Positions 1-64,000 of a stretch of 64,000 bases of DNA are shown here, one piece after another. The stretch is from the NCBI GenBank assembly GCA_030849805.1, contig JASANZ010002240.1, positions 31,159 through 95,158 of the forward strand. The letters are read 5' to 3'. The position numbers were made by a program, and so were the translations under genes. The DNA comes from Sergeia podlipaevii (lineage: Eukaryota > Euglenozoa > Kinetoplastea > Trypanosomatida > Trypanosomatidae). Each line of letters begins with the position of its first letter. Position 1 is the stretch's first letter. The notes beneath the pieces were generated by a model. The model was not told the DNA's origin, searched no databases, and was given only the letters and a program-made list of their open reading frames with translations.

Positions 1-1142
1 CTGCCCTCGCGACCGTTGGGTGGTACCCAACCTTTTTCGTTGGCCGTGCAACTTGCTGTGTCCTCCCCTGTCGCTGCGGCTGCGGATACAATCGACGACC
101 CTCACGTGATTCTTTTCTTCGCAGAGGTGACGCCGCCGAACTTTTGCTTTCAATCACATTCACATAGCGCCGTTGCGTGAAGCATGAGGGGGAGGAGAAT
201 GAACGCAGCAACATGCTGCCGCTACTGGTACCGCTACTGATACCGCTACGCGCGCACAACGACCGTCTAGCGTACGCATAAACAATGGCACAACCCACGA
301 ACTGTTGCTGCGCCACTGGTGGCTGCATAGCTCTGCACAAGGACAGTGTGAACAACCGCATTTGTGATGAACACGGCGATGAAACTACTAATCAAATAAA
401 CTAGAAAGTAGGCGATTCTTTTTCGTTACGTTATGCTTTTAAAGTAAAAAAAAAAAAGCAAAATACGGCGTTGCTTAATCTTTCTAATTGCATTCGTTAA
501 TTGCAGGGAGAAAGAACAACACATGAGACTAAGAAAAGAGATGTATAAGTATAAATAACAACAAAAAGGTGAGGCAAGGGAGCACAATCATCGTTGCTGC
601 ATATAAGAGAAACAACGACCTTCTTATTGTGAAAACACATGAGCACATACACGGAAAAAAAGAGGTTCTTTGGAGGCACCATGTGATAGTTTTCATTTTA
701 CGTTGTGTGGTATTAGCTTTGCTTTACGTCATAACCAAGACTCCATTTCTGAAAAAAAAAAAAAAAAGAAGACATCGCGGCGCTTTTTTTTTTCCCCCGA
801 GGTAAGGGGAGTGTGAGTGATCTTAACCATATCGATTCAGGTATACTGCGTTTCTTTTGTTTTGCAATGCTGTGGGAACTGGTCCTTGTGTCTTTCCTTT
901 CCACCAGGAGCGGTTGTTCTATTCCTCATTCGTGCTTCTCTTCTCTTCTCTCTCTTTCTTTCTTTCTCCCCTCTCGCTTACTTATTTGAAAAAAAAAAAA
1001 AGAAGAATAATAAAAATATAAAGGAAGAAATAAAAAAGAAAGAAAGAATGGATGTAAAGCATGAGGCCAACTTCTCCTATTCATAACCGACCAACAGGCA
1101 AACAAAAACAAAACGAAGTAACAAAAAAAAAAAGGAAAGTGC
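1..1142. other. Left-edge non-coding region with an ambiguous open frame
   Basis: No gene can be called confidently. Bases 1-180 are richer in G+C than what follows and are open in plus frame 1 up to a TGA at 178-180 (59 codons, running off the window edge). Two minus-strand frames are also open over the same bases, so strand and reality are undecided. If the plus frame is real, its gene ends convergently against the minus-strand gene at 1143. From about 420 onward the sequence is A/T-rich with poly-A runs (446, 751, 990, 1121) and looks like intergenic or 3' UTR DNA. No tRNA or snoRNA signature was seen. Confidence 0.4.
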
Positions 1143-2264
1143 TCACTCACGCTGCCACGCCGTCTCATCATCTGAAGCTGCTGTAACACCAGACAATTCC
1201 ATCTCCTCCGCCGCGTTCACTGTTGTGTCGTCGGCCCCACTCTCCTCGCTCCTGGGATAATCATCTTGCGACCGCTCTGCTGCCAGCGCTTGCTGCTGTT
1301 CCTGCTCCGCTAGGGTCAGACCAAGCTCCTCCTCGCCGTATAACACGTGCCGCAGACCTACCAGCACGGGCTGCAGCACCGCAAGCCGCGGGAGAGTGTC
1401 TAAGAAGTAAACAAGCCTTTCTGGGCGGTTCTCTACAGAAGAGGAGAGAAAAAAAATTGGTTGATATCGAAAAAACGTGTCGTGAATGACAAGGGAATGC
1501 AGCAACTTCATATCAATAAACCGGCGTGATCGCACTTCACTAAACACGCCGTACGAAGTCACCTGTAGCCCGATGCCACGTATTGCAAGCACCTCCTCCA
1601 CATAGACACGAACATACGCGCTCCACAATCTAAAGAGTAGTGCTCCGGCGAAAACGAGAAGAAATCCAAGACGCACCTTCACCGTAAATGCAGCTTCCAA
1701 GTGTCTCCTGCCAACCTCTAGCGCATTGTTATGGGCTGTTGCGTGCCGCAACCAGCCGAGCACTCCCACTGCGGCAGACATCGGCACTGTACCGCCGCTA
1801 TAGAAGGAATTGGAGCTCTTTATTATAAATGGGAGAGCCAGCACGATCACTAACGCTAACAAAACAAGATCATTCGCAGTCACGAGCCGCAAAAGGGGCG
1901 ATGTCCTGTGTGGCGCATCTATCTGATTCTGTCGACACACCCGGTACCCCCGCATGGCGTCGCTGTACTCCACACAAACCAGCGTGACAACTGCCTTCGT
2001 GTTGGTGATGTGATTGGTCACTACTGTAGTCTCTTTTAGTGGAAGTCCGTTACCATCATGTGCGAAGGAGGAGTATACACCGCCGGTGCCAGAAGGCGAA
2101 AAAACAGCAAAGTCCGCTGTGGCATTCTGTCGCGAAGAAGACGGCGACCCGTATGCTGCGTTGGCGGGAACACTGGAAGACCCGTGCGATACTGCACAAG
2201 CCGCAGAGGGCGAAGAAGAGCGAAGAAAAAGTGCCCCTGGGGCCGACTTTTCCTTCCGGGTCAT
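1143..2264 (-). CDS. PIGH: GPI-GlcNAc transferase subunit PIG-H-like protein
   Basis: Predicted subunit of the ER complex that transfers GlcNAc to phosphatidylinositol, the first step of GPI-anchor synthesis. The 373-residue protein has a low-complexity Ser/Ala-rich N-terminus and two hydrophobic segments (around LVLLALVIVLALPFII and VRLGFLLVFAGALLF). These are followed by a PIG-H-type block: EEVLAIRGIGLQV, then FIDMKLLHSLVIHD and an aromatic-rich strand, which matches the family pattern of an I-R-G-[LI]-G-[VL]-Q strand followed by a V-I-[NH] strand. The longest frame begins upstream at a GTG; the first ATG is at 2264 (MTRKEKSA), which is used here. It lies downstream of a polypyrimidine tract and AG near 2322. 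GPI anchors are abundant on trypanosomatid surfaces, so the gene is expected. The acidic C-terminal tail is extra to the family. Confidence 0.72.
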   Translation of the reverse strand: MTRKEKSAPGALFLRSSSPSAACAVSHGSSSVPANAAYGSPSSSRQNATADFAVFSPSGTGGVYSSFAHDGNGLPLKETTVVTNHITNTKAVVTLVCVEYSDAMRGYRVCRQNQIDAPHRTSPLLRLVTANDLVLLALVIVLALPFIIKSSNSFYSGGTVPMSAAVGVLGWLRHATAHNNALEVGRRHLEAAFTVKVRLGFLLVFAGALLFRLWSAYVRVYVEEVLAIRGIGLQVTSYGVFSEVRSRRFIDMKLLHSLVIHDTFFRYQPIFFLSSSVENRPERLVYFLDTLPRLAVLQPVLVGLRHVLYGEEELGLTLAEQEQQQALAAERSQDDYPRSEESGADDTTVNAAEEMELSGVTAASDDETAWQRE

Positions 2265-2321
2265 TGTCAGTTTTTTTGTTGTTGTTGCACTCACTCGCTC
2301 ACTCACTCACTCACCTAGATA

Positions 2322-2340
2322 CTAAAATGAAAAAGAGAGG
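2322..2340 (-). promoter_or_regulatory. Predicted spliced-leader acceptor for the PIG-H-like gene
   Basis: Read on the minus strand, a C/T tract (about 2340 to 2324) ends in TTTTAG with the AG at 2323-2322. It is the first AG after the tract and lies about 58 nt upstream of the ATG at 2264. This supports starting at 2264 and fits trans-splicing; it is inferred from sequence only. Confidence 0.5.
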
Positions 2341-2703
2341 TGTACACTTGTTACAACAATAAAGCAAATCTAAATCTGGTATAGTAGTATTCTTTTTTTG
2401 CTGCTATTGGTATCGTTGTTTCTTACCGATGTAGTAGGGTTGACTCTCTCTCCTCTCCCATATACCAAAAAAAAAACACACTTTTTTTCTTTGCTTCTTA
2501 TTACCACTGAACGTTTCCTTGTGGCGTTTTGTAGAGCTATCTATCTATCTATCTATATATATATATATATATATATACGTATATAATGAACTTTTTTTTT
2601 ATAATGGGGAAGATTAACTCTCGGCAGTGTTTTGCTGCGACGAAAGCAACAAATAAATAGAAACAGCAACAACGGAAAAACGAAAGAACGAGCAGTCGTT
2701 TCG

Positions 2704-2736
<33 letters not shown>

Positions 2737-3105
2737 AGTATAGCCAAAGAGTGCAGAAAAATAGAAAGAAACAGGAAGAGCACATATGATGAGCAGTACT
2801 TCTCTGTATGTCAAAAAAAAAAAAAACATACAAAAACAATAGCTAGAAGATTTATATATATATATATATTAAACACACACACATTAAATATTCTTTCTTT
2901 GTTCCCTCGCTTAGGACGAAACGTAAAAATCAATGACCAAAACTACACACGAAGTGAGTACTCAAAACATGCACAATGCACATGCATACAGCAACTGGAT
3001 AAGAAAAAAAAAAAAAACCATTCCCATCACCATCTTGTAAAAGAAAATGTACACAAGCACACACACATATATATATATTTCATTGCCATAACAAACTTGC
3101 GTGCT
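2341..3105. other. A/T-rich intergenic spacer with TA microsatellites
   Basis: Nothing coding was recognised. It contains a (CTAT)/(TA) microsatellite at about 2537-2577, further TA runs near 2712-2732 and 2853-2868, and A-runs (2813, 3005). It should hold the 5' part of the PIG-H transcript unit and the 3' UTR of the transporter to the right. Confidence 0.6.
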
Positions 3106-4989
3106 CTACAAAATTTTTGAAAGTGATTCCTCGTCGTCAAGAGCGGTAGAACTACCATTCACGCAAAGCAAGTTGGCAGCAGGGATGAGCAGACGATATC
3201 TCGCAATAGCAGCCGCACTAAGCACCACAAGAGAGCACACAATGACGTCCATTTTTACTAACCAGATCGACACAGGTGGTGCTCCTGCAGCTGTAAAGAC
3301 AGAAGAAGGCACAGTAGAGACGACATGAGTAGCATTAGCCACAGGCGCTGTCACACCCTGATCATTAGCTCTCACAGTTAGCGCAGCGTACCCAGTGCTT
3401 CTTCCGGCGAGTGCGGAAGTCAGACCCACCACAACATCAGACGCATAGAGACACAATGAATCGGGGAGCGTGTAGCCAAGATTTCCAATAGCGTTCAGCA
3501 ATGTCAGCACGGTACCGGCGTCTTGAGGAAACCGGCGAGCCACTGTGCTGGCGACTGCCATGTTTCCCACAAAAGAAAAAGACCCCACGGAGGCAAAACA
3601 AAGAAAAAGAGGAAAGGCAATTGCTGGGCCATACCACCGCCCCGTGCTCGGAGACGCGATGAAGATGAAGCAGCCACACGATATGGATGATAGCACGAAC
3701 TCACAACCCGATACGCCGCGCAAGACACGCGCAGGGTGAACTTTCTCAAGCAGCCGCGGCGCTGCCAAAGAACCCACGGCCAGCTGCACCAGCATCGCAA
3801 AGGTACGATAAAACGCTACGTCTGACGCCTTCAGCACCTTCAGAGCAATCAGTCGCGGCTCCACAAGACCATACGCTGCTACTGGCCACCCTCGTGTAAG
3901 GAAAATAGTAAGTATCTCTCTCAGTCCATGTGTGCGGAGCAACTCGCCCATTGCCCCCCGTATTCCCATAGAGACGTGCTTCTGTGGCGGTGGAGGGGAG
4001 GGAGAAAGAGCTACGCAAGCATGAGACCCCGCCTTCCGCATAGTGATATGCAGTTTCATCCCATATGCAGTTTCCCCGTCTGACGTATGAACAGTCGCCA
4101 TGCTGCCTGCGCCAGTACTCTCCGCACATTCAGCGCTGATAGCTACCGTGGACGCGGCCGCCTTCAGAGGTCTCCTTACTGCCAACAGTGCCGCAAGCAC
4201 CGCCGAGCCAACGCAGGCGCACCCACAGCCAATCACAAACGCCGATATAGTGCACACGTGAGGATACGCACCGTTCATCTGGATAAAAATATAGCACGTC
4301 AAGATACCCCCTATAGTGCCTCCAAGCTGCAGAGAGCCAGGGATCTCGGTACACTTCAGAGGGAGCCCCTCCACCGCCCACGCGTCAATAGCCACGTCCT
4401 GTGTAGCACACCCCACCGTCAGAACGAAGAGTACCCACCACAGCTCAAACAAACGTCCACGGTGGTGTGTAGCATCTTCAAACAACGCGTCAGCACCATC
4501 GCAAGCCACAAAGAAGTAGCCTGATGCAAGTAGTAGCTGAAGCCCAATTACCCACTGCGCACGGCGGTGAAGCCATGGCACGCGCTCTAAGAACACAGAA
4601 AAGAATCGCAGAAGCCACCTACGCACTAGACGAGTTGACTTATTGCATAAAGCGCAAGCAGCAAGGCTCCTAGAGGAACCAACACTAGCCTTCTTTCTCG
4701 CCTGCATCTCCTCCTCTTCCTCCTCCTCCTCGCTGTGGTCTTCACTTCCTCGCTGCCGTTGATGGCTCGACCGATGACGGTAGTAGACACGATCTACCAC
4801 AGGCGCCCACAGAAACTTCAAGGTGAAACTATACATGGGGATCCCCAGAGTTGCAATGTCTGAGGTAGAAAAGAGAGGAAAGCGCTGAAGAAGCAGCAAG
4901 GGGGTGACGATGACCGTGCCTTTGGCGAGCCCTTGGCTAAAGTAAAGACAAGTAATGATGACACAATGAAGTACATTAGATTCTGCCAT
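3106..4989 (-). CDS. Acetyl-CoA transporter (SLC33A1/AT-1-like MFS), copy A
   Basis: A 627-residue polytopic membrane protein of the major facilitator type that resembles SLC33A1, the ER/Golgi importer of cytosolic acetyl-CoA used for luminal acetylation. Family features visible: YFSQGLAKG in TM1, the FTLKFLWAPVVD motif after TM2 (family pattern S-x-K-x-L-W-A-P-x-V-D), and TQDVAIDAWAVEGLP in the middle helices (family T-Q-D-[IV]-A-[VI]-D-x-W-A). The loop after TM2 is long, acidic (E-run) and contains a C-x2-C pair (ACALCNKS). The ATG at 4989 agrees with the paralogue at 5659-7512, which aligns from the first residues. The two genes are about 670 bp apart in tandem. The actual substrate could be another metabolite, as the family is small and little tested in protists. 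Confidence 0.8.
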   Translation of the reverse strand: MAESNVLHCVIITCLYFSQGLAKGTVIVTPLLLLQRFPLFSTSDIATLGIPMYSFTLKFLWAPVVDRVYYRHRSSHQRQRGSEDHSEEEEEEEEMQARKKASVGSSRSLAACALCNKSTRLVRRWLLRFFSVFLERVPWLHRRAQWVIGLQLLLASGYFFVACDGADALFEDATHHRGRLFELWWVLFVLTVGCATQDVAIDAWAVEGLPLKCTEIPGSLQLGGTIGGILTCYIFIQMNGAYPHVCTISAFVIGCGCACVGSAVLAALLAVRRPLKAAASTVAISAECAESTGAGSMATVHTSDGETAYGMKLHITMRKAGSHACVALSPSPPPPQKHVSMGIRGAMGELLRTHGLREILTIFLTRGWPVAAYGLVEPRLIALKVLKASDVAFYRTFAMLVQLAVGSLAAPRLLEKVHPARVLRGVSGCEFVLSSISCGCFIFIASPSTGRWYGPAIAFPLFLCFASVGSFSFVGNMAVASTVARRFPQDAGTVLTLLNAIGNLGYTLPDSLCLYASDVVVGLTSALAGRSTGYAALTVRANDQGVTAPVANATHVVSTVPSSVFTAAGAPPVSIWLVKMDVIVCSLVVLSAAAIARYRLLIPAANLLCVNGSSTALDDEESLSKIL

Positions 4990-5658
4990 GCTGAGATGTG
5001 TGTGTGTGTGTGTGTGTGTAAGCGTATGTATTCTATATTGTCACAAATCCCTTCTGTAGTGGTATGAAACTAGCCAATATATCTATGTGTGTGCGTATCT
5101 CTCTGCACTTCCTCGCACTATACTCAAAGCAACTATACATATATGCTCGTGACGCGCAGAGTATAAATGAAAAATGATAGCGATGCGACAGTTCGTTCTT
5201 CGACCGTCAGCACCACCACCACCACCACTCTCTCCCTCTCCCTCTCTCGACCTACTTTCGTGTATGTTCCTACGCCCCTTTATACCAAATAGGATTACGC
5301 AAGACCCACTACGCTTCAATACTAACACAGTACAACAAGCAAAAAAAAAAAAAATAGCAGATCAAGATAACGGCAATATATATATATAAAGAGAGAACAT
5401 AAGAAAAGAAAGTTAAGTGGATATATCAGAGAGAGAGAGGCGGGGGGACGCAGTGCTGCACCTCATCCACTCCTATTAAAATAATTGCTGTCAGTGTAAT
5501 TCATAATTCATGTCTTCGACTCGGTTTGGCCAATTAAAATATAAAAGAGTACTTCCATTGGACAACATTTCTTTAAAAGAAAAATATTTTTTTTTCTTTT
5601 AAGTCACAAAAACAATAATAGTCACTCATTATGATTTATTATTGTTGGAAGCCAATAT
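4990..5658. other. Intergenic spacer between transporter paralogues
   Basis: No gene was seen. It holds a GT microsatellite at about 4996-5019 directly before the copy-A start codon, a pyrimidine-rich CCA/CTC stretch near 5210-5250, an A-run at 5341-5354, a TA run at 5374-5388 and a purine GA run at 5428-5441. Confidence 0.6.
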
Positions 5659-7512
5659 TCATAGGTCTGCAAGGTCCTTTCTATCATTGCATATTACATC
5701 GCACCCTTCCTCTCCATACTCCCTCTCGCGTGCCTGAAGTGCTGCTGCTTCTTCCTCTTCGCCTGCCATTGCATCCAAACGCTCGGCGGCGGGGACAAGA
5801 AAGCGGTACCGTAGATACGCCCCTAAAGAAAACATAACCGCAGACAGCACCAACACATCCATCTTCACCCAGTACCACGCTAGCTCCTTCTTTCTCTTCC
5901 CTCCTCCATAGTGCTCCATTGCTGAACTCGTTGCCTCCACCGCTGACTCTGACGAGGAAGTTAGAAACACATGCGCGTAGCTCGTATCGCGGTCAACCCA
6001 CGCTGACGCTGCACGGACGATGAGAGAGGCGGCATAGAGACACACAGTAACGGGGACACCACGGCCAATGTTAGCGATGGCGTTAAGCAAAGAAAGCACC
6101 CCGCCTGTGTCATGAGGAAGACGATGAGCAAAAACGCACTGCACAGCGACATTCCCAACAAAAGCGAACGTGCCCAGACCATACATGGCAAGCGTCAGGG
6201 GAAGCAAGACCGCGGTGCCAAACCACCCCGCGGCAGAAGGTAGTGCAAAGACCAAGAAAGCCACGGCAGCAACAACGCAAAGAAGGAAATCAATACCAGA
6301 AACGTACCGCAGAACACGCGCGCCATGTATGAACTTTAGCAGCCGTGTCGCTGCCGAAGCGGCAAGGAAAACCTGGAGAACGGTGCTATAAATACGATAA
6401 CGTGCCACAGCTGCGGCGGACACCGTGCGCATAGAGATAAGCCGCAACGTCACAAGCGGCCACACACCAACTGGCCAACCTCGGGTAAGTAATATAGCGA
6501 TATAGTCACCCATCCCTCTTGTTTTAAACAAAGACGAAGCAGTCTTGAGTGCAGTACGTGCGCTTGCTTCGGACTCTGCTACACGGGCCGCATTGGGTAG
6601 TGGACGCATGCAAGCCAAAACAACACCGGCGATGGCTGTCGTGACGCACGCCGTCGCACAGGCAACACAGAATACGACCATCGTGCACGTGTCGGGGAAC
6701 GATGAGTTCAACTGGACAAACACATTCGCAAAGGAGACGCCGATGGCGACACCGGCGAGTTGAAGCGACCCGGCAGTAGCCGCTCGCGTCTTCGGCAGCC
6801 CCTCCACCGCCCACGCATCCACCGCCACATCTTGTGTAGAGTTCGCCAGGGCAAGAACCATTAATAAAACCCATAAGTGGAAAAACTCCCTGCGGTCTCG
6901 CATGGCAACATCAAGAAAGGAGTCCCCTCCCGCTGCCGCGAGCACAATAAAGCACACCGCCATTGCAAGTTGCAGAGCCAACACCCATTGAATACGCCTG
7001 TGCATTCGAGGCCCCTTCGCAGCCTCAGCGTCGGCTTCTTCTTCCTCCAGACCAGAAACCTGCAAGTCAGTAGCGCCGTAGCTACGCTTACAAGAAGGAC
7101 ACGCAGCGCTATCACTTGGCTCCGCCAGCACGGACGCCTCCCCTCTCATGATAAAAACACGCTGAGATTCATCGCCGTCACGTCTTTCATTGTCTTCGCG
7201 TTGCTCTACGTGATTTTGCTGTTGGTACTGCAATAGTGGCTCTGTGCAGGCACGTGGTGATGTAGAGACGAAGAAATCCGCCACCTTTCTGCCAAAGTAA
7301 AAACGATCCACAAGCGGAGCCCAAAGAAATTTAAGAGAAAAGAAGTACATGGGAAGATCCAAGGTGGCTTGGTCGGCGATTGAAATTTCAGGGTATCGCT
7401 GAATGAGAATGAGCAGGATAGCACTCAGTATTCCCTGGGCGAGTCCTTGTGTACAATAGAGAGCTGCAATGACAGCACAGTGCAGCCGGTGCCCCGCCAC
7501 TGAGAGTCCCAT
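5659..7512 (-). CDS. Acetyl-CoA transporter (SLC33A1/AT-1-like MFS), copy B
   Basis: A 617-residue paralogue of the adjacent transporter with the same architecture: YCTQGLAQG in TM1, FSLKFLWAPLVDRFYF after TM2, and TQDVAVDAWAVEGLP in the central helices. The same cytoplasmic loop is again long and low-complexity but keeps a C-x2-C pair (AACPSCKRS) at the equivalent place, preceded in both copies by an A-S-V segment. Divergence between copies is large enough for the tandem duplication to be old. The start ATG at 7512 gives an N-terminus collinear with copy A. The predicted role is import of acetyl-CoA or a related CoA/nucleotide metabolite into an endomembrane compartment. The C-terminal tail is acidic and probably cytosolic. 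Confidence 0.8.
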   Translation of the reverse strand: MGLSVAGHRLHCAVIAALYCTQGLAQGILSAILLILIQRYPEISIADQATLDLPMYFFSLKFLWAPLVDRFYFGRKVADFFVSTSPRACTEPLLQYQQQNHVEQREDNERRDGDESQRVFIMRGEASVLAEPSDSAACPSCKRSYGATDLQVSGLEEEEADAEAAKGPRMHRRIQWVLALQLAMAVCFIVLAAAGGDSFLDVAMRDRREFFHLWVLLMVLALANSTQDVAVDAWAVEGLPKTRAATAGSLQLAGVAIGVSFANVFVQLNSSFPDTCTMVVFCVACATACVTTAIAGVVLACMRPLPNAARVAESEASARTALKTASSLFKTRGMGDYIAILLTRGWPVGVWPLVTLRLISMRTVSAAAVARYRIYSTVLQVFLAASAATRLLKFIHGARVLRYVSGIDFLLCVVAAVAFLVFALPSAAGWFGTAVLLPLTLAMYGLGTFAFVGNVAVQCVFAHRLPHDTGGVLSLLNAIANIGRGVPVTVCLYAASLIVRAASAWVDRDTSYAHVFLTSSSESAVEATSSAMEHYGGGKRKKELAWYWVKMDVLVLSAVMFSLGAYLRYRFLVPAAERLDAMAGEEEEAAALQAREREYGEEGCDVICNDRKDLADL

Positions 7513-8290
7513 TGGGCCACTAAGTATAACAACAACAAAATAAAAAGGGATGATATACGTAATATACAGATAGATATATATAAGTTACTTATCCTTTTTA
7601 TTTTCTTCTTTCTAAAGCATCTACAATACCGCGATGATAAGCTTTTAATGATTTATTCACAATGACTAAATATAAATATATATATATGAAGCGAAAGAGC
7701 GCTTCTCCGCCGAGGGGGGTATGTGAGTAGTCGCTCGAGATAAAAAATAATAATAAAAGTGAGTAGTAAATACACGACCCCAAGCTAATAGCAGAAGAGA
7801 TTCCGTTGTATATGTATGTCCGGGGGGGGGGGGGGAAGAGAGAGAGAGATATGTACGCGCTTGAGCACAGACCTTATGTTGAAGAAGGGGGAGGAGGAGA
7901 AAAAAAAAACGCAGACACACAAACCTGCAGTCCGGCAGCTCTATCAAGGAACGCATTTGAGAGGCACAAGGGAACGAAAAAAGGTAGATAGAAAGAAAGG
8001 GATACAGTGAGTTCTAAGCGATTATATGAAAAGATGAAACAGTAGTTGCATTTAGTGTTCCAGCGCAAACAGAAGAAAAAAGAGAGAACTAGATCTATAT
8101 TCTTTTCTTTTGTGTGTGTATTTTTTTTTAATGCAGAGAGCAGTAACATGTTCAGTTCAGCAAAAACTCATAGTAGCAAAAAAAAAAAAAAAAAATCAGC
8201 AAGAAGGTAATAAACTATTCGCACTCTCCCTTCGACGATTCAGAATGCACACTGCACACGCGGTATACACACACACACACACACCGAGTA
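7513..8290. other. Intergenic spacer with a G14 homopolymer
   Basis: No gene was seen. A run of 14 G lies at 7822-7835, followed by a GA microsatellite. A-runs occur at 7902 and 8179-8195, and an AC microsatellite at 8268-8284 precedes the XPF stop codon. The XPF 3' UTR and the transporter-B 5' UTR must lie in the two halves. Confidence 0.6.
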
Positions 8291-11200
8291 CTACCCCACG
8301 TCCACACTGAAGGGTGAATGAAGATACTCATATAGCATCTTTGCATCCTTCAGCTCCATCACGTTTTCTAGTGACTCTTGCGACACGGTCGCCAAACCTG
8401 CCAAGGAGCCGCACATTTGCATAACACGGGGAGCATTCCCGGGGGTAACGCCTGGAAATCGTGAAAGCACACGAGCTGCATAATGAGCAAGTTCCCTGTC
8501 CGCTGCGCTGCCAGCACCACCAGACTCCAAATCGCCACTGCCCCTGTCGCCTGTACGTGTGAAAGATGTCCCTTCTTCAGCAGAAACTATCGCCGTACTC
8601 GTTAGCGAAGGATCGTTGGGTGCCACGTTATCGGTCGCCACGGTTCGCTTGAGCGTCATCAACATGGCGGCCGAGTGTGCAGGGCTCCGCGACCACATAA
8701 AAGAAACTCGCGGAAAGGCCGCCATGAGTCGTGCGGTGCGCGCGTACAACGTGCCATAAATCGTGCCTTTATTACCAGATCGTGCCAAACTGCGAGGACT
8801 GTTGTCGGTGTGAAAAGTAAGCCGGAAGACACCCGCCTTCGAGAATTCAATCAAGCAAATGGGCCTGGCGTACTTGCGTGACATGGCAGCAAGTTGATGA
8901 AAAATGCGGCCGGATTGCAGCGATTGAACGTAGTCCCGCACACCTTTGCGCTCTACAGCGTAGCTACTGCTCAGTACATAGTCTGCTGTGGCTAATGTGA
9001 GCGGCACAACTTCAATGCCCTGGCAGTACAACGCGTAGGGGAGCGGACAGCGGAACTCGCGCTCATCAAAAACAATCACCGGTGGGCCGCGAGCGAGCAA
9101 TGTTTGGCCGTCAAACGCGGTGTTGCCCATGACAATTTTGCCCTTGAGGTGCGCTGCATACATGGATCGGCGTCGTGTAGAATGCGCTAGCGCGAGTCCA
9201 CTACGCAACGCGTCTTCCGTCTTGCGCAACGACGACCGACCAGCAAGCAGCTGGCCAGTGAGCGAGGCTTTCACATGCGCAAGCGACTCAAAGGCCTCTC
9301 GCTCATCTGCCACCGTGTTGGCAAAGTCTTCGTCAGTGAGTGAAGAGACCACCAACTGTGCCTTGAGGCCGGAGAGCTCTGCGACTGATAGTTCGTCCTG
9401 AAGCATCTCCAGCATGCGTACCATCTGGAGCCGTTGCTGGGAAAAAATTATCCGCTGCACACGCGCAAGTCGGGCTCTCACCGTGCGATGGGCCTCACCC
9501 TGCCCCTGCCTACTGGGCTCCTCTTCGCCTGACGACGGCGGAGAAGCAACGTGGAGACGATCGTGCGTGCCACGGACCATAGAAGCCAAACTGCTCACAG
9601 AGAGTTGGTTGCCATCCACCACAACTACATGTGGGTACTCATTGGCATTCTCTATATCACGGGGGCAGAGTATAGCCATTCCGCCACCTACGCTCTCGAG
9701 TAAAAAGCTGGGGACCTCTCGAGTGTTGATGGTGTTGTTCTTGCTAGCGCCTCCGTCGGCTGCGGTACCCCCGCTATCACCATTAACTGTTGATTCCTTC
9801 TTCGAAGCATCAGAAAAAGAGACTTCAAGAGCCCTTTGGGCGTGCTGAAGAGTTGTTGTCAGCGGAGATTGGGAAAGCAGCACATGATGCAGAGAGCAGG
9901 CGGGCATAATAGGCGGATGTGAAGAGGGCATCGACGACTGACCGCGTCCTGTACTACCTCGAGAGCCGCCCTCCGCAGCGACAATCTGCGCCACGGACTG
10001 GCTGAACAGGGCCCCAGGACTTCTCCCCTGAGTAGCGCCGCCACTCACTGTATCAACTACCTCAGCATGTCGCAGCCCTCCCTCCTCGCCCTCCTCTGGG
10101 CTCACTTCCTCGAGACTGTCATCATCCTCCTCGTCCTCCGCGTTGATGTTCGTTGCTTGCATCCACTGCTCGAATGAACTTTGTGCCGCACTGCCATCTT
10201 CGTTTCCACCTGAAGGCAACTGCACAACATCCTCGCGGCCGTGCTGCGCCGACGTCCCACGATCACAGGATGAAGAACCACAGTGCAGACGCCCTGCTGG
10301 AGTCGCAGATGCCACGCGTACCCCATATCGCGCTTGATATTTCCTTAAAAAAATGCTGAGCTGCAGTTGCTGAAAGGTCTGAAGTGAACTCAGCAATCGC
10401 TGCACACACGTTAGCAATTCCTTCTGGGAATACACCACAACAAGCAGCGCTGGTGGTGATGACAGACCAGCATTGGTCGTGCCATCACCGCCCTTGTCCT
10501 CCTGCATGTGCTTCCGAAGTCGTCGTTGCGTGTCACGACACCACGCCGCAGCGAGTCTGTGTACCACCTCTAAAATGTAGTTAATGTCATCTTTATTTGG
10601 AATAAGGATAACTTGAGGCGAGGCACTTGGAGGACCCGCTGACACGACTTGAACCTCCTCTCCCTCCTCTTCTTCTTTCCTGTCCTCGTCATCGACGTCG
10701 CAGTCTACCACGGTCGCACAGCCAGCGCTACGCTCGCCGCTGAGGTGACTGTCAGGCATGCGATCAAGCTCAGCCTCACCAGCGGTATCACTCACGTGTG
10801 GTGCTCTGAAGCTACCAGGAAAAACATTTGCTGTCGCACCAACAACGGTCATAGAGCCGATACGATGAGAGGCAATGGTGACGATGTCGTTGTAGTGAGA
10901 AGAAAGCGTCCACATGGCGGCGGGCGGTGCGCCACCCAAGCCATCCCTTTTCCCGCTGCGCTTCTCCAGGGAGGACTCGAGAGCCAGCAAGAAATCAAAA
11001 CTACTGCCGCGGCGCGCCACCCGCCGCAGCCACCGCACATCCAAAAGCGACTCTACCAGCGCTCGATAAGGCCAGCGCGGCTCGTTGGCATGAAGAGCGG
11101 CATGCAAGTCAATGTCCAGATCGCTGTGTTCCACGTGCAGGCATGCTGCATTCGTGATACCAGCGAAGCAAAGAGCCTTGACGGTGCCGAGGCGGCGCCA

Positions 11201-12577
11201 CGGCTTGCGCACATATATCGCAGAACCCGCAGCTGCTGCTGAAGGCCTCTTCTCCGCGAGAGCAGCTTGAATAGGACCAGATGTGGAATCGCCTGCAGGA
11301 TCGACGTTGCGTGCGCCGTAGTAGCTCAAGTGACCATGAAGGGAAGAAACGGAAGAGGCACTAGCGGCATCGCACTGCGGTCGTGCGCGCGGCTGGAAGC
11401 GAGCAAACTCTTCCATCCCCAAGTCTACTTCTGATGCTCTAGAGTGCTTAGCGCCACCACCACCGCCGCTTGACATCCCCACAAGACGCTGCTCAGCGGT
11501 CTGAAGTTCCGAAAGCACCTCCAGTAGAACTTTCACAAGCAATTCATCCAGCATGCAAACATCAGCCCCTGCGCGGACAACGACACGATCTACAGCAAGC
11601 AGTTTTTCCTTCGCCACACGCTCAAAGTGCCGCATCAGTCCAAGACGAAATCGCGGAAATAGCTGAACGTCGCCAATGTGAAACTGTTCGGTGAACCGCT
11701 CCAGTCCTGCGTGGTGTCTTTGAACTAAATACTGCGTTAGCAGCGGATGATCAGAAAGAACCATCACACGCGCTCCATTCAAGACGGCGGCGGAGGCAGA
11801 AGAAGGGGTCGCAGCGCCTTCACGAAGAAATATCTCCACACAAAACAACAAACTCGGCGTGATCACTTCTCCAATCCGCATGCGTCCACAAGCAGCAGCG
11901 GCGCCTGCACCTGTACCGCCGCCAGTGCGGTACGGTAGCACCACTACTACAACCGCAACAAGCGCACTCGACAGGCGACGGTGAAGCAAGTCCGCACAGA
12001 GCAACCGACTCGACGCTACGATGACGCCGCGGCGCTGAAAGGCAGTACAGCGTTCCTTCGTCCCTGCGCCTTCGTCAATGTACGTGACAGAAAGAGAATC
12101 ACCGGTGCCAGCGGAATCGTCGCCGCCTCCTCCATCTCTGTGTGACGTACCATCAGCACCAGTAGCGCATCCTGCAGGGTTTGCCACACGCCCAGCAAGA
12201 TCGCTGCACTTGGTGCCCAAGTAGTCGGCCAACGCAGTGGCGAAGGATTCAACAGTACCCTGCGGCAGTCGATCAGGAATGACAATAAGAAAGTGACGAT
12301 CCGCATTGACGGCAGCGTGCTGCCTCACCACCTCCGCCGCGACCCCTTCCACGTCAAAGCCCAAGCTCACAAGACACAGTTGACTATTGCTGTGCGTAGG
12401 ACACTGGCTAACACACACGCGAGCAATGTGCTCTGTGCACGTGCTGGTCACCCGCTCTGGATCGTCGTGGTGAGCACTTGAAGTGCTTTTCCCGCTGCTG
12501 GTGTCGCTGTCAAAAACATCAATGTTATCAACATCACATTCGTCATCAAGTACAGAGTTTGGCGAGGCGTCTGTCAT
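8291..12577 (-). CDS. XPF: XPF/ERCC4-family structure-specific DNA repair endonuclease
   Basis: A 1428-residue homologue of XPF (yeast Rad1), the nuclease subunit that with ERCC1 cuts 5' of lesions in nucleotide excision repair and acts on crosslinks and flaps. The ERCC4 nuclease domain starts near residue 1163: VIVFDEREF, then an Asp in TADYVLS, then the catalytic ERK-x3-D motif as VERKGVRD (about 1206), then PICLIEF. A helix-hairpin-helix region (RFPGVTPGNAPRVM, around 1375-1420) closes the protein. The N-terminal two-thirds corresponds to the inactivated SF2 helicase region and is inflated by acidic, Ser/Gly-rich insertions, which explains a length above the usual 900-1000. The nuclease residues look intact. 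The start ATG at 12577 is followed by an acidic N-terminus. No ERCC1 partner is present in the window. Confidence 0.92.
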   Translation of the reverse strand: MTDASPNSVLDDECDVDNIDVFDSDTSSGKSTSSAHHDDPERVTSTCTEHIARVCVSQCPTHSNSQLCLVSLGFDVEGVAAEVVRQHAAVNADRHFLIVIPDRLPQGTVESFATALADYLGTKCSDLAGRVANPAGCATGADGTSHRDGGGGDDSAGTGDSLSVTYIDEGAGTKERCTAFQRRGVIVASSRLLCADLLHRRLSSALVAVVVVVLPYRTGGGTGAGAAAACGRMRIGEVITPSLLFCVEIFLREGAATPSSASAAVLNGARVMVLSDHPLLTQYLVQRHHAGLERFTEQFHIGDVQLFPRFRLGLMRHFERVAKEKLLAVDRVVVRAGADVCMLDELLVKVLLEVLSELQTAEQRLVGMSSGGGGGAKHSRASEVDLGMEEFARFQPRARPQCDAASASSVSSLHGHLSYYGARNVDPAGDSTSGPIQAALAEKRPSAAAAGSAIYVRKPWRRLGTVKALCFAGITNAACLHVEHSDLDIDLHAALHANEPRWPYRALVESLLDVRWLRRVARRGSSFDFLLALESSLEKRSGKRDGLGGAPPAAMWTLSSHYNDIVTIASHRIGSMTVVGATANVFPGSFRAPHVSDTAGEAELDRMPDSHLSGERSAGCATVVDCDVDDEDRKEEEEGEEVQVVSAGPPSASPQVILIPNKDDINYILEVVHRLAAAWCRDTQRRLRKHMQEDKGGDGTTNAGLSSPPALLVVVYSQKELLTCVQRLLSSLQTFQQLQLSIFLRKYQARYGVRVASATPAGRLHCGSSSCDRGTSAQHGREDVVQLPSGGNEDGSAAQSSFEQWMQATNINAEDEEDDDSLEEVSPEEGEEGGLRHAEVVDTVSGGATQGRSPGALFSQSVAQIVAAEGGSRGSTGRGQSSMPSSHPPIMPACSLHHVLLSQSPLTTTLQHAQRALEVSFSDASKKESTVNGDSGGTAADGGASKNNTINTREVPSFLLESVGGGMAILCPRDIENANEYPHVVVVDGNQLSVSSLASMVRGTHDRLHVASPPSSGEEEPSRQGQGEAHRTVRARLARVQRIIFSQQRLQMVRMLEMLQDELSVAELSGLKAQLVVSSLTDEDFANTVADEREAFESLAHVKASLTGQLLAGRSSLRKTEDALRSGLALAHSTRRRSMYAAHLKGKIVMGNTAFDGQTLLARGPPVIVFDEREFRCPLPYALYCQGIEVVPLTLATADYVLSSSYAVERKGVRDYVQSLQSGRIFHQLAAMSRKYARPICLIEFSKAGVFRLTFHTDNSPRSLARSGNKGTIYGTLYARTARLMAAFPRVSFMWSRSPAHSAAMLMTLKRTVATDNVAPNDPSLTSTAIVSAEEGTSFTRTGDRGSGDLESGGAGSAADRELAHYAARVLSRFPGVTPGNAPRVMQMCGSLAGLATVSQESLENVMELKDAKMLYEYLHSPFSVDVG

Positions 12578-13186
12578 AGAGGCACTAGCAAGACCAAATA
12601 ATAATAATAATAATAATGGCTTGCAATTTGGCTTTCTTTAAAAGTATGGTAGGTGTGGTGAAGAATATGCAAAGCAAGCAGTGAAACGCATCACTATTAG
12701 CACTCATTGAGCAACAAAAGAAAAAAAAGAGGAAGAAACGCGAAGGGAAACGAAAAGACAAGAAGAAGGATGCTTACTACAAAAAAATAAGTTCAAAGAT
12801 GTCAACGTTACGCTTGAGAAAACTATATATGCAATGGTGTATAGATGCGAGGTCTCTCTCCTCTGTTGCTGTAAATGTCAGTCACAATCCATGTGCAACA
12901 CTCATCATCTTCGCAAATATAGATTGGAATACGCATGTCTCCTTTTCGGTAAAATAAAAAAATAAAAAAGAAAGAAAGGAAAGGGCTAACAACAACAAAA
13001 AAAAAGAGAAAATAGAATAAATTTTTAATAAACAATTCTCGTCATGCAGATGTTGACCACTTTTGCACGAAGCTCCCCCTTCTCTTCTCTCTCCCCCTTC
13101 CCTTCGCGTCAATGTCAAGTTGTAAATCGTAAATGCAATATAATTAATAAAAAAAATAATAGTACATACATTTCGCTTTCCCATTT
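12578..13186. other. Intergenic spacer, no gene recognised
   Basis: A/T-rich DNA with an ATA/ATT triplet microsatellite near 12598-12615 and A-runs. One short stretch (12822-12935) is more complex and can encode 37 codons on the minus strand, starting at an ATG about 12935, but no homology is recognised and it is too short to support. Confidence 0.5.
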
Positions 13187-15472
13187 TTACATCAAGTTTT
13201 GTGCTCGCAGCACTACATACTCAAACTGACCAAAAGTGAGCAACATCTCCTCCTCCTGCACAGGCACACGACGCAGCAGCTGTGGCTCAACTCGGCCTAT
13301 GCGCACGCACAGGTCACGCTGTATGTCACCGAGCCTTTGAAAGGAAAAAGGCTTGCCAAAGCTCTCCCACCCCAGCACCATATGTCGCACATCCTTCCAC
13401 GCTACTCTACCGGAGCCTGTCTTGTCCATCTGTCTAAACCACTCCACGTGCTTAGGGTTTGAGTACACAGCATCCACGAGAAGTGGGGTCGTGTAGACAA
13501 CATGTCGCGCCGTCACCTCAATCACTTGGCCAGGACACGACTCTAGCGCCACACGATATAAGCCACCCTGCCCAAGCGCTTCGACCACCGTGGCGCGCTC
13601 CTGTCTCTGCAATGTGATGATCACTCGGTCTCGAACTCCACACACCTCCACATCCGCGTCGCTCACTACATGCACGTCTCGATGTAGCACTCCCACATCG
13701 ATACCTCCATCTGCTTCATACAGAAGCGTGTACGTGGCATCATACGTGGCAGCCATCACCCGTGCCTCATGAAGTGTAGCGTCGCAGCCAAAACGCCGAG
13801 CCAACACGCGCGTACCGACACGTAGCGGTGGCGTAGGACCATGAAGGGCGAGTGAAGGGCATAAAGACAACTCATGAAGCGCGTATAGACGCTCCATCGC
13901 ATCGCCCTTGTACGGGGAGGCATCCCTCCCACCGTGCGCCGCTGACGCAGGTGCTACCGCTGCAGAACTGGCCAGAGGAAAGAGCACCGCCACAGCAGCA
14001 GGAGCAGCGTCGCCTCGCGTCGTTGCACCTTTGTTGATTGGCGATCTCGATGGAGATGTGGCGGATGTGAAATTAGCAGAAGAGACAGGGCTGTTTGGCA
14101 TACCGTCGCCTCCGCGTGTTGAAAGGTGGGGCTGCGGGTTGCCGCGAGGAGGCACAGGCGGTGGCACGCGACACACGGAAGGTAAACAAGAAGAAGTCCC
14201 CTTCATCACCGTAAAGTGAGGAGAAGGACACTTCGTGGCACTAAGAGGTTCTGCGGAGCTGATATTCTGGAGAGGATACGTACTGGAGTTGTTTAAACTT
14301 TCGGCACATAAAAAATTGCTGCCTGTCACGTTAGTGCGAATACTAGGGGCATTCACATGCATCACGCCGTTGGTGCTTGAGGCGGCTGGACGGATCATGG
14401 AGGCACCACGTATTATGGGAAGAGCAGAGCTATCTAAAGGGGGTACACCATTGCTGGTGTTGGTGTTGTGGAGATTGTTGGTGAAGGCGTCTTGTTGCAA
14501 CGATGGCATGTAAGGACTTGAGATGTTTCCATCTTGCGAAGCAAAGAAGGGTTCCCGCAGCGTAGGGGAGGTAGCGATAGCCTCTGAAGCAGTCGTCAGG
14601 AATGCATACATATCATCTAACACGGCACGAGAGCGGCTCTCCTCCTCAATGACTGCTAGACACTGCGGATCGACCAGTTTGCCATCACCGCTGGTACATA
14701 GACCCCGTGAAAGGGTAGCAGCAGCCGTCACAGTCGCAGGGAGCCCATGGCTCGCGCTGACAGCTCCGTCGCAAGCCGGTGTGCGGCCACGGAAGGACGC
14801 AGCGGTCTTCCTCATGACCGCAAAGCCATTCGGATCTTCAGAGGTGGCACTACTAGGACCGCTAGCCATATCCCTTCCATTTCTGGTGTCCGTGACAGCG
14901 CTAGTCCCCCCGCGTGTCCCACTGTTGTGCTGCTGCGGCTTAGAACTCGCAGTCATGGCACTACGGCCACCTGACGCACGCTCTGGCATCAGCTGCAGCG
15001 GCGCGCTACGTGCATTGCGATATGGTCTCACACGGTACTTGCCATCAGAGGTCAAGCCACATACCATGCCCACATTAGTATGGCGTCCAATAACCGCGAA
15101 CACGGCAGAGGGACTCTGCAATCCAAATGGGAGCACATCCATACAGTGAAACACGCGTTGGTCTAGCGGCTTCCCCGTTGCCACGCACAAGTAATGAGTC
15201 TCAGCAAACGACTGCGAGGAGGCGTCTTCGCTTTTGCTAAGTGAGCAGGAATCGCCAGAAAGCGACAGTGACGCACTTCGCTCATTGATAGTGCTATGAT
15301 GGTTGCGGTAGAGGCTATGCTGGTCCGGTGAGCCGACACGAATCTGGTGGTGGTGGTGGTGCCTTGAGGATGCTACGCGTAGAAGCGCAGCAGGTGACTT
15401 GTCCTCCAGCGCGCGGCCACTGATCGTGACGTCCACAATAACCCCAACGCTAGTAGCGACAGAGGCTAGCAT
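13187..15472 (-). CDS. Hypothetical protein with Tudor-like and EF-hand-like segments
   Basis: A 761-residue protein not recognised by name. The first ~540 residues are Ser/Thr/Pro-rich and low-complexity, with a His run near residue 40. A compact region at about 547-610 (GTRVLARRF, EARVMAATYDATYTLLYEADGG, then DVHVV) has the strand spacing of a Tudor/Agenet barrel. It is followed by a second similar beta segment (VCGVRDRVIITLQRQERATVVEALGQGG). Near the C-terminus DKTGSGRVAWKD fits a 12-residue EF-hand loop (Asp at 1, Thr at 3, Ser at 5, Gly at 6, hydrophobic at 8) although Asp replaces Glu at 12. A role in reading modified proteins or in a calcium-linked scaffold is possible but unproven. 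The start ATG at 15472 immediately follows a TA microsatellite, so the 5' UTR is repetitive. Confidence 0.75.
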   Translation of the reverse strand: MLASVATSVGVIVDVTISGRALEDKSPAALLRVASSRHHHHHQIRVGSPDQHSLYRNHHSTINERSASLSLSGDSCSLSKSEDASSQSFAETHYLCVATGKPLDQRVFHCMDVLPFGLQSPSAVFAVIGRHTNVGMVCGLTSDGKYRVRPYRNARSAPLQLMPERASGGRSAMTASSKPQQHNSGTRGGTSAVTDTRNGRDMASGPSSATSEDPNGFAVMRKTAASFRGRTPACDGAVSASHGLPATVTAAATLSRGLCTSGDGKLVDPQCLAVIEEESRSRAVLDDMYAFLTTASEAIATSPTLREPFFASQDGNISSPYMPSLQQDAFTNNLHNTNTSNGVPPLDSSALPIIRGASMIRPAASSTNGVMHVNAPSIRTNVTGSNFLCAESLNNSSTYPLQNISSAEPLSATKCPSPHFTVMKGTSSCLPSVCRVPPPVPPRGNPQPHLSTRGGDGMPNSPVSSANFTSATSPSRSPINKGATTRGDAAPAAVAVLFPLASSAAVAPASAAHGGRDASPYKGDAMERLYALHELSLCPSLALHGPTPPLRVGTRVLARRFGCDATLHEARVMAATYDATYTLLYEADGGIDVGVLHRDVHVVSDADVEVCGVRDRVIITLQRQERATVVEALGQGGLYRVALESCPGQVIEVTARHVVYTTPLLVDAVYSNPKHVEWFRQMDKTGSGRVAWKDVRHMVLGWESFGKPFSFQRLGDIQRDLCVRIGRVEPQLLRRVPVQEEEMLLTFGQFEYVVLRAQNLM

Positions 15473-15500
15473 CTATATATATATATATATATATATATAA
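15473..15500. repeat. TA dinucleotide microsatellite
   Basis: About 13 uninterrupted TA units at 15474-15499, directly upstream of the start codon of the Tudor/EF-hand gene, so probably in its 5' UTR or splice region. Confidence 0.85.
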
Positions 15501-15669
15501 AGTAAACAGATAAATAAAAACAAAAGAGAAAAAAAAGCTACAGTACTACTCGCGATGCAGGTGGCAGTCTTCCTCTACAGCGCTGTCAAGACAACAACAA
15601 AAAAAAAAAAAGAAAGGAAATAGTAGAGGAAAAAGTTGTAACAACCAAAATCATAAATAAAAACCAAAG

Positions 15670-15846
15670 TCACGTCCTTCTAACATAACAAGGAACAGAA
15701 AAAAAAAGCACCCCATTGAAGTCACAGCAGAACTGCACGCGCTCACCAATCAAGAGAAAACGAAGCATTCCTGACGGCGTTGGCGTTATCGTGCCTGAGG
15801 GGCGCACAAACCTCACCACACAGTCACCATTGTAGAAAAACACCAT
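15670..15846 (-). CDS. Small hypothetical protein, 58 aa
   Basis: A short gene sitting alone in the spacer between two large genes. The bases from about 15690 to 15835 are clearly more G+C-rich and more varied than the A/T-rich DNA on both sides, and codons read normally through to a TGA. The open frame extends to an ATG at 15879, but a strong C/T tract (about 15905-15883) is followed by its first AG at 15873-15872, inside that extension. The mature mRNA should therefore start after the AG and use the ATG at 15846 (MVFFYNGDCVVRF). The product is rich in beta-branched and aromatic residues with four Cys and a basic C-terminus (YVRRT); it could be a small beta-barrel subunit. No family is recognised. 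Confidence 0.55.
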   Translation of the reverse strand: MVFFYNGDCVVRFVRPSGTITPTPSGMLRFLLIGERVQFCCDFNGVLFFSVPCYVRRT

Positions 15847-15871
15847 TTTTTGTTCTTTTTCTTCGGTATTG

Positions 15872-15905
15872 CTAATCATATTCCCACAGAGACAGAAAAG
15901 AAAAT
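15872..15905 (-). promoter_or_regulatory. Predicted spliced-leader acceptor deciding the start of the 58-aa gene
   Basis: On the minus strand a pyrimidine tract of T and C (about 15905 to 15883) leads to the first AG at 15873-15872. This AG lies downstream of the ATG at 15879, so that codon would be removed, leaving the ATG at 15846 as the first in the mRNA. Confidence 0.5.
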
Positions 15906-16671
15906 ATATCTAATTTAACGGTTGTACAGGAAATTTTTTTTTTTAATCTAGGTTTACTTTAAAGAAAGTCTTTAAAAAAAAAATGAATAGGTAAGAATAC
16001 ACGTGAGCCATTTATCGCTTTTTCCTCTTCGCTCATTAAACTGTTGTACTTTTTCTTGAATCTCTAGATGGCAGCACAAGTGGAGGCGTAAATTTTTTTT
16101 AAAAGCTCAACTATTCTTCCTTATCGTCTATTGTTTCTAGAACATATTCTTTTCTTATTTTGTAAAATATATATATATGTGATGTTATGTTCCTCAAAGC
16201 GTACTTCAAATACTATTGTGCGTCATTTGAATAAAAAAAAAAGGCGCCAATAAATTATCCCCATCACCCAAAAAGTATGTGTACAGCGAGAACAAAAAAA
16301 AAAAAATTGATGAAAGACAACACCAAATTCCCAAGTCAACAGTAAATAAACAAGAAAAAAAAAACAATATATATATATATATCTACAATGCACGTCCCGC
16401 TGAAGCCTACCAATGTAAAAAAAAAGGAGCCTAAAGAGGATATATATATACATATTCTTGAAGTCGCCTTGTAGACAAAAACAGCAACAACTACAACAAG
16501 TAAGCGAAGATAAAAAAAAAAAAAAACAAGAATCTAATTGAATCACACGCACGTACTAGTAAAAAACAACAACAAAAAATGTGTCCACTGAAAAAAAAAA
16601 AAAGAAAAAAGATACCATTTCCTTCACATTGCCTCTGCACCAAACAAAACATCGTTCGACTATATTGAGAA
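15906..16671. other. A/T-rich intergenic spacer
   Basis: No gene was seen. Numerous A-runs (16301, 16354, 16511, 16591) and TA runs (16168-16178, 16367-16382, 16440-16450) are present. It probably holds the 3' UTR of the FYVE-like gene to its right. Confidence 0.6.
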
Positions 16672-19600
16672 TCAGCGATGGCCAGCTCCACGGCTCGTCT
16701 GCCGTGTCAGCGGCGAGGGGGCACCCGCGGCGGTGCCCTTGCGCGCAACAGTCTTCGTCTTGGGAGTTGCTCTGCTCGCAGTTGGGGCGGAAAGCCGATC
16801 AAACACGCCCTCACTCGCCGTCTCTGAGCGCCCGCCGACGGAAGGAGTCTTGAGCCGTCGTCCAACACGTGGGGTGGGAAAAGGACTACTGCTCAGCACC
16901 GTATCGGTAGACCTCCGGGCTGCAGGCACCGCCGACGTGCTACCACGCACCGCTGACCCTGTAGACACCGTCGAGAGAGCTGCAGAAGGGCGAGTTGAAG
17001 TGGCAGCCCCCTTGGAGGAGCGGCGTATGCTGCTGCTAGCTCCATCAACACCTGTGCCAGTTTTCCGCGAGATGGAAGCGGCGCTATACGGTGTACTCAG
17101 CCCACGTGCAGTGCCGGTGGTGGTGGTGCCACCAGGGTTCATTCGGCGCTTGCGCATGATGTGCAGCAGAGCAGGGGCAGCATCCACAAGACCGCCACCA
17201 GCACTGTTATCTCGTGGCGTCTCATACGCCAGCCCGCCAATCGACGCTGTCGTGTTGCGGTGACTGACAACGGGAGATTCGTAGCCATCCGTCGCCTCCA
17301 CAAAGTCATGACGCGCAGCTGGTGAAGACAGGGGCTCGGCGCCGCCATGGCCACGGTCCACGCTTGGCAAGGGCACGCTTCCGACCGCAGATGCACTGCC
17401 TGCTCTTGCGGATGGGCGGCCCAAACTGCCACGGGAAATAGTCGTGGGCACGGCAGCAGCGGTGGAGATGTCGATGACTGGAGGCTCGTGCTCGGTTGCC
17501 CCAATACTGCGCGGCGTCGCGCCAAAAAGAGAAGTTCCGGGAATCAACTGCGCCGACCGCCGCGGACGAGTCGCAATACGCTCAAAAGTCCGTCCTGCTG
17601 CAGCTGCAGAAACGTTCGTCCTCGTGGCCGTGCGGGTGAACTTTGGCGTCTCCACGCGCCTGGCACCTCCACCAGAAGTCCCGACAGCCGTGTGCGTGCG
17701 CTGCAGCGGCGTCATGAACCTTCCCTCGTGGTAGTTGCTGTTTTGCGTGTGCGCTGCTGCACCGCGCACGCCTGATGGGGAGGAACTGTTCGATCCAGGC
17801 ATACCCCTCCGCGGTTGTCGGGGAGTAGTTGCACGAGCGTTGAAGCCGGCAGCAGAAGATGCAGTGCGAGAGAAGGGCCGTGTAGCTCCAGAACCAGTAG
17901 CACTACTGGCGGTAGCGCCAGGACGGCCAGCTAGAGGCGTTCTTGGACGCCCGGCCGTCGCCGCTGAGGCGGAAGCGCCACCAGCACCCGCGCCTCTGTA
18001 GTAAGCGTTTCCATAGTAAGCGGCGCCACCGCCGTATCGGCCAGTGGTGGCTGTTCGCGTGAAAGGTGCGTTCGCAGAGCGCGTCCGAGCCAGTCGAGCG
18101 TTAGCGAGCATGCCACCTGTTGATCCGGCCGCTGTGGTGGCGGTGCGCCTGTACGAAGGGTTCGCAGAGAGAGTACGCGTGAAGCCGGTGGATGTCGGAC
18201 CTGCTACTCCTCGACTGCCGCCGCGGCCTCCAACATTGGAAGCGGCACCACGGCCTCTTGTTGCGCCATAACCATATCCGTAACCGCCGGAGAATGTGCG
18301 CGATAGAGGCACTCTCTGCTCATACTGCTGGCGCCTCGGTGTATTGCCGCCTCCGGCCTTGTGCTGCGGAGACGTGGAAGGGCCAGAGACATGGCTGTAG
18401 CCACTGTAGTATCCAGCCCCTGCCGTAGCGGAACGTGCAAACGGAGCGGCGGCTGCGGACTGCGTCCTCGCGAAACGTGAGGTCTCGCCAGCACTCACAT
18501 TGTCCGCTGCTCCACGTGACACGGCATACGGGTGCCTAGAGGTGACTCCGCATGAGTAGGAGGCGGTGCGACCAAACTTTTGTAGCTGAGACGGTTGGCC
18601 TGTGCGGTTAGAAGTGGCGAGTGGGGTACGCATAAGATACGCCGCTGAAGAGTTCGTGCGTCCCAGTCGCTGGGGCTGCGCGGAGTGCCCTTGAGCGTTG
18701 GCCGTTCGTGCAAGGTGTGTAGCGCCAGAGTTCACTCGGCCAAAATGATTAGCGGTGGAATTGGTTCTAGCAAGGCGACCATTCGCGGATGGCGTGCGCT
18801 GATATCCAGATGCCCCAGGGATGCCAGACGGAAGACGCACGAAGCGGCCGCTAGGGGTTGCCGTTGCCGTGCGGTGGTACGCGCCGGCAGTCGCAGGGGG
18901 CCCGTGTGGCCTCAAGGCACCACCACCGGTACGTGTGGACAAAGGTGTACGATGCGCACCTCCCAAAGCGGTCCCGGCAGCAGCAGCAGTAGCAGAGCGT
19001 TTGACCAGTTTTTGGCGCGTCTGCACTCCGTGCAGCTCGCCCGAGGCACGCGACGCACTGACAGCTGTACTGGAGCCTCTCCAGACCGCCCCAATAGGGA
19101 GCTTGTGCGGCGTTGAAGAGGTCCCGCGTGAGTCGCTTACGTTCTTGCGGCCCGACATCAAGCCAGTACCACGGGCAGAATGACGAGTGGCGTGCACGGA
19201 GCGAGACTTAAACCCAGAGGACGAGAGGCTGCGACGGTAGCTGCTAGCGGTCTTGTGTATTTTTGCGGTGGCGGAGGTCCTGCGCTTTTCAGATGATGGT
19301 GTCACGTAGCCAGGCTTGACTTGGCTGCGGCTGTGATGCACGGTAAGCCTCGCGGGCGTCGTTGAGTTCTTGATGCTGTTGCGAACGTTCATCGGCTTCG
19401 CGCCGAGATCCAGCACCTCTGTACAATCACCCTCGTAGTCATCCACCGCGTCCTTGTGCGAGACAAGCTCGCAATCGTCAGAGCACGGAGAGACACTCAC
19501 AATCATGTCATGGGAGCGCAACTTCTGATGCTGAGGCTTGTTGTAGTGCTGGCTCCCATACTTTTGGCACTGCTGATGAGCAGCGAGAGCTTGATCGCCA

Positions 19601-21243
19601 AGGTACTCTGTAAAGGACGGAAAACGAGGCGCGGGAGACTCGCTCCGCCCAGATCCAGAGGACGAGCCGCTGCCCGTCGACATCTTCCTTGGAACTGGAG
19701 AGAGGGACATGGAGAGTGCGCCGGCTGTGATCGTCGTCGCTGTGGTGGCAGCTGCCACTGTGGCCGCGGGAAGCATCGCTGAGTGATTCTTTACCTTCTC
19801 CTGTGTGTTCAGGGTGCGCGCAGAGGCTGGCACCTCGCGCTCAAATGCTGCCATCCCGCTTGGTCTGCCTCCGCCGCTGGGTCTCGCAGCCATCGCTGGC
19901 TGCGTGCTGTTCGAAACAGTAGTAGCAGCAGCAGCGGCCGAAGCCGCCGTCGTCGTACCTGGAGACATGGCAGTCGCTGGAGGGGCATAAAGAAGTCCAT
20001 CCGCAAAGGATAAGGCTCGAGCAGCAGCAACAGCGCTAGCACCAACGCTGGCGGCGTAAGATGTGTTGGCGCCGAAGGAGCTGGCACTCACACGCACCTC
20101 ATCACACTCTCCGATATGGTCGTACTCTTCCACCGTCACGATCATCTCGTTGCCACCATCCTCAGTATCGGCATCATCACTCCATGAGCTGATAGTCGCA
20201 CGCAATGTCTCATGCTGTTGCTCGTTGCAGTAATGCTCAGCGTGCGCGTGACTCACGCGCGGCTGAACGCTCGCAGAGGCGGCAGTGCTTTCAATAGTCA
20301 TACTGCGCGCGTTGAGGCTAACAGGCACCATCACCACACATTCTTCTTCCTCGTCATCCGCGTCTTCGTCACACTTCTCAGAAGAGTACTCCATGACGCC
20401 GTCACGGGTCATGTGGGACAGTCGTGGTTCGTCGGAGCGTCTGAGCGGCATCACGCCCGCACCGAGAGTGCTGGTACTACGGGACTTGGCATCCTGTACG
20501 CGTGCGTTCACAATCTGATTTGCGCTGCTGGCGGAGTGCTGCTGTAGCGCTGAGCTCTGATGGTGGTACTCGTGGCCGTGCTTGGACAGGGCCTGTTGTT
20601 GCTGCACATCCGGGTCAGAGTAGCACTTCCCGGCGGACTTACGAGCACCAATGTTCTGGTAGTTACCAGCAGCATCCTCGCGTCTGAGGGCGGTCATCTC
20701 CGCCTTCACCCGCTGCAGTGATGTCAACTGCGCCGAGGTCCGCCCGCGGGAGCGCGAGTGGGACTGGGGGCTCGAACCGCGCTGCCTCTGCTGTGCCGCC
20801 ATCATCAGCGCCGCTGGACGGAAAAAAGACTTCATGATGCGCTCTGCGCGAGGATCGCAGTATTCAATAATGCGTGCCGTCAAGTCACGGCCCTGCTTGG
20901 TATCCTCCAAGAGTCGCATCAGCGTCGGCGAGCGGTTGCACGAGCAGCAGAGCCACGCGCACCCATCTGCTGCGCGCGATGCCGGCGTTGGCTTCTCGCG
21001 GCAGCGGCGGCATATGGGATACTCACAACGTGGGCAAGCGCACAGGCAACGTGGCGCTGTCGGCGAGACACGAAAATTCTTGGAGCAGCGTTGGCATCTC
21101 TGTGTTGTCAACGGGATGTTGCCTAACGCGGCACTGTTGGCTCCACCTGCGGTGTACGCAGCCGAGGACCCCGCATCTAACTCGGCATCCTCACGCTTAA
21201 AAAGGGCGGAGAAGCCCTTCTTGTCCTTGAACATAGAGAGCAT
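16672..21243 (-). CDS. FYVE-like zinc-finger protein with R-T-x-S repeat region
   Basis: A 1523-residue protein of unknown specific function. Residues 50-102 hold a treble-type zinc finger with four C-x2-C pairs (C50/C53, C70/C73, C78/C81, C99/C102) resembling FYVE-related fingers. The basic R-x-H-H-C-R phosphoinositide motif is not present, so lipid binding is uncertain. Residues ~150-780 are disordered with acidic patches. From about 788 to 1223 (bases roughly 18880-17575) there are more than a dozen short repeats of the form aromatic/Leu-x-R-T-x-S/T-A. The rest is Arg/Ser/Pro-rich and very basic. The frame stays open upstream to 21354 but begins there at GTG and translates a GT microsatellite as His-Thr repeats, so the ATG at 21243 (MLSMFKDK) is preferred. 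A cytoskeletal or membrane-associated kinase substrate is a guess. Confidence 0.8.
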   Translation of the reverse strand: MLSMFKDKKGFSALFKREDAELDAGSSAAYTAGGANSAALGNIPLTTQRCQRCSKNFRVSPTAPRCLCACPRCEYPICRRCREKPTPASRAADGCAWLCCSCNRSPTLMRLLEDTKQGRDLTARIIEYCDPRAERIMKSFFRPAALMMAAQQRQRGSSPQSHSRSRGRTSAQLTSLQRVKAEMTALRREDAAGNYQNIGARKSAGKCYSDPDVQQQQALSKHGHEYHHQSSALQQHSASSANQIVNARVQDAKSRSTSTLGAGVMPLRRSDEPRLSHMTRDGVMEYSSEKCDEDADDEEEECVVMVPVSLNARSMTIESTAASASVQPRVSHAHAEHYCNEQQHETLRATISSWSDDADTEDGGNEMIVTVEEYDHIGECDEVRVSASSFGANTSYAASVGASAVAAARALSFADGLLYAPPATAMSPGTTTAASAAAAATTVSNSTQPAMAARPSGGGRPSGMAAFEREVPASARTLNTQEKVKNHSAMLPAATVAAATTATTITAGALSMSLSPVPRKMSTGSGSSSGSGRSESPAPRFPSFTEYLGDQALAAHQQCQKYGSQHYNKPQHQKLRSHDMIVSVSPCSDDCELVSHKDAVDDYEGDCTEVLDLGAKPMNVRNSIKNSTTPARLTVHHSRSQVKPGYVTPSSEKRRTSATAKIHKTASSYRRSLSSSGFKSRSVHATRHSARGTGLMSGRKNVSDSRGTSSTPHKLPIGAVWRGSSTAVSASRASGELHGVQTRQKLVKRSATAAAAGTALGGAHRTPLSTRTGGGALRPHGPPATAGAYHRTATATPSGRFVRLPSGIPGASGYQRTPSANGRLARTNSTANHFGRVNSGATHLARTANAQGHSAQPQRLGRTNSSAAYLMRTPLATSNRTGQPSQLQKFGRTASYSCGVTSRHPYAVSRGAADNVSAGETSRFARTQSAAAAPFARSATAGAGYYSGYSHVSGPSTSPQHKAGGGNTPRRQQYEQRVPLSRTFSGGYGYGYGATRGRGAASNVGGRGGSRGVAGPTSTGFTRTLSANPSYRRTATTAAGSTGGMLANARLARTRSANAPFTRTATTGRYGGGAAYYGNAYYRGAGAGGASASAATAGRPRTPLAGRPGATASSATGSGATRPFSRTASSAAGFNARATTPRQPRRGMPGSNSSSPSGVRGAAAHTQNSNYHEGRFMTPLQRTHTAVGTSGGGARRVETPKFTRTATRTNVSAAAAGRTFERIATRPRRSAQLIPGTSLFGATPRSIGATEHEPPVIDISTAAAVPTTISRGSLGRPSARAGSASAVGSVPLPSVDRGHGGAEPLSSPAARHDFVEATDGYESPVVSHRNTTASIGGLAYETPRDNSAGGGLVDAAPALLHIMRKRRMNPGGTTTTGTARGLSTPYSAASISRKTGTGVDGASSSIRRSSKGAATSTRPSAALSTVSTGSAVRGSTSAVPAARRSTDTVLSSSPFPTPRVGRRLKTPSVGGRSETASEGVFDRLSAPTASRATPKTKTVARKGTAAGAPSPLTRQTSRGAGHR

Positions 21244-21266
21244 GGCTGCAACGCACAATGCTAGGC

Positions 21267-21307
<41 letters not shown>

Positions 21308-21953
21308 CTGTGGCCAGTACTGATAAATTGTCTACTATGCTCAAAAGTAAGCACACACGCAGAAAAATAATAATAATAATAATGAAAAGAAAATGTATAA
21401 AGGTCTAGTGGTGTGTGGTAGAAGAGGTGAGGAATTGTTCTAATATATATATAATTTTAAAGAGGTGTGCAGCTTTATGATCAAAGGCACAAATGCCTTC
21501 CCTGCTATCACTTCTAATCTAAAGACTGATCACAATAGCACATGACAAGCAAAAGTCACATGCAATTTAAAAATAATAGCAAAGGAAAGGAAAGGAGATC
21601 AAAAAACGAGCTCAAAGTTGAGTAAGAATGACCGTGTCACATCCATCGAACAAACCATCTACGTGCAAGGCACAAAAAAAAAAAGAAACACTTCGTACCG
21701 CTATTGCTGTTTGCGATTCTGTATACGAATGGATGCATCCATTTTTCCTCTCTTACAACGATTAAATGATATAACCACAAAAACAAAAACATCACATCGT
21801 CATCACCACACCCACAACTACCACACATATCAATGACTTCAACCTTCCCTTCGCCACCAAGCATTTACTGCGGGCACATCAAGGATAAAAAGAGAAGAAA
21901 AAAAAAACCGCACACACACACACAGAGAGAGATAAAAACGCAGCCAACAGAAA
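21244..21953. other. Intergenic spacer with GT microsatellite
   Basis: No gene was seen. A GT repeat at about 21269-21298 lies just upstream of the FYVE-like start codon, and an AAT triplet repeat near 21364-21382. A-runs and an AC repeat (21908-21924) flank the 3' end of the next gene. Confidence 0.6.
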
Positions 21954-22760
21954 TTAGAACCAGTGACCCCACATGAGAGAACGTCGTCCAAAAGAGTTGC
22001 CAGGCACCACGGCCATACGCTCCGCTAAACCCATCAAATAGCTCTGAGGGGGGTTGTACTTGGGCATCGGCGCAGCCTTCTCTGTTTTAGCGCGCACAGG
22101 TGCCTGCAGCCGGGGTTCCCACTTGCCGGCAACGAAGTTTCCGAGCATAGAAAGCTTCGGCCTATGAATATAGTACTTCTGGAGCGGTCGTGTTATCTCA
22201 GAGACAGGCCGGTTAGGGCGGAAGTAGTGATAGAGCGTAAAGGCAGAAGATGCCTTTCCACCAGCCGCGGTAGAGACCTCCTTCAGCGAAGACTCTGACC
22301 TCGTGTTCACCAGCGCACCTTCAAACGTGATGGCAAGGCACAGAAGTCGCAGGTCATCAGAGGCCAGCACACTCACACGTTGCACAGGTGCAATGAAGTT
22401 GCTCAAAGTGCCGTAGTACTGCAACGCAATCGGATCCGCCACAGTGTGTTCAGTGAAGCCAGGCGGTAGTGACGTCGTCCTCGACCCCTGCGCAGCGCCG
22501 ATAATATACACAAGCCCCGGAAGCACACGTAGGCGTTCTGTCTCAGACACCACAGGGTGTTGCATCGCGACAAGGTGAGGAACCGACGAGGTAGCAGCAA
22601 GAGTGAGCAACTGCTCGTACTGTGGAGCAAGATGCATGTGCAGAGCGGGAGTCTCGTGATTCATGATTTCCCACGGCAGCTTATTATAAGAAACCAAAGA
22701 AGGATACTTGATGCTGAGGCGGTAGTTACGCCCAAGTATACGCGAAGAAACACGCAGCAT
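21954..22760 (-). CDS. Conserved-type hypothetical protein, probably mitochondrial
   Basis: A 268-residue protein beginning MLRVSSRILGRNYRLS. This Arg/Ser-rich, acid-free N-terminus could form an amphipathic mitochondrial presequence. The body is a mixed alpha/beta sequence without low-complexity insertions. The C-terminus is basic, with Pro-rich and Tyr-rich segments (YFRPNRPVSE, YYIHRPKL, PKYNPPQSYL), a texture common among kinetoplastid mitoribosomal and respiratory accessory proteins. No named family is recognised, so no function is assigned. The start ATG at 22760 is the only good candidate; the next in-frame Met would remove the presequence. Confidence 0.7.
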   Translation of the reverse strand: MLRVSSRILGRNYRLSIKYPSLVSYNKLPWEIMNHETPALHMHLAPQYEQLLTLAATSSVPHLVAMQHPVVSETERLRVLPGLVYIIGAAQGSRTTSLPPGFTEHTVADPIALQYYGTLSNFIAPVQRVSVLASDDLRLLCLAITFEGALVNTRSESSLKEVSTAAGGKASSAFTLYHYFRPNRPVSEITRPLQKYYIHRPKLSMLGNFVAGKWEPRLQAPVRAKTEKAAPMPKYNPPQSYLMGLAERMAVVPGNSFGRRSLMWGHWF

Positions 22761-23549
22761 CTTGACTACACACTAAAGAAAAACAAAACTAAGATGTAAA
22801 GAGAAAAAAAAGACTGTACGCTCAGTCTTTGATAAAAAACAAAGTGAGTTGCTATTACCTCAAACTCACAGAAACCTACCCCAATGGGCTTTGCTCACGC
22901 ATGCACAGAGAAAGAGAAAATAGCAACAAAAAAAGAGAAGAAAAAAAAGAGCAATTAGTGTAATTAAGATAAAACTAGAAAATGGTGGGAGGAGAGGGAG
23001 GAAGCAAATATAATCTCCAGAGGAACACAGACACACACACACACAAAAAAGAAAATTAGATGCTTATTTGTTATCTATTTTTATTTATTTATTTCCTCAT
23101 TCCAAAAAAATATATATCAGAATGGTTCATGTGTGTGTGGACAATACAATCACCTCGCGTAAAGCGTGGTTCATCAGTACGTAGCAAATATCAACGAATA
23201 GTACAAGTGTGCATGTGCGCCTGATTCGACATACATATGTATTCATTCATTCATTCTTTTCGCTTTCTCCTCTCCACTGACACCATAGCAGCTGAGAAAA
23301 TAAGAAGTACGCACAGATGTGAAAGCAATAAGATGTACAAAGAAAAAAATCTACAAGAAAAAAAAATAAGATAATAAAAAGAAAAGAAAGGAAAGGCCAC
23401 TATCAAAACACAGATAGTAAACACAAGGATCACAGTGCAAGTTGTCTCTCTCTATTCAAAAAAAAAAAAAATGTCAGGCAAAGACTAAAAATATATAAAA
23501 TAATGCCCACAATAGCACAAAACACAAAAAGGGGAATTAAGAAGTGCTA
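22761..23549. other. A/T-rich intergenic spacer
   Basis: Nothing was recognised. It holds A-runs, an AC repeat near 23030-23044, and a short ATTC repeat near 23240-23257. A TGATGA with a CTGA about 55 nt further along the minus strand (about 23175-23115) was considered as a C/D snoRNA but lacks a D' box and terminal stem. Confidence 0.55.
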
Positions 23550-25598
23550 CTAATCAGATTCTTCGCCCTCGTCCTCTTCGCTCCTCACCAACGCCGTCAC
23601 GCCTGATAATATGTCGCGAATCATCTCCCGCGAAGGTTCTGGCACCTTAGCTCCAGACCCGCTGTCATCAGGAATACAGTAGCGCACAAGCATGTCCACG
23701 ACGGTACGGTGGCGAACAATGCATTCCCGTAGTCGTCCCACGGTCGCCCGCAGCACATCACTTTCCGAATAGCTCTCTTCAAGCTGAGCACGCATATCGC
23801 GTACGTTGGAGGTTTGTCGATTGAGTTGCGCAAGCACGCGGCGGTACTCCTCCCTAGCTGCATCCAACTCACAAGCAGCGTCCCTGTTTGAGGGATTCTC
23901 TCCTTCATCCTCTACCTCTTCGCCCACACTGCGACGAGCACTGAGGCTCCGTTCTCTACTTACACGCTCAGCCACTTCAGTCGCATGCAGCTTGTGAAGC
24001 AATCCAGCGTTGTCCACGGCCACCCGATCGTAGTGGCGCATGAGCTCATCCTTCTCATCTCTCACCCGCGCGCACTCCGCCTGCACTGCAGACCTCCTTT
24101 CCTCCAGCTCCTCGCACTGTGTCTTAAGCGCAGCGTTCTCGTCGCTGAGCCGCTTCAGCAGCGCTGCGGCGGTCTCCATCTCTCGTTTCATCATCGCCAC
24201 CTTTTCCTCCGTAGCCTCATTCACAACGGCACCACGCGACTGCACGAGGGATGGCTGCAGCTCGCGCTCCAAGGTGGCGCCAGCCGCGGCATCATTCAAC
24301 AACTGCGCTATCACATCCGCATCGCTGCTCACCAACTGCGCCAGAGCATTCGACACCTGCGCACACAATGCACGCCGCTCCTGCGCAATGACCTCCTCGT
24401 CATCACCTTCATCACCATGAAGCTCCTCGTGAGGGTGATAGATATCTGAGGTCGTAGTTCGGTAGTTCGGTCCCCACTGCTGCTTGTGCTGCTGCGATTG
24501 CTGCCGATGCTGACACATCATCAAATGCGACTGTAAGCACACAAGTGCGGCCTGAGCCCCCGCGCACGCATCAATTGCGGCGCGGTTCACCTCAGAGCTG
24601 CGCCGTGGCTCCCGCTCATCCTCAAAAGCAGAAACGGACTCAAAACGCCGCCGACGCGCCTCTACAAGAAACCTCATCCACCGCAACGATATAGGAGCAA
24701 TGACCTCCTCGGCAGAGCATGCGGAAGGCAGCACAAGCGGGAGGGAAATAGTCGTGAGCCTGGAAACATTATGGCTCACCTTCTCTCCTCTTGCGTTTCC
24801 ATCAGCGCTGTCATTCTCCTCGTCCTCGTCGTTGCCAGTAAAAGTTAGTAGGTCAATTTCTTCCAGCAGTGTAGCGAGTTTCTTGTTGTAAACACCAGCG
24901 CCTTCTCCGTTCGGTAGACACACATCATTGAAGCTGCTGTTGTTATTGGCGGCATCAGTTGCGGAATCCACATCAGCCTCTTCGTCGCTTCTGTTCTCCT
25001 TGCATACCTCCTCCGCATGCCCTCTTCCATTACTGCCCTCGCGCAACAAGCAGAGGAGGTCCTGGCACTCAGACAAGTACTTGTTCCCACTTAGAGCGCT
25101 CCTACCGTCTCTCAGCGAGGTCACCGGAGACGTAGCAGGCCGCTCCAACTGCTGTTGCTGTTGTGACAATGATTGTGACTGCTGCTGCCGCCCCCTTGCG
25201 TCTTCTTCAGGATACGTAGGAAGAAAAATAGGACAGTTGCGTCGTGATGGTGGTAGTGGAATTGCTTGCGCAGATAAAGAAGAGGAAGGCAACACGGTCG
25301 TTGTCGCTAATCCAGTAGATTGTATCTCTGGCACACGTACCACTACACCACCTTTACCGCCACGCAATGCCCCGCCATCCTCGCGCTGCACTGCATTCGG
25401 CAAACACTCCCTACACGGTCCGCTAGTCGTGTCACGACCGCTTGAATAGCTGTCATTCACTACTACTGATTTGCGTGGAGACAACGCGTGCCGATGAAGT
25501 CCTTTTGCCTGCTGTGTAGTGCCGTAGCTTGACGGAGGTGGCGCCTCACGCACAGGGTAGTCCACCTTTGGGTAGGGTGTACAATGCACGAAAGCCAT
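23550..25598 (-). CDS. Coiled-coil hypothetical protein
   Basis: A 682-residue protein with no recognised family. The N-terminal half is low-complexity with Gln/Ser runs. A patch of Asp/Glu near the middle precedes a folded stretch with LRWMRFLVEARRRRFESVSAF. From about residue 470 the sequence becomes heptad-rich (EKVAMMKREMETAAALLKRL, then an LKTQCEELEERRSAVQAEC stretch and a third helix with QLNRQTSNVRDMRAQLEESY), a classic coiled coil. It ends in an acidic tail (SEEDEGEESD). The longest frame starts at a GTG; the first ATG, at 25598 (MAFVHCTPYP), is taken as the start. A flagellar or cytoskeletal scaffold is plausible from composition only. Confidence 0.7.
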   Translation of the reverse strand: MAFVHCTPYPKVDYPVREAPPPSSYGTTQQAKGLHRHALSPRKSVVVNDSYSSGRDTTSGPCRECLPNAVQREDGGALRGGKGGVVVRVPEIQSTGLATTTVLPSSSLSAQAIPLPPSRRNCPIFLPTYPEEDARGRQQQSQSLSQQQQQLERPATSPVTSLRDGRSALSGNKYLSECQDLLCLLREGSNGRGHAEEVCKENRSDEEADVDSATDAANNNSSFNDVCLPNGEGAGVYNKKLATLLEEIDLLTFTGNDEDEENDSADGNARGEKVSHNVSRLTTISLPLVLPSACSAEEVIAPISLRWMRFLVEARRRRFESVSAFEDEREPRRSSEVNRAAIDACAGAQAALVCLQSHLMMCQHRQQSQQHKQQWGPNYRTTTSDIYHPHEELHGDEGDDEEVIAQERRALCAQVSNALAQLVSSDADVIAQLLNDAAAGATLERELQPSLVQSRGAVVNEATEEKVAMMKREMETAAALLKRLSDENAALKTQCEELEERRSAVQAECARVRDEKDELMRHYDRVAVDNAGLLHKLHATEVAERVSRERSLSARRSVGEEVEDEGENPSNRDAACELDAAREEYRRVLAQLNRQTSNVRDMRAQLEESYSESDVLRATVGRLRECIVRHRTVVDMLVRYCIPDDSGSGAKVPEPSREMIRDILSGVTALVRSEEDEGEESD

Positions 25599-27646
25599 TT
25601 GTAAATAGAAAAGTCGAGCAGCCACCAGATAAATTTATTTTGTAAGAAAAGAGAGACAATAAATGCGTCTGTGCGTGAACGTACACGCAAACCTTTAAAA
25701 AAAAGCTTTCTTGATTAGCAAAACATTAAATTTTTGAAAAACAAAAGAAGGGGAAAAAATAATATAAGATAGTAACCATTTCATCACACAAGTATGACAA
25801 CACAACAATACGTTTAGCAATCAAAAGAAATATAGACATTTTTTTTTTTAATGGGTCTCTTTTGTTTTCATGTTCTGCATCAATAGAAAAAAAAAAAGAA
25901 AAGAAGGAATCAAATGCATTTTCTTTTTTGTGTGTGTGGCAAACATATTAAGAAGAGAAGAAGAAGCTGTGCGCTATTTTCACTTTTTATGCACGTTGAA
26001 ATAACCTCCAACTGGCACTTTTCTCTTTCGTGAATCCATTTCCCTTTTTCCCCTTTTATATATATAAAAAGAAAGTCTCCATCATTTTTGCTTTGAAATA
26101 TATTTCCTTATATGAATGTATATGTGCATATATGTGCGTGTGTGTGCGTGTGTGTAACCTCCGAGAGCACGTTTCCATTTGCCCTTTAAAAAAATAATAT
26201 CAAAAAGTATAAAACGTTGTTACTAGAAAAAAATAAAGCATCGTTTTTGTATGCACTACTAGTTTCCCCACTATGTATGTAATTCTATTTCTCTTCATAT
26301 TAGCCTGTTTTTGCATACACACAGACACACACACAGACACACACACTCACACACATACGTATCTCACAGAGCCAATCCACCTCCCTCATCTGCGTCACAT
26401 CATCCACTTTTCGTCGCTATTCTCAGTTACGATTATGTTTAACTTGCCATCCTTCTCTCTCCCATCCTCGTCACATAACAAAAAAGGATGCCTCCTCCCC
26501 TCCACCACCACGCTCGCCTCATCTCCTCTCACAGATATCAGACATATGCACATACTGCCATTCTGCCGCTTCGCGTGCTATGACTCGTTCTCCAGTACAC
26601 TATTTGAACCTCTCTCGTGCATCATGTAGAGACACATCCTTCGTCAGCAAAAAAAAAGTATTGTAAATAGAGAAAACCAAAAATAATAAAAAATGAGACA
26701 AGGAAAACAGCACGAAAGAGACGGAGCATCTCAAGTTACATGTACATAACACCTATAGGTAATTACTTAGCAATCAACCATACCCACACTACAGCATTCA
26801 GCAAGCATTCACAACAGAATATCATCAGAGTGGATCGCTCGCCGTACAGCACGTTTCGAAGAACAAGATGATAGTAGTAGATAAAGGCAAAGAAAAAATG
26901 CTTTGAGGGAGAAAAAGAATCATTTTTAAAAAAATGTGGAGCAAACACTAAAACCAGAACCATAGTAACCATAAAGCACACAGAACCTCAAGTACAAAGG
27001 ACAGAAGCGTATGTGAAAAACACGAAAAAATGAATAGAAAAAAAAAGCAGAAAAGCGAACATCAACGTAGGCAGATTATCATGAGAAGTAAAAGTGAAAA
27101 CAAGGGAAGTCTCCATATGTGAAAAAAAAGAGAAAAAAGTAACAAATAAAAAATGAAACTTTGAGGGGTAACACAAGTGAAAGTGAGCACAAGAGAAGAT
27201 AAAGGAAGGGAACCACACCATGGGCACAAATATATATATATATATATATATATTAAAAAAAAACTCTACGTTCTCGAGAACAGCGCAGCAGCGTTCATAA
27301 ATATTGGCGTGCACACGCACCCCCCCCCCTACACACACACCAATAATAAGTATGACCACATTGTAGGCAGGTACGCCACCTCCAGGTGTCGCGTGCTTCA
27401 AAAGAACAGAAGAAAAAAAAAGATACCGCAACTGTTGCTTCAAACGAGAAGAAAGAAACGGAGCAAAAAAAAATAATAACACCTCTCAGAGACAATATAT
27501 ATATGAATGCGACTGCTGTGACGTCACCGGTATCTTCTTTTCTTCGAACCACCTTTGAAGACAAGGGAAAAAATCATCTGGATAAACCTCCACCTTCCCA
27601 ATATCCGTTATCGCGTTAAGAAGCGTCCGCCAACGCACAACACGCA
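25599..27646. other. Two-kilobase gene-free interval
   Basis: The longest ordinary gap in the array. It contains TA runs (26057-26066, 27229-27253), an AC repeat (26314-26356), a C10 run (27320-27329) and many A-runs. Bases about 26360-26640 are less A/T-rich and strongly pyrimidine-biased on the plus strand. A plus-strand open frame of 118 codons starting at 26273 crosses the AC repeat and looks like chance. No RNA gene was recognised. Confidence 0.5.
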
Positions 27647-29551
27647 TCACTGACAGCTGCGCATCGCCGCCGTTGAGCTTGAGCTGCGCGCTGCACTCCT
27701 CGTCTGCCCAGAGCTCGCAGCAGCTGTCACTGCCATAGACAAAGGAAAGGAAGACATTGACGGAGGGGATGAAACACACCCGGCATGCGCAGTGGCGTAA
27801 GGGCTGCTGCCTCGTCCGCGTGCACTGCTGGGGCGAGAGAACGATGATAACATCGAGGCAGGACGCTGGTGAGCTGACAGCGGTGACGGCGGAACCATCT
27901 GCTGGCCTGAGTACCGGATTGGACGTGCTACACCACGTTGAAAGGGTGAATGTTGAGCCTGGTTATGGAGAAAAAGAGAGTGGGTGGATGGTGGCGCCTG
28001 AGTACGAGACACACATGTCCCCGTCGCTGCTTTGATTTTCGACGGCACCAAAAGTTTCACCACCTTTCCCGGCGCTGGGCCAAGATCCCGAGAGAACTCC
28101 TGGTGATGCTTCGCCACGTACTCCTTCGCAATCTTTACATTCTCAAAACAAACAAAGAAGACCATGCACAGTGTCGGAGCTTGCGGCTTGGCCACTTCCA
28201 CCAGAGCGCTGCCCGACCCACTTCGGCGCATGCCGCCGCTCGGCCAGCTGTTCAGCGGTGAAGGAGACGTCGGCGATCTGGCAAGTGACGAAGCAGCATG
28301 GCCATCACCATTCTGGCCTGACCCCACCAATAAACTCGAAGGCGCGCCTCCCGAAACACAGCGGTCCTCCGTGACCGCATCCCGCTTGCCAGCGCCGACC
28401 GAGTAATGGTTTTCTCCTGCAGAACGTCTCACACTGCCGCTACTTTCCGTCCCTTCCAGCATACTAGCAGGCGGGCTTGGAGTGTCGTGGCTCGCTCCCT
28501 TCCCTCCCTCCTTCACAGAGCCGCCGCCACAGGACCCTGTGTCTTTGCCATGTGCAGCTGTACTGCCAGCGCCGACAGCTCCGTGATGCATGACCACGTC
28601 CCGCACGAGACCGACGTGTTGTTCGAAATAGTGTTGTACCACTGCAGTGTTAGCAACACATGATAAATTACGCACGACAACACTCAGTTGTGAGTATCGC
28701 TTGCCCCTCTCCTGAGAGTCCATGGACTCCTGAAACGTCCGCAGCGCCTCGATAAAGCCAATATTTGGATCTATGCAGGGGCGTAGACGTGACACGTACT
28801 GCAGCGCCTCCGCGACAGACCATCCATTGCGGTATATCAAGTAGGCTAACACAACAGTGGGGGAGCGGCTGCGGCCCTGCTGGCAGTGCACAAGGACACG
28901 CGGTGTCACTGCCTCGCCAAGCTCCTTCGCTTTAAAGTACTTCTGCCTCACACGTTCAATAACCTCTCGTGTTGGTCCAAAAAATTGGGCAATATTCGCA
29001 CCCGCGTGATCCTCCACGCGGAACGGCACCACCTCCACAGTACGATCGACAGACCAGTACTCTTCAGTCGACACATTGACAATACATTTGATGTGGTTTC
29101 GGGCAATGAACTCAGCATCCTGCGCGTCGTGCACGCCGCCGAGAAACAAAAAGTCTAATATCCTTGTCGCCCCACGTGGACGCTGATTAGCAGCTCCACT
29201 CGGTCTTAAACTCCTGCCTGCACTACTGAAGCGTACGCTAGTGGTGGGAGAAACAAGAGGGGACCGTGTGGCGGCGTTAAATCCGTCAAGGTGACGAATA
29301 TTGACCATTTTGCCATCACCGCTATCACCTACCAAGTGAATACGTCGCGACCTTTTAGGAGCAATGTTGGCGGTCACACTACCTCCGCGTGGTACGGCGC
29401 GAGCTGGGGTAGCTGGTGTACTCGCTGTGGTGCCATTATGGTTGCTGTTGCCACCTTGCTCATGATTCGCCGTACATGCATGTAGCCCCAGGGAAGCAGT
29501 GACAGGCATCCCTATAGGTCGACTAGCGCCAGCGCTGCCGCTGGTTGACAT
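27647..29551 (-). CDS. Dual-specificity phosphatase fused to a split RRM
   Basis: A 634-residue protein. Residues ~130-276 form a dual-specificity phosphatase: ILDFLFLGG, the general acid Asp in VEDHAG (about D181), and the catalytic loop HCQQGRSR with Cys223 and Arg229 of C-x5-R, all intact, so it should be active on phospho-Ser/Thr/Tyr or a related substrate. After it, residues ~289-324 (SVVVRNL as RNP2, then a helix and a GLVRDVVMHHG strand) and ~459-503 (LCMVFFVCFE as RNP1, then a helix and GKVVKLLVPS) together match the beta-alpha-beta / beta-alpha-beta order of an RNA-recognition motif. A 135-residue Gly/Ser-rich insertion separates the two halves. The N-terminal 130 residues and the C-terminal ~125 are disordered. 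A phosphatase with RNA-binding capacity would suit post-transcriptional control, but that is inference. Confidence 0.85.
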   Translation of the reverse strand: MSTSGSAGASRPIGMPVTASLGLHACTANHEQGGNSNHNGTTASTPATPARAVPRGGSVTANIAPKRSRRIHLVGDSGDGKMVNIRHLDGFNAATRSPLVSPTTSVRFSSAGRSLRPSGAANQRPRGATRILDFLFLGGVHDAQDAEFIARNHIKCIVNVSTEEYWSVDRTVEVVPFRVEDHAGANIAQFFGPTREVIERVRQKYFKAKELGEAVTPRVLVHCQQGRSRSPTVVLAYLIYRNGWSVAEALQYVSRLRPCIDPNIGFIEALRTFQESMDSQERGKRYSQLSVVVRNLSCVANTAVVQHYFEQHVGLVRDVVMHHGAVGAGSTAAHGKDTGSCGGGSVKEGGKGASHDTPSPPASMLEGTESSGSVRRSAGENHYSVGAGKRDAVTEDRCVSGGAPSSLLVGSGQNGDGHAASSLARSPTSPSPLNSWPSGGMRRSGSGSALVEVAKPQAPTLCMVFFVCFENVKIAKEYVAKHHQEFSRDLGPAPGKVVKLLVPSKIKAATGTCVSRTQAPPSTHSLFLHNQAQHSPFQRGVARPIRYSGQQMVPPSPLSAHQRPASMLSSFSRPSSARGRGSSPYATAHAGCVSSPPSMSSFPLSMAVTAAASSGQTRSAARSSSSTAAMRSCQ

Positions 29552-30239
29552 TTGTAGATATATATAATGTGATACTCTCCTCTTACACTAGCCCTCTAGA
29601 TCCTCCAATTCTTTTCGCTCTACACTTAAAAATAAATTGAAAAGAAACTGATTACTTCTTTTCTCTCCAGCACTCCAGATTTCCTATATTTTTTTTGATT
29701 TTTAAATGAAATCGTTCTAAGAAAAACGAATAAAACAAAATAGTATATAAATCTAAACTAAATGGACAAACAGACAAACGAAAAAAAAAAGAGTGTAAAA
29801 AAAACAGGGTGACAAAACAACCATAAAGGGGATAGCCCCCCGGGGTATACAAAAAAAAAGAAAAAAGTATCAACCGATGGTGAATTTCAGAGTTTGCTGA
29901 AGAGAAAATCTTCTCTCAACAACTTTGTTTTCTAAATATATAAATATATATGTAATTTCCTTTTCCCTCCCTTGAAAGAGCAAGCTAGAGGGTATATATG
30001 TGCAAACAAAGGAAGTGGAAAAGAGGAGAGAACATTTAAAGTAATAAATTGTGGGAAAAGATACAATAAATGTATCAAAGAAAAATGTTAAGGAACGGCA
30101 ACCGATATATATATATAAATATATATATATAACAATTAAAATGGTTGTCGGACTTTAAAGAGAAGAAAAAAAATCCGATACGTATCCATCTGTCGGTATT
30201 CAAAAGTGCGGTATGCCCCCCTGTTACCTCCACCCACCT
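29552..30239. other. A/T-rich intergenic spacer
   Basis: No gene was seen. TA runs at about 29937-29951 and 30104-30132, and several A-runs. It should contain the 3' UTR of AP-3 delta on the right. Confidence 0.6.
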
Positions 30240-33200
30240 CTACTCGCTGACTAAATCCACAATACTCGCCACTTCTTCAATCAAAGCCGTTGCCAGTGCT
30301 GCCTCCTGTGCCCGCACCGACACCGATACGCCACGCTCTCCATCCTCCGTGATTTCGCGCAGAAGCACCGCAACGTGCGCAGCATCCTGTTGATCGCCTT
30401 TACGCGCTTGCAGCAAACCATGCAGAGACATCGCATCCTTGAGCACGTCCACAGGCACCAGACGCAAGCGCTGCTGCACTACGGGCACCGCAAGAAGCAT
30501 ATTCGCACGGCGACACGGGAAAAATGCGGAGAACACCTCCGCCTCTTTCAAAGAGTCCTCCAGGACATTTGACAAAAAATGGCTACTGGAAATGCCGGCG
30601 TGCCGAGATGGCCTGGCAAAGTAGACATAGCAAAGAAAAAAAGCAAGTGGAATAGTTACCGACTTCTTGTCTCTCACGAAGCGCAGCGCCAGGGGAAAAG
30701 GCTCTTCAGTAAAAGACGCTGGCAACTGCGTAAAGCGCAGAACAATAGTCGCGCGACCTACGGAACCGCACTTGACACGGCTTGCAATGGCAACTGCCTC
30801 CTCTTCAGGCTGTTCCACATTCTTTCCATCTTCTACCTCCTCCGCCCCTGCGACAGTTGCATTCCTTGGCCGGTGCTTGCTCTTTGCATTGACCTTCTTC
30901 TCTGCCTCAGCAGGCTCCACGAACATGCTGCGGGTCGCGCTATCCGCCTTCCCGCTTCCCTCCGCCACACCAGCCTCTACCTGCAGCTCGTGCATGGTGC
31001 TTGCTGAAGACAAGTTGTAAACTTCAATACCACACGACAGTCGCGTGCCATCCCTGCGCACACGACAATCATTGACAGTTATCACTACACGCACAAGATC
31101 CGCATCGTGCAGCTGCACCGACGGCAGCGGCGGCTCTACCACGTCGCCACCGGCACTATTGCTCTTATTATTCCCATCTCTGGCGGGATGCTGCGCCTGG
31201 TGTTGCACCTGCTGAAGCTGTTGGGTATATCGCGTAGAATACGGCACAGCCACCGGTAGCACTTCGTGCGCTGACAACGCTCGGGTCACATCAATATTGC
31301 GTAAACGAAGAGTCGCTTCATCTTCTTCCGCCGAGTGCGAGCGACGCTTAGCGGCACCGCCACGGCCTGCTGCCTCCTCGGGTTTATACGAGTCCGGCTT
31401 TGACAGCTCACGGTTAACGAGAAACGTTTTCTTCTTGCCTCTTTCTTCGCCGCCATCACCTGCTTGTGTAGACTGCTTGCCATCACCGCTGGTTGATGTA
31501 CGCACGCGGTGACGGAAGGATACAGTCGCCTCTGTTGTCGCGCGATGTGTGCCCGCACTTGCCTCGTCCAGCATCGTCGAAGACGCACTTGGAGCTGCAC
31601 TACCACTGATGTAAAACGCGGAAACTTCCCTTCTGCGCTGCTCCTCACGGCGGCGCTGCTGCTCCATATTGTACTCCAGGCTGAAGTCATCATCCCCTTC
31701 GTCTTCGTCCTCTTCATCACCACCAAAAGTGTTCATGTCATCGCCATAGACGCCCCCGTGCCTGCCAGCCTCACCGCCTTGTGAAGCGGGCATGAGAGAT
31801 CCGGCATTTTCACAAAAAGGTGCAGAGAGATCAATCTCTTCCGGTACGCCGAGTGCACGCTGTGCTCCTGCAGCAACAGGAGCCAGTTCCCTGCCGTACA
31901 TAGAAGGCCCTAAGATCGGCGATACAAAAAGCTGATAGTGTACCAAGCTCGCTCGCTCCTGCACTGCCGGATGTGCGCTGCGGCAAAATCGAGAGAAAAG
32001 TGTACGTGAAACCTTGTCATCACCCACCTCGCTGTAATCTTCCTTCCTTACAGAGCTACCGCTGCTCCTGCTGGTGTAGCCACAATCATCCTCGTCCTCC
32101 GTGTCGTTCCTCACATTGTCACCATGAGTGTCCATGAGACAAGCCTTCAGCTCTGTGTACGTACACGGCACCCGCTCAGGCAGCGCACACTGCTCCTCTC
32201 CTCCACTGAGCTCCACGTGACGCGGACTCGCAGAGAACACAAAAGCGCCTATCTTCGCCACTGCGGAGAGAAAGGCGGATTGGCCATCTGCAGGAAGAAG
32301 AGCAGTGCGAGAGCACAGCAAGCGGCGGCAGGTAGCGCGCGGGTCGACCAACCAGTGGGGGAACTCTCCACAAGCAAAGGCCGCCGCACGAAGAACGCAC
32401 CATTGCGTAGAACAGCATGAAGACGCCGAGGGAGACTTTGTCTTCCCTCGACTCACATCCTCATCTCCGCTCGCTACGCTAAACAGTGAGTCGTTTGCAA
32501 GCAGCACTGAAAGCCACTCCACGCCGCTCTGGCGAACACCCGGCACACGCGTGAGGATCTCCACAATCTCCTCCTCCAGCAACGCACCGTGCCGAAAGTC
32601 ATCAATGTTTGCGACGCAAAGGTCAAGCAGAACACCAAGATACCACTCAAAGTCCTCCACAAAAGCATAATCGTCCGTGCGCGCCGCCTCGATAACTGTT
32701 TCCACCACAGCGTTAGACCACTCGTCCTCTGGTGGCGTGCGGACGCACTTGTCACACATACTATTAATTGTGGACACCATGTTTTTACGGGAAGCAAGAT
32801 CACGTAAAATACCAAGTGCCTTGAGTCGAATAGTCGGGTCTGGGTCATCTAAGCACTGAAGCATCACCGCTCGATGCGGCGCAATCAGCTTTGGATTCTC
32901 ACCCACCATACGCGACATGGCATCCAAACCGAGAAATTTGAGATTCTGGTCGGAGTCCTCAATAAAGTACTTTAGCTTTTCAAGGGCTAGCTTCGTCAGC
33001 GCAGGAACTTTCCCCATACCGTTGGCGACAGCAAGCAGGCACTCATACTGCACTGACTTGGCCGCTGTCGTGGTAATCAAGTTGGTGAGAGGTTCCACCA
33101 GCTTCTTGCCCAGTCGTGGCTCAAGGGGCGTAAAGTACCCAAACACCTTCACAATTTTGATCAGTATCCAGTTGCTGTGAACACTCGATAGCAAGGCATA

Positions 33201-33893
33201 AAATGGGACGGCAAGACCCAAGTAGTTTGTGGGATTGCGACGTGCTAGCTCGCAGAGCACACATACCACCGCCCCACGCACCGCTGTGTCCGTGTCACAC
33301 CGCTCATTGCCATCCTCAAGCTTCCCTTTCAAGAGTGGGTATGTGGGGCGTAGCGACTCAGGGTACTGAATAAACACCTTGTATAAGCTCAGTACTGCCT
33401 TCTTGCGAACATAGGTGCGAGGATGGGAAAGCAACCTCACCACGTCTGCCACGACGTCCCTGGCAAGATCTGGTGTACACACAGACGCAACACAATATAA
33501 AGCAAGTCCTATTTCATACTGGCTGGAGCTCCTCAGGTCTCGCTGCAGGAGCGCCGTTGTCAGTGGCAGGACATCTGTGTCGGCGCCGAACGTGGCACAC
33601 GCTGCAGCATATCCAATTCGCTTTTTCGCGAAAATCGTGTCGGCCATCACCTCCACAATGTGAAAACTCGCGTATGCAGAGCTATAACCCAGCATGTGAA
33701 AGTACATCGCCTTCTGAATGGCGGCCACCTTCACCGACTGCACAGTGGACCCAATCTCATCTTTTGTGTCTTTAATGAACTGCTCAATTGCAGCCTCCTC
33801 ATTGGTGGTGGATGAACTTCGCAGCTTGCACACCACCTCCGCAAGAGAATTCTGAAAGTACACCTGTGATGCATATTTAGCCACCTCGGACAT
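30240..33893 (-). CDS. AP3D1: AP-3 adaptor complex subunit delta
   Basis: A 1217-residue delta-adaptin, the large subunit of the AP-3 complex that sorts cargo from endosome/trans-Golgi to lysosome-related organelles (acidocalcisomes in trypanosomatids). The N-terminal trunk is a clear adaptin armadillo solenoid: AIQKAMYFHMLGY, then ASFHIVEVM, KKRIGYAAA, QYEIGLALYCVA, SHPRTYVRKKAVLSLYKVF and PESLRP, each collinear with the delta family. After about residue 620 comes a long hinge with acidic runs and Ser/Gly-rich sequence. The last ~280 residues return to a folded appearance and could be the appendage. The start ATG at 33893 gives the usual short lead before the first helices. Other AP-3 subunits are not in the window. 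Confidence 0.92.
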   Translation of the reverse strand: MSEVAKYASQVYFQNSLAEVVCKLRSSSTTNEEAAIEQFIKDTKDEIGSTVQSVKVAAIQKAMYFHMLGYSSAYASFHIVEVMADTIFAKKRIGYAAACATFGADTDVLPLTTALLQRDLRSSSQYEIGLALYCVASVCTPDLARDVVADVVRLLSHPRTYVRKKAVLSLYKVFIQYPESLRPTYPLLKGKLEDGNERCDTDTAVRGAVVCVLCELARRNPTNYLGLAVPFYALLSSVHSNWILIKIVKVFGYFTPLEPRLGKKLVEPLTNLITTTAAKSVQYECLLAVANGMGKVPALTKLALEKLKYFIEDSDQNLKFLGLDAMSRMVGENPKLIAPHRAVMLQCLDDPDPTIRLKALGILRDLASRKNMVSTINSMCDKCVRTPPEDEWSNAVVETVIEAARTDDYAFVEDFEWYLGVLLDLCVANIDDFRHGALLEEEIVEILTRVPGVRQSGVEWLSVLLANDSLFSVASGDEDVSRGKTKSPSASSCCSTQWCVLRAAAFACGEFPHWLVDPRATCRRLLCSRTALLPADGQSAFLSAVAKIGAFVFSASPRHVELSGGEEQCALPERVPCTYTELKACLMDTHGDNVRNDTEDEDDCGYTSRSSGSSVRKEDYSEVGDDKVSRTLFSRFCRSAHPAVQERASLVHYQLFVSPILGPSMYGRELAPVAAGAQRALGVPEEIDLSAPFCENAGSLMPASQGGEAGRHGGVYGDDMNTFGGDEEDEDEGDDDFSLEYNMEQQRRREEQRRREVSAFYISGSAAPSASSTMLDEASAGTHRATTEATVSFRHRVRTSTSGDGKQSTQAGDGGEERGKKKTFLVNRELSKPDSYKPEEAAGRGGAAKRRSHSAEEDEATLRLRNIDVTRALSAHEVLPVAVPYSTRYTQQLQQVQHQAQHPARDGNNKSNSAGGDVVEPPLPSVQLHDADLVRVVITVNDCRVRRDGTRLSCGIEVYNLSSASTMHELQVEAGVAEGSGKADSATRSMFVEPAEAEKKVNAKSKHRPRNATVAGAEEVEDGKNVEQPEEEAVAIASRVKCGSVGRATIVLRFTQLPASFTEEPFPLALRFVRDKKSVTIPLAFFLCYVYFARPSRHAGISSSHFLSNVLEDSLKEAEVFSAFFPCRRANMLLAVPVVQQRLRLVPVDVLKDAMSLHGLLQARKGDQQDAAHVAVLLREITEDGERGVSVSVRAQEAALATALIEEVASIVDLVSE

Positions 33894-34540
33894 TGTTAAA
33901 GAAAACTAAAGCGAAACAGAAAAGGAAAAGAAAAACACAATAAAAATATTTAAAAAAATGATGAAAACTCCTATAATAACGTTTGCGATGCTCTCTTATC
34001 TCTTCCTTTCAAATCCCTCAGAATCTGTTTCTTTTCCGTACTAGCGAAAACAAAAAAAAGAAGGGAGGTAAGTACGAGGAACGATAGAAAACCGAGAGGC
34101 AACCTACCAGTGCGTGTGAAGAACCTTTCAGATCCAAGATGAACGCAATCTTTTACGCGATACCTTTGATTGAGAAAATATTTCGTGATGAATACAACGG
34201 GCCACCGCCGTCAAAGCAACAAGTTACTAGATCACGAAAAATAAAGAAAAAATGGAGAAAAAGGGACGAAAATAAGTTTTGAAAAAAAAAAAAATGTACA
34301 GGAAAGATAAGCTCCCATTCAAAAAATGTTTTTTTTTTTAATATTGATACAAGAATCCTTAAAAAAAAACACACACACACACACATATATATGCGTAATA
34401 TGGCTACTCTCTAATAGAAAACGCGATTACCAAAAAAAAAGGCATCTGCTCGCTCAAAACACACGCACACCCACACAAACAATGAATGCATTCGCCACCA
34501 TTCATTCTTTCCACACCTCTAGACCTCGTGCCTACTGGTA
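33894..34540. other. Intergenic spacer
   Basis: No gene or RNA gene was recognised. A-runs at 34279-34291 and 34363-34371, T-run at 34331-34339, and an AC repeat at about 34370-34383. Confidence 0.6.
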
Positions 34541-37366
34541 CTAAAGTGTTGCTCCAAACGCCGAAGCCTTCTTCTTCTGTCTGCTCAGTACTTCATTCTT
34601 CATCTCATCCAGCTTAGCCCGCGCCTCCCGCACTGCCTCTGGTGTCTTGGCGACCACCAGCAAATATAGCGTACGTTCGCCCTCCTTCAGGCGGTACGAG
34701 TGCTTCAGCTTAGGATCAAAGTAGACTCCCTTCTTGACAATAGATGTGTTCGTGGACTCAGCGACAGTATCAAGAAAGCTGCGGCTCTGAAGCTTCCCAC
34801 GGATCACATCCGGTAAATCATTAATAGGGTACTCGCACTGAAAGCGCACATCGCATCCATCGCCGCCGGCCTCACCATTTGCAGCATCCGCTACAGCTGC
34901 AGTGGTCTTGTGTGCAAAGGCAAGCGCCTTGGCAATACGATCCTCCGCCGACACCGTGCCAGCGCCTGCCCCTGCAAGCGCAACCTGCTTGCCTGCGCCA
35001 CCATGCACCGTAAGAGCCCCGGGGCCAACCGCTCTAGCCTCATTCAAGGATCCATTCGCCAAAGACGATGATGTGCCGCCACGGACCTCCACGATCTCAA
35101 CCTCGCTCGCTGAACTGTCCGCGTCAGAATCCTCCTCAGAAGACGACGACGACGCGAACCCCTCGAGTCCTGCTGCCTTGGCTGCTTCCCTAGCGAGTGC
35201 CTTCTGATCCCTGTCAGCGAACCGCTGCGAGCGTCCCTTCATGTACCCTCGCATAAAGCTAGTGTTGTAGCGCGCATGGCCTTCCTTGCGCAGCTCGCGT
35301 ACCTTTTGCGCCACCTCGTACATTTCCTCCGGAATGTTCGACTGACCACATCTCTCAAGACCCTCCACAAGCTCTGGCATCACATCATCGTCCTTCCCAC
35401 GTGTCAAAAAGCTAACAGCTCGACCAGGCCGTCCAGCACGCCCAGTACGACCGATACGGTGCACGTACGCCTCGTAGTGGTCTGGCATTGAGTAATTAAT
35501 AACCAGGTCCAGAAATGGAATATCCAGACCTCGCTCAGCAACGCCTGTTGCAATCAGAATGAACTGCTTGCCAGGTGCAAAGTGCTCCAGAGCGAACTCG
35601 CGATCAATAGGATCCATGCCGCCATACAGTGTAGCAATGCGTGCATTGTATCCAAGGACAGACATGGACCCAAACAGTTCGTCCACCTCCTCCTTCCTCT
35701 GAACAAAGATGAGCATCAATCGCTTCTCCTCGCCCTCCTTGGCTTCTTCTCCAACTATTTCAAGAAGCTTTAGAAAGCGCGGAGAACGATTCCGCTTCAC
35801 AGTGTCCACATCGTACACTTCTTCGTCAAACACGTAGAAGCTTTGCTCCACGTTGGATGCAGGCGTCGGCTTGCCCCCAACCGAAATCTCAATTGGGTCA
35901 CTCTGCATCTGCGACAGCACCAATTTACGCAGCTCCCTGGGCATCGTTGCACTAATCATAGCCACCTGACGGTCCGGTCGCACGTTCTTCAAGAACGCCA
36001 CCACGTGCTCCATGAAACCGCTATCAAACAGTCGATCCGCCTCGTCCACAACAACAAAGGAAGTACGCGACAGTGTAATGCTGTTGCCTCCATTGGTAGT
36101 CAGCAAATCCAGAAGTCTGCCCGGGGTCGCCACCATCACATCGCACCCTGCCTTGGCGAGTTGCACATTCTCCCGCAGAGACGTCGAGCCGTAGGACGCG
36201 ACAGGTCTCAGCCCAGCAGCAGCACAGAGCTCCTCAACAAGCCCATACACCTGAGTGGCAAGTTCCTGCGTAGGTACTAAAATTAAGCCAGTGGGGCCTT
36301 GCCCTGGGCCGCACCGCGGCTGATCAACGCAGTGGCGGATAAGCGGCAGCACGTAGCTCAGTGTCTTGCCTGAGCCCGTCTTGGCGGTGATCAGGAGATC
36401 CCGACCACTCATCAGAGCCGGAGCACCGAGCGACTGTACAGCAAATGGGTTAGTATAGCCACGTGCATCAAGCACAGCAAGAACCTTATCAGGCAGTCCA
36501 GTTCCATGCCATGAGCGGAGAGGCCGTGGAGCATGTTTGCCCTTCACCTTTGCGCCATCCAAATCCCTCCACAACTGCTTCACCTCCGCTTCATTGAGCG
36601 CCTGCACGTCAGGTGGGACAATGTAAAAGTCCTTCCGAATAGGCATATAGGTCATGAGACTGTGATCGATGTACTTCAGCTTCCGCAGTGCTTTGCGTTC
36701 TTCAGGCGGCGCGCGAGGCACCTTGGCACGCACAAGACCCGCAAGAACCTCAGCAGACTCGTCCGCCGCGTTCACCGTTGTGAGAGCCAGCGCAGTAGAC
36801 GTGGTGGAGAAAGCATCCACAGGGCGTGTAAGCTCCTCACGCATGCGCTTTAAAGCCGCCTTCATCTGCTCCGCAGCCGACGTGCCAGCGCTACCAGCAG
36901 GTGCTGCGCCTCCACCAGCTGCACTCCTTCCCACCGCACCACTCTGCCTCAGCAGAGAAGTGAGATCTCCAGTACCAGCGTCGCGGAAGCCCGAGGTGGA
37001 CGCGGCAGTAGCATTGGAGAACGCCCCTGGTGCTTGGGAAGCTTGAGCAGTTGCCTTGGCATGAAGGAGCAGACGCTCTGCCACACTCATTGTCTCTGCA
37101 CTGTCCTCTTCATCACTACCACTGCTAGGTGGTTCGCTAGCGGAGGATGTGACAGGAGAATCAAAAGGATCAAAGGACGCTGCCCTGCTGCTCCCGCTAC
37201 TAGTGAGATCCTCTAAATTGCTTTCAGCATGATTAGTGCTGCCGGTATTTGCAGACGCCCCAAGACCTCCTTTTAATTCAAGACCAGGCGCGACTTTGCG
37301 CTTCTTGTGCTCTGTTTCTTGCTCCTCCAAGGAAGAAAAGCGACGCTGACGCTTCGTAGAATCCAT
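34541..37366 (-). CDS. PRP5: DEAD-box RNA helicase, Prp5/DDX46 type
   Basis: A 941-residue ATP-dependent RNA helicase. All core motifs are present: the Q-motif region (Y-T-N-P-F-A-V-Q), motif I AKTGSGKT (about 328-335), PTQELA, TPGRLLD, motif II VDEAD, motif III SAT, and motif VI HRIGRTGRAGR. An upstream W-x-G-T-G-L block, the wording IMSGRDL-like (LMSGRDLLITAKTG) and the C-terminal extension (YPINDLPDVIRGKL, then SFLDTVAEST and GERTLYLLV) are characteristic of Prp5/DDX46. That helicase remodels U2 snRNP at branch-site recognition and here would serve trans- and rare cis-splicing. The longest frame starts at TTG; the ATG at 37366 (MDSTKRQRRF) is used and lies 7 nt after a predicted acceptor AG. 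Low-complexity Ser/Ala tracts surround the core. Confidence 0.9.
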   Translation of the reverse strand: MDSTKRQRRFSSLEEQETEHKKRKVAPGLELKGGLGASANTGSTNHAESNLEDLTSSGSSRAASFDPFDSPVTSSASEPPSSGSDEEDSAETMSVAERLLLHAKATAQASQAPGAFSNATAASTSGFRDAGTGDLTSLLRQSGAVGRSAAGGGAAPAGSAGTSAAEQMKAALKRMREELTRPVDAFSTTSTALALTTVNAADESAEVLAGLVRAKVPRAPPEERKALRKLKYIDHSLMTYMPIRKDFYIVPPDVQALNEAEVKQLWRDLDGAKVKGKHAPRPLRSWHGTGLPDKVLAVLDARGYTNPFAVQSLGAPALMSGRDLLITAKTGSGKTLSYVLPLIRHCVDQPRCGPGQGPTGLILVPTQELATQVYGLVEELCAAAGLRPVASYGSTSLRENVQLAKAGCDVMVATPGRLLDLLTTNGGNSITLSRTSFVVVDEADRLFDSGFMEHVVAFLKNVRPDRQVAMISATMPRELRKLVLSQMQSDPIEISVGGKPTPASNVEQSFYVFDEEVYDVDTVKRNRSPRFLKLLEIVGEEAKEGEEKRLMLIFVQRKEEVDELFGSMSVLGYNARIATLYGGMDPIDREFALEHFAPGKQFILIATGVAERGLDIPFLDLVINYSMPDHYEAYVHRIGRTGRAGRPGRAVSFLTRGKDDDVMPELVEGLERCGQSNIPEEMYEVAQKVRELRKEGHARYNTSFMRGYMKGRSQRFADRDQKALAREAAKAAGLEGFASSSSSEEDSDADSSASEVEIVEVRGGTSSSLANGSLNEARAVGPGALTVHGGAGKQVALAGAGAGTVSAEDRIAKALAFAHKTTAAVADAANGEAGGDGCDVRFQCEYPINDLPDVIRGKLQSRSFLDTVAESTNTSIVKKGVYFDPKLKHSYRLKEGERTLYLLVVAKTPEAVREARAKLDEMKNEVLSRQKKKASAFGATL

Positions 37367-37372
37367 GCACGT

Positions 37373-37399
37373 CTTAAGAGGCAATTAAAAAAAAAAAAA
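37373..37399 (-). promoter_or_regulatory. Predicted spliced-leader acceptor for the DEAD-box helicase
   Basis: On the minus strand 13 T (37399-37387) are followed by a short C/T segment and the first AG at 37374-37373. The next ATG is at 37366, giving a very short 5' UTR and excluding the upstream TTG start. Confidence 0.5.
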
Positions 37400-37964
37400 T
37401 GCTTAAAAAAGAAGAAAGGAAAAGGCAGAAACTAAACGAGAATGGTGCTACATTTAGAGTCCAAAAAAGAGAAACACAAAACAGAAGATAAAGCGGTGTA
37501 ATAAAAAAGAAAAAAGACAAAGTGATTGCTTTTGTATGCAGCAACTAGGAAGGGAGTCCACATCCACAGGTATATATATATATATTAAGTTAAGGCAAAA
37601 CAAAAGCGCAGTCGAATATTGAAGACATTTGTAGAGGCGGTGGTAAAGACAATGCATAAAAATATAATTATCAGTTCCGTCCTCTTTCCTTCTTCCTTGC
37701 AAACACGCATGCACACACACACACATTATTTGAGCCGGAGAGAGCTGAAGTGAAAAGTCACCACAGACATCAATGCGCCGCAACAAGCAGGGGAAAAAAT
37801 GTTTTTAAAAAAAGGAATAAGAGGCAGAGGACAGAGTGCCAAAGCAGTGAAAACGAAAACTGTTCTCTGATCCTACTTCACTCTGTATTTCTGTGTCGAC
37901 CGTGTACCAAAAAAAAGGAGGAAAAAATGATAAATCTTATGAATGCCTCTGCCAACATGCGCAC
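37400..37964. other. Intergenic spacer
   Basis: No gene was seen. TA run at about 37571-37583, AC repeat at 37711-37723, and A-runs. Confidence 0.6.
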
Positions 37965-39932
37965 TCAAGATGCAAGCTCCTGCAGTTGCTTCAGCGCCGC
38001 AACATGCACCTTGTTCTCTAGCGTAAAGAGCTTGTGGCCACCGCTCATAGGAAGCGGGAATACAAGTGACTTAGGTCCCATGCAGATAAAAGAAAAAGGG
38101 CACTCCTCCTGGCGCTGCTCGGCACGAAACGTTTCATCATACGCCTCCTTATCTAGACAGTCCACCAAGTACACGTATCCAAGTAAGACTTTGGTAGGGT
38201 AGTGCTTGGGAAAGCATTGCGTTGGTGATATAAACTGCGAGTAGTGTTGCTCCACTTCAGCAATATCCATCGGCTGAGCGCTTGCAGCGTGAATCCAAAG
38301 GCGGCCACGATACGTTGTGGACCATACTCTACCCTCGTGTGTCTTAATACCCGCTACAAGCAAACTTGCCCACGGCTGGTGCATCGACAGGCACACACTG
38401 TCATCGGTGACGCGCATGGCCTGAGTGATGGTAAAGCGATCAGCGAGACCGACGCTCGGCGAAGCAACAGGCAACGCTGAGGAAACATGCAGAGCGCCTT
38501 CAGTGGGTGGGAAAGCAGCCGACTGGCCCGATGCCTGTTCCTCCACGTTGGCTGCTTCATGCGAACCCTGCATTTCAGTGGAAAGAAGACGCTGCGGATC
38601 AAACACCAGCTCTGCCCTCGCACCTTCGCGCATCTGGTCCATGAATACACTGACGTCGTCCTCAAAATACGTCTGCTGAACACGCCTTGACATCTCCACC
38701 ATGGGGCGGCTGCGTGGCAGTGCCGTGGTGGTTGCATTGTCGGCTTCGGAGGGTGAAGACTCCGCAGCACCCTTGTCGGTAACCCCAGACCCATCAGGGT
38801 TATACCAGATCTTCTGCAGAAGCGTAGGCAGAGCAGTTGCGCCGGCTCCCACGGTCGGTCCGGCATCTTCCTCCTCCTCGCCAACCTCTGCTCCATCCTT
38901 CCACTCATCGCCGCCATCACTGTCGCCATCAGGCGCCTTCTTGTTTTCGCTCGGGTTATCCACGCTCTCTGTGTCCTTCCCCACCTCACAGTCATCTAGC
39001 TTCACGTTAGGCACCATCGTCTTATTGGCAAAGTCAATATCCACCTGATACACACCACGATGCTTGAGCATCGCCTCCACACGCGCCCGTCGATAGTCCG
39101 AAACCGCGTCCTTCTGGGCTTGCGCTCGCTCCTGTGGCGAGAGCCACGCACTCTGAGGTGACAAAAGTGTCTCGGCCTGATCGTCCACCACCGCCGTACG
39201 ACGTGCTCTATTTTGAGCGTACTCAAGAAGTTTGTCTCGCCTCGCCACTGCTGCCTCGTAGTCTTGCTGGTTTCGCTGTTGAGCAGCCTCTGTGAGCTTT
39301 CCTTCCTGAGCCGCGATTTCGTCCGCGATGCAGCGCGATGGATCCAGACCACAAAAGTAGCATACATCGTCTGCCTCTTGTTCACACACGATACGACCGC
39401 AATTGGCACAGTTGGTGCGCGCGTTGTGGATCGTACCAAAACACCCACATTCAAAAAAACCCGCTTTGAGAGCACCGCTCAAGTCACCGCCATTGATTCC
39501 AATTTGGGATTGCAGTTTGTTGATGTTGATACTCTTCTTGCCACTCTTCTTACTCACCTTGGCGTGCACTGCGCCGCCTTGCTTCCCACTCGCTGGGTTA
39601 CTAGATCCATGCAAGGCTCCAAGCACTGCTGCACCAGATAGGGAGGCGCCTTGCACCCGTAAGGGGGTTTCTCCTTCAAACGCAGGCCCGTAGTCCGCCC
39701 GGCGCTTAATCACTTCAGCAGCAAAGCCCTCGCCCATTATCAGCGTGTTACTCCACTCGTACACCTCCGCACGTGTCTTGCTATCCAGAAGCTCCTTGGC
39801 CATTCCCGCCATCTCCTCTCTTTCAAGACCCAGGCAGTTGTTCGAAGAAATTTCCTTCAAGATGTACTCCGTCAGCTCGGCACTTGGAGAGGCGGGGCCT
39901 CGATTCACGGCTCCCCATCGCGTTGGTGGCAT
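37965..39932 (-). CDS. TRIP4: Activating signal cointegrator 1 (TRIP4/ASC-1) homologue
   Basis: A 655-residue protein with the two TRIP4 hallmarks in order. A Cys-rich zinc-binding segment lies at about 160-195 (CGCFGTIHN, CANCGRIVC, then CYFCG). An ASCH domain lies near the C-terminus (SVCLSMHQPWASLLVAGIKT, then EGRVWSTTYRGRLWIHA, with VLLGYVYLVDC and a final beta hairpin). In other eukaryotes TRIP4 is the scaffold of the ASC-1 complex, which handles collided ribosomes and alkylation damage; ASCH folds bind RNA-like ligands. The frame opens 22 codons earlier, but the ATG at 39932 (MPPTRWGAVNRG) leads directly into an N-terminal helical domain and is preferred. The acidic middle region (residues ~340-420) is disordered. 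Confidence 0.88.
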   Translation of the reverse strand: MPPTRWGAVNRGPASPSAELTEYILKEISSNNCLGLEREEMAGMAKELLDSKTRAEVYEWSNTLIMGEGFAAEVIKRRADYGPAFEGETPLRVQGASLSGAAVLGALHGSSNPASGKQGGAVHAKVSKKSGKKSININKLQSQIGINGGDLSGALKAGFFECGCFGTIHNARTNCANCGRIVCEQEADDVCYFCGLDPSRCIADEIAAQEGKLTEAAQQRNQQDYEAAVARRDKLLEYAQNRARRTAVVDDQAETLLSPQSAWLSPQERAQAQKDAVSDYRRARVEAMLKHRGVYQVDIDFANKTMVPNVKLDDCEVGKDTESVDNPSENKKAPDGDSDGGDEWKDGAEVGEEEEDAGPTVGAGATALPTLLQKIWYNPDGSGVTDKGAAESSPSEADNATTTALPRSRPMVEMSRRVQQTYFEDDVSVFMDQMREGARAELVFDPQRLLSTEMQGSHEAANVEEQASGQSAAFPPTEGALHVSSALPVASPSVGLADRFTITQAMRVTDDSVCLSMHQPWASLLVAGIKTHEGRVWSTTYRGRLWIHAASAQPMDIAEVEQHYSQFISPTQCFPKHYPTKVLLGYVYLVDCLDKEAYDETFRAEQRQEECPFSFICMGPKSLVFPLPMSGGHKLFTLENKVHVAALKQLQELAS

Positions 39933-40440
39933 GTCCGCAAAAAGAAAAAAAAAGTGGCAAAAGGCAGCGGGTGATAAATATCGTTCCTTTGAAAACAAAG
40001 GTGAGCAAAACAGTCCTCCCTTTCCTTTTTGCTTCCCTCACCAAATTACCCAATCTCCTTAAGATACAAAGAAAAAAACAAATAGTTAAAAAGGAAAATA
40101 AACGTATGTCAGGTACTAGCAAAGATTAGCAATAATGCTAGTTTATAAAAAAAAAAGGAGCAAAATATGAATGTATATGTAAAAAAAAAAAAAAACAATC
40201 TACGAAACTTAATCAAAGCGCAAGAAATTTTTAAAAAAAAAAGTGGAAAAGGGGGAGGGAGGGGGGGGGTCAAGCAAAACAATTGGTGACGGCAAGTATT
40301 ATAAAAAAGAAATGTCAATGATTAAAAAAAAAAGACTAAGCACTGATCTGGCACCAAACCATAGGCTCTGGGAACTGCATAACGTTCTTCTCACTTTTTT
40401 TGATATGAATACGATTTTTTATGGCATCATATTTACACAA
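39933..40440. other. Intergenic spacer with G-rich tract
   Basis: No gene was seen. A G-rich purine tract (about 40250-40269) and A-runs at 40149, 40180 and 40232. Confidence 0.6.
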
Positions 40441-40998
40441 CTAAATAGAAATCACCTCTGTGTTCTTGAAGTAGGGCAAGCAAAGACCTTCCTTCCAAGA
40501 AACGTTGCTACGCACGGCCTGGAGCATCTTGCCAATGTCGCCATGGCACACAAGAAGAACGTCCTCACCAGGATGTTTAGCGTCCACCTCCGCAAGCACT
40601 CGGCGGGCACGTTCATAGCAGTCATCGAACAACTCTGATCCCTCCGCCTGCAGGAAATAAAGCACTTGGTCTCCTTGATAGACATTATCTCCGGCGTACT
40701 TGGGGATATCCGAGTAGGGCTTCCCAGAAAGAATGCCAAAATCGCGCTCGATGAGATCCGGCATCGTCACAACCGGTATTCCAATGATCTCCCCAATCGC
40801 CTCTGCGGTAGCGTGGGCACGTTGTAACGGTGAGGTGTAAATAGCTGCGTACATGACGCCACTTGCCTTGATGGTGGCGGCCACCTGGGAAGCCTGCTGT
40901 CTGCCAAGGTCAGAGAGAGGGCGATCGCGATGACCGTTGAGGAGGCCTTCAACGTTGTCAAGATTCTCCCCATGTCGGCATACGTGAACCTTCGCCAT
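40441..40998 (-). CDS. Histidine phosphatase (phosphoglycerate mutase-like)
   Basis: A compact 185-residue member of the histidine phosphatase superfamily. The catalytic R-H-G motif is at the N-terminus (VHVCRHGENL). The expected partners are visible: Arg in YTSPLQRAHATA, Glu in IERDFG, and the second catalytic His in LLVCHGDIGKM. Length matches the single-domain branch that includes cofactor-dependent mutases, fructose-2,6-bisphosphatase-like and broad-specificity phosphatases. It lacks the longer insertions of true glycolytic dPGM, so a general phosphatase is more likely than a glycolytic enzyme. The ATG at 40998 (MAKVHVC) is chosen over the open extension because it places the first beta strand at the start. 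Confidence 0.85.
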   Translation of the reverse strand: MAKVHVCRHGENLDNVEGLLNGHRDRPLSDLGRQQASQVAATIKASGVMYAAIYTSPLQRAHATAEAIGEIIGIPVVTMPDLIERDFGILSGKPYSDIPKYAGDNVYQGDQVLYFLQAEGSELFDDCYERARRVLAEVDAKHPGEDVLLVCHGDIGKMLQAVRSNVSWKEGLCLPYFKNTEVISI

Positions 40999-41497
40999 TA
41001 AACTAAATAAATATGACACCAATGTGGAGATGTATGTGTGAACAGTAGAAAGAAAAAAAGATTATTAAACAACGCGCTTTATTCTTTACTTTGCGTTCGC
41101 TTATGATGGAGCGCGTGTAAAAACAAAATAATTGAAAGCCACAACGCGTGGTGGATCGTATTTGTTTTTGGTGCTTTATTCGATAATGTGCTGCAAAAAA
41201 AAAAAAAACTTTGAACTCGTCACATTTTCATGCAAACAAAAGGAAAAAACAAATAAAGAGAAGGAGAGGAAGAGAAAAGTTCGCGTGTAAATATATATAT
41301 CAGCAGCATGCCTGCTTACAATAGCTAGAAGACACGCTGCAAAATCATCTTGTAGGTGCAATATAAAAGGTGAAAGAAATAGCTTTACAAACGAAGAGCA
41401 CAACGGGGTGGTCACTCGATGGCTCAGTATATATATAAAAAAAAAACTGTACAGAGCACTCTATTGCAATACCAGTTCGCCTACACTTCTATAGAAG
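40999..41497. other. Spacer between histidine phosphatase gene and snoRNA cluster
   Basis: No gene was seen. A-runs (41194-41206, 41438-41446), TA run near 41290-41300 and 41428-41437. It may carry the 5' part of the histidine phosphatase mRNA and processing signals for the snoRNA cluster, which lies upstream of it in the direction of transcription. Confidence 0.5.
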
Positions 41498-41562
41498 CAA
41501 TCTTGGTGGGTTCTATACGAGTGACAGCATGTCTGAGCCAAGTCACACGGCGAAAGCCAACC
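41498..41562 (-). ncRNA. H/ACA-like snoRNA, cluster copy 1
   Basis: A single-hairpin RNA of about 65 nt read on the minus strand. Lower stem GGTTGG (41562-41557) with CCCACC (41510-41505), one mismatch. Pocket CTTTCGC (41556-41550) facing TATAGAA (41517-41511). Upper stem CG-T-GTGAC against GTCAC-T-CG with one mismatch. An AGA box lies at 41503-41501. From the base of the upper stem to the AGA is exactly 14 nt, the spacing H/ACA RNPs use to place the target uridine. Kinetoplastid H/ACA RNAs are known to be single hairpins with AGA rather than ACA. The strand agrees with the surrounding genes. The same pocket occurs in the three neighbouring copies. Ends are estimated to a few nucleotides. Confidence 0.75.
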
Positions 41563-41743
41563 TTTTATACTGGGCAGACACAGGAAAGGAAATGCAAGAA
41601 CAAAGGCAATTGCTTCAATCATCCATTCAAAACCACACGCGTAGCTTTGCAATATGCGAGTAAGCAACAGCAAAAAGAAAAAAAAAGAGTCGGAAAGAGA
41701 AGCAAAGAAGAGAAAGTGAAAGAGGGTACGCTTTCTCTTTATA

Positions 41744-41810
41744 GCTTCTAGGACGATTCTATACGAGCGCATCGATCAACAGCTCGCGGCACCTTCGGCG
41801 AAAGCCGTCC
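41744..41810 (-). ncRNA. H/ACA-like snoRNA, cluster copy 2
   Basis: About 67 nt on the minus strand with the same layout. Lower stem GGACGG (41810-41805) with TCGTCC (41756-41751), fully paired if one G-T is allowed. Pocket CTTTCGC facing TATAGAA (41763-41757). The AGA box is at 41749-41747, again 14 nt from the upper stem. The upper stem differs most here: CGAG/CTCG or an alternative GCGC pairing, with an extra purine-rich segment on the 5' side. Stem bases differ from copy 1 at several paired positions while pocket bases are identical. Confidence 0.72.
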
Positions 41811-41910
41811 TTAAAATATGAGACCGACAACTTGGGGAAAAAAGCATCAATTTTGGCAGTAGACGCAAAAAAAAAAAAATGAAGACGTATAGAGAAGAAA
41901 AACATAGGCA

Positions 41911-41976
41911 AAATCTGGGACAGTTCTATACGAGTGATGTGATAAAGAGGCACAAATCACGCGGCGAAAGCTGTCC
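41911..41976 (-). ncRNA. H/ACA-like snoRNA, cluster copy 3
   Basis: About 66 nt on the minus strand and the best-paired copy. Lower stem GGACAG (41976-41971) with CTGTCC (41923-41918), six perfect pairs. Pocket CTTTCGC facing TATAGAA (41930-41924). Upper stem CG-C-GTGAT with ATCAC-T-CG. AGA box at 41916-41914, 14 nt from the upper stem. Compared with copy 1 the upper stem changes GTGAC/GTCAC to GTGAT/ATCAC, a compensatory pair change, and the lower stem changes at two pairs. Confidence 0.75.
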
Positions 41977-42068
41977 GGAATGCATCCGACATACAAGCAC
42001 ACTTGAATAGAAACTAATGTATGGAATTATAATTAAAATGCTTCTCGTCCCATTTGTAGCTTGTCGAT

Positions 42069-42136
42069 GACTCTGGGTTGATTCTATACGAGCAATGTCA
42101 CACAAGAAGTGATAAACAGCTCGGCGAAAGCCATCC
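42069..42136 (-). ncRNA. H/ACA-like snoRNA, cluster copy 4
   Basis: About 68 nt on the minus strand. Lower stem GGATGG (42136-42131) with TCAACC (42080-42075), one mismatch and one G-T. Pocket CTTTCGC facing TATAGAA (42088-42082). Upper stem CGAGC with GCTCG, five perfect pairs, plus a possible inner helix. AGA box at 42074-42072, 14 nt from the upper stem. Being the highest-coordinate copy, it is transcribed first. Confidence 0.73.
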
Positions 42137-42982
42137 TACAGAAGTGCGGTAAGGACCGAGACAAACACATAGAAATGGTAATGAAGAAGAAGAAAAGAAA
42201 AAAGAACTAAACATGACAGCAACTACCAGAACATCATATCTACGTAATTTTTATATGTAAACAGAAGAACTATGGCAATACTCCAAAAAAAAAGTGAAAG
42301 AAGAAAAGGAGAAGGCACTTGGATAGTTGAATTCATAAAAATGAAGCACAAAACACACACAGTAACAGAAGAAATCTCATACTCTAAAACAAAAAGAAAA
42401 AACAGCAAATGTTAAAGGGTCAAGCACCACTTATGTTATCTATGTATTATTATAAATACTATTTTCCTTTTTTTTGAATCGTCATAGCTGCTAACGCTTA
42501 ACGTGATGTCGCTTAAAAAAAAAAAAAAAAATTCCTTCCATTATTTTTGTTGCTCTCTACAGCATCCGCCAACGCGCTGCATACACTTTTTCATATATAC
42601 GCTGGCAAACGATCTTACGTCGGAAAGAATGACGATTGCACAACAGAGAGGGCACAACAAAAAAAAGTACTCGTATGGCGGATGCACCTTGAAAGCGCTC
42701 TACCTGTTAGCATAGGCTCATAGGCAAAAGAGAACAATCAATATGCCTATCCTCTACGTTTAATATAACTATCCACAATGAAATGATCAATGAAGCGTCC
42801 ACACAGTCACTGGGAGAAATGCATATATAATACAGCACGCTGAGATCGGCCGTCAATATGGGCCAAAAAAAGAAAAGAAAAAAGAAGGAACCCTACAAAC
42901 AATGAACTATATAGATCGTCAAATGAACAGCCATCGTCTACACACATAAAACTTCAAAAGAAAACACAAACAGTGAACGAGT
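42137..42982. other. Non-coding interval with a 10-bp inverted repeat
   Basis: No coding gene was recognised. The notable element is a perfect 10-bp inverted repeat, GCATCCGCCA at 42562-42571 and TGGCGGATGC at 42676-42685, enclosing about 104 nt. The enclosed DNA is more complex than the A/T-rich flanks, so a structured RNA is possible, though no family signature (snoRNA, tRNA, 7SL, snRNA) was identified. A-run at 42515-42530. Confidence 0.4.
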
Positions 42983-43231
42983 TCAGTATTCCTCCAACGA
43001 GTCATCATCACCATTGTCATCGGCGTCTTCGTTGTTGGCCTTGGCGCGCATCTGCGCGCGCTCACTGGGATAATATGAGGCCATCCGTGCCGCCCACTGA
43101 ACTACATTCACGTTATCCCCAAAGAGCTCGCGGAAGCATTTGGCATCCTCTTCATTAGGTGTGTAGCCGCCAAGATAGGACTTCTTCGTCAACCTCTCAT
43201 TGAGCTCCTTTATGGTGACAGAAGAAGACAT
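42983..43231 (-). CDS. Orphan eEF1B-beta N-terminal-domain protein
   Basis: A short 82-residue acidic protein whose first ~60 residues (SVTIKELNERLTKKSYLGGYTPNEEDA, broken here by FRELFGDNVNVVQWAARMASYY) resemble the N-terminal GST-C-like helical domain of elongation factor 1-beta/delta. That domain docks eEF1B-beta on eEF1B-gamma. The usual central acidic linker is reduced to a short Asp/Glu tail, and the catalytic guanine-nucleotide-exchange domain is absent, so the protein cannot itself exchange GTP on eEF1A. It might regulate assembly of the eEF1B or trypanothione-linked complex. The frame opens earlier at a TTG; the ATG at 43231 (MSSSVTIKEL) is used. The sequence ends at a normal stop, with no sign of downstream exchange-domain remnants, so truncation by assembly error is unlikely. 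Confidence 0.7.
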   Translation of the reverse strand: MSSSVTIKELNERLTKKSYLGGYTPNEEDAKCFRELFGDNVNVVQWAARMASYYPSERAQMRAKANNEDADDNGDDDSLEEY

Positions 43232-43820
43232 TGAGAGCAGAGTGTTGAAAAACTTTGTCAAATAAATCTGTAAGCGCTTTATCTTTTATATTATACGTAC
43301 AAAAGAAATAACTACCAAAAATGTGTGTAGATAGCTAAAATAGAAAAAATGCTATGCGGCTGACCATAGGAAATTCAAGAAGAAAATGGGGAAAAAAAAA
43401 CAAGTGAGAAAAACAGTATTTGTTAAACACAAAATACGCAAACTATCATGAAGAAGAGAGCATCTATCAGAAAGCAGTCTAAAAGGCAATTGAGTGTAAA
43501 AGTTGGGTAAGACAAAGCACACAATATTCCGTATCAATTTTCGCAATAACAACAACAAAAATACGCAATCTGCTAGTAAATAAGGGTAAAAAAATGCAAC
43601 ACAAATACAAATGCATAGCAGTAGCAACAATACCTCGCCTGCTGTGGCACTATACCCCGCAACCTGGAGGTTAGTTGTCGCACAGCATGCCAACGGTATA
43701 CAACACTAAAAAAAAAAAAAATTGTCAAAAAAAAAAGCAAAGTAAAAAATCACTTCATCCCCCTCCCCCCCTTCATAGGAACAGTCGTCATCCAAATATA
43801 AAAAGTCGAATATGAAATCA
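43232..43820. other. Intergenic spacer
   Basis: No gene was seen. A C-rich tract at about 43759-43776, and A-runs at 43394, 43709 and 43727. Confidence 0.55.
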
Positions 43821-44483
43821 CTATACTACCTCTGACGCTGCAAGGTACTCGTCTTGCCATCTCGCCCATGATAGAAGTACATTCACCGCCGATGGCCTCG
43901 TATCAGCGAGAAGAGCTTCATTCACTTCTCGTGCCATCTGAGCTGGGGACTCACCAGTTGGAATAGAGCCCCAATTGTCAAGAACAAGCGCAGAGAGATA
44001 CTGCACATAAAGCTCATGAGCGGTAGGAGTGTCATCGCACAGTGGCACGAGCGGTGCGACACGACCGGCAATAAAAAGCGCCGCCTGCTGCGCACTTGGT
44101 GCGCGCAGTGCCTCCAAGCATAACAACTTGATGCGTAAGACCGACCCGGCAGGGAGACACGCCGCGGCCTCCTCAAAGCGGCCTTGAATACACATGAGCT
44201 GTGCCGCTTTACGCACGCTGACCTCCTCTTCCTCATGGCCTTGTTGCTTCTGTATCCCATCACTGATACTTGCATGTTCGACATCGCTAGATGATGCGTG
44301 GTCTGGTAGCAAGCAGATAGCTGCAGCTTCCGCGTCGTACGCCTTAAGAGTCGAAGCGAGTCCACGCCGGAGAAGAAAAGACCGCACAATATGAGAAAGA
44401 GACTCCTCTTCGTTGTAGCCGCGGTCACGCATAACGGCCTCTTCAATCACTGCCCAGCCAAGTGTGTCTTCAGAAAAACTCAT
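43821..44483 (-). CDS. LisH/CTLH-domain protein
   Basis: A 220-residue protein. A LisH-like helix pair (LSHIVRSFLLRRGLASTLKA, about 29-48) is followed after an acidic linker by a CTLH-like stretch (VRKAAQLMCIQGRFEEAAAC, about 91-110, then IKLLCLEAL). This order is shared by RanBPM, muskelin-type and GID/CTLH ubiquitin-ligase subunits, where the pair mediates oligomerisation. It is much shorter than RanBP9, with no SPRY domain, and no RING is seen, so it resembles the small Gid8/TWA1 class most. The assignment to a CTLH complex is inferred. The start ATG at 44483 is the first in the frame. Confidence 0.7.
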   Translation of the reverse strand: MSFSEDTLGWAVIEEAVMRDRGYNEEESLSHIVRSFLLRRGLASTLKAYDAEAAAICLLPDHASSSDVEHASISDGIQKQQGHEEEEVSVRKAAQLMCIQGRFEEAAACLPAGSVLRIKLLCLEALRAPSAQQAALFIAGRVAPLVPLCDDTPTAHELYVQYLSALVLDNWGSIPTGESPAQMAREVNEALLADTRPSAVNVLLSWARWQDEYLAASEVV

Positions 44484-45402
44484 GCTTCCCTACAAGTATA
44501 GTCCTATTTATAAATATAAATATATATATGCGCCAGCTAACTATGTACGTATATGTGTGATCGGTTATCACAAACAAAAGCTTCTCGGAAATACCAACAA
44601 AACAAAAAAATTGCAGCGGCAAAAAAGAATCATTTCATCATGGAGTGCCTAAAGATACAATACTCATCGCCCACCATTAAATGAAAAAAAAAAAAAAAAC
44701 GCATCATATTTGTATGCGGGGATCCCTTTGTTAGTTTCTGCTAGGCACTTATAACAAATCACCAAAAAATCATCATTTTTTTTTTTTTTCAAAGCAGGTC
44801 GGTATATAAACGCTAAGTAACAGATAAGTAACAAGTATCCCTTCTCTTACAACAAAAAGAAAGTAAAAAGAAAAAGAGCAAACTATTGTGATTCTGAGGC
44901 ATTGCATACGCGCGCGCGCACATACAAAACAACGCCCATCGGCATGCACGCTTCATCAAAAGGAACACAACGTCAAGCATTTGTTTTGTCATCCCCACTG
45001 TATGAATCTAGTCATGTAGTCAGTGTGTGCATTTGCTATACTCTCTTTCAACTTTTCCTAAAAACATAGACCAATACTGCTCTACCTCTCATCCTTCTTT
45101 TCGATACACAAACACCCGCAATAATGAATAATTAAAATACTTTGAACTGAAAAACGCAGTACAGCGCAAAAGAAAAAATCCAACCCCCAACAAAATGCAG
45201 CATACCTCACTTTCAAAACCACTATCTATATACGAAGTAAAAATATTCAGACCCAGCCTCACGCCACATTTCCACTACTATTCAAACTAATGTTGCTTGC
45301 TGCATCTCCTAGTCTTTTCCCCTCCTCGCCTACTTTCCTTCTCATTGACCATCACTTCACTCTGCCTCTGACATCTCTAAAGCACACATTCCTTCATTTC
45401 TA

Positions 45403-45433
<31 letters not shown>

Positions 45434-45521
45434 CGAAAAAATACACGAACACAAACACATGCGCGCAGAGAGTCACCGGCTTTAAATAAAAAAGTGCTCA
45501 GATGCATTGAAATATTGGAAA
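44484..45521. other. One-kilobase gene-free interval
   Basis: No gene was recognised. A-runs at 44682-44698, T-run at 44778-44790, a CG alternating stretch at 44911-44920, and an AC microsatellite at about 45411-45434. Bases 45290-45400 are pyrimidine-rich on the plus strand. Confidence 0.55.
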
Positions 45522-46169
45522 TTAACGGCACCTGGAAAAGTTTGGCTTACACGCGATCAACACGATAATTACTATCACAACAATAACAGCCACAGCAATT
45601 AAGATGATCAGCTTCAGGTTCTTCATGCACAGGTTGCGTTTGAGCTCTGTGGAACGCTGCTGAAATTGCTCAGCTTGATCAGCAAGGGTCGTCGACTTCT
45701 CGTGGAGACTGTCAATGCGGTCACCACGGGCCAACACCTTGTCCATGTTGTCCATCATGACATCAACGACCTGGTTAATGTCGTCGTTAAGCGCAGTGAT
45801 CTTATCGTTTTGAGGGTTGTTGTAAAACTCCATCTTCTGCTGAAGAAGCTTCTTGCCGTTGCGGAGCTCAGAGCCCGGAGGACCAACATTGCCACGAACA
45901 AGGGGCTCCACCGCCTCCAGGAACGCAAACACTGTTCGCATACGCATATCGGCAGTGGTCACACACGCGACGATGCGACCCTCTCCATTGCTGATGTAGT
46001 TGTAGTTCACGCCGCCGTCCTTGTCCTCTATCGTCTTGCGACGGTACTCACGTGCTGGCACCGTCGCGATCACCTTTTGCATAGTGTCCGATAATGTAGG
46101 CTGCTCCTCAGAGGGGTACTCGGCGAGCAGGTTAGTGCCGTCATTGATGCAACTGTATTTGATGGGCAT
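45522..46169 (-). CDS. VAMP7-type longin R-SNARE
   Basis: A 215-residue vesicle SNARE. Residues 1-~115 form a longin domain (MPIKYSCIND, then NYNYISNGEGRIVACVTTAD and a helix at RTVFAFLEAV). Residues ~122-182 are the R-SNARE coiled coil (DKITALNDDINQVVDVMMDN, then VLARGDRIDSL with the zero-layer Arg). A single C-terminal membrane span follows (LIILIAVAVIVVIVIIVLIA) with a short basic lumenal tail. The order is that of VAMP7/synaptobrevin-like proteins, which drive endosome, lysosome or plasma-membrane fusion. The start ATG at 46169 begins the first longin strand. Confidence 0.9.
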   Translation of the reverse strand: MPIKYSCINDGTNLLAEYPSEEQPTLSDTMQKVIATVPAREYRRKTIEDKDGGVNYNYISNGEGRIVACVTTADMRMRTVFAFLEAVEPLVRGNVGPPGSELRNGKKLLQQKMEFYNNPQNDKITALNDDINQVVDVMMDNMDKVLARGDRIDSLHEKSTTLADQAEQFQQRSTELKRNLCMKNLKLIILIAVAVIVVIVIIVLIACKPNFSRCR

Positions 46170-46708
46170 GATGGCTACCTTATTTATGTCTTATATAGAG
46201 AAATAAATGGTAGCAAGTAATAGAAACAAGTATGCTGTAATGTAAATCTCCTTCAAGTAGCTCCGCGATGCTCTAAAGACTGCTATCAACTTCGCGTATT
46301 GACGTTGTATATTTCCTTCTATAGTTCGTTTTTTATTTCTTTAGCGTAGTGATAGAAACACACTTTGGCAAAGTGGTGGTGAAGAGATCGCAAAAAATAA
46401 AAGGAGGCAAACTCATAGAAAAGGCATAAAAGACAAAAAAAAATGGATGAAGACACACAAAAAAAAAAAACTAGAAGCGCATATCATCCTTTCTCGTACT
46501 TGTATAAGAAAAGTATCTCAACATGCAAAATAGTTGTGGCAAAAAAAAAAATGCCAATGTTTATGAAAAATGAGTTCAGTCAAAATGAAAGGAAAAAACG
46601 ATAACATATGTATTGTATGGTTGGGTAAAAAAAAAACATCACAATGAGACATTTTATGATTTCTTCTTCATCATGGTGGTAGTGCAAGATGCGAAATGGA
46701 CATCATTC
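46170..46708. other. Intergenic spacer
   Basis: Nothing was recognised; A-rich with runs at 46435-46442, 46458-46469, 46541-46550 and 46627-46636. Confidence 0.6.
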
Positions 46709-48109
46709 TTACGTGTACAGCTGCAGAAGCTTTCGGAATTTCACAACGTTCTCATCAGTTTCCCCAAGGGCCTCAAAGAACAGAAGAATCAGTCTGCGTG
46801 CAGGTGTTACAGCTCTGGGTCCAAGTTCAACATCATCCGGCACCAGTCCTTCGGCTTTCAAGGTGGGGAGCAGTTTAGGTTCAGCCCGGATGAGTCTCAA
46901 GCATTCTTCCATAGCTTTTTTTCGGGTTCCCTCAATGTATAATGCCAGTGCCAATTTTAGATGAAGACGATAAAAAGAAGCAGGTTCATCCATCAATTCG
47001 TCAAGCTTCAGCAGTGAAGCAAGAGTGTCCTTTTCAGCGTCAAAACCGGTAACCGCCACCATCTCTACACGTGACACCACCTCTGCAACGCCACGAAGGT
47101 CTCGAACGGCAAACGGAAATTCCATGCGCACCTCGTTCGCAATACGCCGCGCCTCGTCCAGTTGCTTCTCGGCCAGTGCGCACATCGCCAACCCGCACAA
47201 GGCTTGTGGGGCTGAATTGTAGCATCCCTCCCGCCTCAGTTTCATCCATAACTTCCCATCCACCTTGCGGCGCTCTAAACCATAGCGCTTGTTCACCTTT
47301 TGCAGCTCGTCACGCGACACAGCGAGCGCCTTCTTGTACAACTCCTTGGCTTTCAAAAGATCATTGCCTATCATCTTGTCGCGCGCAGCCTTCAGCAAGG
47401 TCATGGCGTTCTCATCATCGTTGTCTGCAATTTTCATTTTTTCCAAAAAGTCACCGTTTTCCTTCTCTTTCGTCGTCTGCTCCTTGGTGTATTCGATGAA
47501 CGCATCCACAGCCTCTTTAACCTGAGACTCCTCGACAACGCCTGTAAGCTTGTCGACAACGTACTTGTGACGAATGAAGTACACCACTGGGAACATGTGA
47601 GGATCAATGTTAAACTTTTTGACGAGTCCTGGCTCCTTGAGGCAGTCCACAACCCCTAGTTTGATCGCAAGGCCAGCGTCTTTGCCAGATTCTTGGTACG
47701 CCTCCCCTATGTTGTCATGCTCATGTCGCCGGTTTGCCTGATCCACTTGATGGATAAGGCGGTCAGTATACACGGCAACCTCAGGATGGTTTGTCAACGC
47801 GAAATAAAGAAAGAGAGGTACAGAAGTCTCCATCTCTTGATTGATATTTAAAGACGTAATTGGGATAACGCCAAGCAACTTTTGCGCAGCATTTGCCGCT
47901 GCGCCTTTCGGTAGTGAAGAAGATAACGAAGACGAGTTGCCGTCAAAGGTCGAAGCGGGGATGATGGGTGATAGTCTATCCCGCGCAGTTCCTCCAGTCA
48001 CCGATGCAGACATGCTACAACGTTGAGAGAAAGCGGACGTCAGCGAAACCTGCATCATGCTCACCGCTAGAGGCGAGGCAGCGCCGACGCGTGCTTGAAA
48101 GCGTCGCAT
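46709..48109 (-). CDS. Thioredoxin-fold plus TPR protein, probably mitochondrial
   Basis: A 466-residue protein. The N-terminus from the chosen ATG (MRRFQARVGAASPLAV) is Arg/Ala/Ser-rich and looks like a mitochondrial presequence. Residues ~95-215 follow a thioredoxin fold (VPLFLYFALTN, then LGVVDCLKEPGLVKKFNIDP and MFPVVYFIRHK with the cis-Pro context), but the C-x2-C active site is missing. Residues ~240-440 are TPR-like helices (LLKAKELYKKAL, then APQALCGLAMCALAEKQLDE). Trx without redox cysteines plus TPR is the layout of bacterial CnoX/YbbN chaperones that hand clients to GroEL, so a mitochondrial Hsp60 helper is a reasonable inference. The frame opens 48 codons earlier through a hydrophobic, Phe-rich stretch that corresponds to a pyrimidine tract, so it is excluded. 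Confidence 0.75.
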   Translation of the reverse strand: MRRFQARVGAASPLAVSMMQVSLTSAFSQRCSMSASVTGGTARDRLSPIIPASTFDGNSSSLSSSLPKGAAANAAQKLLGVIPITSLNINQEMETSVPLFLYFALTNHPEVAVYTDRLIHQVDQANRRHEHDNIGEAYQESGKDAGLAIKLGVVDCLKEPGLVKKFNIDPHMFPVVYFIRHKYVVDKLTGVVEESQVKEAVDAFIEYTKEQTTKEKENGDFLEKMKIADNDDENAMTLLKAARDKMIGNDLLKAKELYKKALAVSRDELQKVNKRYGLERRKVDGKLWMKLRREGCYNSAPQALCGLAMCALAEKQLDEARRIANEVRMEFPFAVRDLRGVAEVVSRVEMVAVTGFDAEKDTLASLLKLDELMDEPASFYRLHLKLALALYIEGTRKKAMEECLRLIRAEPKLLPTLKAEGLVPDDVELGPRAVTPARRLILLFFEALGETDENVVKFRKLLQLYT

Positions 48110-48538
48110 GCTGCCCTCAAGTAGAAAGACACTAACAAAAAAAAAAAGCAGCAACTCAGCTATTTGAAAAAGGAAGGCAAGACAGGGAAGAAGCAAACTG
48201 ATGCAACATTGCGTAATAGTCATCAGAAGGAAAAAAAAAAAAATGCAACACAATCGCTGCAGGAAAAAGGAAAGTGTGTGGCAATAGCAACAGCCAAAGT
48301 AAGGGACATAAAATACTCAAAGAGTTTGCTGCAACAATTTTTTAGCATATATATATATATATGTGGCATAAAACAGATACACAATTTAAACAAAAGTCAG
48401 ACATTGTGCGTATTAGCAGCACCCAATGCAAACGGGAAAAAGATAAATTCTATGTATGTATTCAGAACGCTGCAAAGCAGAGCGCAATATAGTCTCAAGA
48501 CAATCATATATAATGTGAATACAACGCATCTATGCCGT
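48110..48538. other. Intergenic spacer
   Basis: Nothing was recognised; A-runs at 48137-48146 and 48231-48243, and a TA run at 48348-48361. Confidence 0.6.
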
Positions 48539-51500
48539 CTATAGGAAAAATCGCTTGTCCAAAAGCGTCTTGCGACTCAAGTTCGCCACGCCCTCGTTGC
48601 GGCGATAGTAGCTAAATACAATCTCCACCACAAACGTCAGCACAGCCGCTGCATATACGTTGTGAAGAGAGGCGTCAATGGCAGCAAACAACGCGGCGTA
48701 GAGAATGAACAAGTTTTTATCTAGACCACACATGAGTACGCGATCAAGAGAGATCTTGTCATCCATAAAAAAAATATCTTTACTACCATAATCACCGCTC
48801 TGGGGGCCATTCATGTACATGATGTTTGGCGGGAAATCGATCATATGTTGCAGTGGAAACTTCACCATAAGTGTCGTCTCCGCCTTTTGAACGCAAAGCT
48901 GGAAAGCGCGGTTTATCCGGTCTTTGATAGCAATGACAGCTGGGGAATGCTGTTTGGCAAATTTGCCAAAAAGAAAGTCAAGGTAGTGCCATCTTTGGGC
49001 ATGGGAAGTTGTTTTCATGTTCTTTAAGCGCCGCGCCTTTGCGGCGGCCTGGGAAGAGTGGCCAGGCTTTTCTTTTGCTTTGGCAAGCGCCGCTGCGACG
49101 TCTGCGCGCTGCTGCTCCATCTGCATTTCTGCGTAACATAGCAGTAGGTATTCGTGTGTATACGGGCCAAGAAACACCTCGAAGGTCTGGCACTTACTCT
49201 GGCCGCCAAGACCTCGTACGGGCAGGTTACCCTGAGATTCAAGCTCAAGATACTGCTGGTACTCCTCCATGCTAACGTCGGCATGTGCGTGGATGGACTG
49301 ACCGTGAATGTAAAAGCCCCACTGAGGCTCGAGTAACACCATCACTGACAAATTGGACACAGAGCAGAAATCAATGAACACCTCGACAGGGTCCACTACA
49401 AGCCGGTAGTAAATGTGATATTCAAGAAGGTAAATCACAAGTGACACTGCACACCAAAAGAAGGTGTCCACCGCTATGCGAAGGGTGTCAAAAACGACAG
49501 CGGTGGGGTCCGCACGCACCGTGCCTAGCGGGATACTCAATGACAAGTTCAAATAGCCAAGGCCAACAAGGAAAAGAAGAATAATGGTTATGGTGAAAAG
49601 TGGGTGCCAGTGCCGCAGCATCTGCAGTTCATTTAGCTCATTCGCAAGGAAAGCACTGCGCCACATGCTAACAGGGACCATCTTGTTTTCACGTAGCAAC
49701 TGACCCTTGCTGCGTTCCCAGTCAATGATAAAATAACTGGCGTTGCACTGCTCCACGAGACCATAAAGCACCGCAACTGCCTTGGTAACAATTGCTACAT
49801 AGAGCATATCGCACACGTACACATCCTTCTCCTGTATAGCAACACTCAGCCAGTATTGTGACTTGTACGCAATGAGCACGTACCACGAAGCTAGAGCGAC
49901 CACAACGAAGTAACAGTTGCTGATGTGATCGCATAGGTAGACGATGAAGCGAAACCCAGCACGCACATCAAGCACGAGATTCTGCCGGCGCCGCATCCAC
50001 CCGTAAGTCCGGACCCACGCTGACACAAGACAAAGACATGTAACAATAATAAGGATGATCATCATTCCAGTCGATAATGCGTTGTCACTGGGTAGGTACA
50101 GCGTCTGCACCAGCATCGGCAATGCAAACGCATCATCTGATGATGTATTTCCTTTGCTTATTTTCATTTTGGAGCCAATGCTTAGAAGCGGTTGTTGAAT
50201 CAGCGCACTGTCGACGTTCATATCTTCAGTGAACCCCGCTTCCAGGTCGCTCACAGACATCGTGCTATACTGTAGGACGAACATGGGCACTTGCAGAGTG
50301 CTCTTCTGGCCTCCGCGAGAATTGCTGCTGACAAGCAAGGTGATGGCGTGCGAAACAGCAACGCTGGCAGGTGGCTGTACGTCACTTCTGTCAACGCCGC
50401 CAACCGCAACGTTATCGTACACATAGAAACGTCGTCGCAGTCCGTTCACCGCAGGCGCTGTCGTTGAACCGCCCGGTCGATACAGCCACGAGTCATGCGT
50501 TGTCTTTGGAGCAAAAGTCGTGTGGTAGTAGTCCATGAGCACTGGCACTGGAAGCAACTTGGACGCATTATGTGGGTCAACCAGAAACAAATCATAGAAG
50601 GTTGTCTCAGGTGCCACTATCAACCATCGCCAATCAAGTGTGCACTCTACGCGTCGAGTGTCCCCTGCCTGGTAAAAAACGCTCGCTATGGGATTCGGCA
50701 GCCAGCAGGTGTTGAGCTGATCTACAACCAAAAAGTACCCAAGCCATGTCCCATTGTACGTGTAGCTAGACACCACAAAGCGTAAATGCTGCTGCGCAAG
50801 CACGTTTGAAATCACTTCGCCATCACCAAAAACATCTGCGGTGCTGGCGGTATAGTAAAGCCATGGTAACGTTTTGGGCCTCTCGCCATTGCCGTCGCCA
50901 GCAGGCGTGGCGCCATCTTTGGCGACAAGGTGAAGATAAAGTGCACACGCAGCTGACTTCTGATCGTACAACGCAACAACACACATGTTCGCAAGGCCGT
51001 TGCACGCGGTTGTATTGCCAAGCTCGCATAGCGCCGCTTTCTCGATCTCCATGATTGCGGCAGTTAAAGGCACATCTGATACAATACTTCTTAACCTATC
51101 GTAGATTGTGTCTGGTACGCAAGATCTATCAGATAGAGTTTGAAACCCCTCCATGCATACGCACTCATCTATGCTCCTTGCTTTTGCGGTCATGTACGGG
51201 TACTCGCACACGCGGCACGTCCCTGCAGCGCCGTCTGGCCCACATGCCGTGCACATCTGAGCAGAAAGCACTACAGTACCGACATAAGAAGTGAGTGCGA
51301 AGCCGTCTGGGCAGACGCACTTCGCGGTTTCCGCATCGAATGAGGCATCACTCAAGTGCAAATCTGGCAGCCGTGTATCTCCGCCGCACGGCATGCAAGA
51401 CTGACTCCAGTTCCCACCAAAAGGCTCTGTAGCTTCGAAAAAAGGCGCGCCTGAACTCACAGCCATGTTCTCTGAAGCGCAGTCCATGCACGACGCAACG

Positions 51501-51760
51501 CGACTTTCAGGGGTGTAGTGCAGCGCAAAGCCCTTGGAGCATACACAAGGAAATTCACCTGGCGCTGATGTCTTCGCCACCACAGAGTTTTCAGGGCAGC
51601 GCACGCAGCCTGATATCGCGGGATCATAGTAGTACGTATGATCGTCTACGCAGACATCGTAAGGAACTTCTGATGTCAGCATGGGTACCACCGCAAGCGC
51701 AAAGGTCACAAGTAGCAACTGCAGCACAAGCGCCGCCCCACGATGGCGTGCCAACCCCAT
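48539..51760 (-). CDS. TMEM67: Meckelin (TMEM67/MKS3)
   Basis: A 1073-residue ciliary transition-zone membrane protein. A signal peptide (VLQLLLVTFALAVVP) is followed by a large Cys-rich ectodomain with repeated C-x2-C pairs in the first 200 residues, then a beta-rich ectodomain region, then several membrane spans (the first near LSTGMMIILIIVTCLCL). Family blocks in the membrane half are conserved: FIIDWERSKGQ, SMWRSAFLANELNELQ, VFIDFCSVSNLSVMVL and GFYIHGQSIHAHADVSMEEY. In other organisms meckelin is part of the MKS module that gates the flagellar base, and trypanosomatids are flagellated, so this role is expected. The start ATG at 51760 gives a normal signal peptide. Confidence 0.93.
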   Translation of the reverse strand: MGLARHRGAALVLQLLLVTFALAVVPMLTSEVPYDVCVDDHTYYYDPAISGCVRCPENSVVAKTSAPGEFPCVCSKGFALHYTPESRVASCMDCASENMAVSSGAPFFEATEPFGGNWSQSCMPCGGDTRLPDLHLSDASFDAETAKCVCPDGFALTSYVGTVVLSAQMCTACGPDGAAGTCRVCEYPYMTAKARSIDECVCMEGFQTLSDRSCVPDTIYDRLRSIVSDVPLTAAIMEIEKAALCELGNTTACNGLANMCVVALYDQKSAACALYLHLVAKDGATPAGDGNGERPKTLPWLYYTASTADVFGDGEVISNVLAQQHLRFVVSSYTYNGTWLGYFLVVDQLNTCWLPNPIASVFYQAGDTRRVECTLDWRWLIVAPETTFYDLFLVDPHNASKLLPVPVLMDYYHTTFAPKTTHDSWLYRPGGSTTAPAVNGLRRRFYVYDNVAVGGVDRSDVQPPASVAVSHAITLLVSSNSRGGQKSTLQVPMFVLQYSTMSVSDLEAGFTEDMNVDSALIQQPLLSIGSKMKISKGNTSSDDAFALPMLVQTLYLPSDNALSTGMMIILIIVTCLCLVSAWVRTYGWMRRRQNLVLDVRAGFRFIVYLCDHISNCYFVVVALASWYVLIAYKSQYWLSVAIQEKDVYVCDMLYVAIVTKAVAVLYGLVEQCNASYFIIDWERSKGQLLRENKMVPVSMWRSAFLANELNELQMLRHWHPLFTITIILLFLVGLGYLNLSLSIPLGTVRADPTAVVFDTLRIAVDTFFWCAVSLVIYLLEYHIYYRLVVDPVEVFIDFCSVSNLSVMVLLEPQWGFYIHGQSIHAHADVSMEEYQQYLELESQGNLPVRGLGGQSKCQTFEVFLGPYTHEYLLLCYAEMQMEQQRADVAAALAKAKEKPGHSSQAAAKARRLKNMKTTSHAQRWHYLDFLFGKFAKQHSPAVIAIKDRINRAFQLCVQKAETTLMVKFPLQHMIDFPPNIMYMNGPQSGDYGSKDIFFMDDKISLDRVLMCGLDKNLFILYAALFAAIDASLHNVYAAAVLTFVVEIVFSYYRRNEGVANLSRKTLLDKRFFL

Positions 51761-51798
51761 TGTGGCACTGAAATCAGCTGCTCTATCCTCTATGGCAC

Positions 51799-51821
51799 CT
51801 TTAAAAAAAAAAAAAAAAAAA
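51799..51821 (-). promoter_or_regulatory. Predicted spliced-leader acceptor for meckelin
   Basis: On the minus strand 19 T (51821-51803) are followed by AAAG, with the first AG at 51800-51799. That is about 39 nt before the start codon at 51760. Confidence 0.5.
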
Positions 51822-52493
51822 CTTATCGCTTTCTCCTTCTATGGTAGAACAAACACAAAAGCCGATCACCGCAACGCTTGCAAGTGGCCTTTGAGCAATA
51901 GAACAAAAGAAAAGGCTATTGTACGAAGCCGAGAGCAGCTAAACCTTGTCCCAAGCACTAATCTTGTAACTTCTCCCTTCAAAATTTATAGGAAACTCTG
52001 ACGCAAAAAGGAAAAACGAACTCTACTGCTTCTATTTTTCAAGGACTATACAAGAAAAAGAAGTTCGCAAAAGTACAGATGTGCGGAAAAAGGAGAAGCG
52101 TAAAATGAACAGCACACACAAAGGGGTTAAAAACAAAAACAGCGCGCAGCAGCAGCAGAAAAAATGATATAATGATAGTAAGATATGTATCACCAAAAAA
52201 AAAGATGCGATATTAATCATTCTTTACTAATGCATCCCTTGTAGCGAGGTGGGCAACGAGCTTAGGAGCAGCAACACAACAGCATATACTCTTCTATCTG
52301 TATAGAGGGGCTTCTCACTCTCACTCACACACACGCACACATAAAGATATATGAAATCCGCATCTATGCCGTTTTATATCTCTTCAAAAGAAAGAAAAAA
52401 CAGTCATCTATATATAGAAAAAAAAAAGGAAGAAGTAATGCCCATGTTATCGTCTATACTCTTGAAGGCGAATGAGTATTGGGTCAGTTGGAA
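51822..52493. other. Intergenic spacer
   Basis: No gene was seen. AC/CT-rich patch at 52312-52340, A-runs at 52195-52203 and 52420-52429. Confidence 0.55.
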
Positions 52494-53426
52494 TCACATA
52501 AGGCACCACAGGCAAAAAGAGCCACCCTCATCTGTTGGGTTGCAGCACGCATGGCACACGCATCGACCACAGCTACTACACCACTGCATGCATGCTCTGC
52601 ACACATACGTGCTGCAAATCGTGCACCCACTATCAATTTGCGCTATGCTGCTATCAGCCAAACCAGAAACAGTCCTAGCTACCCCACAATGCGAGCAATT
52701 GCGCACAGTATCAAGCGCATTGTCATCTGCCCCTGCAGCCATGCACGCTGTTAAACTTAAGGGAATGCGTGAGACTGGACAGTCCATCTGCCGCAGGGGC
52801 ACAGGACCAAAAACACGTGGAGGAAGCGGTACAGTGACTATCACACAGCTCCACCTGTTGCGCAGCGAGTCGACAAATATACACGATGTCGTTGGCATAC
52901 TGGCCGTGGGGCATCCATATTCATTAAAAATTACCGGAAGTGGCTCTATGGTGTTTGTTGCATCAGGAACTGAAATGAGAGTGAGCTCTGCAGCAAGTAG
53001 CCGCGCAAGCTGAGAAACCCTACACATTGGCGCGCACGAGCACGAAAACGGACCGTGAACGGGGCATGCAGAATTCGTGTAGCCTGCCAGGAGTCGGTCG
53101 CATGCAGTGTCATTACAGGCAAGCTGCAACGACAGTGTATCATGGCCATCGGAAGAAACAATTACTGGTGAAAAGAAAAAGCTTAACGCAGGGAATGCAC
53201 TCGCGTTGAAGAAGCCATCATTCCCAATGGGCTCCTCACGAAGAGCAATACACGCAGAGCCATCATTTTCGCCTTCTCTCCAGCATGCACGTACGCGCCG
53301 TAGACGGTACGGGGCAATTCCGTTGCGGTGGTACGTCTCACTCAACACCTGTGGAACAAGGATGATATCTTCGTGTTCAACCTCTAGCTCCCGTTGCCGT
53401 TTTCTCGAACCAATAAAAGAGATCAT
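52494..53426 (-). CDS. Siva-like cysteine-rich zinc-binding protein
   Basis: A 310-residue protein whose last ~68 residues are densely Cys-rich: CSHCG, then CTICSTYVCRACMQWC, CSSCGRCVCHAC and CLWC. The spacing of these C-x2-C pairs follows the C-terminal zinc-binding region of Siva (SIVA1), a small apoptosis-linked adaptor. The first 240 residues are a mixed alpha/beta sequence with its own Cys pairs (CPVHGPFSCSCAPMC) and no recognised family, and this is longer than animal Siva. Trypanosomatids lack the death receptors Siva binds elsewhere, so any function would be different. An alternative is an unrelated zinc-ribbon/RING-like protein. The start ATG at 53426 is the first in the frame (MISFIGSRKRQ, basic). 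Confidence 0.55.
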   Translation of the reverse strand: MISFIGSRKRQRELEVEHEDIILVPQVLSETYHRNGIAPYRLRRVRACWREGENDGSACIALREEPIGNDGFFNASAFPALSFFFSPVIVSSDGHDTLSLQLACNDTACDRLLAGYTNSACPVHGPFSCSCAPMCRVSQLARLLAAELTLISVPDATNTIEPLPVIFNEYGCPTASMPTTSCIFVDSLRNRWSCVIVTVPLPPRVFGPVPLRQMDCPVSRIPLSLTACMAAGADDNALDTVRNCSHCGVARTVSGLADSSIAQIDSGCTICSTYVCRACMQWCSSCGRCVCHACCNPTDEGGSFCLWCLM

Positions 53427-54023
53427 GGCCTTAATTTTGAAAAATGCTCAATAAAAAAAAAAATGATTATAAAGAGCTAAACTCAAAAAGGCAAACTAGC
53501 TAAGATATAGCCGCTAGATACTACCATTCCAAATGCACAAGAGTTGACCGTCTGCACCGCCTCTCGACAATAAACGGCTGTAACTTGAAGTATGTCACAC
53601 GTGAAAAGGATCTGGAAGCAAAAGTATCCAGAAGGCAAAAAAAAGAAGGGAGACAAAATAGAAGTCGTCAAAAAAAAAAAGCAGTGTTCTTTCAGTAAAA
53701 ACGTTTTGCTTTTAGGCGAAAAAGAAAGTTAGCTCTACAACCAGAAGGCAAAAAAAAAAAGCTGATAATACTCTTGTTTGCTGCTCGAAACTGACTCTAA
53801 ATCAACACATCTAATAGCTGCAAATCAGAAAAGACAAGACCTCAATTCTGCACTCTACGTCTACACAAAAGAGCCAATTCGCAGCAGTTATCCATAAAAC
53901 AGAGCTGTACCACCTGTTTAACAAGCTACATAGCATTAAACTTAATCGCGCACATCTTATAAAGCACGGGGGGAAAAGTGTCACAACAACAACAAAAAAA
54001 AAAAAAATCATGAAGATCACCCA
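53427..54023. other. Intergenic spacer
   Basis: No gene was called. Two stretches (about 53500-53640 and 53800-53960) are less A-rich than usual spacers but show no coding or snoRNA signature that holds up. A-runs at 53452-53463, 53671-53680 and 53993-54007. Confidence 0.45.
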
Positions 54024-55028
54024 TCACAGCTGCGACAGTACATTCTGCACAAGGTCTTCACGTGCAATAGGTGACGCTGCACGGTACAATCGCAGTAGCG
54101 TCACCAGAGTAGTAAGGTTATGTATGGTCAGCAAGATAATACTATTCATCTCCTGCACAGTAAGTAAGTGGTGAATATAGGCACGACAGTGACGCTGGCA
54201 CGTGTAGCACGTGCAGCCCTCCCCTAGATGAGCGATGTCCAGTGCAAAACCCCCGTCATTGAGATCCAGCAACGCTGAATTGCCTATGAAAGTAGGTTTA
54301 CTATTGCAAAACGACAACGTGAGGGCAATCCCCTTCTCAGCCAGTGCCCAAGGTAGAGGGCATTCAATAAGCTGCACACCACCATGAAGCGCGGCCAATA
54401 ATGCGGGAAGAGACTGCGCACAGCACATCGACTGCAAAGTTGCAGAAAAGTGAACACTCTCTAAGTTTTGCGCAAACTCGAGCGCGTTTTCTCCGAGAGG
54501 CATCACATCCACGTACACAGCATCACAGTTGGGAAAAGACGCAGAAAGCGGCTTAAGTACCGTGCACTCGTCTTCGCGCACCGTGGCGGCATTCCACGAC
54601 TCTGTCCTCGCCACAGCTACGCGCCGCTTCTTCGATTGGGGTTCTTGCAAAGAAACGGTGTCGTACATACCGACTGCAACGGAAGGTTTCAACGCTGCAA
54701 TTGTTGCCTTCCACTTATCGTGCGATATTGCAACACGACCGCGGCCATAATCACCAAAAATACCCTTGTCAGATGCTGGTGCGTTTGAGTGAAGGCCCTG
54801 AAGCGCGCTTCGTATGGTCAAAACAGTAGTGAATCCGCCAAGGCCGCAAAAATCTGCGTAGGTGATGCCAGCCTCGCTACACGGCACAACAAATTCCTGC
54901 GCCTCAAACACTGACAGACTGATAACGCGCTCTTCTGGTAAGAGAATACTCCTCGCCTGTGCTGGTGTTAGGTTTGGCACAGAGCCTTTTCTTGAGGGGA
55001 TCACCAGCACCGGGCCAGACAATGGCAT
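54024..55028 (-). CDS. QTRT2: Queuine tRNA-ribosyltransferase accessory subunit 2
   Basis: A 334-residue TGT-family protein. It follows QTRT2 along its length: a G-S-V-P-x-L-T block at the N-terminus (RKGSVPNLTPAQA), a barrel segment with GVQLIECPLPWALAEKGIAL, and the zinc site CTCYTC followed by RAYIHHLLTVQEMNS and a His in LLTIHNL (C-x-C-x2-C-x~28-H). The D-S-G-G-F-Q nucleophile block of the catalytic subunit is not seen; QTRT2 is the non-catalytic partner of QTRT1 in eukaryotes, and together they insert queuine at position 34 of GUN-anticodon tRNAs. The open frame extends 95 codons upstream through basic and Phe-rich sequence that is really a pyrimidine tract, so the ATG at 55028 (MPLSGPVLVIPS) is used. 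Confidence 0.85.
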   Translation of the reverse strand: MPLSGPVLVIPSRKGSVPNLTPAQARSILLPEERVISLSVFEAQEFVVPCSEAGITYADFCGLGGFTTVLTIRSALQGLHSNAPASDKGIFGDYGRGRVAISHDKWKATIAALKPSVAVGMYDTVSLQEPQSKKRRVAVARTESWNAATVREDECTVLKPLSASFPNCDAVYVDVMPLGENALEFAQNLESVHFSATLQSMCCAQSLPALLAALHGGVQLIECPLPWALAEKGIALTLSFCNSKPTFIGNSALLDLNDGGFALDIAHLGEGCTCYTCQRHCRAYIHHLLTVQEMNSIILLTIHNLTTLVTLLRLYRAASPIAREDLVQNVLSQL

Positions 55029-55077
55029 ATCCCTCAACCTTGTGGAAAGCAAAAAAAAAATAAGATACTTTCTTCCA

Positions 55078-55096
55078 CTACAAACAAAAAAAAAAG
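55078..55096 (-). promoter_or_regulatory. Predicted spliced-leader acceptor for QTRT2
   Basis: On the minus strand a T-run ending GTTTGTAG has its AG at 55079-55078. A second T-run and AG lie closer to the start codon (about 55049-55035), so the exact site is uncertain. Both exclude the upstream extension of the frame. Confidence 0.4.
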
Positions 55097-55563
55097 AAAT
55101 GAGGGAGAGAAAAAAAAGAAAAAAAAGGTGCAAGAATAGTAGAAAAAAAGCATGTAATGCATTCGATGCTTGAAAAAAAAAAAAATGACGCAACAGAAAT
55201 AAACGCCTTTTACGAGAGATGCTTACGCATTGCCTCCATAAAGGTTGCAGCTGATCAGCCGCACACTCCTTGTAAAGAACCTTTGATGTACAGGCCTCCC
55301 TACGTAGACTCACACCAAGTAAAATTACTCATACTTATACAATGAATAGATTCATATTTATATCAACTGGGTACCCCACGCTCTGAAAGGGAAAAAAGCT
55401 CAGTGGCTTCTCTGTATCAAAATGAGTTTTCTATGATGGTTGCACACATAAATTGAAATAATCCTAATAATAATTGCACCCTTTAACTCAGTGCATTCCC
55501 CTCTATGATCTGACGGTATTTCTATGTGATGTGACAGGCGCGTGCTGATTAGACCAGCAAATA
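55097..55563. other. Intergenic spacer
   Basis: Nothing was recognised. Purine-rich A/G tract at 55083-55127 and an A-run at 55173-55185. Confidence 0.6.
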
Positions 55564-58500
55564 TCATGCCGCCTCGTCATCTTCGCGAGCTCGCTTACCC
55601 TCAGCAGCTGCTTGTTTGAGCAAGTAAATGCCTTCATCCATTGAGATACGCTGAATGCGGCTCACCTTGTTGCGGAAGAAAATCCCAAAGATATTGTCAG
55701 CAACCGAAAGCATCTCTGTTTTGAACGAGGCTACCAAAAATTGACAGTCTGCGGATTGCTTCTGAATCATGTTCGCCACAGCTGCACGATATTCAGCATC
55801 CAAGGCAGCATCAATCTCGTCGAACAGGTAAAAAGGAGCTGGATCACATCGTTGAATAGCAAAGATAAGCGCTAGCGCAACCAGAGACTTCTGGCCACCG
55901 CTTAGCTGCTCAAGTTCGCTGATAGCATTGCCAACACCAAAAGATACCCGAATACGAACTGCCATGTATGGATCTTCGCCGGCGACACCTTCTGCTGGGC
56001 GGACAAGCTGGAGCTCAGCAATGCTGTCCTCGGCGCCCGCAAGCTCTTTAAATACCTGCTCAAACTGAAATTGAATCTGCTTATATGTTCGCTCAATCGC
56101 CTCATCTTTTTTCCGGTCGAGATGATCGATCAGTTCATTGATGCTCATCAGTTCCTGGTTGAGTGTCGATCGCTGGCTCACAAGATCATTCTTGGTCTCA
56201 AGAAGAACTGTATGCTGATCCAGCGCCTTTCGATTCACGTGGGAAAAGCGTTTCAAGTCCTCGTTCACGCGCTTTAAATGAAACATAAGCTTTCCGATAG
56301 AACTTCCCACGTACTTTTCAGCACCTCTTGGAATCACGCCAAGCTTCCGCAGTTTGTGAGTTGCGTCATCGCGACGCTGCAAAAGCAAACTTCGTTGCAG
56401 CTCCATCTTCTCAACGCTATCTTTGCGCTCTTGAAGACGCAAAGTCGTAGAAAATCGCTTGCTGGAAAGTTTCTCCACAAGTGTCTGTGCACTTTGCTTC
56501 TCTTTCGTGGCCACATCAATTGCTCCTTCAATTTTAGCCAGACGCTCAGTTAATGATGAAATCTCCACCAACACGGCCGATTTTTCTGTATTCATTTCCT
56601 GATCGGCTCGCTTCGACCAGCCAAGTTCCCGGATTCGGTCCTTCACAATCGTCACACGACGCTCTAAGTGTTGAGCGCTGTCTTCGAGCAGCTGTACCTC
56701 AGTTGCCAGCTGAACAACTTCACCTTGCATAGTAGCAGCAGCCTTCTTTGACTCTGCAGTCTCCATAATTAATCTCTCTAGTTGCACTTCATCTTCAGCG
56801 CTCCAACTGGTTTTAAATTCTTCCTTCACATCCAACTGCAATCGTTTGATGAGAACCTTGGTGTTCGCCACCGCCTTCTCGTGTGTGCGCTTCGCCGAAA
56901 TGAGACTATCACGTTCAGTAGTCAAACGGTTAATTCGCTCCTCAAGAAGTCGTACCTCTCGGAGGTTGGCATCCACCGTCTTTTCCTCAGACACCGTCTG
57001 ATTTCGCAGTGTCTCCAGTTCATTAAGAACATCAGTGATGCGCTGCTCCACAAATGCAACTTTCTGACACATCCCATCCAGCGTGGCCCGCTCAGACGCA
57101 ACGCTGACACCAAGCTCCCTCTCCTTTGCGTACGCTGGCAACTTCATGTTACCCTTATCGATAAAACCCCCGGTAATGCCGCCCTTGCGCGCCAGTTGGT
57201 CACCGTCGAGGGTAACAACATCACACTGCAGTTCCTTTACATACCTTGCGGCTACGTCAAGAGTGGCTACAACCGCCGTTCGGCCAAATACCTCAGAAAG
57301 TACACCGTTAAATTTTGCATCAAAAGCAAGTTTTGACATAAGCGGCGAGCACTCTGCCGTAGAGGGAATAGTTTTCCGTGTGGCATTGCATGTATCCATA
57401 GGAAAAAAGGAGACGCGCCCCGGCTTCTTCCTTTTGTTCATCTCCGAGAGCAAGCGAGCGCTTGTATCAAAAGAATCAACAACGATATGAAATAATGTAT
57501 TTCCTGCAGTAATCTCCACCGCTGTCTCAAAACCCGCTTCCACCTGAATTAAATCAATCACAGGCCCAAAAACGCGTTTTTTCATGGCAGTGTTGCCAGC
57601 TTCAGAAAGAATTTCATCAAGAGACTGAAGTCCTTGGCGAATGTCGTAGCGCACGGAGCGCTCCAGATGGAGCCTTGCGCGCTGGTGCTGCTCTTCAAGA
57701 CGCTGAACAACATTTTCCTTCTCATGGACCACTTGCCACAGCTGGCGACGCTCACGATTGAGCTGATCACGGCTTTTCAGCACATCAGCAATTTTTATAT
57801 CATGAGACGTCATGGTCTTTTCGACATTGCGCGTGCTTGTTTCTCTGTCAATGCGCTTCGATTTCTCCTCTTCAATCTTTCCATCGAGAACAACAATCTG
57901 CTCCTCCAGTCGTCTCAACTCCTCCAGAGTGTCTGTGGTGATCTTCGTGTTTGACGCAATTTCTTGAGTGATCCACTCATCGCGGGCTGCCTTTGTCTTG
58001 TACAGCTTCGTACGACTGCGCTTTTCCTGCATTCGTTCTAGAGTGTGAAGCTGTTCTGTGGCCTTCATTAATTTGTCTTGTCCTTTTTGCTCCAATGTAG
58101 CCAATCGCTGACGCTTCTCCTTCGCCTCCTGCTTTGTTTTCGCACTGGACGCGTCAAGTTCAATGAGTTCCTTCGACAAAAGGGCGCGCTCACGCTCATT
58201 GCGGCTCAGCTTTCCAGCTGCATGATTCACATCAAGCTCCATGACCGCCTGCTTTCGATTGAGAGCCGCGGCCTCCTGTTCAATGACCTTCTTTTCCGAT
58301 TCCAGTCGCGCAATGCTTAAGGAAAGCTCAGATATCTTTTGTGTGTGAGCAACAATCTCCTGTTCAGACACCACCTCAGAGTCCTGATTTTCGTTCAAAA
58401 ATGCAACCTGTGCGCTCCACTCCTTTTCCAACTTCTCCAGGTGCCCTTTGGCACTCTCCAACTCTGCAGAAAAAATGCAGTACTCAATGCACTTCTTCTC

Positions 58501-59166
58501 ATTGTCAGATTCCTGAAATTCCTTCAGTTCTGCGGTCTCGCTTTCAAGATCCCGCAAACGCTTTTCCAACTGAGAAATTGAATCGTCAATCTGCTTCTGC
58601 TTCCCCTCAGTTTCAGCAAGAATCTTCTCACTCTCACTGCGGCGAGCCTCGTACACCTTTGTGCCAGCAACTTCCTTGATAACATGATACCGATCTTCTT
58701 CACTCATGTTTGCCAGGTTTACGATCTTTCCTTGCTCAACAATGTAGTATGGGTTGCTGGACGACAACCCCGCGCTCTGCAACAGTTTGTGGACCTCATC
58801 CGCAGAGAATCTACGGTCATTGACACGAAATTCATCTTGCTTAAGCCCAACTGTGCGACGAATCCGCACCTCCGGTTCTGTTGCCCGACCAGGAATTACA
58901 AGGCGTCCATCCTTGTTGTCAAAAACAATTTCGACATAAATAGAGAGAGCTGCACGCCCACTACCGACGTGAAATAGCTCCTTGCGATCAGCAGCCCTCA
59001 AGTTCGCAAATTTCTCACTGAGGACAAATTGCACCGCAGTAAAAAAATTTGATTTACCAGATCCGTTCTTTCCTACGATCACGTTTGTCTTAGAAGACAG
59101 GCCCTCAGGGAAAGACTGCTCTCTATATGAACGAAACCCCGAAATGATGATGTTTTTGATAAACAT
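55564..59166 (-). CDS. SMC3: Structural maintenance of chromosomes protein 3 (cohesin)
   Basis: A 1200-residue SMC protein of typical length. The N-terminal ATPase lobe starts MFIKNIIISGFRSYRE with Walker A VGKNGSGKSN near residue 32-41, followed by LSEKFANLRAADRKELFHVG. Two long coiled coils flank a hinge near 520-670 (VFGPVIDLIQVE, then AVEITAGNTLFHIVVD). The C-terminal lobe has the signature LSGGQKSLVALALIFA and Walker B FYLFDEIDAALDAEYR. The N-terminal wording F-x-S-Y-x-[DE] and the D-A-x-Y-R-x-A-V-A block mark it as SMC3 rather than SMC1, 2 or 4. It forms the cohesin ring with SMC1 and holds sister chromatids. It is the first minus-strand gene after the strand switch. The start ATG at 59166 needs no adjustment. 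Confidence 0.95.
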   Translation of the reverse strand: MFIKNIIISGFRSYREQSFPEGLSSKTNVIVGKNGSGKSNFFTAVQFVLSEKFANLRAADRKELFHVGSGRAALSIYVEIVFDNKDGRLVIPGRATEPEVRIRRTVGLKQDEFRVNDRRFSADEVHKLLQSAGLSSSNPYYIVEQGKIVNLANMSEEDRYHVIKEVAGTKVYEARRSESEKILAETEGKQKQIDDSISQLEKRLRDLESETAELKEFQESDNEKKCIEYCIFSAELESAKGHLEKLEKEWSAQVAFLNENQDSEVVSEQEIVAHTQKISELSLSIARLESEKKVIEQEAAALNRKQAVMELDVNHAAGKLSRNERERALLSKELIELDASSAKTKQEAKEKRQRLATLEQKGQDKLMKATEQLHTLERMQEKRSRTKLYKTKAARDEWITQEIASNTKITTDTLEELRRLEEQIVVLDGKIEEEKSKRIDRETSTRNVEKTMTSHDIKIADVLKSRDQLNRERRQLWQVVHEKENVVQRLEEQHQRARLHLERSVRYDIRQGLQSLDEILSEAGNTAMKKRVFGPVIDLIQVEAGFETAVEITAGNTLFHIVVDSFDTSARLLSEMNKRKKPGRVSFFPMDTCNATRKTIPSTAECSPLMSKLAFDAKFNGVLSEVFGRTAVVATLDVAARYVKELQCDVVTLDGDQLARKGGITGGFIDKGNMKLPAYAKERELGVSVASERATLDGMCQKVAFVEQRITDVLNELETLRNQTVSEEKTVDANLREVRLLEERINRLTTERDSLISAKRTHEKAVANTKVLIKRLQLDVKEEFKTSWSAEDEVQLERLIMETAESKKAAATMQGEVVQLATEVQLLEDSAQHLERRVTIVKDRIRELGWSKRADQEMNTEKSAVLVEISSLTERLAKIEGAIDVATKEKQSAQTLVEKLSSKRFSTTLRLQERKDSVEKMELQRSLLLQRRDDATHKLRKLGVIPRGAEKYVGSSIGKLMFHLKRVNEDLKRFSHVNRKALDQHTVLLETKNDLVSQRSTLNQELMSINELIDHLDRKKDEAIERTYKQIQFQFEQVFKELAGAEDSIAELQLVRPAEGVAGEDPYMAVRIRVSFGVGNAISELEQLSGGQKSLVALALIFAIQRCDPAPFYLFDEIDAALDAEYRAAVANMIQKQSADCQFLVASFKTEMLSVADNIFGIFFRNKVSRIQRISMDEGIYLLKQAAAEGKRAREDDEAA

Positions 59167-60041
59167 TCGTTGAAAAATCTGAAATGTGCACTGCGTGAAG
59201 GACGATCTGTAGAAATCTATATTTACTAAATATTCTGGATATATTCTATGTGCAAACTATGTACAAAAGTACGAAAATGATAATAATAATGAAAGAAGTA
59301 ACAAGATTAAAATTTACCAATAAAGCATCGTAACGAAAAATCAATCACAGAAACCGATGGAGTCGTTGAAAGCTATGAGACGTTGATAGCAAGTAAAAAC
59401 CGTGTAGAATACACCATAACAACACCAAACCAAACTAACGTGAACCTTTAATAACAATCCAACTATTTCGACAGGGAATAAGTACGCTATGAACTTCTGT
59501 GTATTCCGTGGCGCGGCACGGCATCAGGCCACAGCCACGCTCAGACAGGTAATTGAACGCCCGTTCCCTCCCCCTCCCCCCCATTTCAACCCTGATGAAA
59601 GGAAGCCTCAGTCAAAAAACAGACCCTTTAGATAATGCGCAAGTTGCTCGTCGCCCCCCCCCTTTCCCTTTTTGACTTCCTTAGTTTTTCTTTAATGCAC
59701 TTTTCTTTATTATGAGTTCAGCAACTATTCAATCATTCACATTAATCGCTTGTAAAGCCTGTGTGGCGATATAGCGTCCCTGCCTTCTCCTCCTATCGTT
59801 TGTTCCGCGACTCGCGTGTGAAGAAAACTTGCGATGCGTTTCTTTTTTTTTTTTGAAGAAACCGCTTCAATGCGACTCACTGTAACATCATCTTTAATAC
59901 CAAGTTCTTGTGCGGTTCCAGGACCAAAAATTCGTCGCGGTTTGATGGATAAATAGCTTGGATGACTACCTTTGTGATGTGCTCCTTTAATCACGATCTT
60001 CTTTTTATTTCCCTTCTTTGCTCGGCCACCTTATTGTAAGT
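59167..60041. promoter_or_regulatory. Divergent strand-switch region (putative transcription start region)
   Basis: Coding strand changes here: SMC3 reads leftward and the LRR gene reads rightward. Such divergent regions are where trypanosomatid polycistronic transcription usually begins. The sequence has C-rich tracts on the plus strand at about 59565-59582 and 59654-59662 plus pyrimidine-rich flanks. A minus-strand open frame (59737-59994) has no ATG start and is not called. Just left of the LRR start, a C/T tract (59996-60020) and an AG at 60039-60040 could be a splice acceptor, though it would leave a 5' UTR of one base. Function as a promoter is inferred from orientation alone. Confidence 0.6.
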
Positions 60042-61271
60042 ATGACATTAAGCATTCCATCTATTGCTCAATATGGTGGTAGCGATAGTAAGAGCTGGAA
60101 GATAATTCCCTTGGCATTTTCCTGTGCTCACCCACACACTCGACGCACGACAGAGCAATGCAAAGGTGGATATTGCGTGTATGAAGCTCGTGTGGATTTG
60201 ATTTTTTTTAAAGATGACTGGGCTTCACACACCTCAGAACCAGGTTTTGCACTCCTTGTCGAGGCTACTGAAATGTCTATGAAAATATTGAGGTGGTGGC
60301 TCGCAAGAGGGAAAATACCAGTGCACTTAAGTATACTGAAAAAGGAAGAGTCTCTTCAGTGGGTCAACAGATGCCCTAATTTGAACGAGCTTGCCCTTCT
60401 TGAATGTGAGAAAGGCCAGCTAGAGCTTTTATTGCCAACATTGCCGAGCGTGCGAGGGCTCGATCTGTCTTGGACGCAACTGGAGAGTCTGACACTTTTG
60501 GAGCATTACAAGGAGCTCAAGAAGTTGAAGCTTCATGGCTGTGAGTGTCTTCAAAACTTATATGGCCTTTCAGCCATCACAGCTTTGAGAGTTCTAAATC
60601 TCTCTAACACCGCTGTGACAGACCTTACCCTTTTGGGGGCATTTACAGCCCTTGAGGAATTGAATCTCCATGGGTGTAGATTGGGAAACGACTTGACTAT
60701 TCTTAAAACTATCAGATCGTTAAAGATTCTGGACCTTTCTGCGACGCCTGTATCAGACATTAACTTTATGACTGCGCACACTGCCCTTGAAGAATTGAAC
60801 CTACATGGATGCAAATCCATTCGTAACTTTACTATCCTGTCAACTCTCACATCATTGAGGTTTCTAGATCTTTCTAGAACAGCGATTACAAATCTAGCGT
60901 TGCTACAGCCGTGCGTCATCCTTGAAACGCTGAGGCTTTGCGGGTGCAATATTGGCGACATAAGCCCTCTTGCAGGTTTCCCGCATCTAAGGGAGTTGAA
61001 TGTATCGGATGGCGATGTAAATACTATCGGCATGCTCTCTCAGTGCCCTAATCTAGAGGTGATCAACATCAATGGTTGCCCGAGTGTAGAGGACGTTCAC
61101 GGTATCTCCGGTGCGTCATTGTTAAAAACTCTGTCTGTATGTGGCACAAATGTTGGCAGTTTGGCTCCTCTTCTTACCTGTCCATCTCTGGAAACGGTAT
61201 ACGCACTGTGGTGCAGCAGTGTGACCGACTGGGATCTTCTTAAAGAGGCACGATTTCATCTATCCCGCTAA
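60042..61271 (+). CDS. Leucine-rich-repeat protein
   Basis: A 409-residue protein and the only intact plus-strand gene. After an N-terminal region with a CKGGYCVYEA segment, residues ~110-400 form about a dozen LRRs of 22-23 residues that alternate two types: one with LxLHGC (LEELNLHGC, repeated) and one with LDLS-x-T (LKILDLSAT, LRFLDLSRT). This alternation is common in trypanosomatid LRR families. No signal peptide, transmembrane span or GPI signal is visible, so it is probably cytosolic. The longest frame starts at a TTG; the ATG at 60042 (MTLSIPSIAQYGG) is supported because the broken paralogue at 61658 aligns from the same codon. G+C is slightly lower than in the minus-strand genes. Ligand and function are unknown. 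Confidence 0.85.
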   Translation: MTLSIPSIAQYGGSDSKSWKIIPLAFSCAHPHTRRTTEQCKGGYCVYEARVDLIFFKDDWASHTSEPGFALLVEATEMSMKILRWWLARGKIPVHLSILKKEESLQWVNRCPNLNELALLECEKGQLELLLPTLPSVRGLDLSWTQLESLTLLEHYKELKKLKLHGCECLQNLYGLSAITALRVLNLSNTAVTDLTLLGAFTALEELNLHGCRLGNDLTILKTIRSLKILDLSATPVSDINFMTAHTALEELNLHGCKSIRNFTILSTLTSLRFLDLSRTAITNLALLQPCVILETLRLCGCNIGDISPLAGFPHLRELNVSDGDVNTIGMLSQCPNLEVININGCPSVEDVHGISGASLLKTLSVCGTNVGSLAPLLTCPSLETVYALWCSSVTDWDLLKEARFHLSR

Positions 61272-61657
61272 TGTGATTGTATTTTATCATGCTGGAATAA
61301 CTCAACCGCCACGGTTTTCGCTTTCCTAATGTGCGGAATGTTTGCTGCACTTAAAAAAAAAAAAGTGTTAATGTGTTCCATCAACATCCATTGCTTACTA
61401 CTCCTCGTATTGATGACGTTCCTTATTTCTAACTGCATCAGCGCATTCTTTGATGGCCACCAGAAAATTTATCTTTGATCATTTTGTGTATGTCACGGGC
61501 AAGTTTCACTTTTACAGTATCCATTAGTACTGTGTAGTCATTTATATCCCCTTATGATGTTACACAACAATCTGCTTTGCGTCACTTACACTTTTACGTG
61601 TTTTTTTTTTTTTTGGAGAGATTGCTTTTTAGTTGTTTGATTGTTCCAATTCATAAA
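61272..61657. other. Spacer between LRR gene and its broken copy
   Basis: No gene was seen. A-run at 61352-61363 and T-run at 61601-61614; otherwise unremarkable A/T-rich DNA. Confidence 0.6.
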
Positions 61658-62012
61658 ATGACATCCTAGGTATCAATTGCACACTATGGCACAAGCGCCA
61701 ATAAGAGTCGTGTTGACTGCAGGAACCTTCCCTTGGCGTTCTCTGCTGCCCATCCTTGCGCACAGGAGGCTACAGAGTTGTGCAAAGGTGGATACGTTCT
61801 TGCAGACACAGAATCCATTTTGTTTTCACGAGAGAACATATTTTGCAATATGTCTGGGAATTATGCTATAGGATACTTGAAGGGTGATGAAGCATCCATC
61901 AAGGTGCTAAATGTTTCAAATTCGGATGTAGCCAATCTTACACCCTTAAAGGGACGTCTAGTGCTTAAGGGACTATAGCCTGGTGGTTGCCGTTTCATTA
62001 ACGCCCTGATGA
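61658..62012 (+). pseudogene. Broken N-terminal copy of the LRR gene
   Basis: The reading frame starting at the ATG at 61658 aligns with the start of the LRR gene at 60042: M-T then SIAHYG against SIAQYG, LPLAFSAAHP against IPLAFSCAHP, and ELCKGGYVL against EQCKGGYCV. It has an in-frame TAG at codon 4 (61667-61669). Most of the middle is missing: after VLNVSNSDVANLTPLKG, which resembles a repeat of the LDLS type, a second TAG falls at 61976-61978, and the next codons (GGCRFINAL) still resemble the HGC repeat type before similarity stops. It is therefore a truncated, stop-interrupted paralogue next to a retroelement-like remnant, which may have caused the truncation. Confidence 0.75.
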
Positions 62013-62168
62013 TGCGGGCCACCTCTTCGCGCTATCAGGGACTAGTACCCCGTTCTGGGGGAAGCCAGGAGCCTGCAAATGTACCTCGCGTACGGTTGCG
62101 GGTTCGTGACTTTTGGCATACCGGCCCTGAGGTAATTCCTTATCAGAGACCTGGGACACACAGTACGC

Positions 62169-62881
62169 TTGCAACGCCCCACAGCTTCCAGTGCCGGCTG
62201 GCAGCGCCGTCACTTACACAATGCGCCTTGCGCAAAAGCCTTTTTACACCCGTGCAGCTTCTGCAAACAGCCCTACACCTCCACAGCCGGCTTTGCCTAC
62301 CATATGCGCACTAAGCACCCCGAGGTGCGACAGTACACGGTCTCTGCAAAGAATGACGTGCGCGTTGCTGTGCAGAATCCCTCCACAAGACTTCTCTGCC
62401 CTCAATACAGCAAGACATTTGCAAATGGTACCTCCCTCGCAACACACTTTGATAGATACCACAATGATGCTCAGTACAGGGTAAAGAGAGACCCATGGTT
62501 TCGATACACGAGGTGTGTGGAAACTTCAAGTCACTTTCTCATCTGCCCAGCTTTAGAAACCATCCGAGCTAAATAAACCTACAGGAGATAATGCGAGACA
62601 AACTCTTCAACCGCAAGGAGCTTTCCATGTACTTGGCCGAAGTCTTCAAACTACCTGCTCCGGCCCTCATCGACTCCCCGGAGAAGAATGAAGAGGCCGT
62701 TGCTGACTCCGCTCCCGAGCAGACTGTATCCCCTCCTCTTCCATTAATAGTTTTCCATCCCCTCCCCGCTTCGGCTTTGCACACAAGGATGAATGAAAAG
62801 GGTGAGGTGAAGCCCAGAAAGCGATATCAATCCACATCGAGCATTCGATCTAGCCTGAGTCCCGCACCGCCTTCTGACTGA
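62169..62881 (+). pseudogene. C2H2 zinc-finger ORF remnant, non-LTR retrotransposon-like
   Basis: A degenerate plus-strand coding region. It has one perfect C2H2 finger (CSFCKQPYTS..., C-x2-C-x12-H-x4-H) and a second with the same spacing in which the second Cys is Tyr (CPQYSKTF). Then comes a C...ETSSHFLICPALE segment of the type found near the C-termini of non-LTR retrotransposon polyproteins. A stop at 62574-62576 interrupts it, but the next frame, open from 62573, continues naturally through a helical, Lys/Glu-rich tail (with an ATG at 62591) to a stop at 62879-62881. This indicates a single-base frameshift near 62570-62576. Trypanosomatid ingi/L1Tc elements end in C2H2 fingers, so that clade is the best guess. 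No reverse-transcriptase domain remains in the window. The 156 bp to the left (62013-62168) carry stops in two frames and no recognisable domain. Confidence 0.6.
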
Positions 62882-64000
62882 GGGACCGGTCTCCACGTCT
62901 TCGCGCATATGGAGCTCTAGGTTATTGTTTGTAAGGTGGCATTTGGAATGATGGCTGGCGCGCCAGAGCAGCCCTGAAAATAAGTGTTTACGAGGAAAAA
63001 TAAAAAGAAGATCACTTGCTGGGATGCGCTTGATGGAGCTCCGTTTAAGGTGCACCATTATGGTAAAGAGAGTCGGTTGTGCTGTTGCGGCGACAATGCA
63101 ATATCAATGGTGCTTACGTTATGTTGCCGCTTCGCTTTTTTAGTAAGGCACATATTTTCTTTAAATATACAATCTTTATATCTTATTATTTTAAACTCCA
63201 TTCCTTTACAATTTCAAAGAGTTTACCAGTTGTGCCGACAGGTAGTTGTTTGTATTAGCCCGTCTATTTATAGATCTATTTGCTGTTGTTGAATGTACCC
63301 GCTTTTTCTTTTGTGAGAAGCTCCAGTGGTAGAGATGTATTAAGTAATGTATTTTGTTCTTCTTTATTGCTGATGTTCTTGTACGATTCATTCTTCGTAA
63401 GCGCATTTGTTTAATCAACGTTGTTTTGTAAATTAGCTGCTTTCCATTTCTGATACTTTCATTTTCATTTATGACATCAAATGTGATATTTAATATCTTT
63501 TTAGCTCTCCATTTTTTTTTTTTAGGACCTCAGTTGTGTTATGGGACTTTGTCATTTTGCGACAGTAGTATTGTTTTTGCTGTAAATATGAGGAGGTTTT
63601 CTTATGTTGCTTGGTGGCTTTCCCTTTTTTCATTTTGAGCACAGATATATTGTGACAGTTTTCTTGCTTCATTCATAGCTGGCACGTACTAGCTAGCTAT
63701 AGTGAGCTGCTACGTATGTTATTCGATGTTGTGTTGTGGATTTCACTACTTTGCAGCTTTCTTCTTTGTTCCTTCTTTTTTCATTGTATCAAGTATAAAT
63801 ACACTGTGATCCCATAACAAGTGCTAATGTCAAGCTTCTTACTGAGACTCATTACAACTGTGGATGTTGGAAGTGTGGTACGGAACCTCCCATGCCGTAA
63901 GAATAAAGAGGTTGTTCTAGTCCTTCTACTCGGTGGTGATGGCAACATACTATCGAACTGATCACCTTTCAAGGTGAATTAAGACACTAACTGTCTGTTA
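62882..64000. other. A/T-rich right edge, nothing recognised
   Basis: No gene or RNA gene could be supported. It could be the 3' tail region of the retroelement-like remnant plus unique A/T-rich DNA. A 43-codon plus-strand open frame (63826-63957) has normal-looking codons but no recognised homology. No target-site duplication or poly-A tail of a retroelement was identified. Confidence 0.5.

Follow-up and report, generated by a model that had tools for sequence, protein, structure and literature searches.

What do four small hairpins encode that lie in tandem between two genes of the trypanosomatid Sergeia podlipaevii and share one and the same internal pocket? The question arises in a window of 64,000 nucleotides (the whole stretch of DNA analysed here, with positions counted from its first letter), which is part of a 23.4-Mb assembly of 576 contigs. 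All four hairpins sit on the minus strand within the interval between two flanking open reading frames (40999-42982, ~1.98 kb), both of which are on the minus strand as well, so that the location originally described, an interval of about 2 kb between genes on the same strand, is correct. We propose that the locus encodes four paralogous single-hairpin H/ACA-like guide RNAs of the AGA-box type, a reading of their anatomy and class which we hold with a probability of about 80%.

The 3′ limit of the interval is marked by a gene (40441..40998, minus strand) for a histidine phosphatase / phosphoglycerate-mutase-like protein of 185 amino acids (PF00300, E 3.9e-38). Among the best 120 of 340 matches are proteins of Leptomonas (71% identity), L. 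major (68%), Angomonas deanei (64%) and T. vivax (63%), which suggests a trypanosomatid host close to the Leishmania/Leptomonas group. The 5′ limit is set by a small open reading frame of 79 amino acids (42983..43222, minus strand) in which no Pfam match was found. Viral contigs searched with the histidine-phosphatase protein yielded no related locus. Runs of T or of pyrimidines are present between the copies within 40999-42982; such runs are expected for trans-splicing and polyadenylation signals.

Read 5′ to 3′, every copy begins with an A or C, followed by a 6-nucleotide (nt) arm of the lower stem (stem I), the pocket arm CTTTCGC and an upper stem (stem II) starting with CG; stem II ends with CTCG and leads into the pocket arm TATAGAA, the second 6-nt arm of stem I, a single nucleotide and the trinucleotide AGA. 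Copy 1 (42072..42136, minus strand) forms stem I between 42131-42136 and 42076-42081 (GGATGG/TCAACC, with a single A.A mismatch), carries CTTTCGC at 42124-42130, TATAGAA at 42082-42088 and the AGA at 42072-42074, and has a stem II that is unbroken for at least 5 bp from the pocket. Copy 2 (41914..41976, minus strand), which has the best free fold of the four, pairs 41971-41976 with 41918-41923 (GGACAG/CTGTCC) with no mismatch; its pocket arms are found at 41964-41970 and 41924-41930 and its AGA at 41914-41916. Copy 3 (41747..41810, minus strand) has the weakest stem II, in which 3 bp are followed by a bulge or internal loop; its stem I joins 41805-41810 to 41751-41756 (GGACGG/TCGTCC), its pocket arms occupy 41798-41804 and 41757-41763, and the AGA lies at 41747-41749. 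In copy 4 (41501..41562, minus strand), stem I is formed by 41557-41562 and 41505-41510 (GGTTGG/CCCACC, with a single T.C mismatch), the pocket arms are 41550-41556 and 41511-41517, and the AGA is at 41501-41503. In both copies 2 and 4, stem II consists of 2 bp, one mismatch and 4-5 further bp.

The spans from pocket to pocket are 42082-42130, 41924-41970, 41757-41804 and 41511-41556 on the minus strand. The base just 5′ of stem I is A, C, A and A in the four copies, and the length from stem I to AGA is 62-65 nt. Where stem II meets the pocket, its two closing pairs (CG/CG) are the same in all copies, and the AGA is located 14 nt below stem II and 1 nt past stem I in every copy. An exact common pocket and an AGA box 14 nt from the upper stem had both been claimed for these hairpins, and both features are confirmed in all four.

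The pocket pair CTTTCGC/TATAGAA has four matches in the window, compared with none in 100 dinucleotide-preserving shuffles. Across the 23.4-Mb assembly, the exact pair again matches four times, always at this locus, and the reversed control gives no match. A relaxed search for copies returned six matches, namely the four copies and two others, against seven in its control. Within the window, a model built from the four copies themselves (R1) matches these copies only, at 42069-42138, 41911-41978, 41744-41812 and 41498-41564.

Hairpins which lie on the coding strand of one intergenic interval, 158-246 nt apart and between a small open reading frame and the next gene, might also belong to a single longer transcript, a structured RNA or untranslated region with four protein-binding hairpins. 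However, the recurrent layout of a 7+7 pocket, a 6-bp stem I, one nucleotide and an AGA fits separate RNAs better, and flanks that are mostly unalignable between copies (see below) are also better suited to separate small RNAs. We consider a single longer transcript of this kind very unlikely.

Covariation was scored on an H/ACA structure that was named after the four sequences had been read, which favours the named pairs over slid versions; on these four sequences (n=4), 49 of 56 cells are paired (87.5%; 0/500 shuffles as high), six of 14 pairs are changed on both sides yet still paired (1/500), and the covariation score amounts to 0.476 against 0.237 ± 0.066 in shuffles (0/500) and a maximum of 0.167 with slid partners. 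One of the five covariation measures, the number of further pair types, is unexceptional (124/500 shuffles). RNAalifold predicts both stems, with six of 16 pairs doubly changed, and adds three invariant pairs within the pocket. The original observation that pairing is kept while bases change is upheld.

Examined stem by stem, the picture is more graded. Stem I differs between copies and shows standard pairs in 22 of 24 cells, but the A.A of copy 1 and the T.C of copy 4 break the pairing that had been described as intact. Its inner pairs are formed in 14 of 16 cells (shuffle P 1.3e-4), and when the 3′ arms of stem I are permuted, the observed Watson-Crick count is reached by two of 24 arrangements, the true one included, and by three of 24 when G.U is counted. 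Stem II was likewise said to be kept; three copies exceed their shuffles (P 0.0025, 0.046 and 0.041), but copy 3 does not (P 0.40). The occurrence of AGA at +14 in four of four copies would have a rough chance of 1e-7 if the copies were unrelated; as they are related, this value is no strict P.

The wobble pairs also bear on the strand. Five G.U cells are present in the structure (two in copy 1 and three in copy 3), all of which would turn into A.C on the plus strand, and only one A.C cell occurs as read on the minus strand; for this reason, the modelled RNA is likely transcribed from the minus strand. Folding of each copy by itself, which had been suggested as a check, distinguishes copy 2 (z -2.94, 0/200 shuffles as good) but not the other three (z -1.03, -0.34 and -0.89), which behave like shuffles. 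When the interval is scanned sequence by sequence with the published consensus, copies 2 and 4 are the two top sites (scores of 13 and 11), copies 1 and 3 score 8 and fall under one other site at 9, and four of 12 shuffled intervals reach the 11 of copy 4. Free folding and single-sequence scanning therefore lend weak support to the modelled hairpins.

The consensus for AGA-box H/ACA-like RNAs, as given in the sections of PMC2613932 used here, describes a single hairpin with a total size of 57-91, a stem I of 5-8 bp that is usually perfect, a pocket, a stem II with 3-7 perfect pairs beside the pocket, and an AGA box that begins 1-3 nt from the end of stem I, with 13-16 nt between it and the pseudouridine (Psi) site above; section 14 adds an A or C just 5′ of stem I. 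The four copies have in common with this consensus the single hairpin, the 6-bp stem I, the 7+7 pocket, stem II, the AGA at +1 nt, the A/C before stem I and the 14-nt spacing. The AGA falls within both ranges in four of four copies, stem I is perfect in copies 2 and 3 (G.U allowed), and copies 1 and 3 possess the perfect 3-7-bp stem II. In contrast, copies 1 and 4 depart from the usually perfect stem I by one mismatch and at best satisfy the relaxed rule of section 26. In copies 2 and 4, a mismatch interrupts stem II after its first 2 bp, where 3-7 perfect pairs are called for, and taken literally these two copies fall outside this part of the computational consensus. The folding rule of PMC2613932 wants two paired bases beside the pocket, and exceptions to its own consensus are reported there (sections 14 and 26).

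Taken on the modelled structure, the identification of the four copies as H/ACA-like guide RNAs is well supported by covariation, AGA spacing, the A/C before stem I, size and strand-specific wobble pairs. Pocket identity supports a single predicted specificity common to all four, and the original view of H/ACA-like guides with one specificity is retained. The canonical box H/ACA arrangement of two hairpins was not found, the copies being single hairpins 158-246 nt apart with an AGA after each. No C box (RTGATGA), as in box C/D snoRNAs, is present on either strand of the interval; the shorter TGATG occurs twice on the minus and three times on the plus strand. Rfam reports no family at gathering score anywhere in the window, and a MIR529 hit at 41692-41753 (26.1 bits against a cut-off of 75) was rejected. 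A search of the assembly for Cbf5 via PF08068 and PF01509 gave no candidates, a result which says little since the control genomes (4/14 positive for PF08068, 14/14 for PF01509) are all prokaryotes judging by their names and include no eukaryote.

How old is the array, and are all of its members maintained? In an alignment of 70 columns, the pocket (14/14) and the AGA (3/3) are invariant, compared with 5/12 columns of stem I, 6/16 of stem II and 2/19 of the apical part. The mean pairwise identity is correspondingly 1.00 for both pocket arms and AGA, 0.64 for stem I, 0.57 for stem II and 0.47 for the apical part. Across apical parts and 60-nt flanks, 14 of 18 pairwise comparisons give no more similarity than letter shuffles at the 5% level. 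Similarity above shuffles was seen between the apical parts of copies 2 and 4 (0/200) and of copies 1 and 2 (6/200), between the 5′ flanks of copies 1 and 2 (2/200) and between the 3′ flanks of copies 3 and 4 (6/200). Because apical parts and flanks are mostly unalignable, we infer from sequence comparison that the copies are old and do not form a fresh array; the closest pair is perhaps copies 2 and 4.

Such divergence raises the question whether the locus might hold one working guide and three pseudogenes, that is, tandem duplicates in decay. The stem-I mismatches of copies 1 and 4 and the poor upper stem of copy 3 would agree with this scenario. However, decay would strike the pocket too, and pocket and AGA are invariant (17/17 columns) next to apical parts that are 47% identical; in addition, compensatory changes are observed, which are unexpected for pseudogenes. 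Decay is accordingly the reading we find highly improbable. The concentration of invariance in the pocket, the AGA and the pocket-closing pairs points to selection on the guide.

The same interval contains a further structured stretch. On the minus strand, 42545-42705 can form a multibranched fold of 161 nt closed by GCATCCGCCA/TGGCGGATGC, with an AGA 3 nt beyond (-49.3 kcal/mol, z -1.87, 9/200 shuffles as good). H/ACA-like RNAs of ~150 nt are described for two H/ACA-only clusters in section 26 of PMC2613932. In the assembly, the 42545-42705 stretch matched only itself, and it has no Rfam match. It may or may not be one of these ~150-nt H/ACA-like RNAs.

In H/ACA guides, the 3′ pocket arm pairs upstream of the target U and the 5′ arm downstream of it. 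Applied to the shared pocket, this rule predicts a target of the form UUCUAUA-(Psi)N-GCGAAAG. The pattern TCTATAN{1,4}GCGAAAG has three matches in the assembly and four in the reversed control, which is chance level, and no Rfam family at gathering score was found around the three. Allowing for wobble pairs (TTYTRTRTNGYGRRRG) gave eight matches in the assembly and eight in the control, again chance level. A pattern scan of IMG/VR returned six matches that were put down to chance. Searches of the assembly gave no 18S pattern match, no 5.8S and no large-subunit (LSU) rRNA; part of the LSU searches had no positive control genome, and an empty result is uninformative there. That neither rRNA genes nor Cbf5 were found suggests that the assembly is incomplete or that the searches are insensitive for this genome.

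The best rRNA match of the pocket is a conserved segment of LSU domain II (UAUAGGGGCGAAAG), where 4-5 and 8 bp flank a gap of 2 nt. Contig L014, which carries eukaryotic rDNA, reads CTATA[GG]GGCGAAAG here, but this match is not independent, the contig having been retrieved with a pattern that held most of it. The Rfam consensus for eukaryotic LSU (RF02543) reads uaUAGGgGcGAAAG, with GG in the gap, and an LSU-like stretch of the viral contig L029, retrieved without TATA in the query, reads TATA[GG]GGCGAAAG. On the 3.4 kb of L014, an incomplete rDNA unit, the consensus match is equalled by 26 of 1500 guides after shuffling (~2%), and three of 1500 equal the match of L014 itself. When a U is demanded in the gap, no convincing match exists in this partial eukaryotic rDNA; 48 of 500 shuffled guides pair as well there as the best one. 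The domain II match is thus a modest lead at ~2% chance and no proof. As for the sources, L014 is a contig of a bacterial metagenome-assembled genome (Pseudomonadales bacterium isolate NORP332) that carries eukaryotic SSU, 5.8S and LSU, and is contamination of a public genome. The start of L029, from the viral collection (1-120), resembles eukaryotic LSU rRNA; no Rfam family was found in it at gathering score, and the contig is perhaps a chimera.

Since both unpaired target bases in domain II are G, one may ask whether the H/ACA-like RNPs bind this segment as assembly or processing chaperones and modify no U. This alternative accepts the same anatomy and disputes the modification step only. 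Pairing of 4-5 and 8 bp around the gap in both L014 and the RF02543 consensus, equalled by 26 of 1500 shuffled guides for the latter, speaks in its favour, as does a T. brucei H/ACA RNA, TB9Cs3H2, which section 31 of PMC6411936 describes as required for rRNA processing, though it guides a Psi. However, the L014 match is not independent, the match is seen outside trypanosomatid LSU only, the last three bases (GAA) of TATAGAA, the same in every copy, have no partner in the consensus, a chance of ~2% is modest, and L014 does not span a whole rDNA unit. A chaperone role is in our judgement unlikely, and the fuller proposal that a tandem four-gene RNP family docks on the GG of LSU domain II as a high-dosage rRNA-folding chaperone is quite unlikely.

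Under the preferred reading of four paralogous guide RNAs, an old tandem duplication would have given rise to the four copies, each of which would be under selection to retain an unchanged guide pocket together with pairing in stems I and II. The copies would be cut out of a polycistronic minus-strand transcript, would bind the Cbf5 complex and would guide the conversion of a single U to Psi in a target close to the predicted sequence. Four copies would mainly raise guide dosage; the original prediction had named, besides dosage, copies that might act at different times or places.

How far does such a locus depart from known ones? The L. major homologue of the flanking gene lies, we presume, on chromosome 8; if so, the present locus differs from LM36C4H1, an H/ACA-like locus of L. 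major. By its published description in section 26 of PMC2613932, LM36C4H1 comprises a pair of inexact repeats whose pocket is perfectly conserved, and thus resembles the present locus in having diverged H/ACA-like repeats that share one pocket. The two differ in that LM36C4H1 has two repeats with C/D snoRNAs nearby and the present locus has four repeats. In T. brucei, ten H/ACA genes are reported in five H/ACA-only clusters of about two each (PMC4855143, section 5), and H/ACA-only clusters are on record in section 26 of PMC2613932 too; like the present locus, these clusters are without a C/D partner. The original prediction had called the arrangement unusual, which is overstated in view of these published H/ACA-only clusters and conserved-pocket repeats. 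Among the titles and abstract openings of a part of the literature hits, no published description of the four-copy set was found, and an earlier one may exist. The RNAs are best regarded as being of a known type, with the reservation that copies 2 and 4 depart from the consensus in stem II, and four deeply diverged isoguides in tandem go beyond the precedents described in the cited sections.

The locus also reveals where a trypanosomatid guide RNA tolerates change and where it does not. If the pocket truly meets the GG in large-subunit RNA, this would point to a non-modifying role. If all four copies are expressed, they would amount to a natural experiment on what maintains several diverged guides for a single site, and such a test would separate dosage, stage-specific expression and extra targets reached via the variable parts.
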